Made by a program: the position numbers and the translations under genes
Notes under the pieces: model-generated
Database searches by the model: none
What the model saw: the letters and a program-made list of their open reading frames with translations, nothing else
What the model was told of the DNA's origin: nothing
In this document: positions 1 through 64,000 of the stretch, one piece after another
How positions within the stretch are numbered: position 1 is the first letter of the stretch
Layout: the number at the start of each line of letters is the position of its first letter
From: Gordius sp. MW1
Taxonomy: Eukaryota > Nematomorpha > Gordioida > Gordea > Gordiidae
NCBI GenBank assembly: GCA_964036665.1
Contig: OZ038532.1
Span: 6,324,001 to 6,388,000, forward strand
Length of the DNA: 64,000 bases
Direction: 5' to 3'

Positions 1-1071
1 ACTACAGTCTTGATTTCTTCATTTATTACAATTGCTCTTTAAACACGTTATCTACAATGGCGATAGTACTAACATCCCCAAACAGGGTAGGGGTTAAGGC
101 TGCCTAAAACATTTACTTTTTAAATTTATTCATTGCATCTACGATCCCAAATATCTCAGATGAATTGATGGAACATAATATAACATATGTAAGGATTGAC
201 GTACATCCATTTAAAACAGTTTATTCAAAATAAACATTGACAAATGTATATTTGTAAATGTCTATTTGCCTTAATAATACGCTTTTAAATCAAGTGGAAG
301 TTAAATTGCGTGAAATAACAAAACGTTTAAAACAAATACAACTCGTAATAAAAGCGGATAGCTCAATTTTGACATTTGTTTATTTAAATTTCATATTCCT
401 GTAGACGTAACCTTTTCATCACAAAACCTTACACAAAATGCTGTAAATATGAAATATAATTAACCTTCCACCGCCCCCCCCCTCTTTGCCCTTTGGCTAC
501 AGGCTCGTGTTATAATATATCAACAAATTCTGGAACTACGATTTAACGAGTTCAAAAATGGTTAGAATATATTAAAAAGCATTCGTATTTATCATTTTAA
601 AATTAACAGATTAAATACTAATGAATTATTTTTTAAATTAAATAAGTTGTAACTACTTTAAAATATTTCAATGTGGAGATTGAGGGCTCAATCTTTACAA
701 TTTCCACAATGATCAAAAAAAATTTACCTAGTACACGCCTGTGATCGCAATTAACTCGCAATTCAGTCGATGATTGATTTAGAAACCAAATTTTAATACT
801 AAACACCAGATTTTCCTAATGGGGGGGGGGGACAAGCTCGAAATAAATGGATTATGTTCAGCAGTAACGTAATATATCAACTTGTCACGGAGTATTTATT
901 TTAAGAGCCTTTATTTTGAGCTATAAATGTTTTCACAAAACGTTTTTTTACAAATAAATTGACAATCAAATTGAAAGGTAATAGCAGAAATTATAAACGA
1001 TGAAATTCTATATGAATTTAAATATAAAACATATGTTGGAAATGTGATACTGTTCAACAACATCATCAAAA
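1..1071. other. Intergenic region downstream of NCBP1
   Basis: No coding region is supportable here. The stretch is AT-rich and lies 3' of the minus-strand NCBP1 stop codon. It contains a C run near 473-482 and a G run near 822-832, both near copies of a short pyrimidine/purine motif seen in the G-rich MITE family found elsewhere in the window, so it probably includes decayed MITE material. Minus-strand AATAAA-type motifs near 895-925 could serve as the NCBP1 polyadenylation signal (inference). Confidence 0.5.
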
Positions 1072-4000
1072 TCAAGCTTTGAGAGCACAAAATTGGTGAA
1101 AAATTTCCAAAATGTGATGGTCAATATCATTAGTGAACAGAAGACTTTCCAACGTAGACAAGTATTTGTTGATATCGTTGGGATACTGTATAAAAATTTA
1201 AGCATTCAATTATAAGAAAATTAACTCACGGTCATAAATATTTGCTGTAAACGGCCCTTGCAAGTCCTGTACCAAGGGGTATTGAAATCTATATTCTCGG
1301 TATCACACTTCACCAAATACTCGGTCAAGATAATGATGAAACGCTAAATGTCAATAAAATAAGTATGAAAAAAGGGGTAAAGAAACGATAAATTTTATAA
1401 AAACCTACCTGAAAAATTATGAGAAACAATTGTTTTTGATCACTCTGGGCAGCTTCAAGTTTTTCTTCCATAATTTCGATATCTTCAACGTTTGGGGCTT
1501 CATTATCCCCATTATCTTCCACATCTTCTTCCATCCCATCCTCCTAAATGTCATATAACCAATCGTTTAATTGATTATAACTTTTATTGATATATCATTA
1601 TCTACAGATTATATTAGTGCTTTAATTATATGTTTTAAGATAGTCAATCAAAACCGAGTTGGTAAAAATTATATGTTTATATATATATATATTTTCTTTT
1701 ATATAATCCGTTGTTCTCTTTTTATGTCCCTCCCCGGCTAATTAGGTCCTATAAATAAATTACATTATTATTCTCGTCCTATTATATTAACATTGCCATC
1801 ATCATCATTATTTTATGCTAACATTTATTCCCTAATTTCAAAACTAAAAATTTAACCCAACCCACGGGCATTAGCTAGTCTATTAGCGAAAGCAAAATAA
1901 AAGTCTTTTACAGAAGCATAAGTCAACAGCCATAAAAATCCCGCATAAGTTTACACAGCAATTATTTAAAATTACAAGTTGAACACGACAGAACGGACAA
2001 CCAAAAACGATCCCATATTTTTCATTCCCCAAAAACGTAAGCGTTATTACCTCAAAGACGGCCACTAACGCAAATAAAATCCTAGGTAAAACCTTTCGTA
2101 AAAACGCTCAACCAAAAAGAACGACAAACAATATAAAAATGAATCGTCAGATAGAACGATAATGAATGAAATTACTTGATGGTGCCGCCTCTCCAACCGA
2201 TTCCTAGCCCGAGTTAGCTCGTTTTGCAACGAATCCACTTGCTTGATAACCTTGCGTAAGCACCCGTTCATAATTTCCCACACGTAAATTTTGGTGAAAT
2301 CTTGAGACATGTGATCGGAGAATAGCCAGATAGCGACGGTGGAACAATTCAAAACTTGCGTTTTCAGCATCTTATCGATCAGCACGGTGACAAACTTAGT
2401 AGCAAAAATAGTTGTGGAAGATATATTAGTGACACGCATATATTTTTTGCAATCTTCTAATTTATCCAAATTATCTACTAAATATACGAAACGCGCCAGA
2501 TTCAAACTTTTAACGAACTGCGAATCGATTTGTTCCTTGGGGAAGTTAAAGTTAACGGGACAAAAAGCCTAACAGTTATCAACATTAGAAAAGGTGGTGG
2601 AGCTAGGGACCCTTGGTTCAACTAAAGCTAACGGTCCACTTTGGTCTCTTTTTCGAATTTCGACTAAGCCTAGAGGCCGACTAAGAAAAAGGGACCAAAA
2701 AACCTATGGTCTGTTCAATGCTTAGTCGACTAAAACTAAAAGTCGACAAACAAAACCCAGCCGTTAAGCGTACTTTATATGAAAAGGAGAGGCGATAAGT
2801 AATAATGAGAAGTAGTATAAATTACTTGGGAATTATTACGCCACAGATCGTACAGCGATCTCAGGACTGTCATTTGATGTTCTTGGGTTTCGGAGAAAAG
2901 CTTGAAAATGCTGAAATACCTGAGGATCAAATAAAAAAGAAATATATGTGAACCCTCATTTCTGAATTAAAAAGTCACCCACATCTGACACCATTCAAAA
3001 AAAAGATGAAGACCAAAATTATTTATCATTAAAAAGGTTTAACCCACTGTAATTTTATTTATTTTTCTTACCGTTTTTTATATAGCATGAATTATTCCAC
3101 CTTTGTTTTTGGGAATTTTCATTGGGACTTATTGTAACAATTGGTAAAACGTTTTTAATGATAAATAATTTTCATCTTCATTTTTATGTTAGCAGTACTG
3201 TTTAGAGCATCATAAAAATCTAAAGCGTTCATTATAATCACATTCTCATAGTATCATTTTAAATTCACCTTTTCAAAAAATTTAGGATACCAATAAACGT
3301 ATTATTTTTACATCAAAATCACTAAACGAGAAGATTGAAATGGAATATGCACAAAACTATTTAAAATCATTTTACCTATACATATAAGTAGGCTAAAGTA
3401 TCCAACTTAGTTCAAAAACTTATATCGCTTAGATTTCGGCCTAAAAAAGCTCTGACAAATTTTTCTAGTGGATTCTTTAATAAAGTATTGCTATACCCCC
3501 TATGTTAATGATGCAAAAAGACCTGGGTTTTGTTGTGTCGACTTTTGACTCAACTCGCCGACTTAACAAACACAGACCAAAATCGTCTAATCCGTTTCTT
3601 AAATTTTGACCAAGCCAAGGGGTCGATAAATTAAAACAGACCAAAATATTCTGGTCTGTGTTTGTTGAGTCGACCAACACCAAAAGTCGACCATACAAAA
3701 AACGCGTGTCTTATTACGACACTACCCTTTATATAGCAAGCGATAGACGAGAGGGCTTTACTTGGCTATGCCGCTAAAGGAATGGCTAAACGTTTTGTGT
3801 CCGTACATCAAGATAGTTTGAGTAAAAACGACAATTTTAGCTTGGGTATTCGGACCTAGTAAGGCGTAACTAGTGGGAACTGATTGGTCCCCCGTTGAAA
3901 GCAAACCAGCGGAAGAGAGTTCTGCCAGGTCCGCAGCCGAAAAATTGGCTACGTCGTCGTCCGTGAGAATGGCTTGTATTTTGAGGGCGTCTTCTTTGCG

Positions 4001-7000
4001 CTTGAAAGCTTGCGTCAACGTCTTCGCCAAAATTTGCGCCGGGCTCAGGGCTAAATTGGCTTCGGCTAAAATGTAACGCGCGATTTATACACGCTGATGT
4101 TGTAAATACGGCTGGGTTTTGTTTGGTCGGCCTTTGGTTGGGGTCGACTATGGGTCTATTTTTCAAATTTCGACTAAGCCTTAAGGTCGACTAAGAAAAA
4201 CAGACCATAAACCTTTGGCCTATTTAGGCTTAGTCATCCAAACAAAACCCAACCGTTTTTACAACGGTATATGATTAAATGGTGAATAAAAAGGACGATA
4301 AGCCTTCTCCGCAGATACCATACTTTGGTGGAAAAATTAAGTTCGTGCATCATTCATACAATAATTATATCACTTAAAATGAAAAGGAAAAAATGAGCGG
4401 ATGTGTATTTACATTCGATTTCCTTAGCACTATTTTCGTTGTCAGGGTCTTGAGGGTCTGGGGGCGCCTCGAACTCGAATCGAAACAAAGGATCAGTGGG
4501 TGGGGGAATTAGAGGGTTAAACGGCACTGGGATCGCATTCACTATTCTTTGGTGGTAGGAAAGTCTAAGGGAAACATATATAAACATATTTATATTTCGA
4601 CACAGTCATGGGCGTAGCCAGGGGGTGGCAGGGAGGAACGACTTCCCCCTCTACATCCAAAAATCCTTCAAAGTTTAATATAATTATGGCTAAAATTGCA
4701 AAAAATTATCATTTTGCCCCTCCCTAAATCATTATTGCCCTCCCCCTTTAAATCCAATCCTGGGTACACTCATGTACACAGCACAAAATCGTTGCTTGCA
4801 CATCAACAGGTAGCTAATTTCAATAGTTCAATTTGACTTTTTTGGACATGTAAACCAAAACCTTTATCGTCACTACTCGTGATTTTTGGGGGCCCTTGAA
4901 ATAGAGGATAAACTAACGAAGAACGACATTAACCATTCGTCATAAAAGAAAGGTTTTGAAAATAAACAATGATGAAAACAAAAAATTAAAAAGTCGAGAA
5001 AATAAACAGAGTTATAGCACTATGGGCGCAACCAAACAAATCAAAAATTTAATACAATAAAAATTTCGAAAAATCTTTATTATGCACCTCCCTTTAAATA
5101 GCTAGCATATAACTTAAAATTCATCTTATATTTCAATTTTTTTGTTACCTTTTAAACAATAACATTATTTATTTAAAAAATTTATATAAAAACTTTAAAA
5201 TTATCAAACCTTATACACTTCATCAAAGTTTCGGATATGAACTTTGGCTGTGGCATCTCCACATTTTGTTCCAAACAAGGCTCCCAATCGTCCCAACTCC
5301 ATTTAAATTGAAAATTGCTCAAATGATGGGCAAACCAATTGACGAATCTAGAAGGGGAAAAATGGATAATGAACCAAACGATTTTATGTCCAATAATGCA
5401 TAAAAGAATATTTAATTGCAAAAAAAAATTGTAAAACATCATTAAAAACCATAGACAAGATCGACTACAATGTTAAAGTAGTGTAACGTTTTTCCCCCAT
5501 TGTGCACAAATAAGGAAACGTTATATATTATAGTAATTTTGGTGGATTAAAAAGATATTGAACAAGTTAAACATTGAACAAAATTTTAAAATATATATCA
5601 GTGAAAAAATGCATAAAAATAAAAATACTTAAGATGATGTGATATTAAAGCAACCATCTGCATTTCATTCAATAATCATTTATCAACATTCTTTTTTATT
5701 TATAAACCAATGAGGAAGCTAATTCACTTTTTAACACTACAAAAAAACACGGGAGATTGTTAAATTCAAAATGGCGGATTTGATGGTATACACATATGAC
5801 CATATGATATGAAACATATGACATGAGCAGTCCATCTAGTCTATATGTTAAAACTATTTACCTGTCAACACAGACCGTGTGCATGCTGTCGAGCCGTTCA
5901 AAAAGCAACTCCGTAGCTTGGGCCAACTTTAATACAAAAAAAGCGAAACATAAAATATACATCAATTATATTAAAAAATATTAATTATGTTTTGCAAGAA
6001 ATTAATTTATAAACATTCTTACCACTTGAGGCATAGAACTGGGTTGCAACTTGCAAAGTTCGATGAAGAGCGAAGCATACATAATTTCAAGGTGTGGTGT
6101 TGCTGGTAGGTTAAACAATTGGGCGAAAACGCACTAAAAAGCGTATAATCGTTATAAAGACGAAACCTGCTCTATATAACAAGTAGTGATGTAATGGGCG
6201 AGCAGGGGGGGGGGCATGGGCGTAGCCAAAGGGGGGTGCAGGTGCCCCCTTCTAAATCCAATGAAATTTATTAAAATATGGCTAAAATTTTGAAAATGAT
6301 CATTTTGCCCCTGCCTTAATCATTATTGCCCCCTCAAATTCTAATGCTGGCCACGCCCATGCAGGGGGTCTGCTAGAGTGATATTATGGTTTGCATAAAA
6401 AACCCAAACCCGCGTTAGGAGTCTCCTTTTCTTTCCAAGAATCACAGATGTGGGTGCGCTGTAGTGTTGTAAAAACGGCTGGATTTTATTTGGTCGATCT
6501 TTGGTTTTAGTCGGCTAAGCATAGGCACACACCAAAGGTTTTTTGGTTATCTTAGCCGACCCGTAGGATTAGTCGAAATTTGAAAAACAAACCAGAAGCG
6601 ACCGTTAGCCTTGGTAAAACAAAGTTCGACCAAACCAAACCCAAGCGTTTTTACAACTCTATTGTGCTGTAAACTTCGACCATTAGTATCTATTGTTTTG
6701 TCCTAGAAACTCGGACGATTAAATATATTCTTAGGGTGTGTTAGGTAGTTGTTATTCTAAAGAACACGCCATGTGCGCTCTGCGGTAATATATAAATAGT
6801 CTAAGCTTCAAAAATGTATGGTTAGAAAATATGGCTTTATTTGGTAAAAGCGCCGGTCTTAAATGACGCGCTATAAACAACACTAAAAACAAGTTATTTC
6901 TGCAAATTTATTCATTATGAAATATAGATCTGCCATCATCTTTTAGTTATATATGATTAGGAGTAATATAAACTATAAAACCATTTCTAGTATTGATAAC

Positions 7001-10000
7001 TATAATAATTATAGTTTATGGGAGATATTTTTCAAATAACATATCGACTCACTTCTACAATCATGTAATTCAACGGGATCTTCCCCTTGACCCGATAAGT
7101 CAAGAGTTGCGTGGCACTGTATGAAATAAAGTAAATAATAAAAATGGTATAATAGACTGATCATTTATTTATAAAAAAAATACATAATTTGTGTAGATGA
7201 AAGAAAGATATAAAAAAAAGTTAAGAATTATAAATATTTCGAAAACATTCCTGAATGGCAAAAAAGAATAAAAGGCTGAAAGAATACATAAATGTAATTT
7301 ACCAAACTTTCCGATCTGCGTGATGAGAATTGATAATTTGAAATAGGTCTTCTTGAATCAACCATTTTTCGATGGAATGATGCTTGGGCCAATTCTGACC
7401 CTAATTAACACATATCAATTTTTAAATCAAACTTTTCACCATTAAAAAGGAGTCCCCATAGTAAAATTGGTTTAATTTGGGGACTATATAAGTTTGACCA
7501 CAAAGCGTTAGTCACAAAAGTCGGCGGTTTTTTGTTAAGTTTTCTTATAGACAATTTTATTAGAATTAAAATACGCTAATATTTACGAAGCTAGCACCAA
7601 TACTTTTGGAGATTGTCAAAAATAATTAAATTTGTAAAGCGCGCCCGAGCTTTTTTGGTCTGTTTATCTTAGTCGACCTGTAGGTTTAGTCAAAATTTAA
7701 AAAACAAACCAGAGCCGACCATTAATTAGTCTTAGTTGAACCAAAGGTCGTCCAAACGAAACCCAGCCGTTTTTTAACAACACTATTAACCCTCTTTCTT
7801 AAAAAAACAGTATAATAGAAATATTCAGTCTAAATTCTAATTATGTATCCATTTAAAGATATGGTTAAAGTAGAATAATTAATAAATATAATTTATTGAT
7901 AGATTAACATTGATATTCTCATTCAGGGGTAGGAATTTATGAACCAAATTTATTTATCCTAAATGTTCTGATAGAAAGTGATACATTTAAACATATTCTT
8001 GAAAAGCCTATATTCAAGAATAATTAAATAAAAAACTTATAAACCAAAAGGCAAACACGTAAGTGGTGATACTCAAATCATAGCAACCAAAAAGTGGACG
8101 AGCAATAATCCCTTCAAAAAAATCTAACCTCTTCTAAAATATATTTAAAAAATTCATTATTCCAATAGCTTTTATATTTATCTAATTAATAATGTAGAGG
8201 CAAAAATATTTAGCTGCACCCTTGATATCAAAGTTATAATGAAAATTACATCACAATTCAATGATTTAAGAACAATAAAGTAATAAACTAACTTCGGGAA
8301 CATCTGTCTGTTCGAAGAGCAAGAAAGTAACCCGCGGTGAAGGATACCTATTTTGTGGGTTATGAATGGGTGGAGCAATGGTGGGTAAATTATGTTGAAG
8401 TGCTTGACCCAAATCCGTTTCAAATGCTACATACGGTCTCAGTATGATGCCACCATCTGCCCATCTCCTATCCTCACTCCTCAACCTCTTAATTTGGGTC
8501 CACAAGGAATCTAAATACTAATTTAAACAGCCAAAAGATTTGAAATTTAAAACGTTTTACTGCAAAAGTGATGTTAATTAAAATTCATTTTACTTGACTA
8601 AAATCATATTATAAAGCATAGAAACTTCAAATAACATTAATTCAAACACCCAAAAAATCAAAATATTTTCATGCATCAATGATGTTAATTAAATTCATAT
8701 TAACAACATTAATTCAAACACCAAAAAGATTCAAGAACAAAATTTTAATGCAAAAGTGAAGTTAATTAAAATTCATTTTACTTGACTAAAATAGATTTTA
8801 TAAAGCATAGAAACAACAACATTATAAAGGTATGTGTTGTTATTTGCATTTAATTGATACTTTTATTAAATAAAAAGCTTGTATCCAAATTAGCTAATGA
8901 GCAAAAAATAATCAGTCATTTGCTTCTAAAAATAATCAACCTTTTTAAGTGCCAAGAATGGCATTAAATTAGTAAACTCTATTTAAACAAAAGACTGAAG
9001 ATTTAAAACAAATTTACTTCACATAGTCCTGTCATTTAAGAATGGAAATAACTTCAAAATATTAAAATATCTCAAAACATTTTAATTAGCTCTGATTAAG
9101 ATTAAAAATTGATCAAATAAAAAGACAAAACAATTAATAGTTTTAAATTAAACTTACTTCCTCTTGTTTGGGAACAGATGTTAAAGTCCAAACTTGTAGT
9201 AATGGTACATGTAATTTTTGCCTCTTACTATTTAAATAAATATATATATATTGTCAAAAAATAGCTGTATATTACAATAGATAATTATTTCAAAATATTA
9301 TTACCTCATGTAAATATCAATTTTGCCCAAAAACGTTCTTAATACCGAATCCTTTTTTGAAGAAAGTTCCTTGCCAACCTAACAACAATTAATGGTAACA
9401 AAATATAAGGCATAAGTATAGTTAAAAAACTTAATAGATTCATACAAAGAAAAATATTTACAAATAGTTTTAAACATACCCATGGAAGTGAGGATAAGAT
9501 AGCATAAACATACCAATCAGATCTGACCTAAATTTTAATTAATCAAATGTTTGTATCATAAAATACTTGTGGAATCCCTTCCTCTAAAGTTACATCCAAA
9601 AAGTTTTCGAACAGATTAAATATTGAATTTACTACAATTACATTGGAGTTCACAAGGTCAGCCAAAAACCGAACCTAAAGCAATTAGCTTATATATATAA
9701 TCTTTTACTATATTCAGAGAAGCATCAAAATCACAATTCCTTAAACTTTCTTTGAGTTTTTTCACTAATGCTTCAATTATCTGAGAGCATATATATTTTA
9801 ATTAAAGAAATATTACTTCTCCTCCAGCTGTATAATTTTTTGCATTCAGCAAACCAACTAAAGTAGAATATGTTGTCAATTTTTCTGGCATTTTTATAAC
9901 ACTATATCTTTATATGCACTGATTTTAGTAAATTACCAATTGCTTAAAATACTAATTATTTTTGATTTATAATCTGCAAAATCTGCATCTAATACTGCTG

Positions 10001-10269
10001 CTAAGCCTTCCAGCTTGCTTTCAAGCGAAGATGATGTCTAGATTAACACATAATTAAGCAAAATTGAAGGAATATAATACCTTTTCACCAACTCTTGTTA
10101 TTAAAGATTCCAATCTTTTTGCAATTTTAGTGGCTTCATCTTCTTCTGATCTAAATTTCTTTTTACTATAACTACCTAAATTTAAGTTATTGGCATTTAA
10201 ACATAAAAAAATGAAACCATCTTCCTCATCCCCTGCGCTATCACGCAATCTAGAGCGAGAAGTCCACAT
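1072..10269 (-). CDS. NCBP1: Nuclear cap-binding protein subunit 1 (CBP80), complete, 22 exons
   Basis: This encodes the large subunit of the nuclear cap-binding complex, which with NCBP2 (CBP20) binds the m7G cap of new RNA polymerase II transcripts. Exons (high to low): 10218-10269, 10081-10175, 9937-10037, 9817-9901, 9709-9780, 9567-9674, 9480-9527, 9305-9378, 9158-9227, 8293-8517, 7303-7400, 7053-7116, 6023-6133, 5862-5926, 5210-5347, 4413-4564, 3762-4065, 2826-2919, 2176-2394, 1409-1543, 1230-1343, 1072-1185. All phases agree and give 2538 nt, 845 residues (human is about 790). Family blocks include the N-terminal MIF4G region ([34 protein letters not shown]), [68 protein letters not shown] and the terminus [13 protein letters not shown]. 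The start is the ATG opening the first exon. Early introns are 34-45 bp; later ones carry MITEs. The exon at 2176 may start 58 codons earlier (see findings). Confidence 0.95.
1544..2175. repeat. NCBP1 intron with a dispersed repeat (about 1870-2050)
   Basis: This intron holds a segment similar to parts of 13740-14520, 60750-61215 and 63040-63105. Shared landmarks are the CATAAGTCAACAGCC-like block, the CAGCAATTA block, the GGACAACCAAAAACGA block and, in other copies, GAGCCCATAAATTGCAT. Copies are divergent and partial. The family looks like an old dispersed mobile element, but I could not establish ends or target duplications. Confidence 0.5.
2612..2766. repeat. GTCGAC-rich MITE copy (left end decayed)
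   Basis: This is one copy of a family of about 150-200 bp whose complete members begin AGTGTTGTAAAAACGG and end CCGTTTTTACAACACT, with internal TTAGTCGAC and TTTGGTCTGTTT blocks arranged palindromically. This copy lies between NCBP1 coding exons and keeps the internal blocks and the CCCAGCCGTT right end. Confidence 0.7.
2998..3187. repeat. Short hairpin element with about 33-bp inverted ends
   Basis: The left arm near 3001-3036 (core AAGATGAAGACCAAAATTA) is the imperfect inverted complement of the right arm near 3152-3186. Together they enclose about 115 bp with no coding potential. The element lies in an NCBP1 intron and resembles a MITE. Confidence 0.6.
3520..3705. repeat. GTCGAC-rich MITE copy (diverged)
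   Basis: This diverged member of the 6462-6661 family lies in the same NCBP1 intron as the hairpin element. It keeps GTCGAC, CAGACCAAAA and GGTCTGTGTTTG blocks in inverted arrangement. Confidence 0.6.
4098..4268. repeat. GTCGAC-rich MITE copy
   Basis: This copy is near full length. It opens TGTTGTAAATACGGCTGGG and closes CCCAACCGTTTTTACAAC, with TTTGGTCGGCCTTTGG and GACTAAGAAAAACAGACC blocks inside. It lies in the NCBP1 intron between the exons ending at 4065 and 4413. Confidence 0.75.
4607..4773. repeat. GGGCGTAGCC MITE copy
   Basis: This copy opens CATGGGCGTAGCCAGG and closes with the inverted ...CCTGGGTACACTCATG. The interior has G/C tracts and the block CATTTTGCCCCTCCCTAAAT. Related copies are at 6213-6357, 10770-10940, 57898-57990 and 59357-59636. 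Confidence 0.7.
6213..6357. repeat. GGGCGTAGCC MITE copy
   Basis: It begins CATGGGCGTAGCC and ends GGCCACGCCCATG, an inverted-repeat pair. The interior repeats the GATCATTTTGCCCCTGCCTTA block of the family. It lies in an NCBP1 intron. Confidence 0.75.
6462..6661. mobile_element. Complete 200-bp GTCGAC-rich MITE, hAT-like
   Basis: This is the best-preserved copy of the family. It begins TAGTGTTGTAAAAACGG and ends with the inverted GTTTTTACAACTCTA. Flanking octamers GTGCGCTG (6454-6461) and TTGTGCTG (6662-6669) match at 6 of 8 bases, consistent with an aged 8-bp target duplication as made by hAT transposases. There is no coding capacity. The internal GTCGAC/TTAGTCG blocks make most of the element foldable. 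Confidence 0.75.
7648..7790. repeat. GTCGAC-rich MITE copy (left-truncated)
   Basis: It contains the TTAGTCGACCTGTAGGTTTAG block and ends CCCAGCCGTTTTTTAACAACACT. The left terminal repeat is missing. It lies in an NCBP1 intron. Confidence 0.7.
8524..8830. repeat. Decayed tandem repeat in an NCBP1 intron
   Basis: Blocks such as AAGTGATGTTAATTAAAATTC, ACATTAATTCAAACACC and TTATAAAGCATAGAAAC each recur two or three times here at intervals of roughly 100-130 bp with substitutions. This looks like a degenerate tandem duplication. Confidence 0.5.
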
Positions 10270-13191
10270 TTGAACAATCGTTATTTTTATGAAAAATTAT
10301 CAATTCGGTACTAATCTATATTAGGGCTTGTCTTAATATCGAATTCAGATTAAAATGGCGCAAATTTATCTTTATCAATTATCCGATTTAATTTCATGTG
10401 TCAAACTCAGTTGTAATTATTAACATTTTGTTTTTTGATAGTTAAAAACGTTTTTCTGTTTATTTCAACTCTTGAGATCGCGGTTATGTTATGCGTCTAA
10501 AATGTAAATCTGCTATGAATTCGAAGTTAAGATACGTCTATGTTATAACCCATACAACGATATTTGCTGCCCAGCAAAATCCGATATTAAGACAGGGTCT
10601 TAGAGGATTAAAGCCCTGAAATTATTTAAAAAAATTTTCCCATCTAAAATAATTTTTAGTTGGACCCGAAGACCCCATTATGACCATTTTTGCAATCGCA
10701 AACCTTCGGCAAATATAACATTTGAAATAAATTTTACCTAAAAGTAAAGAAAAAAATTGCTATTAATAGGTACATGGGCGAAGCCAGCATTGGGATTAGA
10801 GGGGGGGCAATAATAATTTAGGGAGGGCAAAATGATCATTTTTAAAATTTCACCCATAATTTTAATAAATTTCAACAAATTTTTGGATTTAAAGGGAGGC
10901 AGCCCCCCCCCCTGCCCCCTTCCTAACTACGTCTATGAATAGGTAAATTTAATAATTTATTCAACTATTATGTGATCTTATCTTATACAATAAAATTATT
11001 TTTACCTAACGGTAGAATGTATATATTTTTGTTTTAAATTATTCACTTATCAAAATCCAACTTGTATATAGTTACAAATCAGTATTAAAAAAATTTAAAA
11101 ATAAATCTTGCAAATAATGATTACATACAGATATGAAGGAGTTATACCAAAAAGGTTGTTTACCGATATTTCTAAAATAGTGTGTTTCCCCTCGCAATTG
11201 GAAAAGTGATTCTTTCGCCCATCACGTTATAACCATTCCCCTGTTAGAATGTTTCCCCCATCATGTTATAACTTAAAATCTTCTAGGGGCAGGATCGAAT
11301 TCAAGCGGCCAGGAGAACTTTATAGAGAATGCCTTTTACTTTTCTTTCAGCATTTGCTAGGCAAATGATTTCCTCAAGATTTCCATCCAAAAAATTTGTG
11401 AGTAACATATTTATACATGGTGACTGTGAATTCTTTTATACGTGATATCTAACATTAAAAAAAAAAGGTTATTAAAAAAATTATTACAACATACATTTAA
11501 ACGAAAATACATATACACCATATTATCAAATTATATAATAGTTTTAAAAATAAAATTTTATACAAATTTAACACTTTAAGCTATATTAAATTGTAATGAA
11601 ATAGCAATTTGACCCTTAAATCTATTTGTTTATATTGTTTAAACAATTTATTAGCTAATCATACAAGATAATTACATATTGCTTGATCGCTTTTAACATT
11701 CAGTAAAAAACATGTTTCTTTGCTTTAAACATTTTTTGTTGTAATGATGGTTCAATAAAATTGTATGATTGTTAATAGGGTCCTTTTGAGATTGAATATT
11801 TAATATCACGATTAGTTGTTATGAATATAAATGTTGGTCTCCAAAAGCTCTAGATCTAACTACTTATTTATGTCATTCAAATCTTGTGCGAAGGCAAGAT
11901 TTTTGATAATGGGGGAGATAGTTCATTCCTTAGCTATCCCTGTCGTTTTTTGACATAAGCTTGCAGCTACTGATTAAATTTAAATACTTATATTTTGTTT
12001 TGAATCGCTCGGATGATGTGACTTTAATACGGACAATTTCGCTCCTTAACATCTCGCAAAAATTAGAATGATTGTTTTTTCCATTCATATATATTTAAAC
12101 CTATTTTAATTACCTTTGTCTACCACTATAAATAGCATCTCTTTTTTGAGGTAATAAACACTCTCTTATGGTTTATCTCCTCTCTAACTTATTTTATAAA
12201 ACTAAAACTTCTCCACTAAAATCCCTTCAATGTATCTGCACCACTTCACATTGTCCATTCATGTACATTTGAGGGTTTTTTGATGCTTGTTAATACAGGC
12301 AGGCATACAACTGCATGATACTGGTAATTTCATCGTTTCAATTTAAAATTGTTTGCAAACATTATAAACTATCAAAAGGGCTCCATAATTAAATTAAGAT
12401 AAAAAATGCTTTAAACAACTCTTCAAACAATTGCCAAACTTTTGATTTCTAATCCTGGGATTAATAACATGACTACAAATGTTTGCATAAAATAGAAATA
12501 TGTACTAATTTATAGTTTTTAAAATAACAAAAATATTGAAATTTAAAACAACGTTTAGAGATTAGAGTCGTCAGTGATTAATAAAATTTTAGTATTCTTT
12601 AATTTTTCAATTTTTTTGCAATTTGTTTTAATTGGACTAAGCGATATTTAGTTGTTTTTCATCTTAAATAATTATTGGTAAGGGATGCTTTTCCCAGAGC
12701 TAATTACTATGAATTTGGCAAAAAGGATCTATTTAAATAATATATGGAAACATTTGATAAGCCATGTTCATCATCATGGTTTAAAAAGAATGTGATCAGA
12801 CCTGAATATTAAAATATTTATGAGGGGCTTATTATAAGTGAGTAATATTTACAATCTTTCACATTACTTATAAAACTACAGAGTGTGAATTATAACAAGA
12901 TGACCGCATTTCGCTTTTGGCCTCCTCTAACTCATCTCAGTTCATCCAATATTTACGTCGAATTTGCATGATTTTGCTATTTTTGTACTCACTCATATAC
13001 CAAATATTCCCATAGATGGCGAAAACAAGTGCTCAAAGCGATGGGCAACCAACAAAAGGGCCAGCCAACATCGAGGCACTAGGGCCGGACGACTTTCGCC
13101 ACCAGTTTTTTAAATCGCATTACGCAGCCAATTTTAAACTTTTTATGTCAAGCTTCTCGACAAATGAAACCTAGCAAGCAGATGGTAGCGA
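10270..13191. other. Intergenic region upstream of NCBP1
   Basis: No coding region or RNA gene is supportable. The first few hundred bases 5' of the NCBP1 ATG presumably include its promoter, but no recognisable core element stands out. A GGGCGTAGCC MITE occupies about 10770-10940. The rest is AT-rich sequence without evident structure. Confidence 0.4.
10770..10940. repeat. GGGCGTAGCC MITE copy (inverted orientation)
   Basis: It begins ACATGGGCGAAGCCAGC and closes CTAACTACGTCTATG. The interior carries GGGAGGGCAAAATGATC and long G and C runs, the reverse of the arrangement at 4607-4773. Confidence 0.7.
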
Positions 13192-14753
13192 TAGAGATCT
13201 GCAACGGACCGTTTTTAGAAGGTCGGCCCACCCGTATTCGTTTTCAAAACTTCAAGGCCCGTCCGAGCCCGCCCGTAATTTTTTTAACACTTCAGGCTCG
13301 TCCATAAATTTTTTAGGCCTGTTTAAGCTCGGCCGTAAATTTTTTAGGCCTGTCCCTCCCCGTTAAGAAAAACGTCAGGCGCACCCAAGCCCGTTCAAAT
13401 TTTTTTAAAAGAACTCCGCGTTTGATTCATCAAAAATTTTACAAAATTTTATTTTACTTTTTAACGGGCATCATTAAATTGCAAAATTATTTTTTAGACA
13501 GTTTCTCAATCTCCGTTCTAAAGCAACAACCTAGACAAATTGGCAAAAGAAATTCACATAACAGAACATAAAAAGAGCAATTAACCAGAATTTGGCCCTT
13601 GGCCGGGGTCACATAAAGTAGAAGTAAGCAAGGGTCATTAATAATTTGCAAGGCATCATTTAGCCAGTTTAGTAATTATCCAATATATAACAACAACCTA
13701 GACAAATTGGCAAAAGAAATTTATGTATAAATGTAATCAGTCGGGCCCATAAACAATAATGGATATTGGGGAACTAGGTAAAAAAATTAAAGCCAACCAG
13801 CGGTCATTAGCTAGTCTATTTGTGAAAGCAAAACCAGCCCTTAAAATCCCGTATTAGTTTCTATAATGTTCTAACTTTATTGGTAAACAAATAAATAAGA
13901 ACGATTGGCCGTATTCGAGTTATAAATCAAATAAATAAAATACCGATCGGATAATGATCTTCAGAATATAAATGTATAAGTTGGACGATGGCCGGGGGAA
14001 AATATCCGTGCAACAAATCGGCTAGAACGGGTGACGTCTACAAGTAAACGAAGGTATTGGATTTGGGGCCGTTTGGTTCTTCGTATAATTGCAGTTTCTA
14101 GACCGAGAAGAAAAATATAAGATTAAAGGGCAGTGTAACAATCCAGCCTTATAAACCCTGTCGATGCGCTTTTCAATTTGCATGAGTGATGCCTTAAGAC
14201 AGGTCGATATACTGATTTCCACTAGTATAAGGCATGTCTTTTCATACTCGTCTGCTTCTAAATAGTGCCCATTTATTCATATAACTAATTAAATTACATT
14301 TTATTGACACACCCATAACTTTAAACATTATTCCCACCATTAGTTGGCAAGATACAACACGCTATCCTTCCTAGCTCATTTGCGTAAGCGCATCTGCGTA
14401 AACGTTAACCAAATTAAATTAAACCACAACTACAACAGTCTCCACGGCAATTACTTAAAAATTACAAGTTGGACAGGACACGACAACTAAAAGCGAGCCC
14501 ATAAATTGCATATCAATTAATAAATATGTCTGACTTTTACAGACCTTTCTAATTCCATGACCGTTTATATAATCTCTGCCCCGTTCAAGTCCGTTAAAAT
14601 AATCTCAGGCCCGCCTGAGTCTGTTCCATTGATTGTTAAGCCCGTCCGGGCCCAACCCATTAAAATTTTCATGATACAAAGCCCGTCCGTATTCGTCCGC
14701 GGGCCGGGATTTTAAGATCGTCCTCGGGCCGGGCCTACCCGTGCAGATCTCTA
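13192..14753. mobile_element. hAT-type DNA element with TAGAGATCTGCA termini
   Basis: The left end TAGAGATCTGCA and right end TGCAGATCTCTA are exact inverted complements. The flanking octamers GGTAGCGA (13184-13191) and GGTGGCGA (14754-14761) match at 7 of 8 positions, which fits an 8-bp hAT duplication. Both subterminal regions are GC-rich arrays of GGCCCGTCCGAGCCCGTCC-like repeats in a very AT-rich setting. The 1562-bp interior has no recognisable transposase; it includes a direct repeat (AACCTAGACAAATTGGCAAA near 13525 and 13690) and fragments of another dispersed repeat (about 13740-14520). It is probably a non-autonomous relative of 29990-37139. Confidence 0.85.
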
Positions 14754-15824
14754 GGTGGCGACGTATGATACAATGCAAAACTCAATGTCCTTGATTGAAC
14801 ATTAGACGATTAGAACCACACCACCTCCATCCACGGTCCAAATAATGCCTGCTCAAAAGCCATTGTGTATACCTGAATCGGTTATCGTGTCATCTCGCTT
14901 TTTTGATGGCTAAACTTTGTTTATCACCATTCCACTTAAATTAAATCGCGGCGGCTGATGCAGATGAAATTCTTGTTTCTAGCGAAAGCGAATAGGTACA
15001 ATTGGGTAACAGCAACAAAGCATTTTCCGCTGATAAAATCTCATATTGTGTCGTCTCGAAGTCAAATTTCTCGTCCCCATCTCAGCACAATCTTTCGAAA
15101 TCTCGTCTCAGTTTTTCTAGACGAGATTGAGATTTTATCGAATTTTCCGTATCACTGAGGATGACCAAAAGAGATTTAACCAAATGGGGTTTGAGAATGT
15201 AGATAGCTGTACCAGCAAAGAAGGAGCTATTTTTAACAGCTGGCATAGGCTATACTAAGGGCTGAAACGTCAACAAGACCAGGACCTCACGCGCTTGAAA
15301 ACACCAAATTGTTATTATTAAATATGCAATTTTTTGGCCTGCACAGGGTCACAGTTGAATGCAAACGACGAATGAAAGGTTATGTGTTGTGATCTCGTCT
15401 CGGTCTCGAAAGCAAAATCTCGTCTCGGGTGCGATTATTAAAATTTCGATCTAAGTCTCGGTGAAAATTCTCGTCTCGACTTTTAAAGATAATTATACCA
15501 TATATATATTTTTCTGGTTCCATAAATTATTAAAGATATAAATTAGTCATAATGGAACCAATTTTTTTAGCTCAAACCTCAAAATACAAGCTAGATGAGT
15601 AACTTAAGGTAGGAAGCATTAATATAGGTGTTATACACTACTTGCCTTGAAGGTATAAAGCTGCTAATTAATATCTTTATATCCTGGCTAAGGGTCAATA
15701 AAATTATAAGGTTTAATAATATCATTATATTTTAAGATAATCAATTTATTGAGATCTTATATAGTAACGTTAAAATAATGACAAAAATGCGAGAGTAAAC
15801 TTTTAAAAATATTATAATTATTTA
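14754..15824. repeat. Non-coding stretch with GAGACGAGA-type repeats
   Basis: No gene is seen. Clusters of CTCGTCTCG/GAGACGAGA motifs occur at about 15050-15175 and 15380-15480. The first ends TTTTCCGTATCACTGA, similar to the terminal TTTTCCGCATCACTT near 20330, so both are probably ends of one transposon family. Confidence 0.5.
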
Positions 15825-18224
15825 AAGTGATGCGGAAAAACCGAGAAAATTCTCGGGACGAGAATCTGAAAACTGACCTGAGATCGAGACGAAAGTTTTC
15901 AGCGAGATCTTGGTTTATTATTGATCATTAAATTTTAGTAAATTATTGTGTATTTTAATTTGCATGATTTAAATTTAAGGTATAAGTGTAAACCAATATG
16001 ATTGAAATATATTTGATATTAAAAACTCCTAAGTATAGTGAATGTTTTATATTTTTGCAAAAAAGTTAAAATATACAATTTCAGATCATATACCTTAGTA
16101 TGGATGGCCATTAGGGAATTATATTTATCACTTAATTGTATCCATAGCATTATTAATTATTACAAAAATTTAGGCTTGGAATGAGTTCTGATGTAGATAT
16201 TACTAAAGCATATTAATTTCGCAGTTTCTTATTCTGCATGATGCGGTAGTTATAAATTAATGGTCCATTAATTTGAATAAATATACAAGTTAAGCAAAGG
16301 TGGCTCGGGATTTTTTGATGACCCTAGCGTCATTTGTGCATGCCTAACAATTTTTAAAGAAGAATTGATTATTTGATGACACCGTAATTGATTAAATCAT
16401 GTGTCTTCTAGAGGTTTTTATGCATCAACTAATAGTATACCTCTCAAATTTTTGAACTTTAATGAGACATTATGTAAATACATTGTTTTGTCATATCATA
16501 TGCATTACTTTTCATATTATAAACTGAGGTTACCAGGTGCATTTAAATTCACTATAATTTCTATAATTGTGGTAATTGTAGAATATAAAATAAATACCCG
16601 AACTTATACTGTTTTTGGCAAAGTTAGTGTCGTATCCGTTGATACTCGTATATTTAAATTCCCCCCCCATGTCCCCTTATACAAAAGTTAAGGATTTCTC
16701 CCAACCCCCTTGTCAAACTGCGTATAAAATACATACTTATTCGATTCCCCCCTCCTCCTTTCTTTATACATGTAAGATTCATTTGATCTCACCGCGTTAA
16801 AACTTCTGCTGTATTTCCTGTTCTAATTTTAATATATACATAGTACTGAACCCTACTACGTCATATGTGGTACTTTTCCTTTCCATTTAATTTCCAGTAC
16901 GTGTGTGTTACTTTACCCCCCCCCCGGGCGCTTATACGTGTTTGTTATTTATTCCCCATTTCATTGATCAACACGCATCAGTGAATTTTGCATTGTATCA
17001 AAAGACTATTCATATATACGCAATAAATTTTTTGATTTCTTCAATTTGTAGTTAGTATTTACCATAATAAAGATATAGTGTAAGATTTAAAAGTATATTG
17101 TGGCTGGGGGAGTCCTTTACCTTTTTCCCCATGCCATCCACCTATCCCTTTATCATTACGTTTAAATCGCATCCTGTAAAAATATAAATTTCACCAGGTC
17201 CTCCTCTTAATTTTTAAATGTAAAAGTTAGTTAGAATTAAAAGATAATTATTAGGAATACATTTGAGTCATAAATAGGTACACTTTAATTTAAGGTTTAA
17301 AACCTTATGTTATTAATCCTTTAATAATGCTGCTTTTATTGTTTTTTTACAACTTTTATTATGTGCAACTAGTTGTCAATTCCGTTAATATTAATATTAT
17401 CACTAAAAGTCACTACACTTTGTGGTTTATAACGCTATAGTAATCATGCAATAAAGTCTATGGCTATGATTGATGATGGTCATATCAATGGACTAAAACG
17501 TTTGCCTTAAATAAGTTAGGTCTACTTTAAGGTTTTAGCCATAAAGGGTAATTTGCTCAATTATGTTACTATGTCAAATATAGGTGAACTTAAAATTTTT
17601 AAAGTTTATTTATATTTGACAGACACAGTGAATTTGGTACAAATGTTAAAATTTGATAAAACTATAAAATTTAATTTTATACTTGTTGTGGCCCCCTCTC
17701 CTATCCTCCGTTACCCTCTTCCCTCTCTTCCCCTTGCTTTGTTAAACGCCGCGTAATGCCAGCTGCGCTGGCAAGTCAACCGTGCAAGGAGAACGTTGTA
17801 CTGTAAACACACAACATATTTTTTATCTCCAATTTTTGTAATCGCGTTCGCGTATCGAACAACTCTCGCGCATAATATAATATATTATTCCTACATTTTA
17901 CCTTCGGGCAATGTGGAATGTTGGGCATTATCATAATTTAATAAAATGGAATATAAATAAGGTAAGAGATATTAATTAATAAAATAAAATTTGTTAAGGC
18001 ATAGTTAGAGTAAACTTTTTCAGTGGTTAAATGATTTTTGTGATAAACACTTTTCCTTAATCCAGTGGTTCTTAACATTTTTATACACGCGACCCCCCAA
18101 ATATTTTATAATTTGTTTGCGGCCCCCCATTTTTTCATAATAATTTATATTTGTTATATTATCTATAATATATTGATTTTCTATTATTTTTTCATTTTAT
18201 TATATAATAAACATAAAACACAAC

Positions 18225-18275
18225 TTTATTATTTCATTATCTATTTAAAATTTAAATAGATAATGAAATAATAAA
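18225..18275. repeat. 51-bp palindrome with perfect 25-bp arms
   Basis: Arms 18225-18249 and 18251-18275 are exact reverse complements around a single central base (18250). The palindrome lies inside the small hAT element and could extrude as a cruciform or hairpin. Confidence 0.9.
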
Positions 18276-18364
18276 AACATAAAAACTTCATAATTAAACA
18301 TAAAAACAATGTTTAAAATAAAAAATATATGCATTCGGAAATATATTTAATGAGATTTCTGCTG

Positions 18365-18571
18365 CTAAACATCTTCAGCCAATTTGTTAATTCTTGGTTC
18401 AATTGATTGTAATGCTATCCTCATGCAGGAATCTAGTCGCAATCGATTGCGTTTTTTAGTTTTTATACCCACCATAGTTGAGAAGCCTTTTTCACACAAA
18501 TAGGTACTAGCAGCAAATTTTGAATTGCTGCTGAAAATAATGGAGGATATTCTGCACGAATTTGTATCCAA
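18365..18571 (-). pseudogene. hAT transposase C-terminal remnant (ZBED5-like)
   Basis: The translated fragment contains ASTYLCEKGFSTMVGIKTKK followed by RNRLRLDSCMRIALQ and a PRI...L tail. This matches the C-terminal hAT dimerisation region of ZBED5/Charlie-type transposases, where a YLCESGFS-like motif precedes KTKKRNRL. Upstream transposase (BED finger, DDE residues) is absent, so this is a deletion derivative. It lies wholly inside the 18063-18790 element, explaining that element's origin. I see no sign of cellular co-option. Confidence 0.85.
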
Positions 18572-19750
18572 AATTGCGGCAAACTTTTAGTTTTAAACAA
18601 AGATTTTAAATTACAATCATTTATTAATTCTAATAATGAATCTTAAGACAACGAGTTCGAATCCCCTGGTGAGTATTTTTTCTAAAGCTTTTCTGAATAT
18701 TTTTATTTTATTCTAAAAAAATTTGGCGACCCCCCGGCAAACTTCTCGCGACCCCCTAGGGGGTCGCGACCCCCAGGTTAAGAATCACTGCCTTAATCTA
18801 TTCTTTCTTTCTTTTCAATATTCTTCCAATTTATTTATAGTTTTTTAATTTGCACTTTCCATAGAAATGTTATCTTTATGAATTATGCCATCTTTATATT
18901 GTCAATGAGATTTCGAGTCGCCTACACTCTTAATAAGTGTGTATTAGGTTTTTCAAAAAATATAAAGATTTGTCATTTGGAATTTTTAACACTTTAATAT
19001 TTTTAATATAACATGAGATATTTATATATGGTATAAATTAAAAAAAAATAGAGACAAGTCGAGAATTCTCGTCGAGACCGAGATTTTTCTAGACCGAGAC
19101 GAGATTTTCGTAATCGCTCCCGAGACGAGACGAGATCGAAACACTAATTATTTATAACAAGTAATTATCTGAGCATTGCAAATACAATAAAATAGGCATT
19201 ATTGTTAGAAGAGCATAAAAGTTTTGAGATCTTACGTTAATTGCACATATATAGTTTAATTAAAGGTGTTAAATATAAAATTTAAACAAATCTATTATAG
19301 TGTGATATCCCATTATATATAACAAAATATTTACTTAATCCATTTACTATTAATTTTGGCATAAAATAATTACGTACTAATAATGCTTATGTTCATATAT
19401 TTTATTTTATAAATAAATTGCATCATTTTTCAAAAAAAAATTAGTGAATTTGAATGCGTCTTCCAAGCCTACATTTGACGTAAAATAATATGAATGTGAT
19501 GGGTTGAAAATTATGCGGTGTGCCATGAGTTTAGGCATAGCAAGCTCCTGACAGATTCGTAAGTTAATCAATTACGATGTTTTCGAATAAACAATTATTT
19601 AGTCATTTTTAAAGAATTTGTTTGATATAAAATAACTGTTGAATGCTTAGATTTTCTGAAGCATCTAGGTTGGCTGAAAAAATGTTTTTGGGTAGTTTAA
19701 TTCCTTATTAACTTGAGTAGGGTAAAGGTTATAGTAATCCTTGTGATAGT

Positions 19751-19931
19751 AACGTTTAAGATGTCGAGAAGATAGAAGTATTGCTATCAGTCATTTTTAC
19801 TGCTTTAAAGCACAATTTACACTTCCCCACTTTATTTGATTCATCCTTGGATGATGTGAAATGTTTGAGCAACTTGCTCTTTTTGGAGTTAAATGATGAA
19901 CTTGTTGCGCATAAACTCATTATAGGTCTAA
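19751..19931 (+). other. Unassigned exon-like ORF
   Basis: An open frame beginning around 19762 (after a possible acceptor GTTTAAG) reads EKIEVLLSVIFTALKHN and continues through FDSSLDDVKCLSNLLFLELN and DELVAHKL to a possible donor GTCTAA at 19927. Composition is more exon-like than its surroundings. I do not recognise the family and found no convincing partner exons. It may be a gene fragment, part of a transposon, or chance. Confidence 0.3.
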
Positions 19932-21161
19932 AATTTTTATATTATATAATAATGCTATACAAATAAGTAATAAATACATAATTAATTGTTCATATACCCT
20001 AATACTATGTTGTCTATTGAATAAGTTTATATTACAAATTTGAAATTTGCGCGAAGCGGATAATTAGGTGCGTAAGTATCAAAAGTTTCAGAATCATATT
20101 ACTTTGCATTTAATTTCCTAAATGTAAATCTCATAAAATAAAAATTCGTAATTAGTTAAATTAAGTCTCAATAGTTAGAAATAAAAATTGAAGCCGAGAT
20201 CTCGTCTCGTCTCGAATTAAAAATTCTAGTCTCGATCTCGACTCAATTTTTCCAATTCTCGTCTCGTCTTGGGTAGGTTTTTCAAGACGAGACGAGGCCG
20301 AGAATTTTTATCGGGTTTTCCGCATCACTTGAAAGGTTTATGCTAATCTAAAAATACATAAGTGATATAAGTTTTATAAGTTTAGGGGTTAAAGTAAAAT
20401 TTGTGATATTTTTAGGTATGATTTAAGAAATTACACCATTAAAATTGACCTTTAAGTGAGATAAATACCTTTAAACAATTTCAGCCCCGTTCCCTATCCT
20501 CATTTATGTAGGTTAAAAGTTAGCTCAGTCATTAATAATAGCAAAGAGCTGACAAATTAAACCTGTCGAAAAAATTTATCTAGTTTGAATTAGCATAAAA
20601 TATTAAAACTGTGCATACTATCTAGTAAATTATTTAATAAGATAAAAATTGAATGGGTGAGAGCTTAAAGTTTGTCGCTGTTCTTTAAGGTGGCAGCTAT
20701 TTACATATAATCTTTATCTGTTTGTGACACTCCGTTTAATATGTTAAATTGATCTTTGTTCCCAGTCATGGAATAATCTACATCAATACATGTTTGATGT
20801 AATCAACTTAAATAATTTTCAATAAGTTATTTTAGGAAACAAAATGCAAAGTGCTTAGTGTTTGACGATTTTGTGTCAATTATATTAAATTGTAGAGGCG
20901 GATGGCCCGTCATCTTGCAGAAGTGAATTACCCAGGGTTAAAAAATGTCTCCCGATCTGGAGTCCTCTAGCAAAAAAGACTATTAATTATTCAATTTTAG
21001 ATTAAAGTTAAAATAAATTAAATTTGTAAATGCACTATTTTAGAACCTTCTTTATGATAATAAACAGAATGATCGTTAATGTCTTGGAATTGAATCAACA
21101 ATATGGTTTTTGGCGAGTTGATAAGTCACCTTAGAGGCGTGGTCATTAGTACCTAATTGCA

Positions 21162-22040
21162 ATGCATGTAAATATGAGCCCTGTTTTTAAATTTAAATTC
21201 TTAGTTTTTGTAAATATGTTTTTCTTTGGTAAAAATTCCATAAATGATACCTTAAAAGATTATTATAAATCAACCAATGTTGAAACATGTACGTATTTAA
21301 TTAGTAGTGGACCAATTAATTGTCAGACAAAGAAGTATTTACAATGCGAAGACAACAACATAAAGATATCATAAAAGGTATAAATCTACTTGATGGCATT
21401 AAGCAAGGGAAATTTATAACCAGTGTAATAGAAGAAGCATTTAAAGTAAGGGAAAATTAATTTTTGTTATTATTTAGCTTTAGCTTATTTATGAAAATCG
21501 AATAAAGCTTCTTAATGCTAATTATATGATAAAAGAAGGGCAACTAGATGAAAACTATCAAGTCAAAAAATGTAAAATTGTTTGTGCTTGTAATACTTTA
21601 TTTTAGCTTTATCCAACATCTTAGAATACACTTTATTATGTGGAGACTTGGTTTTGTATTTTCCAAAACTAACTCATTATGCAATTATCACAGTGGCAAT
21701 TTCTGATGATAAGAAACAGAACAAAAATAAATACATAAACAAAGACACAAATAATTTTTTGCTAAAATGGGCTATCAATATAAGTAATGCTACCAAACTA
21801 TTAGGTCCCAAAGATACAGAAACTTTGTGGTTGGTAATATATATCAATTTTTTGTTTGATGTTATTTTTTAATCATAGATGTCACAAGAGTTGGGCTATA
21901 TTCCAAAGGATCCATTATACATTAATCCATATGCAGTGGAAACAGATTACATTCTAGAGAAAAAATTAAATGAGCTTAATTTATTAAACAAAAAGAGTAA
22001 AGGGTCAAATATAAAACATAAAGAAAAATCTGATTTGTAA
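21162..22040 (+). CDS. CCDC134: CCDC134-like secretory-pathway protein, complete, 5 exons
   Basis: Exons are 21162-21288, 21327-21445, 21484-21571, 21607-21833 and 21879-22040. Introns are 38, 38, 35 and 45 bp, all GT-AG with matching phases. They encode 240 residues (human CCDC134 is 229). The N-terminus has a hydrophobic stretch (FKFLVFVNMFFFG) suiting a signal peptide. Family blocks follow: YKEVFTMRRQQHKDIIKGI, EEAFKLIYENRIKLLNAN, LLCGDLVLYFPKLTHY, FLLKWAINISNATKLLG and LMSQELGYIPKDPLYINPY, ending in a lysine-rich tail. CCDC134 is described in vertebrates as an ER/secreted protein whose deficiency impairs bone formation; its biochemical role in invertebrates is not something I can state. 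The first ATG is used; a second lies four codons on. AATAAA motifs occur 17-30 bp after the stop. It converges on MTFMT. Confidence 0.88.
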
Positions 22041-23346
22041 AATTATTTGTGACATTAATAAATTTTTAATAAATCTTTATATATAATTGTTTGTTAAAAA
22101 ACATTCAATAATAAAGTTTCTTTCAAGATGTGTGTTTTAAGACACTTAATCTTCTCCCATAATCAGTGTTATTATATTTACTTAAATATTCTGTTACATA
22201 AAAACATTATATATATATAAATTATATTAACAAAAATCATGTCATCAGTTAAAATTGATAAAAAAGTTTTGCAATTATAGAAATAATATGAAAGTTAAAA
22301 CACGAGTGGCTTTGAAAATATTTACAAATTTTTATTGTAAGATCATGCAGTTCTTATACAAAAAAATCAAGAATTAATTTTACAATTTTTGGAAATATAA
22401 TAGGATTACTGCTAAAAAGTTATTTTGCCTTCCACACACATGTCATTAATGTGATGCTTATTTTTAATTGAGGCTGAAATAATTTTGGATTCCATAAATT
22501 CAGGCCTAATGGGCAAATATAATATTTTGGGATGTGTCAGGCAACTCTAATGATTCTGGCATGGTCTGACGTGCAAGTAAAAAAAATAAGCAAATCAAAC
22601 CTTTGATCTTTTAGCAATTTTGTGGTCCCTCCAATCTCCTTCACATTTTTGTAAAAAAATTGCAATCAATGTCATTCATTAACATAATAGTTATCTTAAA
22701 AAAATTGGCTGAAATAATATGATGTCCCATTAACTTGAACTTAATGTGTAAATATAATATTTTGGGTTGGGCAGCTGTAATGATTTGGGCATGATGGACA
22801 GACACTAAATTGAAGCCGGAAACTTTATAAAATAGGACTGGGTTAGAGAAGAAAAAATTAAAAAAATTTGACCTCTCCTGCTTATACAAACTTGATTTTT
22901 TACTAAATAGTGGCATTACATAATTAACCTGTTGTATGTATGTGAATGAGGAGTTTTGGGAGAAGGGGACGATTAAAACAGCCAGATGTAAAAATCTAAT
23001 AACAATAAGGCAAGACAATGACAGCCGATTGACAGAGAATTGAGGAAATGACATAGGCGGAGAGGCCCTGAGTGACGGAAAACAACTATACCCAGAAGAA
23101 AAAAACCTCTGGAAATATTCAGAAAAGAGATTGTCTCATTATCATGTTTTTTACAAATATGTTACACTCAACATTTACTATAAATTCCCTAAGATATGAA
23201 TAAAGATAAATTTTTTGAAAATTGATGGATTAATTCAGACTTAGGAATGAAATTATAATAAGTGTATTTAACATTTTTCAAGATTATAACGACATAATTT
23301 ATAACAACATTTATTCAACAAATGATCATACAAAAATTCTAATTAA
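22041..23346. repeat. Intergenic region with a diverged 170-bp direct duplication
   Basis: This lies between the convergent 3' ends of CCDC134 and MTFMT. Blocks at about 22440-22570 and 22680-22805 are related: each has GGCTGAAATAAT, AAATATAATATTTTGGG and TGATT(C/T)(T/G)GGCATG in the same order, about 235 bp apart. No gene is supportable; a 137-codon minus-strand ORF at 22641-23054 overlaps the repeat and has no recognisable family. Confidence 0.5.
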
Positions 23347-26300
23347 TCAAACGAGTATAGCACCAACGTAGGGTGGTTTAGTTAGGAATCCATTGTAAAA
23401 ATCTCGGGCACTCATACTTTTCCCATTATAAACAATTCTCTTAAATCCAATCCAGCTCCAAGAAACACAGGTTTTTTCAATGTTCCAGCCAAAATTTGTA
23501 TCAGTTGCTGCACAAGCAACGTAAAGTGTGTGATGCTGGTAACTGTAAAACAAAGCCCCAAACTTGATGGCTTTAGGCTGAAGAGGAGTTTTCAATTGTT
23601 TGCTAGCAGCTTGCATGATGGGCTTGAGGTGGGCGTACTTGTGATACAAAAGATTCAATGCAGTGGTATCATTATCTAGAAGTGTGGGTTCTTGAAGTTT
23701 TATAGGTTCACCATTTAAAGAACTCCTCAAACCACCGTATGTATGTCCCAGAGCCCTGTACAAATGCAGCAACTGAGATAAAGTACTTCGTGACCAGTCC
23801 ACCTTTAACATATTGATCCAATCTAATTTGTGGGCGCGGCTATCCTTTTGCATCTTAACTTTGTTTACCCATTCTACACCATCATTGTTAGATTAAGGCA
23901 AATAAGATTTACCCCGCGTTCGTGATGACGCGCGAAGCGAAAAAAAGCGAAGTGAATTTTTGTGCTAATTTATCAAATTTTCATTATTTTTCTTAATAAC
24001 TTATATTCATCGGGAATTTTATCATATATCACGAAAATAACAATTGTAAATATGAGGTGTTCATAGTGAAACCGCAGACGATTATTTTCGCCCGCGGCAA
24101 AAATAATTACAAATCATTTTGTACTTTTCGCGCAATGGTTAAAAAATTATTTTTGTTCGCTTTTTGCGGCCATTGTTACACGATCCAAATTCTTGTACTG
24201 TATAAGCGATCTGACATTCCATTTTCTTATTCGATCCAAAAAATAATGAAGCGCCGATTCGTGTTTTTCGCAATCGGAAAACACGAATCGTAAGAAATAA
24301 ACAAAATTTCTTACTCACGTTTTCATATTGTGATTTCGGTCTCGTGTATCCACCATTTTTTATTCTTTCAAGAATTTTCATTTTAGTAATTTTTTGAGAG
24401 GACATGAAACCAATTTATTGAAGCTATGAAAAAATAGGAATTGACTGGTATTTGTTTATTTTTTTTATATATTTGATTTTTTAGGTAATTTTTATATGTA
24501 ATTCATAAAGATACATTTTGAAAACATCATAGTGGAATCAACCAAATGAAGCTATAAACAAATTCAAATATTAATAAATTATAATATACACACCATTGTG
24601 TTAATAAAATTCTAAACACTGTTTTCTTCATAGGATATTTTCCACTTGTAGTGTGTAATTTTAATTGTTCAAATATTAATTCTAAATGCAAAATTAGAAT
24701 TTTTTGATAGTGGGCCTTCAGATTTTAATATAAAAACAAGCAATAATATTAATAAGACCATCATTATCCATAATCATAAATAAGAATAAAGGGAAATGAT
24801 AGGACTTAAATTTATAAGTAGCATTGATGAATAATACTTCAGAATATTTAGAATATTTTTGATGCTTTTCTTGTGTTTGGGAGAACAAGCCACAGAACAC
24901 ATTCACAATATTTACGTCTACATAATTCTCATTAACATGTAAGACATTGATGAGGGAAAGCAACTCACTTGATTCTTCTTGCTTTTTATTAGACTTATTA
25001 ATCTTTATATTATAGAGATCTCTTAAAAATGTTTTGAAGCTTAAGGACATTGGCATCAATGTCAAATATATATACCAGAATCCCTGTTTTCTCAATATCT
25101 AATTTTCTTTGCTTAGGAAGATGATGAAAATAGTCTTCATCTAAAATATACAATGATTATATACAAACTAATACATTGGTGTTGCTTCCCTCCCAGCATA
25201 TTTTTGCTCTACGGCAGATGCAAGGGTTAAGCCTTTAATAAGTTTCATTATGTTCTACAAGGTTGCACAAACATGAAGTTCAAAAACTTTAAGTTTAAAT
25301 TACACTTGTTCCATTACAACAGAGAATATCAAAAGAAATGCCTTGGACCCAAATGTAAAATATAATAAAATTAAGAATTTGCGAGAGCAGCTAGCAACTA
25401 TTTCAGCCAACATCAATAATTGAATATTATGCACTTTGGAAGATCATCTTCTCTCTTTGATTGATCTTGTAGGAATGCAAAACTCACCAGATATGGCAAC
25501 TACAATGTCACAAATAAAGGGTAATTATCTAACAGACATTTGCAAACCTTGTGAGGAATTTTAAGGTGAAACTTAGAAAATGAAATATAAAAAAAATTCT
25601 ATTTCACTTAATGAAAACATTAGATCAAGTATTTTAATTTTATTAATTTGTTTTAAATAAGTAATAATCATGTGTCAATTAGTAAATTTACAAGTGAGTT
25701 ATTGTCATAATACAACATTGTCTTTTAGACCTTAGCAATGTACTAATGTCATCAAAACCTTGCCATGGATATGGCAAGGCCCATCACCTAAAAAGCAAGT
25801 TTTAATTAGGCTAATAATACATGAATTTAGATATCAAAAGTCCTAAAGGCACTTAGAAAATATCCTATGAAGAAAACAGTGTTTAGAATTTTATTAACAC
25901 AATGGTATGTATATTACAATTTATTAATATTTGAATTTGTTTATAGCTTCATTTGGTTGATTCCACTATGATGTTTTCAAAATGTATCTTCATGAATTAC
26001 ATACAAAAATTACCTAAATAAATCAAATATATAAAAAAAATTAAACAAATACCAGTCAATTCCTATTTTTTCATAGCTTCAATAAATTGGTTTCATGTCC
26101 TCTCAAAAAATTACTAAAATGAAAATTCTTGGAAGAATAAAAAATGGTGGATACACGAGACCGAAATCACAATATGAAAACGTGAGTAAGAAATTTTGTT
26201 TATTTCATACGCTTCATTATTTTTTGGATCGAATAAGAAAATGGAATGTCAGATCGCTTATACAGTACAAGAATTTGGATCGTGTAACAATGGCCGCAAA

Positions 26301-27822
26301 AAGCGAACAAAAATAATTTTTTAACCATTGCGCGAAAAGTACAAAATGATTTGTAATTATTTTTGCCGCGGGCGACATAATCGTCTGCGGTTTCACTATG
26401 AACACCTCATATTTACAATTATTATTTTCGTGATATATGAAAAAATTCACGATGAATATAAGATATTAAGAAAAGTAATGAAAAGTTTGATAAATTAGCA
26501 CAAAAATTCACTTCGCGAGTCATCACGAACGCGGCCAAGAGCATTTTATTAAAATGGTATGTTTTTTGATTAGTGACAAACTTGCTTTTAATTAATTATA
26601 CCTAGGGCTTTAGGATGTTCTGGGGTATTTGACTTCTGGCCTTCAACAGGGAGAGGTTGTAACAAATTTTGAGCTAGGTGGGATGATTGATCTATCAATG
26701 AGTCCTCCTTAAGAGATTGTGGAAATTTGGAGAGTATTTTTTCTACACAAAGATCAGCTCCTAAAATTGCCAATTTATCGCGCAACGTAATGAAATTATC
26801 ATTTGATTGGATGGGTATTGGTTGGCGAACTATTATGGGTCCCCTGAGATGTAATATTAATTAATGTTTTCAAACTTTGAAATATATGTAATAAAAAATT
26901 AGGGAAACATCTGATAGTTAAAATTTATACTTTAAGATGTGCATGAATTAAGTATTCATTTAAACAAATCTTATGTATACACCAATAAAACTCATTAAAT
27001 AAAATTCAAATTATATAACTAAGAACAAAATCGATACTTTATAAAACAGGTCAAAACAGCTGTTTGTAAATATTAAAATAATGATAACTACCTTTAATAA
27101 AATTGACATAAATTACTTATCAAAATGATTGGGAACAATCTTGAAAATGGTAATACCAGCATAAGGATCATTTGCTAAAAGAGTATGGTGGAGGGGGCAG
27201 GGTCCTCTCCAGCGAGGTAATAGGCTTGGATGAATACAAATGATACCATACCGAAATGCTGATATGGTTGATTTAGGTATCATGGCACCAAAAGATGCAA
27301 TTATACCAAAATCATATTTACACATTGATTGTCTAAATTATTTAGTTTTAATGTTCATTTGAAAAAATGAATGAATTATTAAAAATATAATTATTAAAAT
27401 TATTACTTAAGTGGAATTAATGAGGATTGAAGTTGTTCATCAATAAGTTGAGGTGGCCAAGGATTAATTTTAAAATTATTTTCACTATTATGAGCAAGAT
27501 AATTTAATAGAGGGTATCCCATTAATGTCATCTCTCGAAAATATGAACGCAAATTGTGATTATTAATCATTTTGCCTTTATCTTCTAACTGTGAGTGCAA
27601 TGTGTTTAGGGGCATTTTTGTGCATATATCAAAAATGCATTGATAGTTTTCAGGAGTACATTGATTGAGATGACTAAAAACTTTTACAGAAAATGTGTCT
27701 GAACCAAAAAATAATATTTTATTTAATGGCCTTGGTTTTGGTAATAATTCTGGGGCAGGCTTGCCTAGACAATAGTGTCTGGGCTTTATACCTAATATTG
27801 ATGTTGGAAGCAATTTAGTCAT
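23347..27822 (-). CDS. MTFMT: Mitochondrial methionyl-tRNA formyltransferase, complete, 4 exons
   Basis: The enzyme transfers a formyl group from 10-formyl-tetrahydrofolate to Met-tRNA for mitochondrial translation initiation. Exons are 27407-27822, 27117-27332, 26602-26843 and 23347-23873; phases match and give 466 residues (human 389). The N-terminal part has the formyltransferase start NKILFFGSDTFSVKVFSHL after a basic leader compatible with mitochondrial import. The catalytic core reads FGIIASFGAMIPKS and GIICIHPSLLPRWRG with the family Asn-x-His-Pro-Ser element present here as CIHPSLLPRWRG, so the catalytic Asn appears to be Cys. The C-terminal OB-fold domain ends ARDFYNGFL. Introns 1 and 2 are 74 and 273 bp; intron 3 is 2.7 kb because of a MULE insertion. 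The ATG lies 57 bp after the GTF3C6 stop on the same strand. Confidence 0.92.
23914..26534. mobile_element. MULE (Mutator-like) DNA transposon with long inverted repeats, in an MTFMT intron
   Basis: The ends CCGCGTTCGTGATGA and TCATCACGAACGCGG open long terminal inverted repeats of about 0.7 kb (about 23914-24660 and 25856-26534). These are highly similar, including matched coding-like stretches reading SSQKITKMKILxRIKNGGY. Between the repeats is a minus-strand MULE transposase fragment. No clear 9-10 bp target duplication is visible, so ends or flanks may have decayed. It fills nearly all of MTFMT intron 3, leaving about 107 bp of original intron. Two internal AG/GT-rich arms can pair to form a very long hairpin in the pre-mRNA. 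Confidence 0.85.
24718..25095 (-). pseudogene. MULE transposase fragment
   Basis: The translated fragment ends with SEVLFINATYKFKSYHFPLF followed by LFMIMDNDGLINIIACF. This is the pattern of the MULE transposase (FAR1/ZSWIM-like) around its first catalytic aspartate: DATYK...PL..F...D..G...I.A. Here the catalytic Asp position is Asn (NATYK). The rest of the DDE domain is missing and the frame is only 125 codons, so the copy is inactive on its own. Confidence 0.75.
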
Positions 27823-27879
27823 AGATATTTAAGGCACTATTGATGCAATTATTTAATTGTTGAGATAATTTATTTAGAA

Positions 27880-28398
27880 TTATGATTTATTTAAGGAACT
27901 AAATTTTGGGACATTGGAAGCTGTAATTGCAGGGTTTAGTGAAATCGATTTGTGTGTTTTACCAATATATTTGACAGATAATCCATTAGAGTCATTTTCT
28001 TTTTCGAAAATTAAATAGGTTCCAGTTACATAATCATATTCTCCTAAAAACTTTAAAGGCTTTGAGGAAACATTATCAACATGATTTTCATCCTTATGTA
28101 TATTAGATACATGTGAGTTATGCAAAGTAAATGTAGGAGCATTGGGAAAAGAAAAAAGGGGACTCGAACTATCTATATTTTCAACAATTAATTTTGGATC
28201 TAGGTCTGAATTGCCACCTAATATTTGTGAATTATGAAATATATGTTGGAGATCTTGAGGAAAACTCAAGATAATAAACCCCTCATTTTCACTATCAGAA
28301 TCTGTTTTCCAATCTTCTTCTTCAGAATTAATATTAATGTTAGATGATTGATCAATTTTGGAGTTCTTTTGTTCTATTAAAGAAAAAAATTGATTCAT
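27880..28398 (-). CDS. GTF3C6: TFIIIC subunit 6 (GTF3C6-like), single exon
   Basis: This 172-residue protein matches the TFIIIC subunit 6 family (tau55/TFC7 N-terminal domain, triple-barrel fold), a component of the general factor that binds internal promoters of tRNA and other RNA polymerase III genes in the nucleus. The acidic N-terminus (SEEEDWKTDSDSENEGF) leads into FIILSFPQDLQHIFHNSQIL, and the signature block FLGEYDYVTGTYLIFEKEN is followed by KYIGKTHKSISL, which parallels the human FAGEYED..GT..IFEE...KY..HT.K.LS pattern. A less conserved middle segment of about 50 residues lies between. The start is the first ATG of the frame; the human protein has a longer acidic C-terminal tail that is absent here. 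MTFMT begins 57 bp downstream. Confidence 0.78.
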   Translation of the reverse strand: MNQFFSLIEQKNSKIDQSSNININSEEEDWKTDSDSENEGFIILSFPQDLQHIFHNSQILGGNSDLDPKLIVENIDSSSPLFSFPNAPTFTLHNSHVSNIHKDENHVDNVSSKPLKFLGEYDYVTGTYLIFEKENDSNGLSVKYIGKTHKSISLNPAITASNVPKFSSLNKS

Positions 28399-29989
28399 AT
28401 ATCTAATATTAAATAAAAACTTTTAATAAAACTCTCAAAATAATTTTTATAATCTAAAATGCGTTAAATGTATTCCAACACACAAATATATCATTTTTAA
28501 AACAAAAAACGATTAAATACCTTTTTATCAAATTACAAATTTGAAAATTGCAATTAATCGCATACTTGCTACTTTGCTGTTCATATTTGTAGAATAATTA
28601 TCGACCTCAAATAGTGACTTTGCGATTCCACCCAGCAATCAGACCAATGATTCTGATAGAGAATTTTGTGATGAATAAGAATCTATTTTATTTTTTATTT
28701 TTTCTATAACTTCCAGTTATTTATATTCACGAGTTTGAAGGTGCGAAAAATGCTTATTTAAACCTTTTTTGAGGTAATATTGCCAGCCACGGCATATTTA
28801 ATTTATATTAAAAGAAATAATTTATTCTTGCGACAAAATATAATTAGATGGCCTTAATCAGTATATAAAGATGGTATAAATATTTATATAAGTGTTGCAC
28901 TTATTTAATAAAATTCTTACCTGTCACTTTTATTAATTTTGCATTTCGTGCTATATCACTTTTCTACACTTTTAGAGCTTATTATATTAGTTTCTCGTTC
29001 AAATTTCATGTTTAAGATGGCTAACGACTTTAATTTAGTAGTGTAGGGGTTTATTGCATATTGATTTTTGTCACTTTCCTTAAATTAAAATTACATTTAG
29101 AAATGACTGTATCAACTATGGATATAGATATTTTAATTAAACAAAGATAACGCTTAGCATTTATTCGAATTTATAAATGATAACCTTTGAAAAAGTCTAT
29201 TTGACGACCCCATTTTTGTATAAAAAAGTAATGTATAATAGTAAAAACGTGATGTTGAACAAATTACAACATTCCGAGTCTTAAGAAATTTCCTCAATAA
29301 TAATTTACGGATCAAGGTGTAGATTATAATCAAACCCTAAAAAATCCACCTAATCAATTGCCCAGGATATCCTATTGACAATATTCGCAATGAATGTTGG
29401 ATAATTTTAGAATTTATGAATGGACCGGCCCGGACCTGGCCTGAAATGTATGGAAAAATTATGGACGGGCCCGAGCGGGCCTAAAGTTTTTCAAACGGGT
29501 ACGGACGGGCCTGAAGTGAACAAAATAAGTTATGGACGGGCTCGGGGGGGGCCTGAAAGGAGAAACGGAAACGGGCGGACCTACCTCTTAAAAAGGGCCC
29601 GTTGCAGATCTCTTATTTATAGATTAAAACAAAGTTTATCAAATTCAATGTAATGTATCACTAGCTAGTGTCGAGCGCCTTTTTAGTCTTGGTAAATTAA
29701 TATTTAGCGGAGAGTTTATGAGTTTATTAGATGATACTCTTGAATGTAAATGCTTACAGAAGTCAGATTTGTTCCAATTTTTCTACCCAAATCCGGCCCG
29801 GTCCAGCTTTATAACTAAACTGCCCTCCCGAGCCCGCCCAAACCCTTCTAAGTATTCATTTGGCCATGCCCAAATCATTGGAGATGTCCGAAATAATGTT
29901 TTACAAATTTTTTAGCAATAATATTGTTTAATTTTGTAAAAAATTATATTGTAATTTTGAATTTTTTGGGTTAGAAATAGGATTCCAAC
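28399..29989. other. Intergenic region upstream of GTF3C6, with hAT fragments
   Basis: The first kilobase is AT-rich with no supportable feature and presumably holds the GTF3C6 promoter. From about 29410 onward the sequence is hAT debris: a GC-rich subterminal array (about 29415-29615, ending GCAGATCTCT) and a transposase remnant. Confidence 0.5.
29655..29790 (+). pseudogene. hAT transposase dimerisation-domain remnant
   Basis: The plus-strand frame reads VSLASVERLFSLGKLIFSG followed by a LLDDTLECKCLQK tail. This is the hallmark SxxVERxFS...L.F...R..L.D...E...L..K pattern of the hAT C-terminal dimerisation region. Only this fragment remains; the sequence upstream is a GC-rich hAT terminus, suggesting rearranged or nested copies. 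It is probably from the autonomous relative that mobilised the TAGAGATCTGCA elements (inference). Confidence 0.8.
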
Positions 29990-30436
29990 TAGAGATCTGC
30001 AAGGGCCGTTTTTAGAAGGTCGGCCCGCCCGTACCCGTTTTCAACACTTCAGGCCCGTTCAAGCCCGTCCGTAAATTTTAGGCCCGTCCGAGCCCGTCCG
30101 TAAATTTTTCAGGCCCGTTCGTACCTGTTTAGAAAAACGTCAGGCCCGCTCAAGCCCGTTCAAATTTGTTTAAAACTCCGCTCCCGGTGTAATGTTCAAT
30201 TCGCGTATCGTTTGATATCGCGTAAGTCAATCAAACACGTCAATCATGTATTTTTGCACTATAATTGCAAAAAAGATTATTATAGGCTGGTATAAATGTC
30301 GATTAAAAATTGTGGTTTGTTATACAATAATTTTGTTAAGATTTTTCAATAAAGTTTTAACAAAATATAAATTAAGCTTCATATATTTTTTTTAATAAAG
30401 GTTCAACATAATATAAATTAAGCTTCATTAAATATT

Positions 30437-30615
30437 TAATTTTAACTATTATAAACAAATTCAATTAATTTATATGTATTAAGTTTTTTAAACTATTAAA
30501 GAAAGTGGGGAACTTAAATAATATTTAATTTTAACTAATAAAAACAAATTCAATTAATTTATATGTATTAAGTTTTTTAAACTATTATAGAAACTGGGGA
30601 ACTTAAATAATTATT
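30437..30615. repeat. Two-copy tandem repeat, unit about 88 bp
   Basis: The unit starting ATTTAATTTTAACTA and ending GGGGAACTTAAATAAT occurs twice in succession with few differences. It lies inside the hAT element left of the LTR insertion. Confidence 0.8.
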
Positions 30616-31062
30616 TTATATAAAGGATCTTATAATCCCTGATGATCTTAGGTGTCATATATATGGTTTTAATTCTTTTTTAAGTGATCCAATCTATATA
30701 AATTTAGTTTATTAAATTTATTTTGCATCTGATTAAGCTGTTATAATATAAAATAGTGATATTGATATTATTATTATAATAAATATATATTTTTAGCCAT
30801 TACATATCATCTTTATTGGATAAAGGCATATTAAAACCATGTTTTGTCAAATATCAATTAGACATTGAAATAAGAATAATACATTTTATTTAAAGTAAAT
30901 ATAAAGTAAAAACAGTATATATAAAACAATTGTATTGTAACTGTGGAGGATAATTGACGAAATGTAACTTACGCTTAAGTTCTATCATACTGGTGGAGTA
31001 AAAGTCAACGCAACAGATGGCATTATCTTCCTTATCGCGTGATATCGCGTGATTTCCTTATC

Positions 31063-32796
31063 AAAACTCTAACCACGAAATTCTCCAATAAACACAACTA
31101 CCACTCGCTACATAACGACAATCGCAATCCCAACGACTCCTTGAACCAAACAAAGGTATGGGAAGAACATTTTCGATCAATCCTGACCATACCAATTCCA
31201 TTTCCCTTCTCTGATATATACTTAGAGTTTATTAATAACTTCAAATGTCCTCCCACCTCTTTTATTAAGGATGATCCACCGACCCTAGGCGAAATAAAGT
31301 CCGCAGTAAAATCTCTCAAACTACATAAAGCCCCAGACGGAGCGGAAATTACAGCCGAGGCCCTTAAGGCTGATCTTAACCTTTCATCCAAGCTCCTGCT
31401 CTCTCTCTTCTCCAAGATCTGGACTCAGGAGTCCATCCCCCATTCATGGTCCACTGGCTTGCTTAGCAAAATTTACAAAAAAGGAGATCCTTCTATCCCT
31501 GACAATTATAGAGGGATCACTATAATAAATAACATTTTTAAAATTTTCATAAAAATCATATACAGACGGATCTACCCTTATGTCGACAATAACCTAAAGA
31601 CCAACCAGGCGGGTTTTCGAAAGTCCAAAACAACTATTGAACACATTCTAACCCTCAAGAATCTAATGGACATTTCTTCCAAAGCAAAAACACCCCTAAT
31701 CCTAACCTTTGTTGACATCCATAAAGCTTTTGACTCACTCTCCCACCTCTACATATGGGAATCCTTATGCCTCATTGGTATCCCCAAAAAAATCATTAGA
31801 CTTATCTTCTAGCTCTATAAAGACATGAAGGTGGTCGTCAAACATCTTCACCACCGGTCCAACCCTATCTTAGTCAATTCTGGAGTTAGGCAGGGGTGCC
31901 CACTCTCACCTCTCATATTCATCACTGCCATGGACCTCATAATAAAGAGATCGACACTTCCATTTGACGGTATCAACTTGGGTGAACAAAAAATATCTTC
32001 CCTCTTATTCGCAGACGATCTTTGCATAGTCTCCGACTCGATCTCCAGAACTCAGAACTTCATTGACAGATTCACCATGGAGACCCAGAAAGCGGGTCTA
32101 ATGATAAACCCTAACAAATCCAATATCCTATCAATCAATTTACCATTGCAATCAAAACCCGTTCTCATTGATAATACTCAAGTCCCCATCTCAGATTCAG
32201 TTAATTATCTTGGAGTCACTCTCTCCTACGACACATACTCCCTTTTAGACATCTCGAATAAAATAGGAAAAGCCCTGAAAAAATTCTACTCGTGCTACTC
32301 TATATGGAAGTCGCATGAACTGGCCCTACCAACCCGCCTCCGCATGTTCAAAACCACTATCTTACCCATTCTACTCTATGGCTGTGAAACGTGGTCTCTC
32401 AAAGGCCCGACTCTTAGAACGGCCCAAACAAAACTCAATAAAATGCTAAAGATAGTATGTAATATTTTCTACCCGGAAGTAATCAGCAACGTCAACCTCT
32501 GGACCCTTTGTAAAATCCCTCCCATTAAAAACGTAATAATTTCTCGGAAATGGAACTTCCTGGCACATCAGTCTAGACGCAGTGGTATTAACATATGTCT
32601 AAGTTCTATTTTTTGGAGACCCCCGCAATTACGAACCCTCAAATGCAGAGGAAGCTGGATTTATCAAACCTTTCAGCAACTCAGGTCCCTCAACCACGAT
32701 TGGAATTCACTCCTCCCTATAATGCAGGACAGGACGGATTGGAAAACCTTCTCTTCGTCCCACTTTCCCAAGTCGTACCCTCCCGTGACGAGATAA
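31063..32796 (+). pseudogene. LINE reverse transcriptase with one in-frame stop
   Basis: One frame runs through the region with a single TAG at 31810-31812. Before the stop are a KAPDGAEITAEALK block, KKGDPSIPDNYRGI, NQAGFRKSKTTIEHIL and catalytic motif A FVDIHKAFDSL. After it come motif B RQGCPLSPLIF, motif C FADDLCIV (the FADD box), the YLGVTLS block and LLYGCETW. These are the ordered motifs of a LINE reverse transcriptase with its thumb region. The 5' part, including any apurinic endonuclease, is lacking. The stop separates motifs A and B, so no full-length enzyme can be made from this copy. Confidence 0.9.
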
Positions 32797-32860
32797 ATAC
32801 TAATTTTCGTCCTACCTAGCGCCACATCCCGTTCACTCTGTCAAAAGAATATCGTATTCA

Positions 32861-32908
<48 letters not shown>

Positions 32909-33085
32909 TGACTACTAAAATACTAATCCATTTGTATATATACATATACTAACACACTAACCACTAACCTACTAACAATTGAACACGTAACCTCTGGTTA
33001 TCGTGGCCCGAGATGCACCGCAGAGGTGTCAGATGGGACTCAATCTTAGCTTGCCGATTTAGCTAAGCTCTTGAATGTCATCGGG

Positions 33086-33364
33086 GCAAATACATACATA
33101 CATACATACATACATACATACATACATACATACATACATACATACATACATACATACATACATACATACATACATACATACATACATACATACATACATA
33201 CATACATACATACATACATACATACATACATACATACATACATACATACATACATACATACATACATACATACATACATACATACATACATACATACATA
33301 CATACATACATACATACATACATACATACATACATACATACATACATACATACATACATACATA
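33086..33364. repeat. (CATA)n microsatellite, about 275 bp
   Basis: This is an essentially uninterrupted CATA array of about 68 units. It is the 3' tail of the LINE, lying between its 3' UTR (ending CATCGGGGCAAATA) and the target duplication. Confidence 0.95.
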
Positions 33365-33576
33365 CCTTATCGCGTGATAGATATAGTTTTATCGCGATTA
33401 TTCTCATATCATTATCATATATATTCGTCGCGCGCGTTGAATTATCGTGGAGTTTGGGTAAATAAAGTCGTGTAGACTATAACATTCTCGAGGCTCACAA
33501 GTCGAGTTGACTATAACATTGTGACCTCAACATTTGGCGTCGTGAGAACCTACCGGGAAATAAATCAAAAGAGGGA

Positions 33577-34485
33577 ATGGATCGGAACATTATGGATTTA
33601 TTCCGGTTATCCGATGCTATTGAAACATTCGTAATTCAATTCGAGGCCAATATAAAGGCCAAATCAGTGACGTTATCGGATACCCATAAAACGTGCAGAT
33701 TTCTAAGTTCGTTATCGGCGGAGGCATTTAAGGTTATCGCGGACGACGCGTACCCGGATAACCCTACTGAATGGACTTTCGAGGAAGCGACCAAGAGGGC
33801 AAGGAGAGTATTTAAAGGGCATACCTGCCCGCTGGCGCAGAGATTCAGGTTTGGAAATATTCGTCAAATGCCCGGGGAGGAACTCATGCGTTATATTCGA
33901 AGGCTAAAAGAGGCATCAAAGGACTGCGGTTTTCAGCCCGGGGAATTATCGGCCAGAATGCTCGTTCAGCTGATTTTAGGGCTCTACGACCCAACGGTGC
34001 AAGCCGCGTTGATGGCCGAAAAGGACCTCAAATGGGACAAGGCCGTGGAAATCGCCCTAGGTCGGGAGGCAATCGGCGAAGGCCTAAGGACTATGCACCA
34101 GCCAGGAGACGAGGCATTTGCGGTCGACGCGAAGAGGACGGGCCCGAGTATGACCAGGTTCGGCCATGCATTAGATATTTTGACTATTGATTTATATGTT
34201 AATAACACCTTGATAACTTTTCTTATGGACACGGGCTCCACCGTAACAATCGTGCCGGCTAACTTGTGGAAGGAGCGTTTACCGGTGCAAACAAACCCGA
34301 TACCTTCCGTACATGCGTTCGGCGGCAAGGAGATAAAGATTATCGGGGACGTAACAGCCGAGGCCCGTCTAGGTTCCACCCGGAAGCGCCTGCCGCTGTT
34401 AGTGGCGGCTGTAAAAGGACCGCCTTTACTCGGAACGAACTGGATAAAAGAGTTCGGAAAAAACGTATGGGAGCTAGCCAAATGA
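33577..34485 (+). CDS. LTR retrotransposon Gag-protease polyprotein
   Basis: This 302-residue ORF starts 44 bp after the 5' LTR. The N-terminal two thirds is a retrotransposon Gag (capsid) domain: helical, with FLSSLSAEAFKVI, WTFEEATKRARRVF, MPGEELMRYIRRLKEASKDC and MLVQLILGLYDPTVQAAL, the gag order seen in invertebrate Gypsy elements. No CCHC zinc knuckle is present. The C-terminal third is a retropepsin-type aspartic protease with the active-site FLMDTGSTVTIVP near residues 212-224 and the flap-side LLGTNWIKEFG near the end. The ORF stops where reverse transcriptase would begin in an intact element. Confidence 0.85.
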   Translation: MDRNIMDLFRLSDAIETFVIQFEANIKAKSVTLSDTHKTCRFLSSLSAEAFKVIADDAYPDNPTEWTFEEATKRARRVFKGHTCPLAQRFRFGNIRQMPGEELMRYIRRLKEASKDCGFQPGELSARMLVQLILGLYDPTVQAALMAEKDLKWDKAVEIALGREAIGEGLRTMHQPGDEAFAVDAKRTGPSMTRFGHALDILTIDLYVNNTLITFLMDTGSTVTIVPANLWKERLPVQTNPIPSVHAFGGKEIKIIGDVTAEARLGSTRKRLPLLVAAVKGPPLLGTNWIKEFGKNVWELAK

Positions 34486-34500
34486 AATTCGCGAACCGTC

Positions 34501-35460
34501 ATGGAGCGCTACATAGTGAATTTCGTCGAGATCGGTTTGATTGGCCAGGTACCACAACAACCAAGCGTCGTAGCACCAGCGCAAGCGGTTTCTAGTGTCC
34601 CGAGCTCCGCATCTCAGCGACAATCTGTAATTCCACTCAACCCCAATAAGCCTGGCGCTAAGAACGCGACACCGGACCAAGATCGAGGTCAAGCCATGGC
34701 TGCCATCAAGGCTAAGGATAACGCAGCCAAATTTCGGTCGAGACGATCAAGCAAGCGTGCTTTCCAAGTTACCGAAGAGGGACTAGAGGATTCCGCGAAC
34801 GCGTTTATCTCACGGAACGTGATACGCCAGTACGCCGCTAACGACGAGACATTACAGCAGCACAAAGGGTGGAGTAAGGGTACGCGCGAAACAACAGTAG
34901 TGGTCGGGCCAAGGCGACACTACAAAAGGTACCTACCTAAGCTGCACGAGTCAAGGGAAGCGTTAAGGGAACCTGTGGCCCCCCAGTGGAGAGATACAGG
35001 AAAGGCGCGAGGGTTCGACGTCGGAGACCCAGTGTGGGTGCGTATGTTCCTGGGGCCCGATAAATGGGTGAAGGGCACCATTAGTGCCAAGCGCGAGGCG
35101 CGCTCGTTCGGCGTTAGGGCCCTAGGGAGAAACCACCATCGACATTTAGAGCAGGTGAGACGAAGGAAAATATTGGACTGTAGAAGGGTTGGACACGAAA
35201 ATGGTTGGCCGCACCGGGATACACTAGCGAACGAGCCAATTGATGCGAGCCCGTGCCAACAACGTCCAATCAAGGGTCCCCTACCAAGGTTCCGAACGAA
35301 AATGCCGCTACAGGAGCGGGGGGAACACGAAGTCCTTCCCATGGCTCTGGAGTTTAACAACGCCCCGCCTGAAGTTAGATACCCACGCCAGGTACGACAG
35401 GCCCCGAGCTACCTAAGGCACTATCTTTGTGAAAAGGGGGGAAGTGTGGAGGATAATTGA
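34501..35460 (+). pseudogene. Remnant Gypsy integrase C-terminal region
   Basis: This 319-codon ORF begins 15 bp after the Gag-protease stop. Its middle carries a typical Gypsy integrase C-terminal domain: FDVGDPVWVRMFLGPDKWVK followed by GTISAKREARSFGVRALG and a RHLEQVRRR ending. Sequence before it (34501-34980) has no recognisable core catalytic domain, so the reverse transcriptase, RNase H and integrase core were deleted and the remaining DNA is a chimeric open frame. The stop codon lies inside the 3' LTR. It cannot work as an integrase alone. Confidence 0.75.
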
Positions 35461-35716
35461 CGAAATGTAACTTACGCTTAAGTTCTATCATACTGGTGGA
35501 GTAAAAGTCAACGCAACAGATGGCATTATCTTCCTTATCGCGTGATTTCCTTATCGCGTGATAAATATAGTTTTATCGCGATTATTCTCATATCATTATC
35601 ATATATATTCGTCGCGCGCGTTGAATTATCGTGGAGTTTGGGTAAATAAAGTCGTGTAGACTATAACATTCTCGAGGCTCACAAGTCGAGTTGACTATAA
35701 CATTGTGACCTCAACA
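35445..35716 (+). repeat. 3' LTR of the Gypsy-type element
   Basis: This 272-bp LTR begins TGTGG and ends CAACA, preceded by a polypurine tract. It contains repeats of TTATCGCGTGAT and an AATAAA motif near 35644. It matches the two halves of the 5' LTR, which differs by an extra ATATCGCGTG-like duplication and a single-base change. Confidence 0.92.
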
Positions 35717-35874
35717 GTAACAATTAATATATTTTATGAACAACTATCAAATATATAGGAATAGTCCCATTTTTCATATACTCCATAATCTCAGCAAAAC
35801 CATATTCTTCCATTCTATTAAATAAATGCCAAATTAATCAAATAAATTATGTAGTTTAATATTTATAATATTAG

Positions 35875-36185
35875 GAACTTATAAGGCATACATCTAAAAA
35901 GGTAAATAACAAACTTTTGCATTAGCTTATATTTATAATCTTAGGAACTTACTTAGTACAAAATACAAAGTTTATTCAACAATTATAGAAGCATACATCT
36001 AAAAAGGTAAATAACAAACTTTTGCATTAGCTTATATTTACAATCTTAGGAACTTACTTATTACAAAATACAAAGTTTACTACAATTTCAACAATTATAG
36101 AAGCATACATCTAAAAAGGTAAACAACAAACTTTTGCATTAGTTTATATTTATAATCTTAGGAACTTACTTATTACAAAATACAA
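35875..36185. repeat. Tandem repeat, about three units of 106-114 bp
   Basis: The unit has TCTTAGGAACTTACTTA, ACAAAATACAAAGTTTA, AACAATTATAGAAGCATACA and AACTTTTGCATTAGCTTATA in order. The GGAACTTA landmark occurs at about 35875, 35943, 36049 and 36163. It lies inside the hAT element right of the LTR insertion. Confidence 0.8.
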
Positions 36186-37147
36186 GATTATATTGGTGAA
36201 AAAGTTTGCAAATTACGTGATCTCAAATGCATGTCATTACGTGAAATGAAATGTATGTTTTTCCGAAATTTGAACCAATCATGTTACTTAAAAAATCACG
36301 TGACTGGGAAAAAAAGTACTTTTGTCGTGTTTTTAACGAATGTGGAGGCGTGATTGACGATTACGCGATCTCAAACGCTACGTCGTCTCATACGCTACAA
36401 TATTCCACTTTCAACATTTTACTTTTATTTGATTAATTTAAGTTAATACACCTAAGATTTTTCATGGTTATCATTAAATTAAGATACTTTAATAAAATTA
36501 CATGAAAATATTTAATTTTAAATAAGTAGTTTACATTGTTTTGATTAATTTATATCAGTATATACACCTAAGTTTTAGATTAGAACAAAAATGTATATTA
36601 AATTATATGGCCTTAATATACCAGTAAAATTTGTGGTACAATTAAACACAAAATTTTGGTGCATTGTAAATAAGCAATTGAACTTACTTTTAAAAGAATA
36701 TATTTGAAGCTATAATCTTAAATTATGTAAACATAAATCTATAACAAATAGAATAAAAATGTTTTAAAGTCAAATTTAGCGCTTGAAAAAGGAATTAATG
36801 CTACAGGATATACGAATTAGGGGTTTAAAAATTAAGCAATTAATAATCTAAATTATCAATAAAAAAAATATATTTATAGAATTGTCTGACTTTTAAGGAC
36901 CTTTGTAATTCCATGACCGTTTATATAATCTCTGGCCCGTTCAAGCCTGATTATAAATCGTCAGGCCCGTTCAAGCCCGTTAAAAAAATCTCAGGCCCGC
37001 CCGAGCCCGTTCCACTGATTTTTAAGCCCGTCCGGGCCCGGCCCGTTAAAATTTTTATGATAAAAAGCCCGTCCGTACCCGCCCGCGGGCCGGGCTTTTA
37101 GGCCCGTCCGCGGGCCGGGCCTGCCCGTGCAGATCTCTAATTCCAAC

Positions 37148-38217
37148 TACTATACAAACAAAATAAATATGTCACAAAATTATATAAAAAAACAAAATAA
37201 TACAATAGTAAAAAATATCATTGAGCCCGAATTCCCCGAATCTTGTTATTGTGCCCGCCCTGACCAGTATTTTAATTTACTAATAGTTGCCCAGCCCGGC
37301 CTGGCGGGCAGATTTAGCAGCGAGCCGGGCTTTTCTGGTCTCGGATGTGTTATTGAAATCGAATTATTATAATGCTCTCTGATTTATAAATTTGAGTAAA
37401 TTATACTAATATATATTGTTTTATTAAATAGCGGAAATTTAACTGTGTAACCTTAAATATTATTTCGTAATTCAGTTACTTATAAAAAATGTAACTGTAA
37501 CCGTAATTAATTACATATTTTTTGCAAGTGACTGTAACCTAACTTAATGGCTCTCTATAAAAGGTGTTGGTGGAAATAATTGATTTTCTCGAATGACTCA
37601 TTGGCAAATATTTTGTTATTTACCTTAAAAAATTCATAAATAATAATTTGTGTTGTTGCTACCATTTATTGTGCTTTTATTCTTATTACTCAAATCTTTA
37701 AAATATTAGGGTGCCTGAGACATAAGAGATTTTTATAGATAAATATATTTTCTTACTTTCAATAAATATTAATTTTCAAATAGGATATAAAACCTATTAA
37801 TTTTTTAAAGTCATTTAATTATATGACTAACAAACTTCTCTAAACATCAGTTGCAAAAATCTGGTCAATTGTATAAACATATATTTAATGGCCGAACGAA
37901 AAAACGTAAACAATTAGTGGTCCATAAGTCTTAAAGTAAATTGTTATTTTTCATTTGCATTTTGTTATATTCGCTTGAAAAATAAATACCATAATTAAAT
38001 TTTTTTTCCGAATCTAACAGTAAATTATAGATGTAATGCATTATGCATAAATTAACGGATATATCAAGCAACTAATATGATGAGTTTATTTAATATGTAA
38101 ATAGCAACACATAAGAATGCATATGATTTATTGCCCGATTTCTAAAAAGAAATAAAAATAAATTAAAATTTAACGTAAAATAAGCATGAGATTTATTAAC
38201 TTCAGCAATTAACTTTT
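37148..38217. other. Non-coding AT-rich stretch with a small hAT-like GC patch
   Basis: Between the hAT element and the secreted-protein gene I see no gene. A GC-rich patch at about 37215-37335 (GCCCAGCCCGGCCTGGCGGG) resembles hAT subterminal sequence and may be another fragment. Confidence 0.4.
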
Positions 38218-39153
38218 TTATTTGTATATTTCCTTACAGCAGGCTCCTAAACGCATATAAAGAGCTTTTGACGAACCGTATACGTCAAAAACATCAGGAT
38301 TTATATGAGTTATAAATGCTCGTTCAAATACATTAGATCCTTCTTCATCATTCGATTTCAATAGAATATAATCTGCTTCCTGAGTAATTTTTCCCTATTC
38401 AAAAGTATATAATTCGCATTTACATTTAAATGAAATAAATCTTTAGAAAGTGTATGTAGATACTTAATTACATAGTTTTGGAAACTTGATGGATATATAC
38501 ATTCACTAGATAATGTTTCGCTAATTTTAATGTAGCATAGCGCAGGACTAAAAATTGTATCGACATATTCCCGTTTCAAAACTAGTGTTAGCTGTTTAAA
38601 TAAAAATTATAATTTTAAAACATTTAATTAAACTATAATATGAATAAAAAGTATCTTACATTGCTATCAACTTTAAAGGCAATTTCAACTTCGTTGTAGG
38701 CGCAATGCAGTTTGTTTATTATCTTATAAAGACTTTCATTTTCATCAGTTTTGTTTTGAACAATGGCATCCAACTTCCACCAAATAAGTCCGTTTTCTTT
38801 TATAATATCGATATCACCTCTAGTTGATAAAATTGTAAATTAATCTGTTTAAAGTTTTGGAATTTATTGGAAGCTATAAAATCTTAGAATAACTAATCAA
38901 TCTATTAATTTTAAAATAATATAACATTTATTAACGGAGCTAATGCAGTGGTGTTACTTACACGCAAAATTTGGATGTAGAAGTTGTAACGTCTTTAAGC
39001 GAATAAGTCCCATTTTTCGTGACTACTTCGCAAATATCACTTTCATCTAGTCATTCAAATATATAATTTAAAAAAAATTAAGATTATAACATTCTTACAA
39101 GTTCCTAAAGCTAATGAAGCAACGATTAATGAAAGAAGAAGGATACTTTGCAT
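38218..39153 (-). CDS. Predicted small secreted cysteine-containing protein, 5 exons
   Basis: I do not recognise the family. Exons are 39099-39153, 38962-39046, 38660-38819, 38424-38591 and 38218-38379. All introns are GT-AG with matching phases (52, 142, 68 and 44 bp) and the spliced frame is 209 residues. The first exon encodes almost exactly a signal peptide (MQSILLLSLIVASLALGT). The mature part has seven cysteines: ICEVV, KFCV, LHCAY, ALCYI, SECIY and a terminal ACC, then KEIYK. One N-glycosylation sequon (KNGTYS) and another (QNKT) are present. No membrane segment follows. A polyadenylation-type AATAAA lies about 25 bp after the stop. The signal-peptide-only first exon and compact introns suggest a rapidly evolving extracellular protein (inference). 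Expression evidence is needed to confirm the model. Confidence 0.72.
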
Positions 39154-39540
39154 TTTACTAAAATATATTCGTTAATAAATTTAAATTGAGGATTAAAGGG
39201 ATATTTATAAAGCTAAATAAATATTTGTGTTAATGCATCATTATACAAACACTATAGAATTTAAATAACACAACGATGGCTTATATCGCCAAGTGTTTTA
39301 TTTGTACATAAAAATCAAATATCATTTTGGGATTTAAATATAGACCTGCAGTTTAGCATTCATATAATGTGTTTAGCAGCCATTATACAATATTAAATGA
39401 GAGAAAAATTTTTGGTAGGAAAGCCCATTACATCAGTTTAGTATAATTATTTAATTATATAATTTATTGTGATATAGTAATTCTTTAATTAAAATTAAAA
39501 AAATGAGCGTTAAATAATGTAATATATATAAAGTAAAGTG

Positions 39541-40220
39541 TGTGTATGTATGTATGTATGTATGTATGTATGTATGTATGTATGTATGTATGTATGTATG
39601 TATGTATGTATGTATGTATGTATGTATGTATGTATGTATGTATGTATGTATGTATGTATGTATGTATGTATGTATGTATGTATGTATGTATGTATGTATG
39701 TATGTATGTATGTATGTATGTATGTATGTATGTATGTATGTATGTATGTATGTATGTATGTATGTATGTATGTATGTATGTATGTATGTATGTATGTATG
39801 TATGTATGTATGTATGTATGTATGTATGTATGTATGTATGTATGTATGTATGTATGTATGTATGTATGTATGTATGTATGTATGTATGTATGTATGTATG
39901 TATGTATGTATGTATGTATGTATGTATGTATGTATGTATGTATGTATGTATGTATGTATGTATGTATGTATGTATGTATGTATGTATGTATGTATGTATG
40001 TATGTATGTATGTATGTATGTATGTATGTATGTATGTATGTATGTATGTATGTATGTATGTATGTATGTATGTATGTATGTATGTATGTATGTATGTATG
40101 TATGTATGTATGTATGTATGTATGTATGTATGTATGTATGTATGTATGTATGTATGTATGTATGTATGTATGTATGTATGTATGTATGTATGTATGTATG
40201 TATGTATGTATGTATGTATG

Positions 40221-40250
<30 letters not shown>
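39541..40250. repeat. (TGTA)n microsatellite, about 710 bp
   Basis: This is about 177 uninterrupted tetranucleotide units. Read on the minus strand it is (ACAT)n and directly follows a LINE-like 3' end at 40251-40420, so it is best explained as that element's expanded tail. Long ORFs in every frame here are artefacts of the repeat. Confidence 0.97.
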
Positions 40251-40251
<1 letters not shown>

Positions 40252-40420
40252 GGGCTAAATTCTGAAACTACCGGCCCGATTCGCGCGAAACCTTACCTGT
40301 AGGTTCCCAGGGCGGCCAGGGGTAAAATAGCTTTTCAGATTCCTAAAATACCTTTTAGTTTTAAAAATATCGGACATTTCCCGGCCGGTTTCATTTATAG
40401 CATCATATACAATAATGACG
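40251..40420 (-). mobile_element. 3' end of a non-LTR retrotransposon (minus strand)
   Basis: On the minus strand this reads GCGCGAATCGGGCCGGTAG followed by TTTCAGAATTTAGCCCTTAC and the ACAT array. A conserved '...GGT.CAGTAGTTT..GA..TA' block before a short-unit tail is typical of RTE-like and related LINE 3' ends. No coding part is recognisable upstream, so it is a severely 5'-truncated copy. Confidence 0.6.
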
Positions 40421-42881
40421 TCATACATACAAGGTTGAAGTTTTCTCGAATTAGATATTTAAAAGTATAATAAAAATGTTACAGTATACGATCAAAATTA
40501 TTGGGGTCAAAAAAACTATTTAAATTAAAAATTTAAATTATGCAATTTTGGCCATTATTATCACATGGTCGATCATAGAAGCATATTTTTAATAATTATC
40601 CATCCATCAATTAATTTATTATATTAAAGAAAATTGTATTTCAAATAAAAGAATTGTAGTTTGCCCAAATAAGTGAAAAGCTGGACGCGCTAAATTATGT
40701 TCAGGCGCAAAAAAAACAGATTTCAGGGCGGGTTGGGGTTTTGATTGAAGTCCGAAAACGGCCATTTGCCAGAATCGTGATTTTGCGGTAGGGCCAAAAA
40801 AAGTTTTTAGCACCTTTAATAAAAAAAACAAACCTGTGGCAATTTACAATTCTTTAGGCATGTATTAATTTATTTGACTATTTATATAGGCAAAATGTGT
40901 AAAGCAAAGCAATAAAAAATTTGATGTTAAATACTTTGTATGTGTTTATATTTTGTATTTAGCGTGTTAATTCTTCCTACATTAAGTTCGTGTCTATAGG
41001 ACAATTATATTTTAATCGCTCATTATATGATCGCGGGATAACGATGAGCAAGCACATCACTTATAGTATCTTCTAGAAATAATGTATATAGCAAAACAAC
41101 GTTTTCCGGGTCAGCTAGTATGTTAATAATTTGCAAATAAGTATTAAATATCCAATTGCATATTTTATTTTATTCTGCGTCTATTAACTTTATATATCGA
41201 TTTGTCAGCTTGTTATATTCTAATAAGTTAGCTTTCTATATGTAATATTTAATAACCTGATGTCAAACTTAATATTTTTTTAATAAAGTTATATTGGATT
41301 GTCTAAATTTAATCATTTCAGCACCAATTATAACTTTTAGGACAATGCTTAACATATGTTTAATTAACTACTGTTGATAACTTATATTTCCTGCTTCGCT
41401 GTAATCGAATAAAATATGAAAGACGTGAAATGACTTATTATTAGCTTAAATAAATTTAGAGTGTCTAAAATGTATAGAAAATTGAGACGCTGAAGAATAG
41501 ACAAATTGAGTTTAAAAAAGATCTTTGAGCATTTTATTATAGCAAAATATTTATCAATAGGCAAACACTTATCACTTAATGATAAATATTTTATAATTGA
41601 CACAAACTTAGGACGGATGCGTCCTGACGGTACGTCACTTGTCCCATGGGGCAAAGGCCTTTTTTTAAAATGGGACTACACTTGTATTGACCTGTTTGCA
41701 CCCTACAACGATACTCAAGACCCCCTAAGATCGGCAGAGACTCGTAAATCCGTAAAATATTCAGCTTTATCAGAAACCTCTATATTTATTCTTAACGATT
41801 CGTCTTGCTCAGGGACGTTTGGAAAGAGCGCTTTAAATTTTTTTAAAGAACTTAATAAACTTCGCCTCCTTCAAAAATATCGAATAGCTTTCTACTAAGA
41901 CAATCAATCGCCATTGCGATCGCTAAATCCAATTTTTATTCCCTGATGAACTCGATGCCCATTCTAAAGAGGATGAAAAAATGGATAATGTCTTTTAATC
42001 GTTTTTTTTATAAATATTTTCGTTCTTATATCTTTTTATAAATTCCATTATATATTTAATACTCGGATCTTAATAAAGCATGTTAAAAAAAATTAAGGAA
42101 GTTAGCATAGCGCAAATACATCTACTTGATTTTGATAGCAAAATTAACCATTGGAATTTATTAATAGGTTATGTATTGATATATTTTAATAAAAACACCT
42201 TATTAAATTTAAGCCTAGTTTATATATCTATGACATATTTGTTTATCTTGATTAACAAAAAAGTGCTATTTTATATGTTTAGGATTAGTGAACAAAAATT
42301 TGTTTTAAATTTTATAACATTTTGTATCAATTTTATTGCCATCCTAAAATTATCATTGTTACTTTCATTTAATTTTGCAGCACGACTTTATATTTATGAT
42401 ATGCGTATAAAATTAGTAGAAAATTTGAATTCGTTCCTTTTGTCATCATAAACTTGATAATAACATCTAGTTCCTTTGATTCATATAAATGTAGCATTTT
42501 AACAGTTTATTAAAATAGTAAAATATCACGAAGTATAAATTAATCCAATAGTATAGTATAATAAAAGTAAAAAAACATTTATATATATAAGTACATTAAT
42601 TAATAAATATTTAAAATCGATATATAAAGCAAATGCCATTTTAAACAATAATGTATGGTTTAAAATAACTTTTGTATGAGCTAATGTCAGCAGCTTAATT
42701 ACAATGGGGGGTTAGGTTACAACCTAGCTTGTGAACATAAATATAAAAAACATGTGCTTACAATTAACGAACCATAAAAATTTAAAAATTGCACGCGGGT
42801 TTTGATTAATGACGAAGTTTTATAAGAAAAGGAAGATTTGTAATATCATGTCATATTTAATATAATAAGCGTTTACACTGG
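40421..42881. other. Mostly non-coding stretch with a retroelement fragment
   Basis: Apart from the retroelement-like ORF at about 41600-41898, no gene is supportable. A CCGGGTCAGCTAGTA motif near 41107 resembles some Helitron-type 3' ends, but no supporting hairpin or second end is seen. The 123-codon ORF at 42080-42451 is low-complexity hydrophobic AT-rich sequence without a recognisable family. Confidence 0.4.
41600..41898 (+). pseudogene. Retroelement C-terminal domain fragment
   Basis: The frame reads LGRMRPDGTSLVPWGKG then LFLKWDYTCIDLFAP, a run of RSAETRKSVKYSAL, FGKSALNFFKEL and a hydrophobic end. The pattern RPDG.....PW..G....WD.T..D.........A...K...Y recalls a domain commonly predicted beside reverse transcriptases in invertebrate genomes. 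The rest of the element is missing. The PD...(WD) spacing hints at a nuclease-like fold, but that is speculation. Confidence 0.5.
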
Positions 42882-45800
42882 TTAAACCAAGATGAGTTCG
42901 TCCATGATTTCTAAGAAATATAAAGGGTCTGCATTTAATCTTAGCATGGCCGAACTCGAATCCTTTATGATGTCCAATGATTGATCCCAAAACTTAAGGT
43001 TCTTTTTCTTACCTTCTGCCATTCTTCTTTTCAATGTTTCCTCATCCGTCGGTGATGCATCAGTAATATCTATGTCACCGTAAGAGTCTTTATCTGGCGG
43101 TTCTCTATATGTATTCGATATGTAATTATCGTAGGCTTGTCTATTATCGAAAGATGCATCTTCCTCCTGAAAATCATCTTCATCGTAAGGAAGGAACGGT
43201 TTAACGGGATACGAAATTTCGTTTCCCATGTAACAGAAAGATAAGTAGAGGCAAAGCATAACATTCGATTGAACAAAATCACGCCAATCGATGCTATTTG
43301 ATAAACTTTTGATCAAAATGTCAGGAGCAACGAGTGACAAAATGTTGGGACCTTTATATAAATGGGAGTCTGAATCGGTGCATGAACCCGATAATACTTT
43401 AGAGAAATTGGGTTTAGAATGAATCAAACGGACACCGTTGCTATGAGATTTAAATTTGGATGGAAACGGAACCTTAAGGTATTTGCTATCGTACCAATGA
43501 GCATACAACTTGTATATTTCATTAATATGAGCACCGGTTAATAATGTATCATTGGCTACAACTTTAGGACTTTTCATGTTTGCAGTGTAAAAAGGATCAC
43601 TGCATTGATAAAAGTATTTATTCAGTATGGTTTCATACGTTTGCGCGGCGGCGTTGTCATTGGCAGATTTGTAGTCTGACAAAAAACATTCAAACTTTTT
43701 TAAACAATCCATGAAATCGGTAATGGAGTCATCAAAATAATCTTCGCTATATCCAGAATCGGTTCCCATATAATTCCTTTCACCTTCCTCCCTCTTGAGA
43801 GTCAATTGATCAATAAAGTGACGCACGAAAAAGGTGAAGGTAAAACGGCGTTTGATTAGCAAGAAAAAAAATATAACATTCGCCGGTTGGTACAAAAAAT
43901 CGAGATCTTGCCAGCCTTGGACTGTCAACGTCTTGTCTATACATCTTGACCAATAAGCTACATCCTCGGGTAGAAATCCTAAGTCTGATCTGTAATCCAT
44001 TAGCACCGTTGAATAATATTTGATCCAAGATGAATAAATTAAATAATCTAATTCATCGAGATCCTTAACATCATTAAGAGGCAAGGTTGTGTCTAAAGAC
44101 TTCGAAAAATTTTCATTCAACACCGTATTACTAAGGAATGACTCCGACCTAAAAGAACTCGACTTTGTTTTAAGCATAATTTCTGGGTAAATTTTGTCGC
44201 AAATCTCTGAATCGTCTATATTAATTACCGGTACAACAGAAATTCTATTTGATTCACATGCCACACTACTACTCTTACTGCTAGGTCTTTTAGAAGAACT
44301 AAAGCGTTTTAGAGTGTTGATACTTAACATGATATCTCTCAGACCTCTTTTAATTTCCGGATCAGAACTATCGTGCAAGTATTGTTGCATTGAATTACAT
44401 GGCAAATAGCACTTTTTAATGCTCGATCGATTAACAGAAGTGGAGAACTCGGTGTATGGAGATGAGCTACGCACTCTATCGGTTTTGTGTTGATGGTTGG
44501 CGTTGTTAATATAGTATCCAAACAGAGTCACAAGCATGAGAGAGCTGTAAAGTTTCTTAACGACCCATTTACCCATTAGGAATAATAGTTCTTTGCTATT
44601 CAGTTCTTGTAATCTTTGGGCCATTAAACGACGTTTATTAAAATTTACCTCGAATGTTAAATCTCTAGGCTCATACAAGCCCGCTATGGTTATGGGAATG
44701 TTGTCTGTATGTTTTCCCACAAATAACCTAATGTCCTTAGATCCTTTGGAAGAACTATGAAATATTTTTGAGAAGGACAAGGATAAACTAGGTTTAGATT
44801 TGTTATAACATTTAACTGCATTTTCCATTTCTTCGTATTCGTTGATAGAGTTGGGTAAATTTAAATTATCCGAAATATCGTTGGACTTGCTACGTAAATT
44901 GATTAGTTTCTGATTGGAATTGACGGCTTTACGAATCTCTCTAGTAGGGAATGTGCTTGATTCAGGAATTCCATTGAAATTATTAGTTGTTACCATTGAG
45001 CAGTTTGTAGTTTTAAATGTTCGGACGTATCTTGGCAAACGTTTATTCTTATTCTTTGATGAAACGAACAAACGACAAAATTTTTGAAAATTACTTATAG
45101 GAGGAGACCTTTTAACAGCATTGTAACTATTTTGCCGACCGGACAGGTATAGCGGAATTTTCAAAAAATTGATTAGTCCACTATTTGAACTTTTGCATCT
45201 ACTCACTTTATTTCTATAACAGTCATCAAATGTATAATTATTGTAATTGTCAATCACATATTTTCCTTGATCACTGGTTGGCAATGGGTTAGGTTGCCGT
45301 TGTCTTTTAAAGCTCGGAATTTTGCTAGGATAGTTTGAAAACTGAGAGTATTTATTTGAAATGTTTGGCAAGGTGAGAGTATTACGCCCGACCTTCATAA
45401 CATTGTTTTTAGGCTTAATCTCAATAAAATTCTCGGGCATAGCAAACGAAAATGGCGTTACATAGTTTATCTTCTTTTTCTTAATGTCATTACCGAAAAA
45501 AAATTGTTTAAGTGCGTTTTTGCTTAATGTCTTCTGTTTTTTCATCACCGATTTTCTGATTTCCATATTTGGACTATTGTTGATATCATGGAATTTGTCA
45601 TTGGTTTTACAGATATTCACACATTGATTAAAGACTAGTCTACATGAAGTGGAATTGGATGAAGGCTTTGCAGAAGGCTTCTCAGCTTGAAATTTTAAGT
45701 CAGTTTTTTTCATTTCCATTATCTTGCCAGACAAATCACTGTTTAAAATTGATCGGTTATTTGCTTCTATTATTGACGAAGAAATTTGAGAATGTTGTAA

Positions 45801-46469
45801 TTTGGTCAAGTCAGCGTTGTCTAACCCTATATCTTTCAGATTTAGCAATGGATTTTCCGAATTTAATTTAAACTTTAAATTGTTAGAAGTGTCTCTTGGA
45901 ATACAGGAAGTTGATAGGTTTAGTAAATTCCCTCTGTTCAAAAGGGGCCGTGCTTTTATAATTTTAGATGGAGATTGGTCATTAAAAGAATCATTATGGT
46001 ATGATTGACAAAATGGTTTTACCTCATCTAAGGTTATTTTTTCTCCCCACTTGTATTTTCCGTTCTTATCAAGCGAATTTACATCTGGATTAACAGGTAG
46101 GCATATCGATTTTAAATCAAATTCTTCGCTAGATTTCCAAGTTTTAAGGTGAAAATGATTGGAACCATGCTTTGTCATAGTCTTTCCAGACAACGAAGAG
46201 TTTTTAGGAATAATCGCTAAATTTTGATCAATATCATGACTAGGTGTTTTGGCATCTTCAAATTCTATGCCTAAGGTCAACTCATCTTTGATTTTGGATA
46301 GGAAAGTTTTCGGCAAATCACTAGTATTTTTACTTAACACTTTCGATGTCTGATGTTTGTAGGTCTGCCTTTTATATGTCGCCTGTAAATCATAATAGGC
46401 TTTGGTTTCCCACACATTCGCGTGAAAGCCTGTCGACCCATCCTTTTCATATGGCTTAACCGTCAGCAT
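42882..46469 (-). CDS. CDK5R1: Giant CDK5 activator (p35/CDK5R family)
   Basis: This 1195-residue single-exon frame ends in a CDK5-activator cyclin-like domain. Landmarks: YWSRCIDKTLTVQGWQDLDF then PANVIFFFLLIKR (about residues 840-880), LCLYLSFCYMGNEISYPVKP (about 1070-1090), and FWDQSLDIIKDSSSAMLRLN then ADPLYF (about 1160-1185). These match vertebrate p35/p39 in order. Such proteins bind and activate CDK5 in postmitotic neurons. Vertebrate p35 is about 307 residues; here there are roughly 800 extra N-terminal residues, rich in Ser, Asn and Lys, plus insertions of about 165 and 60 residues within the domain. The ATG at 46469 is preceded by an open frame to a possible acceptor (CCTTAG at about 46544), so an upstream exon, perhaps carrying the myristoylated Met-Gly start of the family, may be missing from this model. 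Confidence 0.85.
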   Translation of the reverse strand: MLTVKPYEKDGSTGFHANVWETKAYYDLQATYKRQTYKHQTSKVLSKNTSDLPKTFLSKIKDELTLGIEFEDAKTPSHDIDQNLAIIPKNSSLSGKTMTKHGSNHFHLKTWKSSEEFDLKSICLPVNPDVNSLDKNGKYKWGEKITLDEVKPFCQSYHNDSFNDQSPSKIIKARPLLNRGNLLNLSTSCIPRDTSNNLKFKLNSENPLLNLKDIGLDNADLTKLQHSQISSSIIEANNRSILNSDLSGKIMEMKKTDLKFQAEKPSAKPSSNSTSCRLVFNQCVNICKTNDKFHDINNSPNMEIRKSVMKKQKTLSKNALKQFFFGNDIKKKKINYVTPFSFAMPENFIEIKPKNNVMKVGRNTLTLPNISNKYSQFSNYPSKIPSFKRQRQPNPLPTSDQGKYVIDNYNNYTFDDCYRNKVSRCKSSNSGLINFLKIPLYLSGRQNSYNAVKRSPPISNFQKFCRLFVSSKNKNKRLPRYVRTFKTTNCSMVTTNNFNGIPESSTFPTREIRKAVNSNQKLINLRSKSNDISDNLNLPNSINEYEEMENAVKCYNKSKPSLSLSFSKIFHSSSKGSKDIRLFVGKHTDNIPITIAGLYEPRDLTFEVNFNKRRLMAQRLQELNSKELLFLMGKWVVKKLYSSLMLVTLFGYYINNANHQHKTDRVRSSSPYTEFSTSVNRSSIKKCYLPCNSMQQYLHDSSDPEIKRGLRDIMLSINTLKRFSSSKRPSSKSSSVACESNRISVVPVINIDDSEICDKIYPEIMLKTKSSSFRSESFLSNTVLNENFSKSLDTTLPLNDVKDLDELDYLIYSSWIKYYSTVLMDYRSDLGFLPEDVAYWSRCIDKTLTVQGWQDLDFLYQPANVIFFFLLIKRRFTFTFFVRHFIDQLTLKREEGERNYMGTDSGYSEDYFDDSITDFMDCLKKFECFLSDYKSANDNAAAQTYETILNKYFYQCSDPFYTANMKSPKVVANDTLLTGAHINEIYKLYAHWYDSKYLKVPFPSKFKSHSNGVRLIHSKPNFSKVLSGSCTDSDSHLYKGPNILSLVAPDILIKSLSNSIDWRDFVQSNVMLCLYLSFCYMGNEISYPVKPFLPYDEDDFQEEDASFDNRQAYDNYISNTYREPPDKDSYGDIDITDASPTDEETLKRRMAEGKKKNLKFWDQSLDIIKDSSSAMLRLNADPLYFLEIMDELILV

Positions 46470-46725
46470 ACCAACATCGCTTAGAATTTCATAAGTAGCT
46501 ATGTGTTTGGAAGGAAAGAATACTGGTAATTTAAATGCCGTCTAAGGATAGTTTTTTCATTACCTGTTAAAAGGTTAGAGTTATATATAAAATGAATGTA
46601 TATTAAGTTATCTCAGAGGAAATAAGTAAGTATTATATTAGTTACTAATAAGGAAAGAGTACATTTGAATTATTTAAGATGGTCCTGGCGAGAAAATAAA
46701 ATAAATTACCTAAACTTAGTTGAGG

Positions 46726-46950
46726 TCACGCAACGCTACAATTCAACCGGGCAATAAATGTATCGATTTTTTTGATGACGGAATGTTGAGGAATTTGCCA
46801 ATCTCCCTGATAAGAATGACCATATATATAATCTATAATGCGTAGGCGTTCAAAACTTATATCAATATTGTATGTCGAAATTGTAGAAAAGGTAGGTATA
46901 TTAAAATTAATTATTGGCACAAAGACTTTAATTAAAATAATTTTAATCAC
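46726..46950 (-). other. Unassigned short ORF upstream of the CDK5 activator
   Basis: The frame reads FERLRIIDYIYGHSYQGDWQ and then a QHSVIKKIDTFIARLN stretch to a stop, with a possible acceptor (GATATAAG) near its start. It looks coding-like against its surroundings but I recognise no family. It could be the terminal exon of another gene or a 5' exon with a donor (TTTAGGTAAT, about 46705). The evidence is weak. Confidence 0.25.
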
Positions 46951-49413
46951 ATATAGTAGTAGTTTGTTCTTTAATATAAATTAACTATTATAATATTAAT
47001 ATAAAAGATACGAGCATGCGAAAACCGGCATAGACTTATTAGTATAATAGGTAGGAGACTTATTTGATATATTTAAATTAGTTTTTTTAAATAATATAAT
47101 CGTACAAGCTTTAAGAGCGTTCATTTAACTCTTGCAGTACACTCGTAAAACTCATATAAATTCTAAATAATCGATCCTAGAGCCACTAAGGAATAAAAAA
47201 TATTAATATGGTTGAATGTTAAATTTAAGTTTATATACTAGTTAAACAATAAATTATGCACAAGAGTCTAAATCTTAAAGGTCATAATAGGATAATTACA
47301 TATTCCATATAAAATCAGTAAATTAAAAACTATATGACTTCCAAACGTTAAAAACATATTTAATATAAAACTGGCACTTAATGTTAGTAAATTATTGCAT
47401 ATACGGCAAAATTTTATATTTTAATTCTGAAGGTAAACGTGTTAATTTAAAAGTTTAAACTAAGCCCGTATACCTAAAATATATTTATAAAGGTGTTACC
47501 CTGATCTGTACGTAGGAATGCTATAACTGTAACACTTTCGAGGGTTTTATTGCGATAGATATAAACATTTTATTTTGACAAAATTAGAATTATAACTGGC
47601 ACAATATTATGAACTGACCCCATATTGTAGGATAAATATCGAGACTAGATTGGATGTTGCGCTTTTAATTATTATCCAATAAATGTGTTTCAACTGTGAA
47701 TAAAATAAGTGTCGAACAATAAAATCTACCAGTCACACCTTTACATATTATAGGAATCCAATAGAATTTCTATTTTTAATAGAATTAGATTAGCCAACAT
47801 TGATTATATAATATAAATATAAACTCTCCTTTAGATGTATATTAAGTCATAATTTATTTTCCTCTTAAAAAATTCCTTATTTTAATATGTTTCACATATA
47901 TATTACAATATTTTTAGCATTGACACTGTGTTACTAACTTAAGCTACATAATGTTTATAGTAACTGGTTAAAGGTTTTTGGGGAGCGTGCGTAGGTCTTC
48001 ATAATCACATAATATTTACCGGCAATAACCAAATGTCCAGCCAGATCCACACTGGAATTTATTGATTATTCATTACTGCTCCTCTATCTGTTTTCATGCT
48101 AATATGTCAACAAAATAAGGACTTTATAGTTAAATTTCATCCGTTCCCTTGAATTTATTAAATAGCATTTTGGAGATGCAATGTATTATTAATTAACGTG
48201 TTTAAAGAAAAATAACTATCCAAGAACTAAATGTTCGAGTTGAGTTGAGTTTACAATACAGCAGCTTATGTTTAAAAGATAATCCTGAATATTAATTTTA
48301 TTTATTAATTGCTATGTAATTTATGGACTCACTTTCCATTTGTTTACTGTCACGCTCGGAATATCTTGTCTTGCACCGAATGTCTTGTCACGCTTTTAAT
48401 TTTTTTCGTCGTGTTTACCACTGAGACCGCTTGGAATTTGAATAAGCCATCCTGTGTACGATACCCTGTGCCCCCCCCTAATAAGGGCCTATCTGATAGG
48501 GTTCAAATCTGGACGAGGGCAAATTTTTTTTTAAAATAATAAATTTATTGTTCTTGTTAATAACATTGATAATATTGGTTTTTAACGGTCCGCTGGCTGC
48601 TGGCCAATAAAAAAAATGACCACTGGCCAAAGTTTGAATCGAAATTTTTTGGTTTTTTTACTTTTATGTATTTATATTCTTTTTGACCGTCTCCTGGCTG
48701 CTGACCAAAAGAAAAAACGACCATTGGCCAAAGTGTGAATTAAAATTCGTTTTTTTGTCGCCTATTTTAACACCTGTTGCATTTGCCTCATTTAAACCTA
48801 CTAATTCATACCGTCATACGTAGTTTTAAATTTTGCCCCAATATAACGTGCATCTCTTTTGAATAAACTTTAGCAGTTTAATGGCGCTTTTCTTCGAATT
48901 AATGGAAATCAAATATTAATTGCTATGCAAGCCAAAACATATCACAATTGTTATTAATCTGTCGTTGTCACATAAATGACATTTTGAGTCTCGCAGTAGG
49001 CGTTTACTGCATATTGTTTTTTAATTGCTATGCAAACTATGGGTTTAGTTAGCACAGGGTTAAACTAGGTAAAACTTTGCTCTTTTTCGATATAGATCGA
49101 GTCAAGTCGGGCATGAATATACTTTAGCTTTTTCCAATAATATGCAATTATGGGTTAAATGTTACATGGCTCATATCAATTTGAACATAAATTGCATAGC
49201 AAATATGCTTCCTTTATACTAAGTATAAAAGAGTAACAATAACCGATGTGTATGAGAATTTAAAGTAGAGATATGTAAAGCAGGCATTGTGCTCGGCTAA
49301 GCAGGGGTCTGCTCTCTAAAGGAATGTCTAAGAAGCCAACATAACGTTTTTTTATTTAAAACACTCAATAGTTAACCGTCCCTGCGCAACCTGCTTTCAA
49401 AAAATTGCATTAT
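46951..49413. other. Intergenic region with a SINE and dispersed repeats
   Basis: No gene is seen. A tRNA-related SINE copy lies at about 48440-48770. Copies of an AATTGCTATGCAA...TATGG motif occur near 48307, 48919 and 49021, the same motif found at 62285, 61200 and 63085 in the opposite orientation. Confidence 0.4.
48440..48770 (+). mobile_element. tRNA-derived SINE copy
   Basis: The 5' part has a tRNA 3'-half-like segment (GATAGGGTTCAAATCTGG, with a B-box-like GTTCAAATC). The tail shares TTCTTGTTAATAACATTGAT and GGTCCGCTGGCTGCTGGCCA with copies at 62395-63030, where the same blocks occur on the minus strand. Confidence 0.65.
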
Positions 49414-50306
49414 GGGAGACCGGGGCTAGTCGTAGCCCGGGGTTACTATTATCTTTCTAATTATTTTTTAAAATAATAATGATATTAAATCAAAATTTAA
49501 ACCATATGTGTATTTTTCCATAAGGCATAAGTGAAAAATTTTTGATTAGAAAAAATAAAATTTAAAATTTTTACTGAAAAAAACGATTTTTCGGGGCTAT
49601 TAGTAGCCTTTACAAATTTTTTTATTTTGCACATAAAATTTTTTTGGCTGTATATTTTGGATTGATTTAACTTTTATCTTATAATGGGAGATTTTTTATA
49701 TAAAAACCGTCTAATGATTAATTTTTATACGCAATATAACATCTTAAATTATTGATTGTTTATGAAAATAGGGGTCGGGGCTTGTCGGAGAGGAGTGTCT
49801 TACGAATGACAAGATTTAAAAAACAAAAAAATTTGTTTAATAATCTAACTTTGTGTTATTTGGAATAGAAATAGACTATGATTATACATTACAAAACGAC
49901 TAGTTATTTTCCATTGCTAAATCTGTCTTTTAAGTGTTCCTAAGTCAGATTGTCATCTTGACCCTTTTTTATTTGTTTAATAAAAAAAATTATTATAATA
50001 CATTTGCATTTTCTACATTTTTTATAATGGAACAATATTTTTATTGATTTGAGTTAGCATACACTAATAAGAAGTGAAAACGTCAGAGTTAATCTAACGG
50101 CTATGACTATTTTCAAAAAATTTTGGATTTTTGTTATTTTTTAACTTAATTTGTGAGAAAACTATTACTTATTTCCCTCCAAATTTCTTTCCTATAGTTA
50201 AAAAAGACCTTAAAAATATATTCCAACAAAAAAATTGGAAAAATTGTTTTTAGTTTTTTTTAAAACGCGATTTAATTTTTTATGGCTAAAGTAACCCCGG
50301 TCTCCC
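49414..50306. mobile_element. 893-bp DNA element with GGGAGACCGGGG termini
   Basis: The left end GGGAGACCGGGGCTAGTCG and right end AAAGTAACCCCGGTCTCCC are inverted complements over GGGAGACCGGGG. They are flanked by TTAT on both sides (49410-49413, 50307-50310), a possible 4-bp target duplication. The interior is AT-rich, with GGGGCTATTAGTAGCC and GGGGTCGGGGCTTGTCG sub-repeats, and has no coding capacity. Confidence 0.75.
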
Positions 50307-52637
50307 TTATAGCTGTGTCTCTAATGCTTTTATAAAATTTGACTATCCAAGAAAATATAATTAAAATGGATAAGTTCCATTAAGATAAATATCAAATAGT
50401 ATTTTTAATAGCCTATACCATGATGACACGTGTTCTGAACGGAACGACATCTCATCTATCTTGTATATCAATGAAAAGCTCGTTGATGCACAAAAAGTTT
50501 TTTCACTACTAATTTAAAATTTACACCAGGCTTTTAAACTCGTAGTGATACTCCAATAATGTTTTTATTAAACTTATTTAATCCTCAAAAACGTCAAAAG
50601 GAGTAATAAATGAAAAGCAAATTCGGTAAAAACAGGGGTGAAAACTGGCTATATGTATGCGAGCTTATGTGAAAAATCAATAATTTTCATATTGTCCAAT
50701 AAGAGATTTGTTCAAGCGTGTGTTTGTCCATCGAGTTGGATTTGGATGTTACGTCATTGTCCAAAATACGACGTGTTTACAATTTAAAACAAATTAGTAT
50801 GTTGCTTTAGTTTAGAACTTAAAAAGAAGTTTTTGATAAGTATATATAGTTGTTTTTACGAAATTCGTTTAGTAAAACTAACAAAAAAATCGTCATTTTT
50901 GTGCTTTAAAACGCCGCCTTTTATTCTTCCTATTATAGACAAAGCTCCTAGAATAAACTATTACATAATCGTTTCGGTGACTTTAATAAAATATTATTGC
51001 TACAAAAGCGAAACCAAAGAAAGTATTTTCATTAATCAATAACACACAGGTCAAGATAATTTAGTTTTCAAAATAATGCTCAATATACCTTATGCTTATT
51101 GATTAGGTTTTAATAACTTGCTTTATACCAAACACGTATAGAATATACGGTGATATCTTATATTGACAAATTAAGTATAACATAGTTAAGCTCATATTTG
51201 TTTCGGAGCATGCAAAATAAAAAGGTCATGCTATCACTAATCTAGTCTTGATCTGATCTCAGTGTTAGCGGTTTATTATAATGTGATGACACAATGTTCA
51301 CTGATTATATAAAACATACCGAATCTATCATGCTTTTATTGATTGGTTTTTTCCAATAAATCATCAACTTCTCTTCTACTTCGTTTAATAAATTAATTAT
51401 CGATAAGTTTATCAGAATAAAGAGCATTTACTTTGTTCAAAGGAATTCATCTAAAATAAGTTATTTCTGTAGATTACACAAAGGTGGAATAATAACTAAG
51501 TGCTATTAAGTTTTTTAAAATATTTTGAATTGCAAATGAAAGTACTTTTTGTGTTAGTTTATAGTTTGAAAAAATATAAATAATTACTTTTTTTATGGTT
51601 AAAAAGTTTATTTTCATGAAACAAAGTTATATAAATAAGCGGAATACAAAAATAAAGACATATTGGTTAAATACAAAGATCTATATCATTATCTTTTAAA
51701 ATGGGCCATGAGTCGGCAAAATATTTAAAGTTGTATCCTACAACAAGAATCCCTAGTTGCTGGCTGAGTAAAAAGGACGCAGCCATCGTGATCTAAAAAT
51801 AACTGCAAAGGATTCAACTTTTATAAACTAAGAATAACCCTAATTGCCTAACAAATTAAAGATTTTTAGGTATAAAAATTAGTCCTCCTAACCCAAAATT
51901 CGCACAAGGGGGTGGAGAGAAGGGTTCTCTCTTATTACAGGGACGCTGGCTAAAAAGGTTTCTGGAACAGTATTATACAATACACTATTACTTATTCCAC
52001 CCCATCCCTTGGTCCTGATAAATGTAATATTAACGAATTCTATCACATTTAAAACAGTTCATCGATAAAAGTGGATAGATTTTTTCGTAAATATAATTTA
52101 CAATTATTTCAAGCGACGTCACATAAAAAGGTCAAATAATGCGAAGGTACAATAAAAATGTTCGGTTGTCGTTTCATTTAAATAATATATATTTTTATAG
52201 CTAAAACAAAATATAATACGGTTATCCTTTTAAAAATATCAAAAACATTCGTATAAAATTAAATATAAATGCATTTTTGGCAAATATTTGAACTCAAAAT
52301 GCACAACATTTATGCGATGAGAAGGTGTGTGATGTGAGCTTAAAATTGATCTTGAGATTGTGAGTTGTACAAATTTATGGGTCTTCGACTTGCTATTACA
52401 TTGTCACCCAAATGTAAGCTCCCATTCATATTTCTAAATAAATTAATATTCCTATTAAAATTACTTCAATACAATGCATTTGTTCACAAACATAGGTTGA
52501 AATTACCATACTTTAAGAGATATTTCTATTTTTTAAATCTAAGCTATCTTTAATAGAACATAAAGAATATAAAATTGAAATAAAATTGTATTATGTAAAG
52601 CATTAAATTATAATGTTAGTAATCCGCTCTGTGTTTG
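50307..52637. other. Intergenic region between the DNA element and PARD3
   Basis: No confident gene. A segment at about 51600-51735 is a diverged copy of sequence inside a PARD3 intron (63455-63552). On the minus strand both read similar peptides (NFKYFADSWPILKDNDIDL and YFKFFADSWPVLEDKDIDL). A possible small exon precedes it at 51735-51800. Confidence 0.45.
51600..51800 (-). repeat. Coding-like segment duplicated in a PARD3 intron
   Basis: From an ATG at about 51788 the frame reads MAASFLLSQQLGILVVGYN then FKYFADSWPILKDNDIDL to a stop. The second half has a counterpart at 63490-63552. The differences mostly preserve amino-acid character, which hints that this frame was translated when the copies diverged. 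The family is not recognised. Confidence 0.35.
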
Positions 52638-55600
52638 TTATTTATACTTATTATAATCAATGCGAGAAATGGTAGAAAGTTTTCCTTCTTCATTGATATC
52701 TTGTCCCGCCTGAGTTGTCTCAGATGGTAGGTCGTGCAACGATAGAAGATTTTGGATTTTTTGAATCTTTTGCTTGATACCAACTTTACCCATTCCCTGC
52801 AAAACATAGTTGCAAAACATTACATTTTATTTACTTTTTCATTTTGCAGTGAAAATCGCAAAGATTAATGAAAATAACCATTGGTCCTGGTTAAAAAAAT
52901 TTGTGTAAAACATTTAATGTAAAATAATCATACAAATTTATTTTAACTGATAAAACTTCATTACTACTTAGCCAGTTTTTATTTAGCATGATAATTATCC
53001 AAAAATCACATATGTAATTATCATGTTTTGCAAATTACATTTTCAATGGTATTGGGCGTATTTGGTTGGTTGTGGAATTCGTTAGTTTGCGACGATGGGT
53101 GTTCGAAACTATCGTTGGCAAAACTTGATGGTTTAACCGGAGACCTACATTTTGATGAAAATACAAATACAACAAGAGCAATAAAATGTTAACAAAAAAA
53201 GTCATTATAGTTAATAAACGAATTCAAATCCTTGGCCGACTCTTGGTCTATTTAGACGACAATGATATAAATTTTTGTATTTAACCAATAAGCTTTTTTG
53301 TATTAGGCTTAAATATATGATTTTGATCATGAAAATAAACTTTTTAAGAGAAAATAAATTTAAATCTTGAAAGAATTAAGGAAAATTTCTTAATCCTTAT
53401 TATAAATGGCATAATAAATGTGGTTAATATTGATATTTTCCATTTTTAGGACTTTACTAAAAACCGAACGTCTAAATTCATGATCTCAATGATGAATTCT
53501 ATTCTGGGCAAGGAAATAACATACATATATGTCGCTAGGTTTGTTTGAATCGACTGGCATCTTAGCAGAGCTTAATTTTATCCCACTTTTTTTACATTCA
53601 TCCCTAAAGATAACTTTAGCCTTGAATAACAAAAATTTAATTCATAAATGCGCTGGTGGTCAATAGATGAGGAAAAGCGTGGGAATATTAAGTGTAGTCG
53701 TTAAAAACTAGTTGGTGAGCCTGTAGACGCTCTCATCCTATTTTTAAAGTGCGTAGCCATGTTTATATATTGATAATAGTTTTCATATTTATATATTCCA
53801 ATGTCTATGTTACGTTCAAATTGTATAATAAGGGTTTGAATAAAATTGCGCGTATTATTTTATTTTGTATTAAAATAAAATTAACTAAGGTGTATATTGT
53901 GAAATTGCTGAAAGACGAAAAAACTTTTCTATTTCTCAGTTAATACTAGAAACCTAGATTTCGGCCTACCGCGTCAATTTATTTTTTCCAAATTTTTTAA
54001 ATCTCAAAATTCATTTAGGTAACGTTACTATAAGCCACAGCAATAACTTTTATCGAATAGGGGCTGTTATTTATACAAAAAATGTAAAGGCTACCTTTTA
54101 AGCAACATTTCATCTCCGTTGCAACCAACACGATTAAGAGGTGGAGAAAAGGGGTTTTGATGAGATTGATTGGTATATGATTGGGGAATTCTCGAGTGAT
54201 TTTCATCCGTTCCAAAGCTACCGGAGTTTAGTTCTCGCTCTTTACCTACAGCGGGACCATAAGGACTATGCTTCAGATGGGCTTGATACTCGAACGAGGC
54301 TACGGAATGCGTTATAGACGTTTTACGGATAAAGATCGCTCCGTTACAATTGGCAGGCGTCCCTCCTCCAATTTGATTATTAGTCGTCATTTTTCTAATA
54401 AATACAAAATCCTCGATTTAAAATAAATTTAACGGGGAATTCCGAAGAGACGATCTCGTTGCTCTGTCAATTAGTGTTGTAAAAAGGGCTGAGTTTTGTT
54501 TGGTCGACCTCTGATTTTAGTCGGCTAAGCATAAACAGCTTATGTTTAGTCGACTAAAACCAAAGTTCGACCAAGTATTTATAAATACCAAAGGGACATT
54601 CACGTCAAATCGATCATAAAAACGCTTTTTTCGGCCGACTCCTTAAATTTTATTGAATTTAACGTCGCGAACCGATTTTTTAAAAGGCCTATTTTCGACC
54701 TTTTACCGCCCACAACTCCAAATGTAACGGTCCAAATGAGCTAAAATTTTCGTAAAATAATAATATAACTATTTTCAACATTTTCCCCAAAATTTGGTCG
54801 GCCGAAAACGTGGCGATTTGACGTGGACTGTCCCCAAACACACAAATGAGTAAATATTTAGAGTTCCCGCAGGAATATTACTTGAAAACGGAACCCAAAT
54901 TTTTGAGGGAAAATAAGCTAACCCCACCACCTCCCCTCTTGTCGCCTCCTTTCTTTTTCCAAGACCTCTTGCCATTGCCAATAGTACCCGTAGGTGGGGC
55001 AGCCATATTATGTACAGGTTGCACATTTCCATTTGCCTTTCCTTTGGGTTGAGATTCGTCGTGAGCATGTAAGTTATTGATAAACGAGAAAGATTCTTTT
55101 TCCCCTTTAGTTGGGCTAATGACGGGTCTAGGCGAGTAATTTGCGTCGACATTTTCGTAGTGTGACAAAGTTCGATTATTCGTATTGGACTCCCCGTTAC
55201 CGATAGATTCTACGTATTTTATTGAGTAACATTTAAAATTATAGCGTAACTTAGGTGATGGCCGCTTTAGACAATGATATTTTTTGCTGTCGCCTCAATC
55301 AAGTCTTAAATTAATAACAATCTTTATAAAATTTAGTTGAGGGGGGGGGGCAAAGAGGGGGCAACGGTCAAACTCTTAGCAGGGGGTTATAAAAATATAT
55401 ACATTTTTTGGCCCTAAAGTTAGCCGCACCAAAAAATCGAATTACCATTTATAAAAAGATTCACATTACAATTCAGAATTATAATAAAAAGGAAACAATA
55501 AACGTAAACAGAAAGGCATCAAGATTAAATTGCAAAATATATGCTAGCAGCACGTTGAATACCATCAATTTGGCTCGAATTCCTGTAGAGGGGATCTATG

Positions 55601-58600
55601 GCGGTGCGAAAGCTATCATTACACCCTTTAGTCCTCCGTCTCAAACTGAGAATTGTTTGCCTCCTTTGCGGACTGTGATTCTAAAAAACGTACATTGGTA
55701 TTGTATATAAATTTGAATTTTCATAATAACATTGCTGAAAAAAGCAGAGTAAGAAAAAAATAATATAATCCAATGATTTTACTGCAAGGCATGTATAAGG
55801 CTAAAAAATTACCAAAGACATCTCGGAAGACTTTAAGGAAGAATTTGGTTCAGTTAGTAAGCAGCTATTGGAGGGCGAAGAGTGCGAAGGATGCATATTA
55901 AAAGATTCTTCAACCATGGGCAAAGGCCGTGGAGTCTTGAACCCGTTATATGCTTTGGAAAATAAAAAACTTGAACATTATTAAATATATCATGTTGTGT
56001 AGGTTTTTTATAAAACACCATAAATATGAAGTCCGATAGGTGTACCTTTTAAATGCCTGGGCAGAACATGATCAAACGGAAAAATATAGTATGTTTCATA
56101 AAAAAAATTATACCCGAAGTCAACTTGACCTAACCACTAAAAAGCGTTAAGATTTTCGGTCAAAATTAATATATGTTACGAGTGTTGAACAAATTTCTAG
56201 CAGTTTAATAAATTATAATCATACCTCGAATTAGACAAAAAGACTATTATAATTATTATACATTGCTTATCAATCCATTTTTGCTTGATTATAAACAAAG
56301 TTAGGGGAAAAAAACATTGAATCCCATCTATAAGCTTTCAAGTTTCAACCGATAAATATCCACTAATAAGTAGTTATTTTTAATTATTCCTTTAAATTCG
56401 CTATAACGACAAAAGCCGAAATAAATAGCTTTCAATCTATGGCGACTTAAACCTAAATATGAATCAGTTTGCTTCCCATCCCCATCTTCTTGGTGTGATC
56501 TGCTCCTCCTATGGTCAGAGTTTATAAGGGGCGAAGTCAAATTAGCTTGTCCTTCTCCCATAGTGGGTGACATTAGCGCGTTTGAGGTTGGGGTTCTGTT
56601 ATTATTATTGGCATTATTACTGGGATGCCTTTCGTTCATGCTACGCCTCAGGGAATGACTTCTGGTGAAATAGTTGTTACTAGTACTCGTGTCATCTCCG
56701 CTAAGAATTTCAATAAAATACTTAAAGCAAAAAACTTTGAGGCAAAAGAAAATAGAAAGAAAATAAATTTACGAAATAATAACGGTATATAATTGAATAT
56801 ATTGGCACACAAGACTTCTTACATCGCAATAAAATTTTTGGTCTATTTTTGCGACTAAGTATATTAATGCCTCCTGAAAATCTTTGAAGATTAATAAAAA
56901 TGAAATCAAATAAATATTATGTAAATTATAAAAAATGATGTGATTTACTTAGTGTTGTAAAAAACGGCTAGGTTTGATTGGTCGACATTTGGTTTAGATA
57001 AGAATTACGGTCGACTCTAGTCTGTTACCAAATTTCAACTAAGTCTACTGGTAGACTAAGAAAAATAGACCAAAAAACCATTGGTCTGTTTATGCCGTTG
57101 TTGCAACACTACAACTTAATTTTCTACAATTTTTCGAAATCATCTTGTTACTCTTAATCTCAACGTTACCACAAAGCTAAAATAAGTACTCAATTCAAAA
57201 TCAGGGCTTCCATTTCAAATAAATCCCTCACTATTCGACTTAAAGTGGTTCAAAATGGCAAAACTAATAAAAGCCAATTAAAGCTAAAAATATTTGTAAA
57301 AATACACCGTAAATTAACGAATCCAATTAAAAACACGATTTATCGTAAGCTCATATAAAAAAATTCAACGTAATTTACCCATCGAAAGGGTTAAGGTTTT
57401 GTACAGGACCATTCGAAGTGTAAGATAAGGATTGATTGTTGAAGCAATCACCTACAGTTACTTCACTGGACGTCGTCGTATGGTTTGGAGATTTGGTTTT
57501 GTGTTCGGTCCCGCTCCTCCTCAGCACGCTTATTTCGATATGTTTTATCTGACCCAATCGGTCCATGTAAATTTGGTCGGGGGGTTTTATGCGAGTGCTA
57601 TTCGTTTGCCGTTCCTTATTGGGCTACGAGTAAATGGATTAAAATTATGATAAAAAATATGCTATAATACAGACGACAAAACATTTTTTAAGTGAGAACG
57701 TCTCCCTATATGCTATAAACATCCAATTCCATTTGCCAAATTTACAAACAAGTATATGATATATAACAAAGCGGCAATGGCAGTTAATTATTTCCGCTTA
57801 GAAAAAGATATTTAAGTAGTCCTTGAGGCGAGATACCAAAACTGTGATTTAATAGTAATTAAGCATTTCAGAGAGAGTAATAAATTTCTTAAATTGTATG
57901 GGCGTAGCCAGGTTTTGGATATGGGGGAGGGGGGGGGGGCGAAAATTTTTTAAGTTCAATTAAGGGGGGGGGGGCAAAACATAATTATTTTTAATTTTTG
58001 AGGGTTTTTGTATAGAAGATTCTTTTTCATTCGTTATGTTATCCAATTCTTAAACTAAAGTCATAAAAAGTTGATTTAAGTCGAGCTCGAGTTATGAAAA
58101 ATATAAAAATAACGAGAATAAGACCATTTCATTGTCCATTTCGTGGATGGATAAGGGTCTGGGTGGCTGGCAATTGAGGGGCTGATTGTGAATTTTCATG
58201 ACAGCTTTTAAACGGTGCATCGCCTCTACGTTAGACAATCCTAGCAGACTTTGACCGTTAATCGCTATGATTTGATCTTCGGCTTTCAGACGACCATCCT
58301 TAACAAATTTATATAAAAGAATAATTAACGGGATGATAATAATGAGATTGAGATATGAGAATAATAACTTATTTAACATAAACAGACCAAAGATTTTTTG
58401 GTCTAATTTTCTTAGTTGACCTCTAGGCTTAGTCGAAATTTGAAAAACGGACCGGAGTCAGCCGTCAGTCTTAGTTAAATCAAAGGTCGACCAAACAAAA
58501 CCCAGCCGTTTTTACAGGACTGGCACACAGATGCCCAATATGTTATGGAAACAATAGAATCTATAAAATCAATGGTACACATTTATAAATTTTCACAATT

Positions 58601-61600
58601 TATCCAGTAAATAAACAAATATTGGCCCATTATTATTAAAACTTGTAATTAATAATGATACCCAGTGAGCGGCTCCTCCCGGTATAATGGTTTTAACGTA
58701 AATTCCCAAATCTTTTTCCCCCATCTTGAGAGAATTCGTTTGTAAGCTAGAAGAAGCCTTGCTTTCCTTCTTAGAGCTAAAATGATGCAAAAAACTCCTG
58801 TCCGATCCCAGTGCCGGCTTACTATTTTTATGAGAAGATGATGACGTTTTTTCGGCATGATTCGTAGTTGGCGATTGATTCTGATCTTTTTTAGGGGCAA
58901 AAATTGCGGTTTTACCCTTTACACTAACACCCAAACTAGCGAAAGTTAAGCCAGGGGCGTCATCTTTAAAAAATGGAATTTTGAAGGTCAATAGCATAGA
59001 GCTGGGTTTTGGGTTATTCCTTACCCCGACCTATTTTTATAATGCATAAATTTTAAATAAATGGCGATATATTAGATTATAAATTTAAACGATACTTTAC
59101 CAATCATAATTGAGTCGTACAATGAGATTTTAAATTGTTCAATTTTCGGAAAAATGTTATTAAGCAACAGATTTTTAAATATGTAAGTAAAAAATCTATT
59201 ATTGTCAGATTAGCATCGATCGACAAATAATGACGTCGAATTCGCATTACAATTCGAGGTGATAAATTAAAGATTTATTTTTACATACTCCAAAGGCCCA
59301 CCTTAAAAAGTTTATCTTATTTTTTATGCCGCTTTAAATAAAAGAATGTCCTTTTCATGGGCGTACCCAGGTTTTGAATTAGGGGGGGGGGCAGAAATTT
59401 TTTTTCCTGAGAGCAAAAAAAAGGACTCCGCTATCCAAAAATTTTCCTGAGAGCAAAAAAAAGCAACTGCCCTAAATTAGGCAGTGTGGGCAGCCAGACC
59501 CCCTGCCCCCCCCCGCTCCGGCTAATTAGGGGGGGGGGGCAAAACATAATCTTTTTAATTTGTTAGGGTTTTTGTATTGAAATTTTTTTTTTAAATTAGG
59601 GGGGTGCAGCCGCCCCCCCCCCTGCGTACGCCCAAGGCTAGTGTTGTAAAAACCGTTGAGTTTTGTTTGATCGACCTTCGGTTTTAGTCGACTTATTTGG
59701 ACTGTTATTAAATAGACGAAATATAAAAAATAGTCCAGAGTCAGCCGTTAGTCTCAGTTAAACCACGACCAAACAAAACCCAGCCGTTTTTGCAACACTA
59801 AATTGTGCACAAACTTTATATACTTTTGAACAGCTTTACTCCATGAATTCGCTACAATATCTGACAAATACTCCTTTTTTACTTTTGAAACAATTAATGA
59901 ACGAATTGTTTAATTACTTTGTCTCCTTGCTTTTTGTACACTTATGGCATTCACATACTTATAACATTTTTTTGCTTTCAAACTTTAGTAACTCTTTTCT
60001 AAAAATCTTGGAGCTTAGTGTGAGTATATAAAAAAAGGATCTTTAGGTAAAACGGAATTTTTTATTTAAATTGAATCTCAAACCAAACTAATTTCTTTTA
60101 AACTGTTAGAAAAAATTCTTTTAAAAGGGATTTTTCACAGCTCAAACTGTCGTATATAGCATTTTAGAATAATAAACCCTTCTTAAATATCACAGTGTAA
60201 TTTTCAAAAATAATGATGACCTCATTTGGAAATGAAAATAATCAGTCTCTAGCCCCTATAAACCCTTAAATCAAGTCAACACAATGTATTAAATAATTAA
60301 TAATGAATCAACGATGTATAAACCTCATTTTGTATATTTCTTGATACCAAATGTATCAATAAAAATCGGAGATAAAATCACATACAAAAAAAGTAAATTA
60401 TTATAATAAGCACTTGATTTTGATCTAAAGACTGTGAACGGGTCGGTGAAATGAGCACTTTGCCAACGCTAGGGTCTCTAGCTTTTTTCGCGACCCCTCC
60501 CACAGGAGGTATCGCAAGTTCTTCACTTTCTTTAGTTGTCGCTACAGGACTATGGTCTAGACTATTTGTGTTAGGGTGCTGCTTATTAGAGAGTACACCA
60601 ATTTCCGCGTATGTCCCCAATGGTATATCGTCCCTTAAAAATTTCACTATACTCCCTTGGTCCATACCCAATACTTTGATTCCATTGATCTGAAGGTGAC
60701 ACCCACACAAAATCAAATCAGCTTTTTTCGTATAGATCGCGAAGTAAAAATTTATGTATAAAAGTAATTCGGGCCCATAAAAATAATGGATATTGGGCCT
60801 TGTGAAAGCGAAATAAAAGTCTTTACACCCGTCTTAATACACGATTCAACTTCGAAGCGCCATGTTTTTTTTGTCCAAATATGCGATTTAAATGTCGTGG
60901 AATCAACAATTTTAGTTTAGTTACCAAGTGAATATGCACTCGTAAGCGTAGTTAAAGGATAAATATTTGTTTTATAAGCCAAAGCACAAAAATAAATCAA
61001 AGATGACGTGACGTTCGTATTAAGACGCGGCTATGTTTTAACATGCATTCGCTTCTCTAAACTAGATTCAAAATCGCTTATTAAGACACACCCTTTTGCA
61101 AAAGCATAAGTCCACAGCCATTAACAACCCGTATAAGTTGCCACGGCAATTAGTGACAAATTGCGATTTGGACAGGACAGGACGGAGGGACAACCAGCGA
61201 GCCCATAAATTGCGTAGCAATTAATAACATATTTACATTCTTTTCTCATTTTATAACTTCGCACTCACTGACCTGAACTAAGATATCCCCATTTCGGAGC
61301 GTGCCTTCCCTGAGTGCTTCCCCGCCGGGCAAAACTTTTTTAACGCAAACCGGAGGTCCAGAGCCACGGAGGGTAAAGGGATAATTATCCCTAGTACAAA
61401 CGCTAAAACCGAACCCGGCCGGTCCTTTGTAAAGTTTTGCAATTTTATATGTAGCTTTATTAATCGTTTCCGCGCTTTGAGATTTGCTGGGGTCGTAACC
61501 TATGGGCTTGGCCAGGCGTCTAGAAGGTGGTGCGGGGGGCAATGGGGGTGGAAGGGGTGCTTGACCACCTGGAGGCAAAAAAGTTCAAACCATAGCAGCT

Positions 61601-63798
61601 TTCATTTTATTAAGGGTGATAGCAAAAAAATTTCATCAATGTTGTTTAATCCAGAAAATAAAGCTCATACTAACTGTGACAAAGTTTTTACGACATTTCC
61701 ACACCATCAATTAATTCCTTGGAGTTTCGTAAGAAACGTAAAATACATTGAGCGATAACATAAACAACAAACATAATAATGAGTCAGAAACCCAACTGAC
61801 CTTTATGAAATATCGTACAAACTAATTACCAAACTTCGCCTAGGACAGCCAGCGCGATAACACGAATATGCTCGAATACGGTAAAAGAAGAAGTAAAAAT
61901 CAATCATTTTGATATGTTAAACTAGTGGTAGGAAAAACCTTTTTAGGCTTTTAAGGAAAACCTTAGGTGGATGCAAAACCCAAGGCTAACCTAAAAGCTT
62001 TTAGGTTTGAGTATTTTAAAACCCCGAGGTTTTATAAGGGACCTTAAATCCAAACCTCAGGCTTGGGTATATGAAACCCCGGATTTTCCCATCACTAGGT
62101 AAAACAATAACCAAAATACGATGAAACGTACAAAATTTTTCACTCGTTACAACTCATCCAGCTAATAAATGATTAACTAAATACTCGGGCCTTCGGCCCT
62201 CGTGGGAAGGGGGAGAAGGGAAGGGGAGGGGAAGGGGAGGAGGGGAAGGGGGGACGACTCATCTATACTCCGTATAAACGTAGCATATCTGCTATGCAAT
62301 TTATGGGCGAGAAAGGTGGGAAGGGGCGAGAATGACCATAGGGGGGTATTAAATGCAAAATTATAAGTTAATTATTAATTTATACAAATATTTAAAAAGT
62401 TAAATGTTATTAACAAGAACAATATATTAATTTAAAAAATAAAAAAATTTGCCCTCGCCGGGATTCGAACCCACATCAGTAGAGGCATAGGCTTTTGTAG
62501 GGGCACAGAAACCCATATCAGTAGAGGCGTAAGCCATTGTAGGAAAGGGTATAGGGTAATTATCAATGTTAACCTAATAAACTCAATTCAAAAACAAAAA
62601 AATAAAATTTCGATTTATTTGGCCAATGGTCATTTTTTCATTGGTCAGTAGCCAGCGGACGGTCAAAAATTCATATTATCAATGGTATTAACAAGAACAA
62701 AATATTAATTTAATTTAAAAAAAAATAAAAAAAAATCGTCCTCTCCTGGGATTGAATACGAGCCTACAGGACACAAGCCGTGCGCTATACCCACTCACAC
62801 CCTGCTGGTATTAAAATGGTAGAAGTTTTTATGTTATTTATATAGATAATAAAATAATAAAGTTGTGTATTATGTTTAGAAAATCAATATATTTCATCGG
62901 TCAGTAGCCAGCGGATGGTCAAAAAGTCATATTATAAATGGTATTAACAAGAACAAAATATTAATTTAATTTAAAAAAAAATTCGTCCTCTCCTGGGATT
63001 GAACTCTAGACCTCCGGGTCCCAAAGCTGGCGCCATAACTTGGTGGACAGACAACGGACGGACAACAAAAAACGAGCCCATAAATTGCATAGCAATTAAA
63101 ATAATTTTATAAAAGGTATGAAAAAAATACATTAACCACTAAAAAACTAATAAAACCTACACGGATGGCATTGATCCGTGTATGGAAGGAGATCGTGTTT
63201 TTAATTAATTATTTTTTAAACACACAACTTGAACTTACAATATATATTAAATCACACTCTCTCACTTTTAGCCGATTCATCTTTCACGGGACTATTTGAA
63301 AGTTTAATGGGGGATGCGGGTCGGTATTTACAGACGAGTTGCATGGTTCCAGAGGCGATGGCTTCGCGAAAAACTTTCAAACACCTATCGATAATTCCGT
63401 ATTGAAAAGCGTCACGTATAAAATTTTACAAAAAAAATGGTAAAAAATGTTTTAATGGTTAAAAAGTTTATTACTACGAAAACAAGGTTGCATACATAAG
63501 ATCTATATCTTTATCTTCTAAAACAGGCCATGAGTCGGCAAAGAATTTAAAGTAATCATTACTCGTCGAAAGTTTTATTGGTTAAGGACATTCCATTTAC
63601 GGCCAAAATATTATCGCCGATAGACAGAGCGATACCATTCCATTTTATAATGCCCTCCGATTCGATCCTATGAATCAAGAGCCCATCACAGAGTTGCGCG
63701 TCGGGTTTAGCTAGCAATGGGACGACGTGGATTCCCAAAGGGCCTTTGTTGCTTTCGGCTATAAAAACGGTTTTCATCGTAGTTGACCCGTGGGGCAT
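52638..63798 (-). CDS. PARD3: Partitioning-defective 3 polarity scaffold, PDZ and C-terminal exons (5' part outside the window)
   Basis: PAR-3 is the scaffold of the PAR-3/PAR-6/aPKC complex that sets cell polarity at junctions and the cortex. Exons seen: 63563-63798, 63266-63384, 61273-61568, 60414-60689, 58662-59001, 58125-58298, 57379-57548, 56453-56700, 55813-55952, 55563-55680, 54882-55209, 54095-54394, 53039-53144, 52638-52796 (about 1000 residues). PDZ1 has GPLGIHVVPL...LTNKTFDE; PDZ2 GPAGFGFSVCTRDN plus GGEALREGTLRNGDILVQ; PDZ3 LGVSVKG, DLGIYVKTIIPGGAAHW then DGRLKAEDQIIAINGQSLLG. Downstream are the conserved GCNDSFRTAID block and a KRSWKKKGGDK...LFSLKNLGSVF segment like the GLGDMFRFGK region. 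A basic TRSHSLRRS site may be a kinase target (inference). The N-terminal oligomerisation domain is beyond the right edge. Phase between 60414 and 59001 does not match, so one small exon is probably missed. Introns are MITE-laden. Confidence 0.93.
54473..54575. repeat. GTCGAC-rich MITE copy (right end lost)
   Basis: It begins TTAGTGTTGTAAAAAGGGC and ends within AACCAAAGTTCGACCAAG. It lies in a PARD3 intron. Confidence 0.65.
56953..57115. repeat. GTCGAC-rich MITE copy
   Basis: It begins TAGTGTTGTAAAAAACGG and ends CCGTTGTTGCAACACTA, an inverted pair. It lies in a PARD3 intron. Confidence 0.75.
57898..57990. repeat. GGGCGTAGCC MITE fragment
   Basis: It begins GTATGGGCGTAGCCAGG, followed by long G runs and GGCAAAACATAATTATTTTT. 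The right end is not evident. It lies in a PARD3 intron. Confidence 0.6.
58378..58525. repeat. GTCGAC-rich MITE copy (left-truncated)
   Basis: It has the ATAAACAGACCAAAGATTTT block and ends GGTCGACCAAACAAAACCC then AGCCGTTTTTACA. It lies in the PARD3 intron between the two halves of PDZ3. Confidence 0.7.
59357..59636. repeat. GGGCGTAGCC MITE copy, internally duplicated
   Basis: It begins CATGGGCGTACCCAGG and ends CCTGCGTACGCCCAAGG. A segment AATTTTCCTGAGAGCAAAAA is repeated (about 59398 and 59440), and several G and C runs of 8-10 bases occur. It lies in a PARD3 intron. Confidence 0.65.
59639..59803. repeat. GTCGAC-rich MITE copy
   Basis: It begins TAGTGTTGTAAAAACCG and ends CCGTTTTTGCAACACTA, directly next to the preceding G-rich MITE. 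It lies in a PARD3 intron. Confidence 0.75.
60750..61215. repeat. Dispersed repeat related to 1870-2050 and 13740-14520
   Basis: Shared blocks include TTCGGGCCCATAAAAATAAT, GTGAAAGCGAAATAAAAGTC, CATAAGTCCACAGCCATTAA and GAGCCCATAAATTGCGTAGC. It lies in the PARD3 intron between the two halves of PDZ2. Confidence 0.5.
61922..62098. repeat. 177-bp MITE with CTAGTG...CACTAG ends
   Basis: It begins CTAGTGGTAGGAAAAACC and ends GGATTTTCCCATCACTAG, an imperfect inverted pair. The interior has AAACCTTAGG/CCTAAAAGCTTTTAGG-type palindromic repeats. It lies in a PARD3 intron. Confidence 0.65.
62395..63030 (-). mobile_element. Cluster of three tRNA-derived SINE copies
   Basis: Three minus-strand copies lie in a row (about 62395-62560, 62625-62800 and 62895-63030). 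Each has a tRNA-like GGGATTCGAACCC or GGGATTGAA segment, a poly-A/T run, and the AATATTTTGTTCTTGTTAAT and GTCCGCTGGC(T/C)(A/G)CTG blocks shared with 48440-48770. They lie in a PARD3 intron upstream of PDZ2. Confidence 0.65.
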
Positions 63799-63865
63799 CT
63801 ATTAAGTAAACCGCCAATTTGTCCTTAAATAAGCCACCAAAAATGAACTTATGAACCAAAGGATG

Positions 63866-63889
63866 AAACCCAGTTTTAACAACACTAGT
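63866..63889. repeat. Right end of a GTCGAC-rich MITE
   Basis: The sequence AAACCCAGTTTTAACAACACT matches the family right end. The remainder of the copy is decayed. Confidence 0.45.
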
Positions 63890-64000
63890 TAAAATTGAAA
63901 GAGTTTTGAATAGGTATATGTTTCTCAAAATCCGACTAAATATTGTTTACATCGAAATGGCACAACTTGCTGAAAATTTAACAAAAAAATTGGTATTTTA

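Follow-up and report, generated by a model that had tools for sequence, protein, structure and literature searches.

How many insertions built the block of repeats in the middle of this 64,000-nucleotide stretch of the Gordius sp. MW1 genome (the window, G000:C6:6324001-6388000), and in what order did they occur? The earlier note had described a three-level nest, with a LINE in the 5' LTR of a Gypsy-type element and that element in a hAT. This description is incomplete. Read against the assembled genome (211.8 Mb, 12 contigs), the block very probably (we put it at roughly 93%) consists of five mobile elements nested through four insertions: from the outside inwards, an old repeat called Y, the hAT, a Ginger1-type transposon, the Gypsy-type LTR element and the LINE. 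Every one of these is of a known, ordinary kind. The features are given below; the duplications of the hAT, LTR element and LINE, and both LTRs, were read from the sequence.

29757..37344, forward strand: Y, an old, apparently hAT-like repeat with ends of the CAGA...TCTG type, split by the hAT (left part 29757-29989, right part 37148-37344)
29982..29989, no strand: hAT target duplication, left copy, ATTCCAAC
29990..37139, forward strand: non-autonomous hAT, own sequence 29990-30187 plus 36400-37139, from its ends, duplication and sister copies of up to 93% identity
30184..30187, no strand: CCGG target, left copy, native in all four hAT copies read
30188..36399, forward strand: unit best read as a non-autonomous Ginger1-type transposon (TGTAATG...CGCTACA), right CCGG missing
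30937..30941, no strand: LTR-element target duplication, left copy, GTAAC
30942..35716, forward strand: internally deleted Gypsy-type LTR element (2,466 bp once the LINE is taken out)
30942..33532, forward strand: 5' LTR, interrupted by the LINE
31056..31062, no strand: LINE target duplication, left copy, CCTTATC
31063..33364, forward strand: 5'-truncated LINE with a stop at 31810-31812 interrupting its reverse transcriptase (RT) frames, from frames, Pfam and sister copies
33090..33365, forward strand: (ATAC)69 tail of the LINE, 276 bp, its last C shared with the duplication
33365..33371, no strand: LINE target duplication, right copy, CCTTATC
33577..34485, forward strand: Gag-like and aspartic-protease region (RVP 5.5e-5; PNMA 2e-4, below its cut-off)
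34530..34531, no strand: point of absence of a 165-bp stretch present in 7/7 sister copies read
35445..35716, forward strand: 3' LTR
35717..35721, no strand: LTR-element target duplication, right copy, GTAAC
36399..36400, no strand: junction at which the right CCGG is missing together with a hAT stretch that measures 165-176 bp in four hAT copies; the 28-mer across it has a single site in the genome
37140..37147, no strand: hAT target duplication, right copy, ATTCCAAC

The boundaries drawn in the earlier note are borne out. The hAT ends were found (TAGAGATCTGCA at 29990, TGCAGATCTCTA at 37139) with ATTCCAAC on either side, the LTR ends (TGTGGAGG...CTCAACA) delimit 30942-35716 between copies of GTAAC, and the LINE at 31063-33364 lies within the 5' LTR between copies of CCTTATC. 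Non-autonomous members of the hAT superfamily are defined by an 8-bp target duplication and short inverted ends. The window hAT agrees with the superfamily in its 8-bp duplication, its short perfect inverted ends (12/12 matched, diverging beyond) and its GC-rich repeats near the ends, and a reading-frame check of its own sequence found neither a long frame nor a transposase. A search with 36403-36895 gave a best identity of 93% to another copy among the best 40 of 432 candidates scored, self included. Two further pieces of this hAT lie in the window: a full copy with the same ends at 13192-14753 (1,562 bp; flanks GGTAGCGA and GGTGGCGA, matching at 7/8 positions), and a reverse-oriented fragment of its end at 29456-29614, directly upstream of Y.

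It is the host of the LTR element that was misread. The LTR element does lie inside the hAT bounds, but the sequence that it entered is a Ginger1-type transposon, itself inserted into the hAT, and 30188-36399, formerly taken as hAT interior, belongs to this additional layer. Four other hAT copies were fetched and read at the Ginger1 insertion site. All four lack the Ginger1 block and read CTCCCGGCCCAAT at the position of CTCCCGG directly followed by TGTAATG in the window. The distance from this CCGG to ATATTCC is 165, 174, 176 and 176 bp in these copies, and in the window ATATTCC directly abuts the Ginger1 end. Since the CCGG and the 165-176 bp beyond it are native in these copies, the left target copy is present in the window, and the right copy and a stretch of hAT are missing. 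The claim that all target duplications are readable thus fails for this layer.

With the LTR element and one GTAAC subtracted, the inserted unit is 1,432 bp long (TGTAATGTTCAATTCGCG...GTCTCATACGCTACA). A search with 30180-30941 (best 40 of 200 candidates scored, self included) left 11 other copies, L010-L020, in which the match starts at window position 30184 in nine, at 30185 in L017 and at 30177 in L018. None of the 11 shows a match to the hAT ends, and their right-hand matches stop at or before about 36402. In the ten whose right flank was reached (all but L011), this flank is CCGG in six and GCGG, CAGG and CTAC in one each, with L019 breaking off earlier. The LTR element is missing from its site in 11/11; a single GTAAC stands there in eight, seven of which (L014-L020) also lack some 17 bp immediately to its left, and L010, L012 and L013 carry other local changes. 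L013 (G000:C8:30751838 region), with flanks CCTG/CAGG, lies midway between the arms of a long inverted repeat; the first 200 bp of its surroundings on the two sides align ungapped as inverted copies, and 390/479 columns are identical overall.

The absence of the right CCGG, which leaves a right junction with no clean duplication, could also mean that the Ginger1-like segment arrived by recombination, or within an amplified composite hAT, rather than by insertion at this locus. This is very unlikely, as the left junction is a native CCGG joined to an exact element end, and a genome search that allowed up to 3 mismatches found a single site for the 28-mer spanning the right junction, the junction searched. 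Movement of the nest as one unit was rejected on the same uniqueness of the right hAT-Ginger1 junction (one junction searched). Nor is there more than the slimmest chance that 30188-30941 and 35722-36399 are merely hAT interior in a nest of three layers. The hAT ends and their 8-bp duplication do enclose the whole block, but these stretches form an exact-ended unit found elsewhere, mostly flanked by CCGG, in differing surroundings and without hAT ends, and the four hAT copies read are without them.

The assignment of this inserted layer draws on its family. Genome pattern scans for the Ginger1 ends, with patterns that omitted flanks whose outermost base is T, found CCGG at 60/86 left ends (the window's own included) and at 63/76 right ends. 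When every left end was matched to the closest right end on its strand, at a distance of 0.5-7 kb, 60 pairs resulted and 26 left ends stayed unpaired. The 4-bp flanks are identical in 43 pairs (40 CCGG, and ACGG, GCGG and CCTG once each) and unequal in 17: eight with CAGG on the left, six that differ in other ways at one or two bases, and three with CCGG on the left and an unrelated right flank. The window copy, in which the left CCGG stands alone, resembles these last three.

Six pairs span 3,885-3,897 bp. Of these 3.9-kb copies, L073 and L074 share 98% identity and have CCGG at both ends; their identity to the window copy is as high as 94% in the right part, but on the left it is 74% over about 300 bp, beyond which there is no match. 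Separate frames of L074 carry Integrase_H2C2 (1.9e-7), OTU (1.5e-6, above cut-off), and rve (3.6e-6) and rve_3 (8.1e-5), both below their curated cut-offs; two of its five frames gave no Pfam hit, and GPY was seen by eye only (WLGPY), in a piece without a Pfam hit. The integrase-like and OTU domains of L074 are absent from the window copy.

Ginger1 elements, in the published excerpts compared here (PMC2836005), have TGTNR ends, terminal inverted repeats of 40-270 bp, a size of 2.6-7 kb, a Gypsy-like integrase with GPY/F, and an OTU or Ulp1 domain, and their target duplication is CCGG in 75% of cases and CCGT/ACGG in 24%. The family here agrees with those excerpts in its TGTNR start (TGTAA on the left; the right end reads TGTAG inwards) and its CCGG/ACGG 4-bp duplication. 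The 3.9-kb relative is likewise similar in size and in its H2C2 and DDE-integrase pieces and OTU protease, and both it and the described elements have their coding sequence distributed over several frames, as though introns interrupted it. The window copy differs from them in being non-autonomous, in its tandem repeats, in the loss of the right target copy, and in its imperfect inverted ends. These contain a 22-bp pair at 91% within a gapped 54-bp end alignment. Because of the TGTA/TACA ends, the mostly CCGG flanks and the domains of L074, the unit 30188-36399 is most plausibly a non-autonomous member of the Ginger1 group. Its insertion here, where the right CCGG is missing, is supported by this family evidence and by the native CCGG of the hAT copies.

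The two innermost insertions are recent, as had been claimed. The two LTRs, whose alignment the earlier note recommended, show no substitution over the first 102 bp and a single one over the 168-bp 3' part; the short tandem repeat between these stretches differs in length. The LINE is 99-100% identical to its best sister copies. Among 20 fetched loci, nine have two full LTRs by end motifs, with 0-3 substitutions between them (none in 5/9); the 5-bp duplication is exact in eight of these nine sister pairs and has one mismatch in the other. Copies without the LINE, which were also to be sought, were found as nine sister elements with two LTRs of 247-286 bp each and as 12 other LTR copies identical across 121 bp up to the LINE insertion point.

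A Pfam scan of two frames of the window LTR element found no RT or integrase core. A longer relative, L055, whose LTR starts are 4.1 kb apart, has the order protease, RT, RNase H, integrase. The reading of the extra 165 bp of the sister elements as an intron was ruled out, since its edges are not GT...AG. The closest parallel is with internally deleted Gypsy-type derivatives (compare the TR-GAG elements of plants), which, as far as the excerpts describing them go, share LTRs, a 5-bp duplication and a protease and Gag-like region without RT. Set against those excerpts, the family here exists as a 2.5-2.8 kb form (nine copies measured), and it differs in a tail that by eye, and with no Pfam hit, we take to resemble an integrase C-terminus, and in the 165 bp missing from the window copy.

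The LINE shows the marks of a non-LTR element: a reverse transcriptase, a simple 3' tail, a target duplication and 5' truncation. RVT_1 matches the frames on both sides of the in-frame stop (1.1e-12 and 3.9e-16), and 8/11 sister copies extend further upstream than 31063, the other three being shorter. The duplication is of 6 or 7 bp, because one C is common to it and the (ATAC)n tail. In a search that scored the best 40 of 145 candidates, the best sister copies reach 100% (rounded) over 461 bp; across 2.0 kb, the highest identity is 99.1%. By a rough measure, the tail is 19-27 bp in eight of ten sister copies, 75 bp in one and 243 bp in one; from these mostly short lengths and the 276 bp here, it follows that the tail has grown at this locus or varies greatly. 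Three LINE copies elsewhere (G000:C3:1720498, 1726003 and 1731508) are spaced by exactly 5,505 bp, perhaps through tandem duplication. The window also contains a (GTAT)176 array (39544-40247), whose unit is that of the LINE tail in reverse complement; the array was considered as the tail of another LINE copy and rejected, as by eye no LINE 3' sequence adjoins it.

At the other extreme, the hAT is not the outermost layer, as had been supposed, but is itself inserted into the older repeat Y. The joined Y flanks align straight across the hAT junction in 11/14 copies, the other three covering one side only; the alignments are gapped and divergent. Y copies tend to end CAGAGGTCAG...CTGGTCTCTG. Among nine copies with their ends printed, exact 8-bp duplications were seen by eye at L034 (CTAGATAT), L037 (ATTGCTAT) and L048 (CAGTGAAC) and were not seen at L036, L042 and L045; L035 is a duplicate of L034, and the alignments of L039 and L043 are without one end. 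The window copy has no readable duplication (AATGCTTA vs ATGTGTTA). Judged solely by its end type and these 8-bp duplications, Y appears to be hAT-like. Beside it, the stretch 29628-29756 has an 80% match elsewhere; the frame here (29628-29912) contains ASVERLFSLGK, presumably a hAT-dimerisation-like motif, and a Pfam scan of this frame gave no hit.

The order of insertion is hAT into Y, Ginger1 into the hAT, the LTR element into Ginger1 and the LINE into the 5' LTR, so that the sequence hAT, LTR element, LINE given earlier was correct. This relative order follows from the nesting, and the best-copy identities agree with it, climbing inwards from about 77% for the left part of Y through 93% for the hAT, 94% for Ginger1 and 98% for the LTR element to 99-100% for the LINE. 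The hAT and Ginger1 values are too close to order these two, and nesting alone does so. The place of Y in such an age series seems less clean than one number suggests, because short stretches of its right part, 86-131 bp long, match elsewhere at 80-90%, although the same part compared over 170-190 bp shows about 75-77%, and the left part is at most 77% identical to any other copy. The boundaries and duplications are direct observations, as are the copies free of the next layer, which were found in the same genome for every layer. In a control for chance that counted identical k-mers at the same spacing across the window, real cases included and element ends ignored, matches occurred at 11/56,834 positions for 8-mers at the hAT spacing (0.02%), 141/59,215 for 5-mers at the LTR-element spacing (0.24%) and 5/61,691 for 7-mers at the LINE spacing (0.008%). 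That the assembly, the one source examined, has united separate loci across a block containing a simple repeat as long as (ATAC)69 has a very low probability, as three duplications abut exact element ends, which insertions make and misjoins do not, and the layer-free copies concur at the boundaries. Like nested transposons generally, in the portion of the literature compared (e.g. REANNOTATE, PMC2672092), the nest allows insertion order to be read from nesting; it differs from them in packing five elements, drawn from several superfamilies, into 7.6 kb.

The nest may thus be pictured as growing by ordinary steps. A hAT transposase supplied in trans would have put the non-autonomous hAT into Y, making the 8-bp duplication. 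A Ginger1 transposase, which would be Gypsy-integrase-like and could come from the 3.9-kb relatives carrying coding pieces in the same genome, would then have put a non-autonomous derivative at CCGG inside the hAT; either then or afterwards, some 170 bp of adjoining hAT would have been lost together with the right-hand CCGG. The Gypsy-type element, copied through RNA and integrated by proteins of its longer relatives, would next have entered the Ginger1 element with a 5-bp duplication. Lastly, the LINE would have reverse-transcribed itself into the 5' LTR, halting before its own 5' end and making a 6-7-bp duplication. All steps would then be ordinary transposition by trans-acting enzymes, and only the missing sequence at the right end of Ginger1 would be irregular. 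Relatives with enzyme domains were observed for the LTR and Ginger1 layers; the hAT and Y families were presumably moved by hAT transposases.

The left flanks of this Ginger1 family show an odd bias. CAGG flanks 13/86 left ends and 1/76 right ends (Fisher p 0.0015), and in the eight pairs with CAGG on the left, the right flank is CCGG in seven and GCGG in one. The bias does not look like CpG decay, which would yield CTGG or CCAG. The 13 left CAGG flanks (L075-L087) include three, L076, L085 and L086, that share one surrounding repeat; L082 adjoins another copy of the Ginger1 family, L087 has surroundings in common with L013, and the remaining eight are unrelated by eye. It is conceivable, though doubtful, that the family integrates with unequal target copies and that the missing right flank here is a product of the same enzyme.

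The block provides a test case for nest-aware annotation, since careful by-eye reading missed a whole layer framed by the ends of an outer element. For the genome itself, the nest fixes the relative order of five repeat families. It also places in this genome a Ginger1 family that has an odd left-flank bias and includes coding copies of 3.9 kb. If integration with unequal target copies is real, this bias could trace how the enzyme handles its left end, whether by carrying over donor bases or by biased gap repair.
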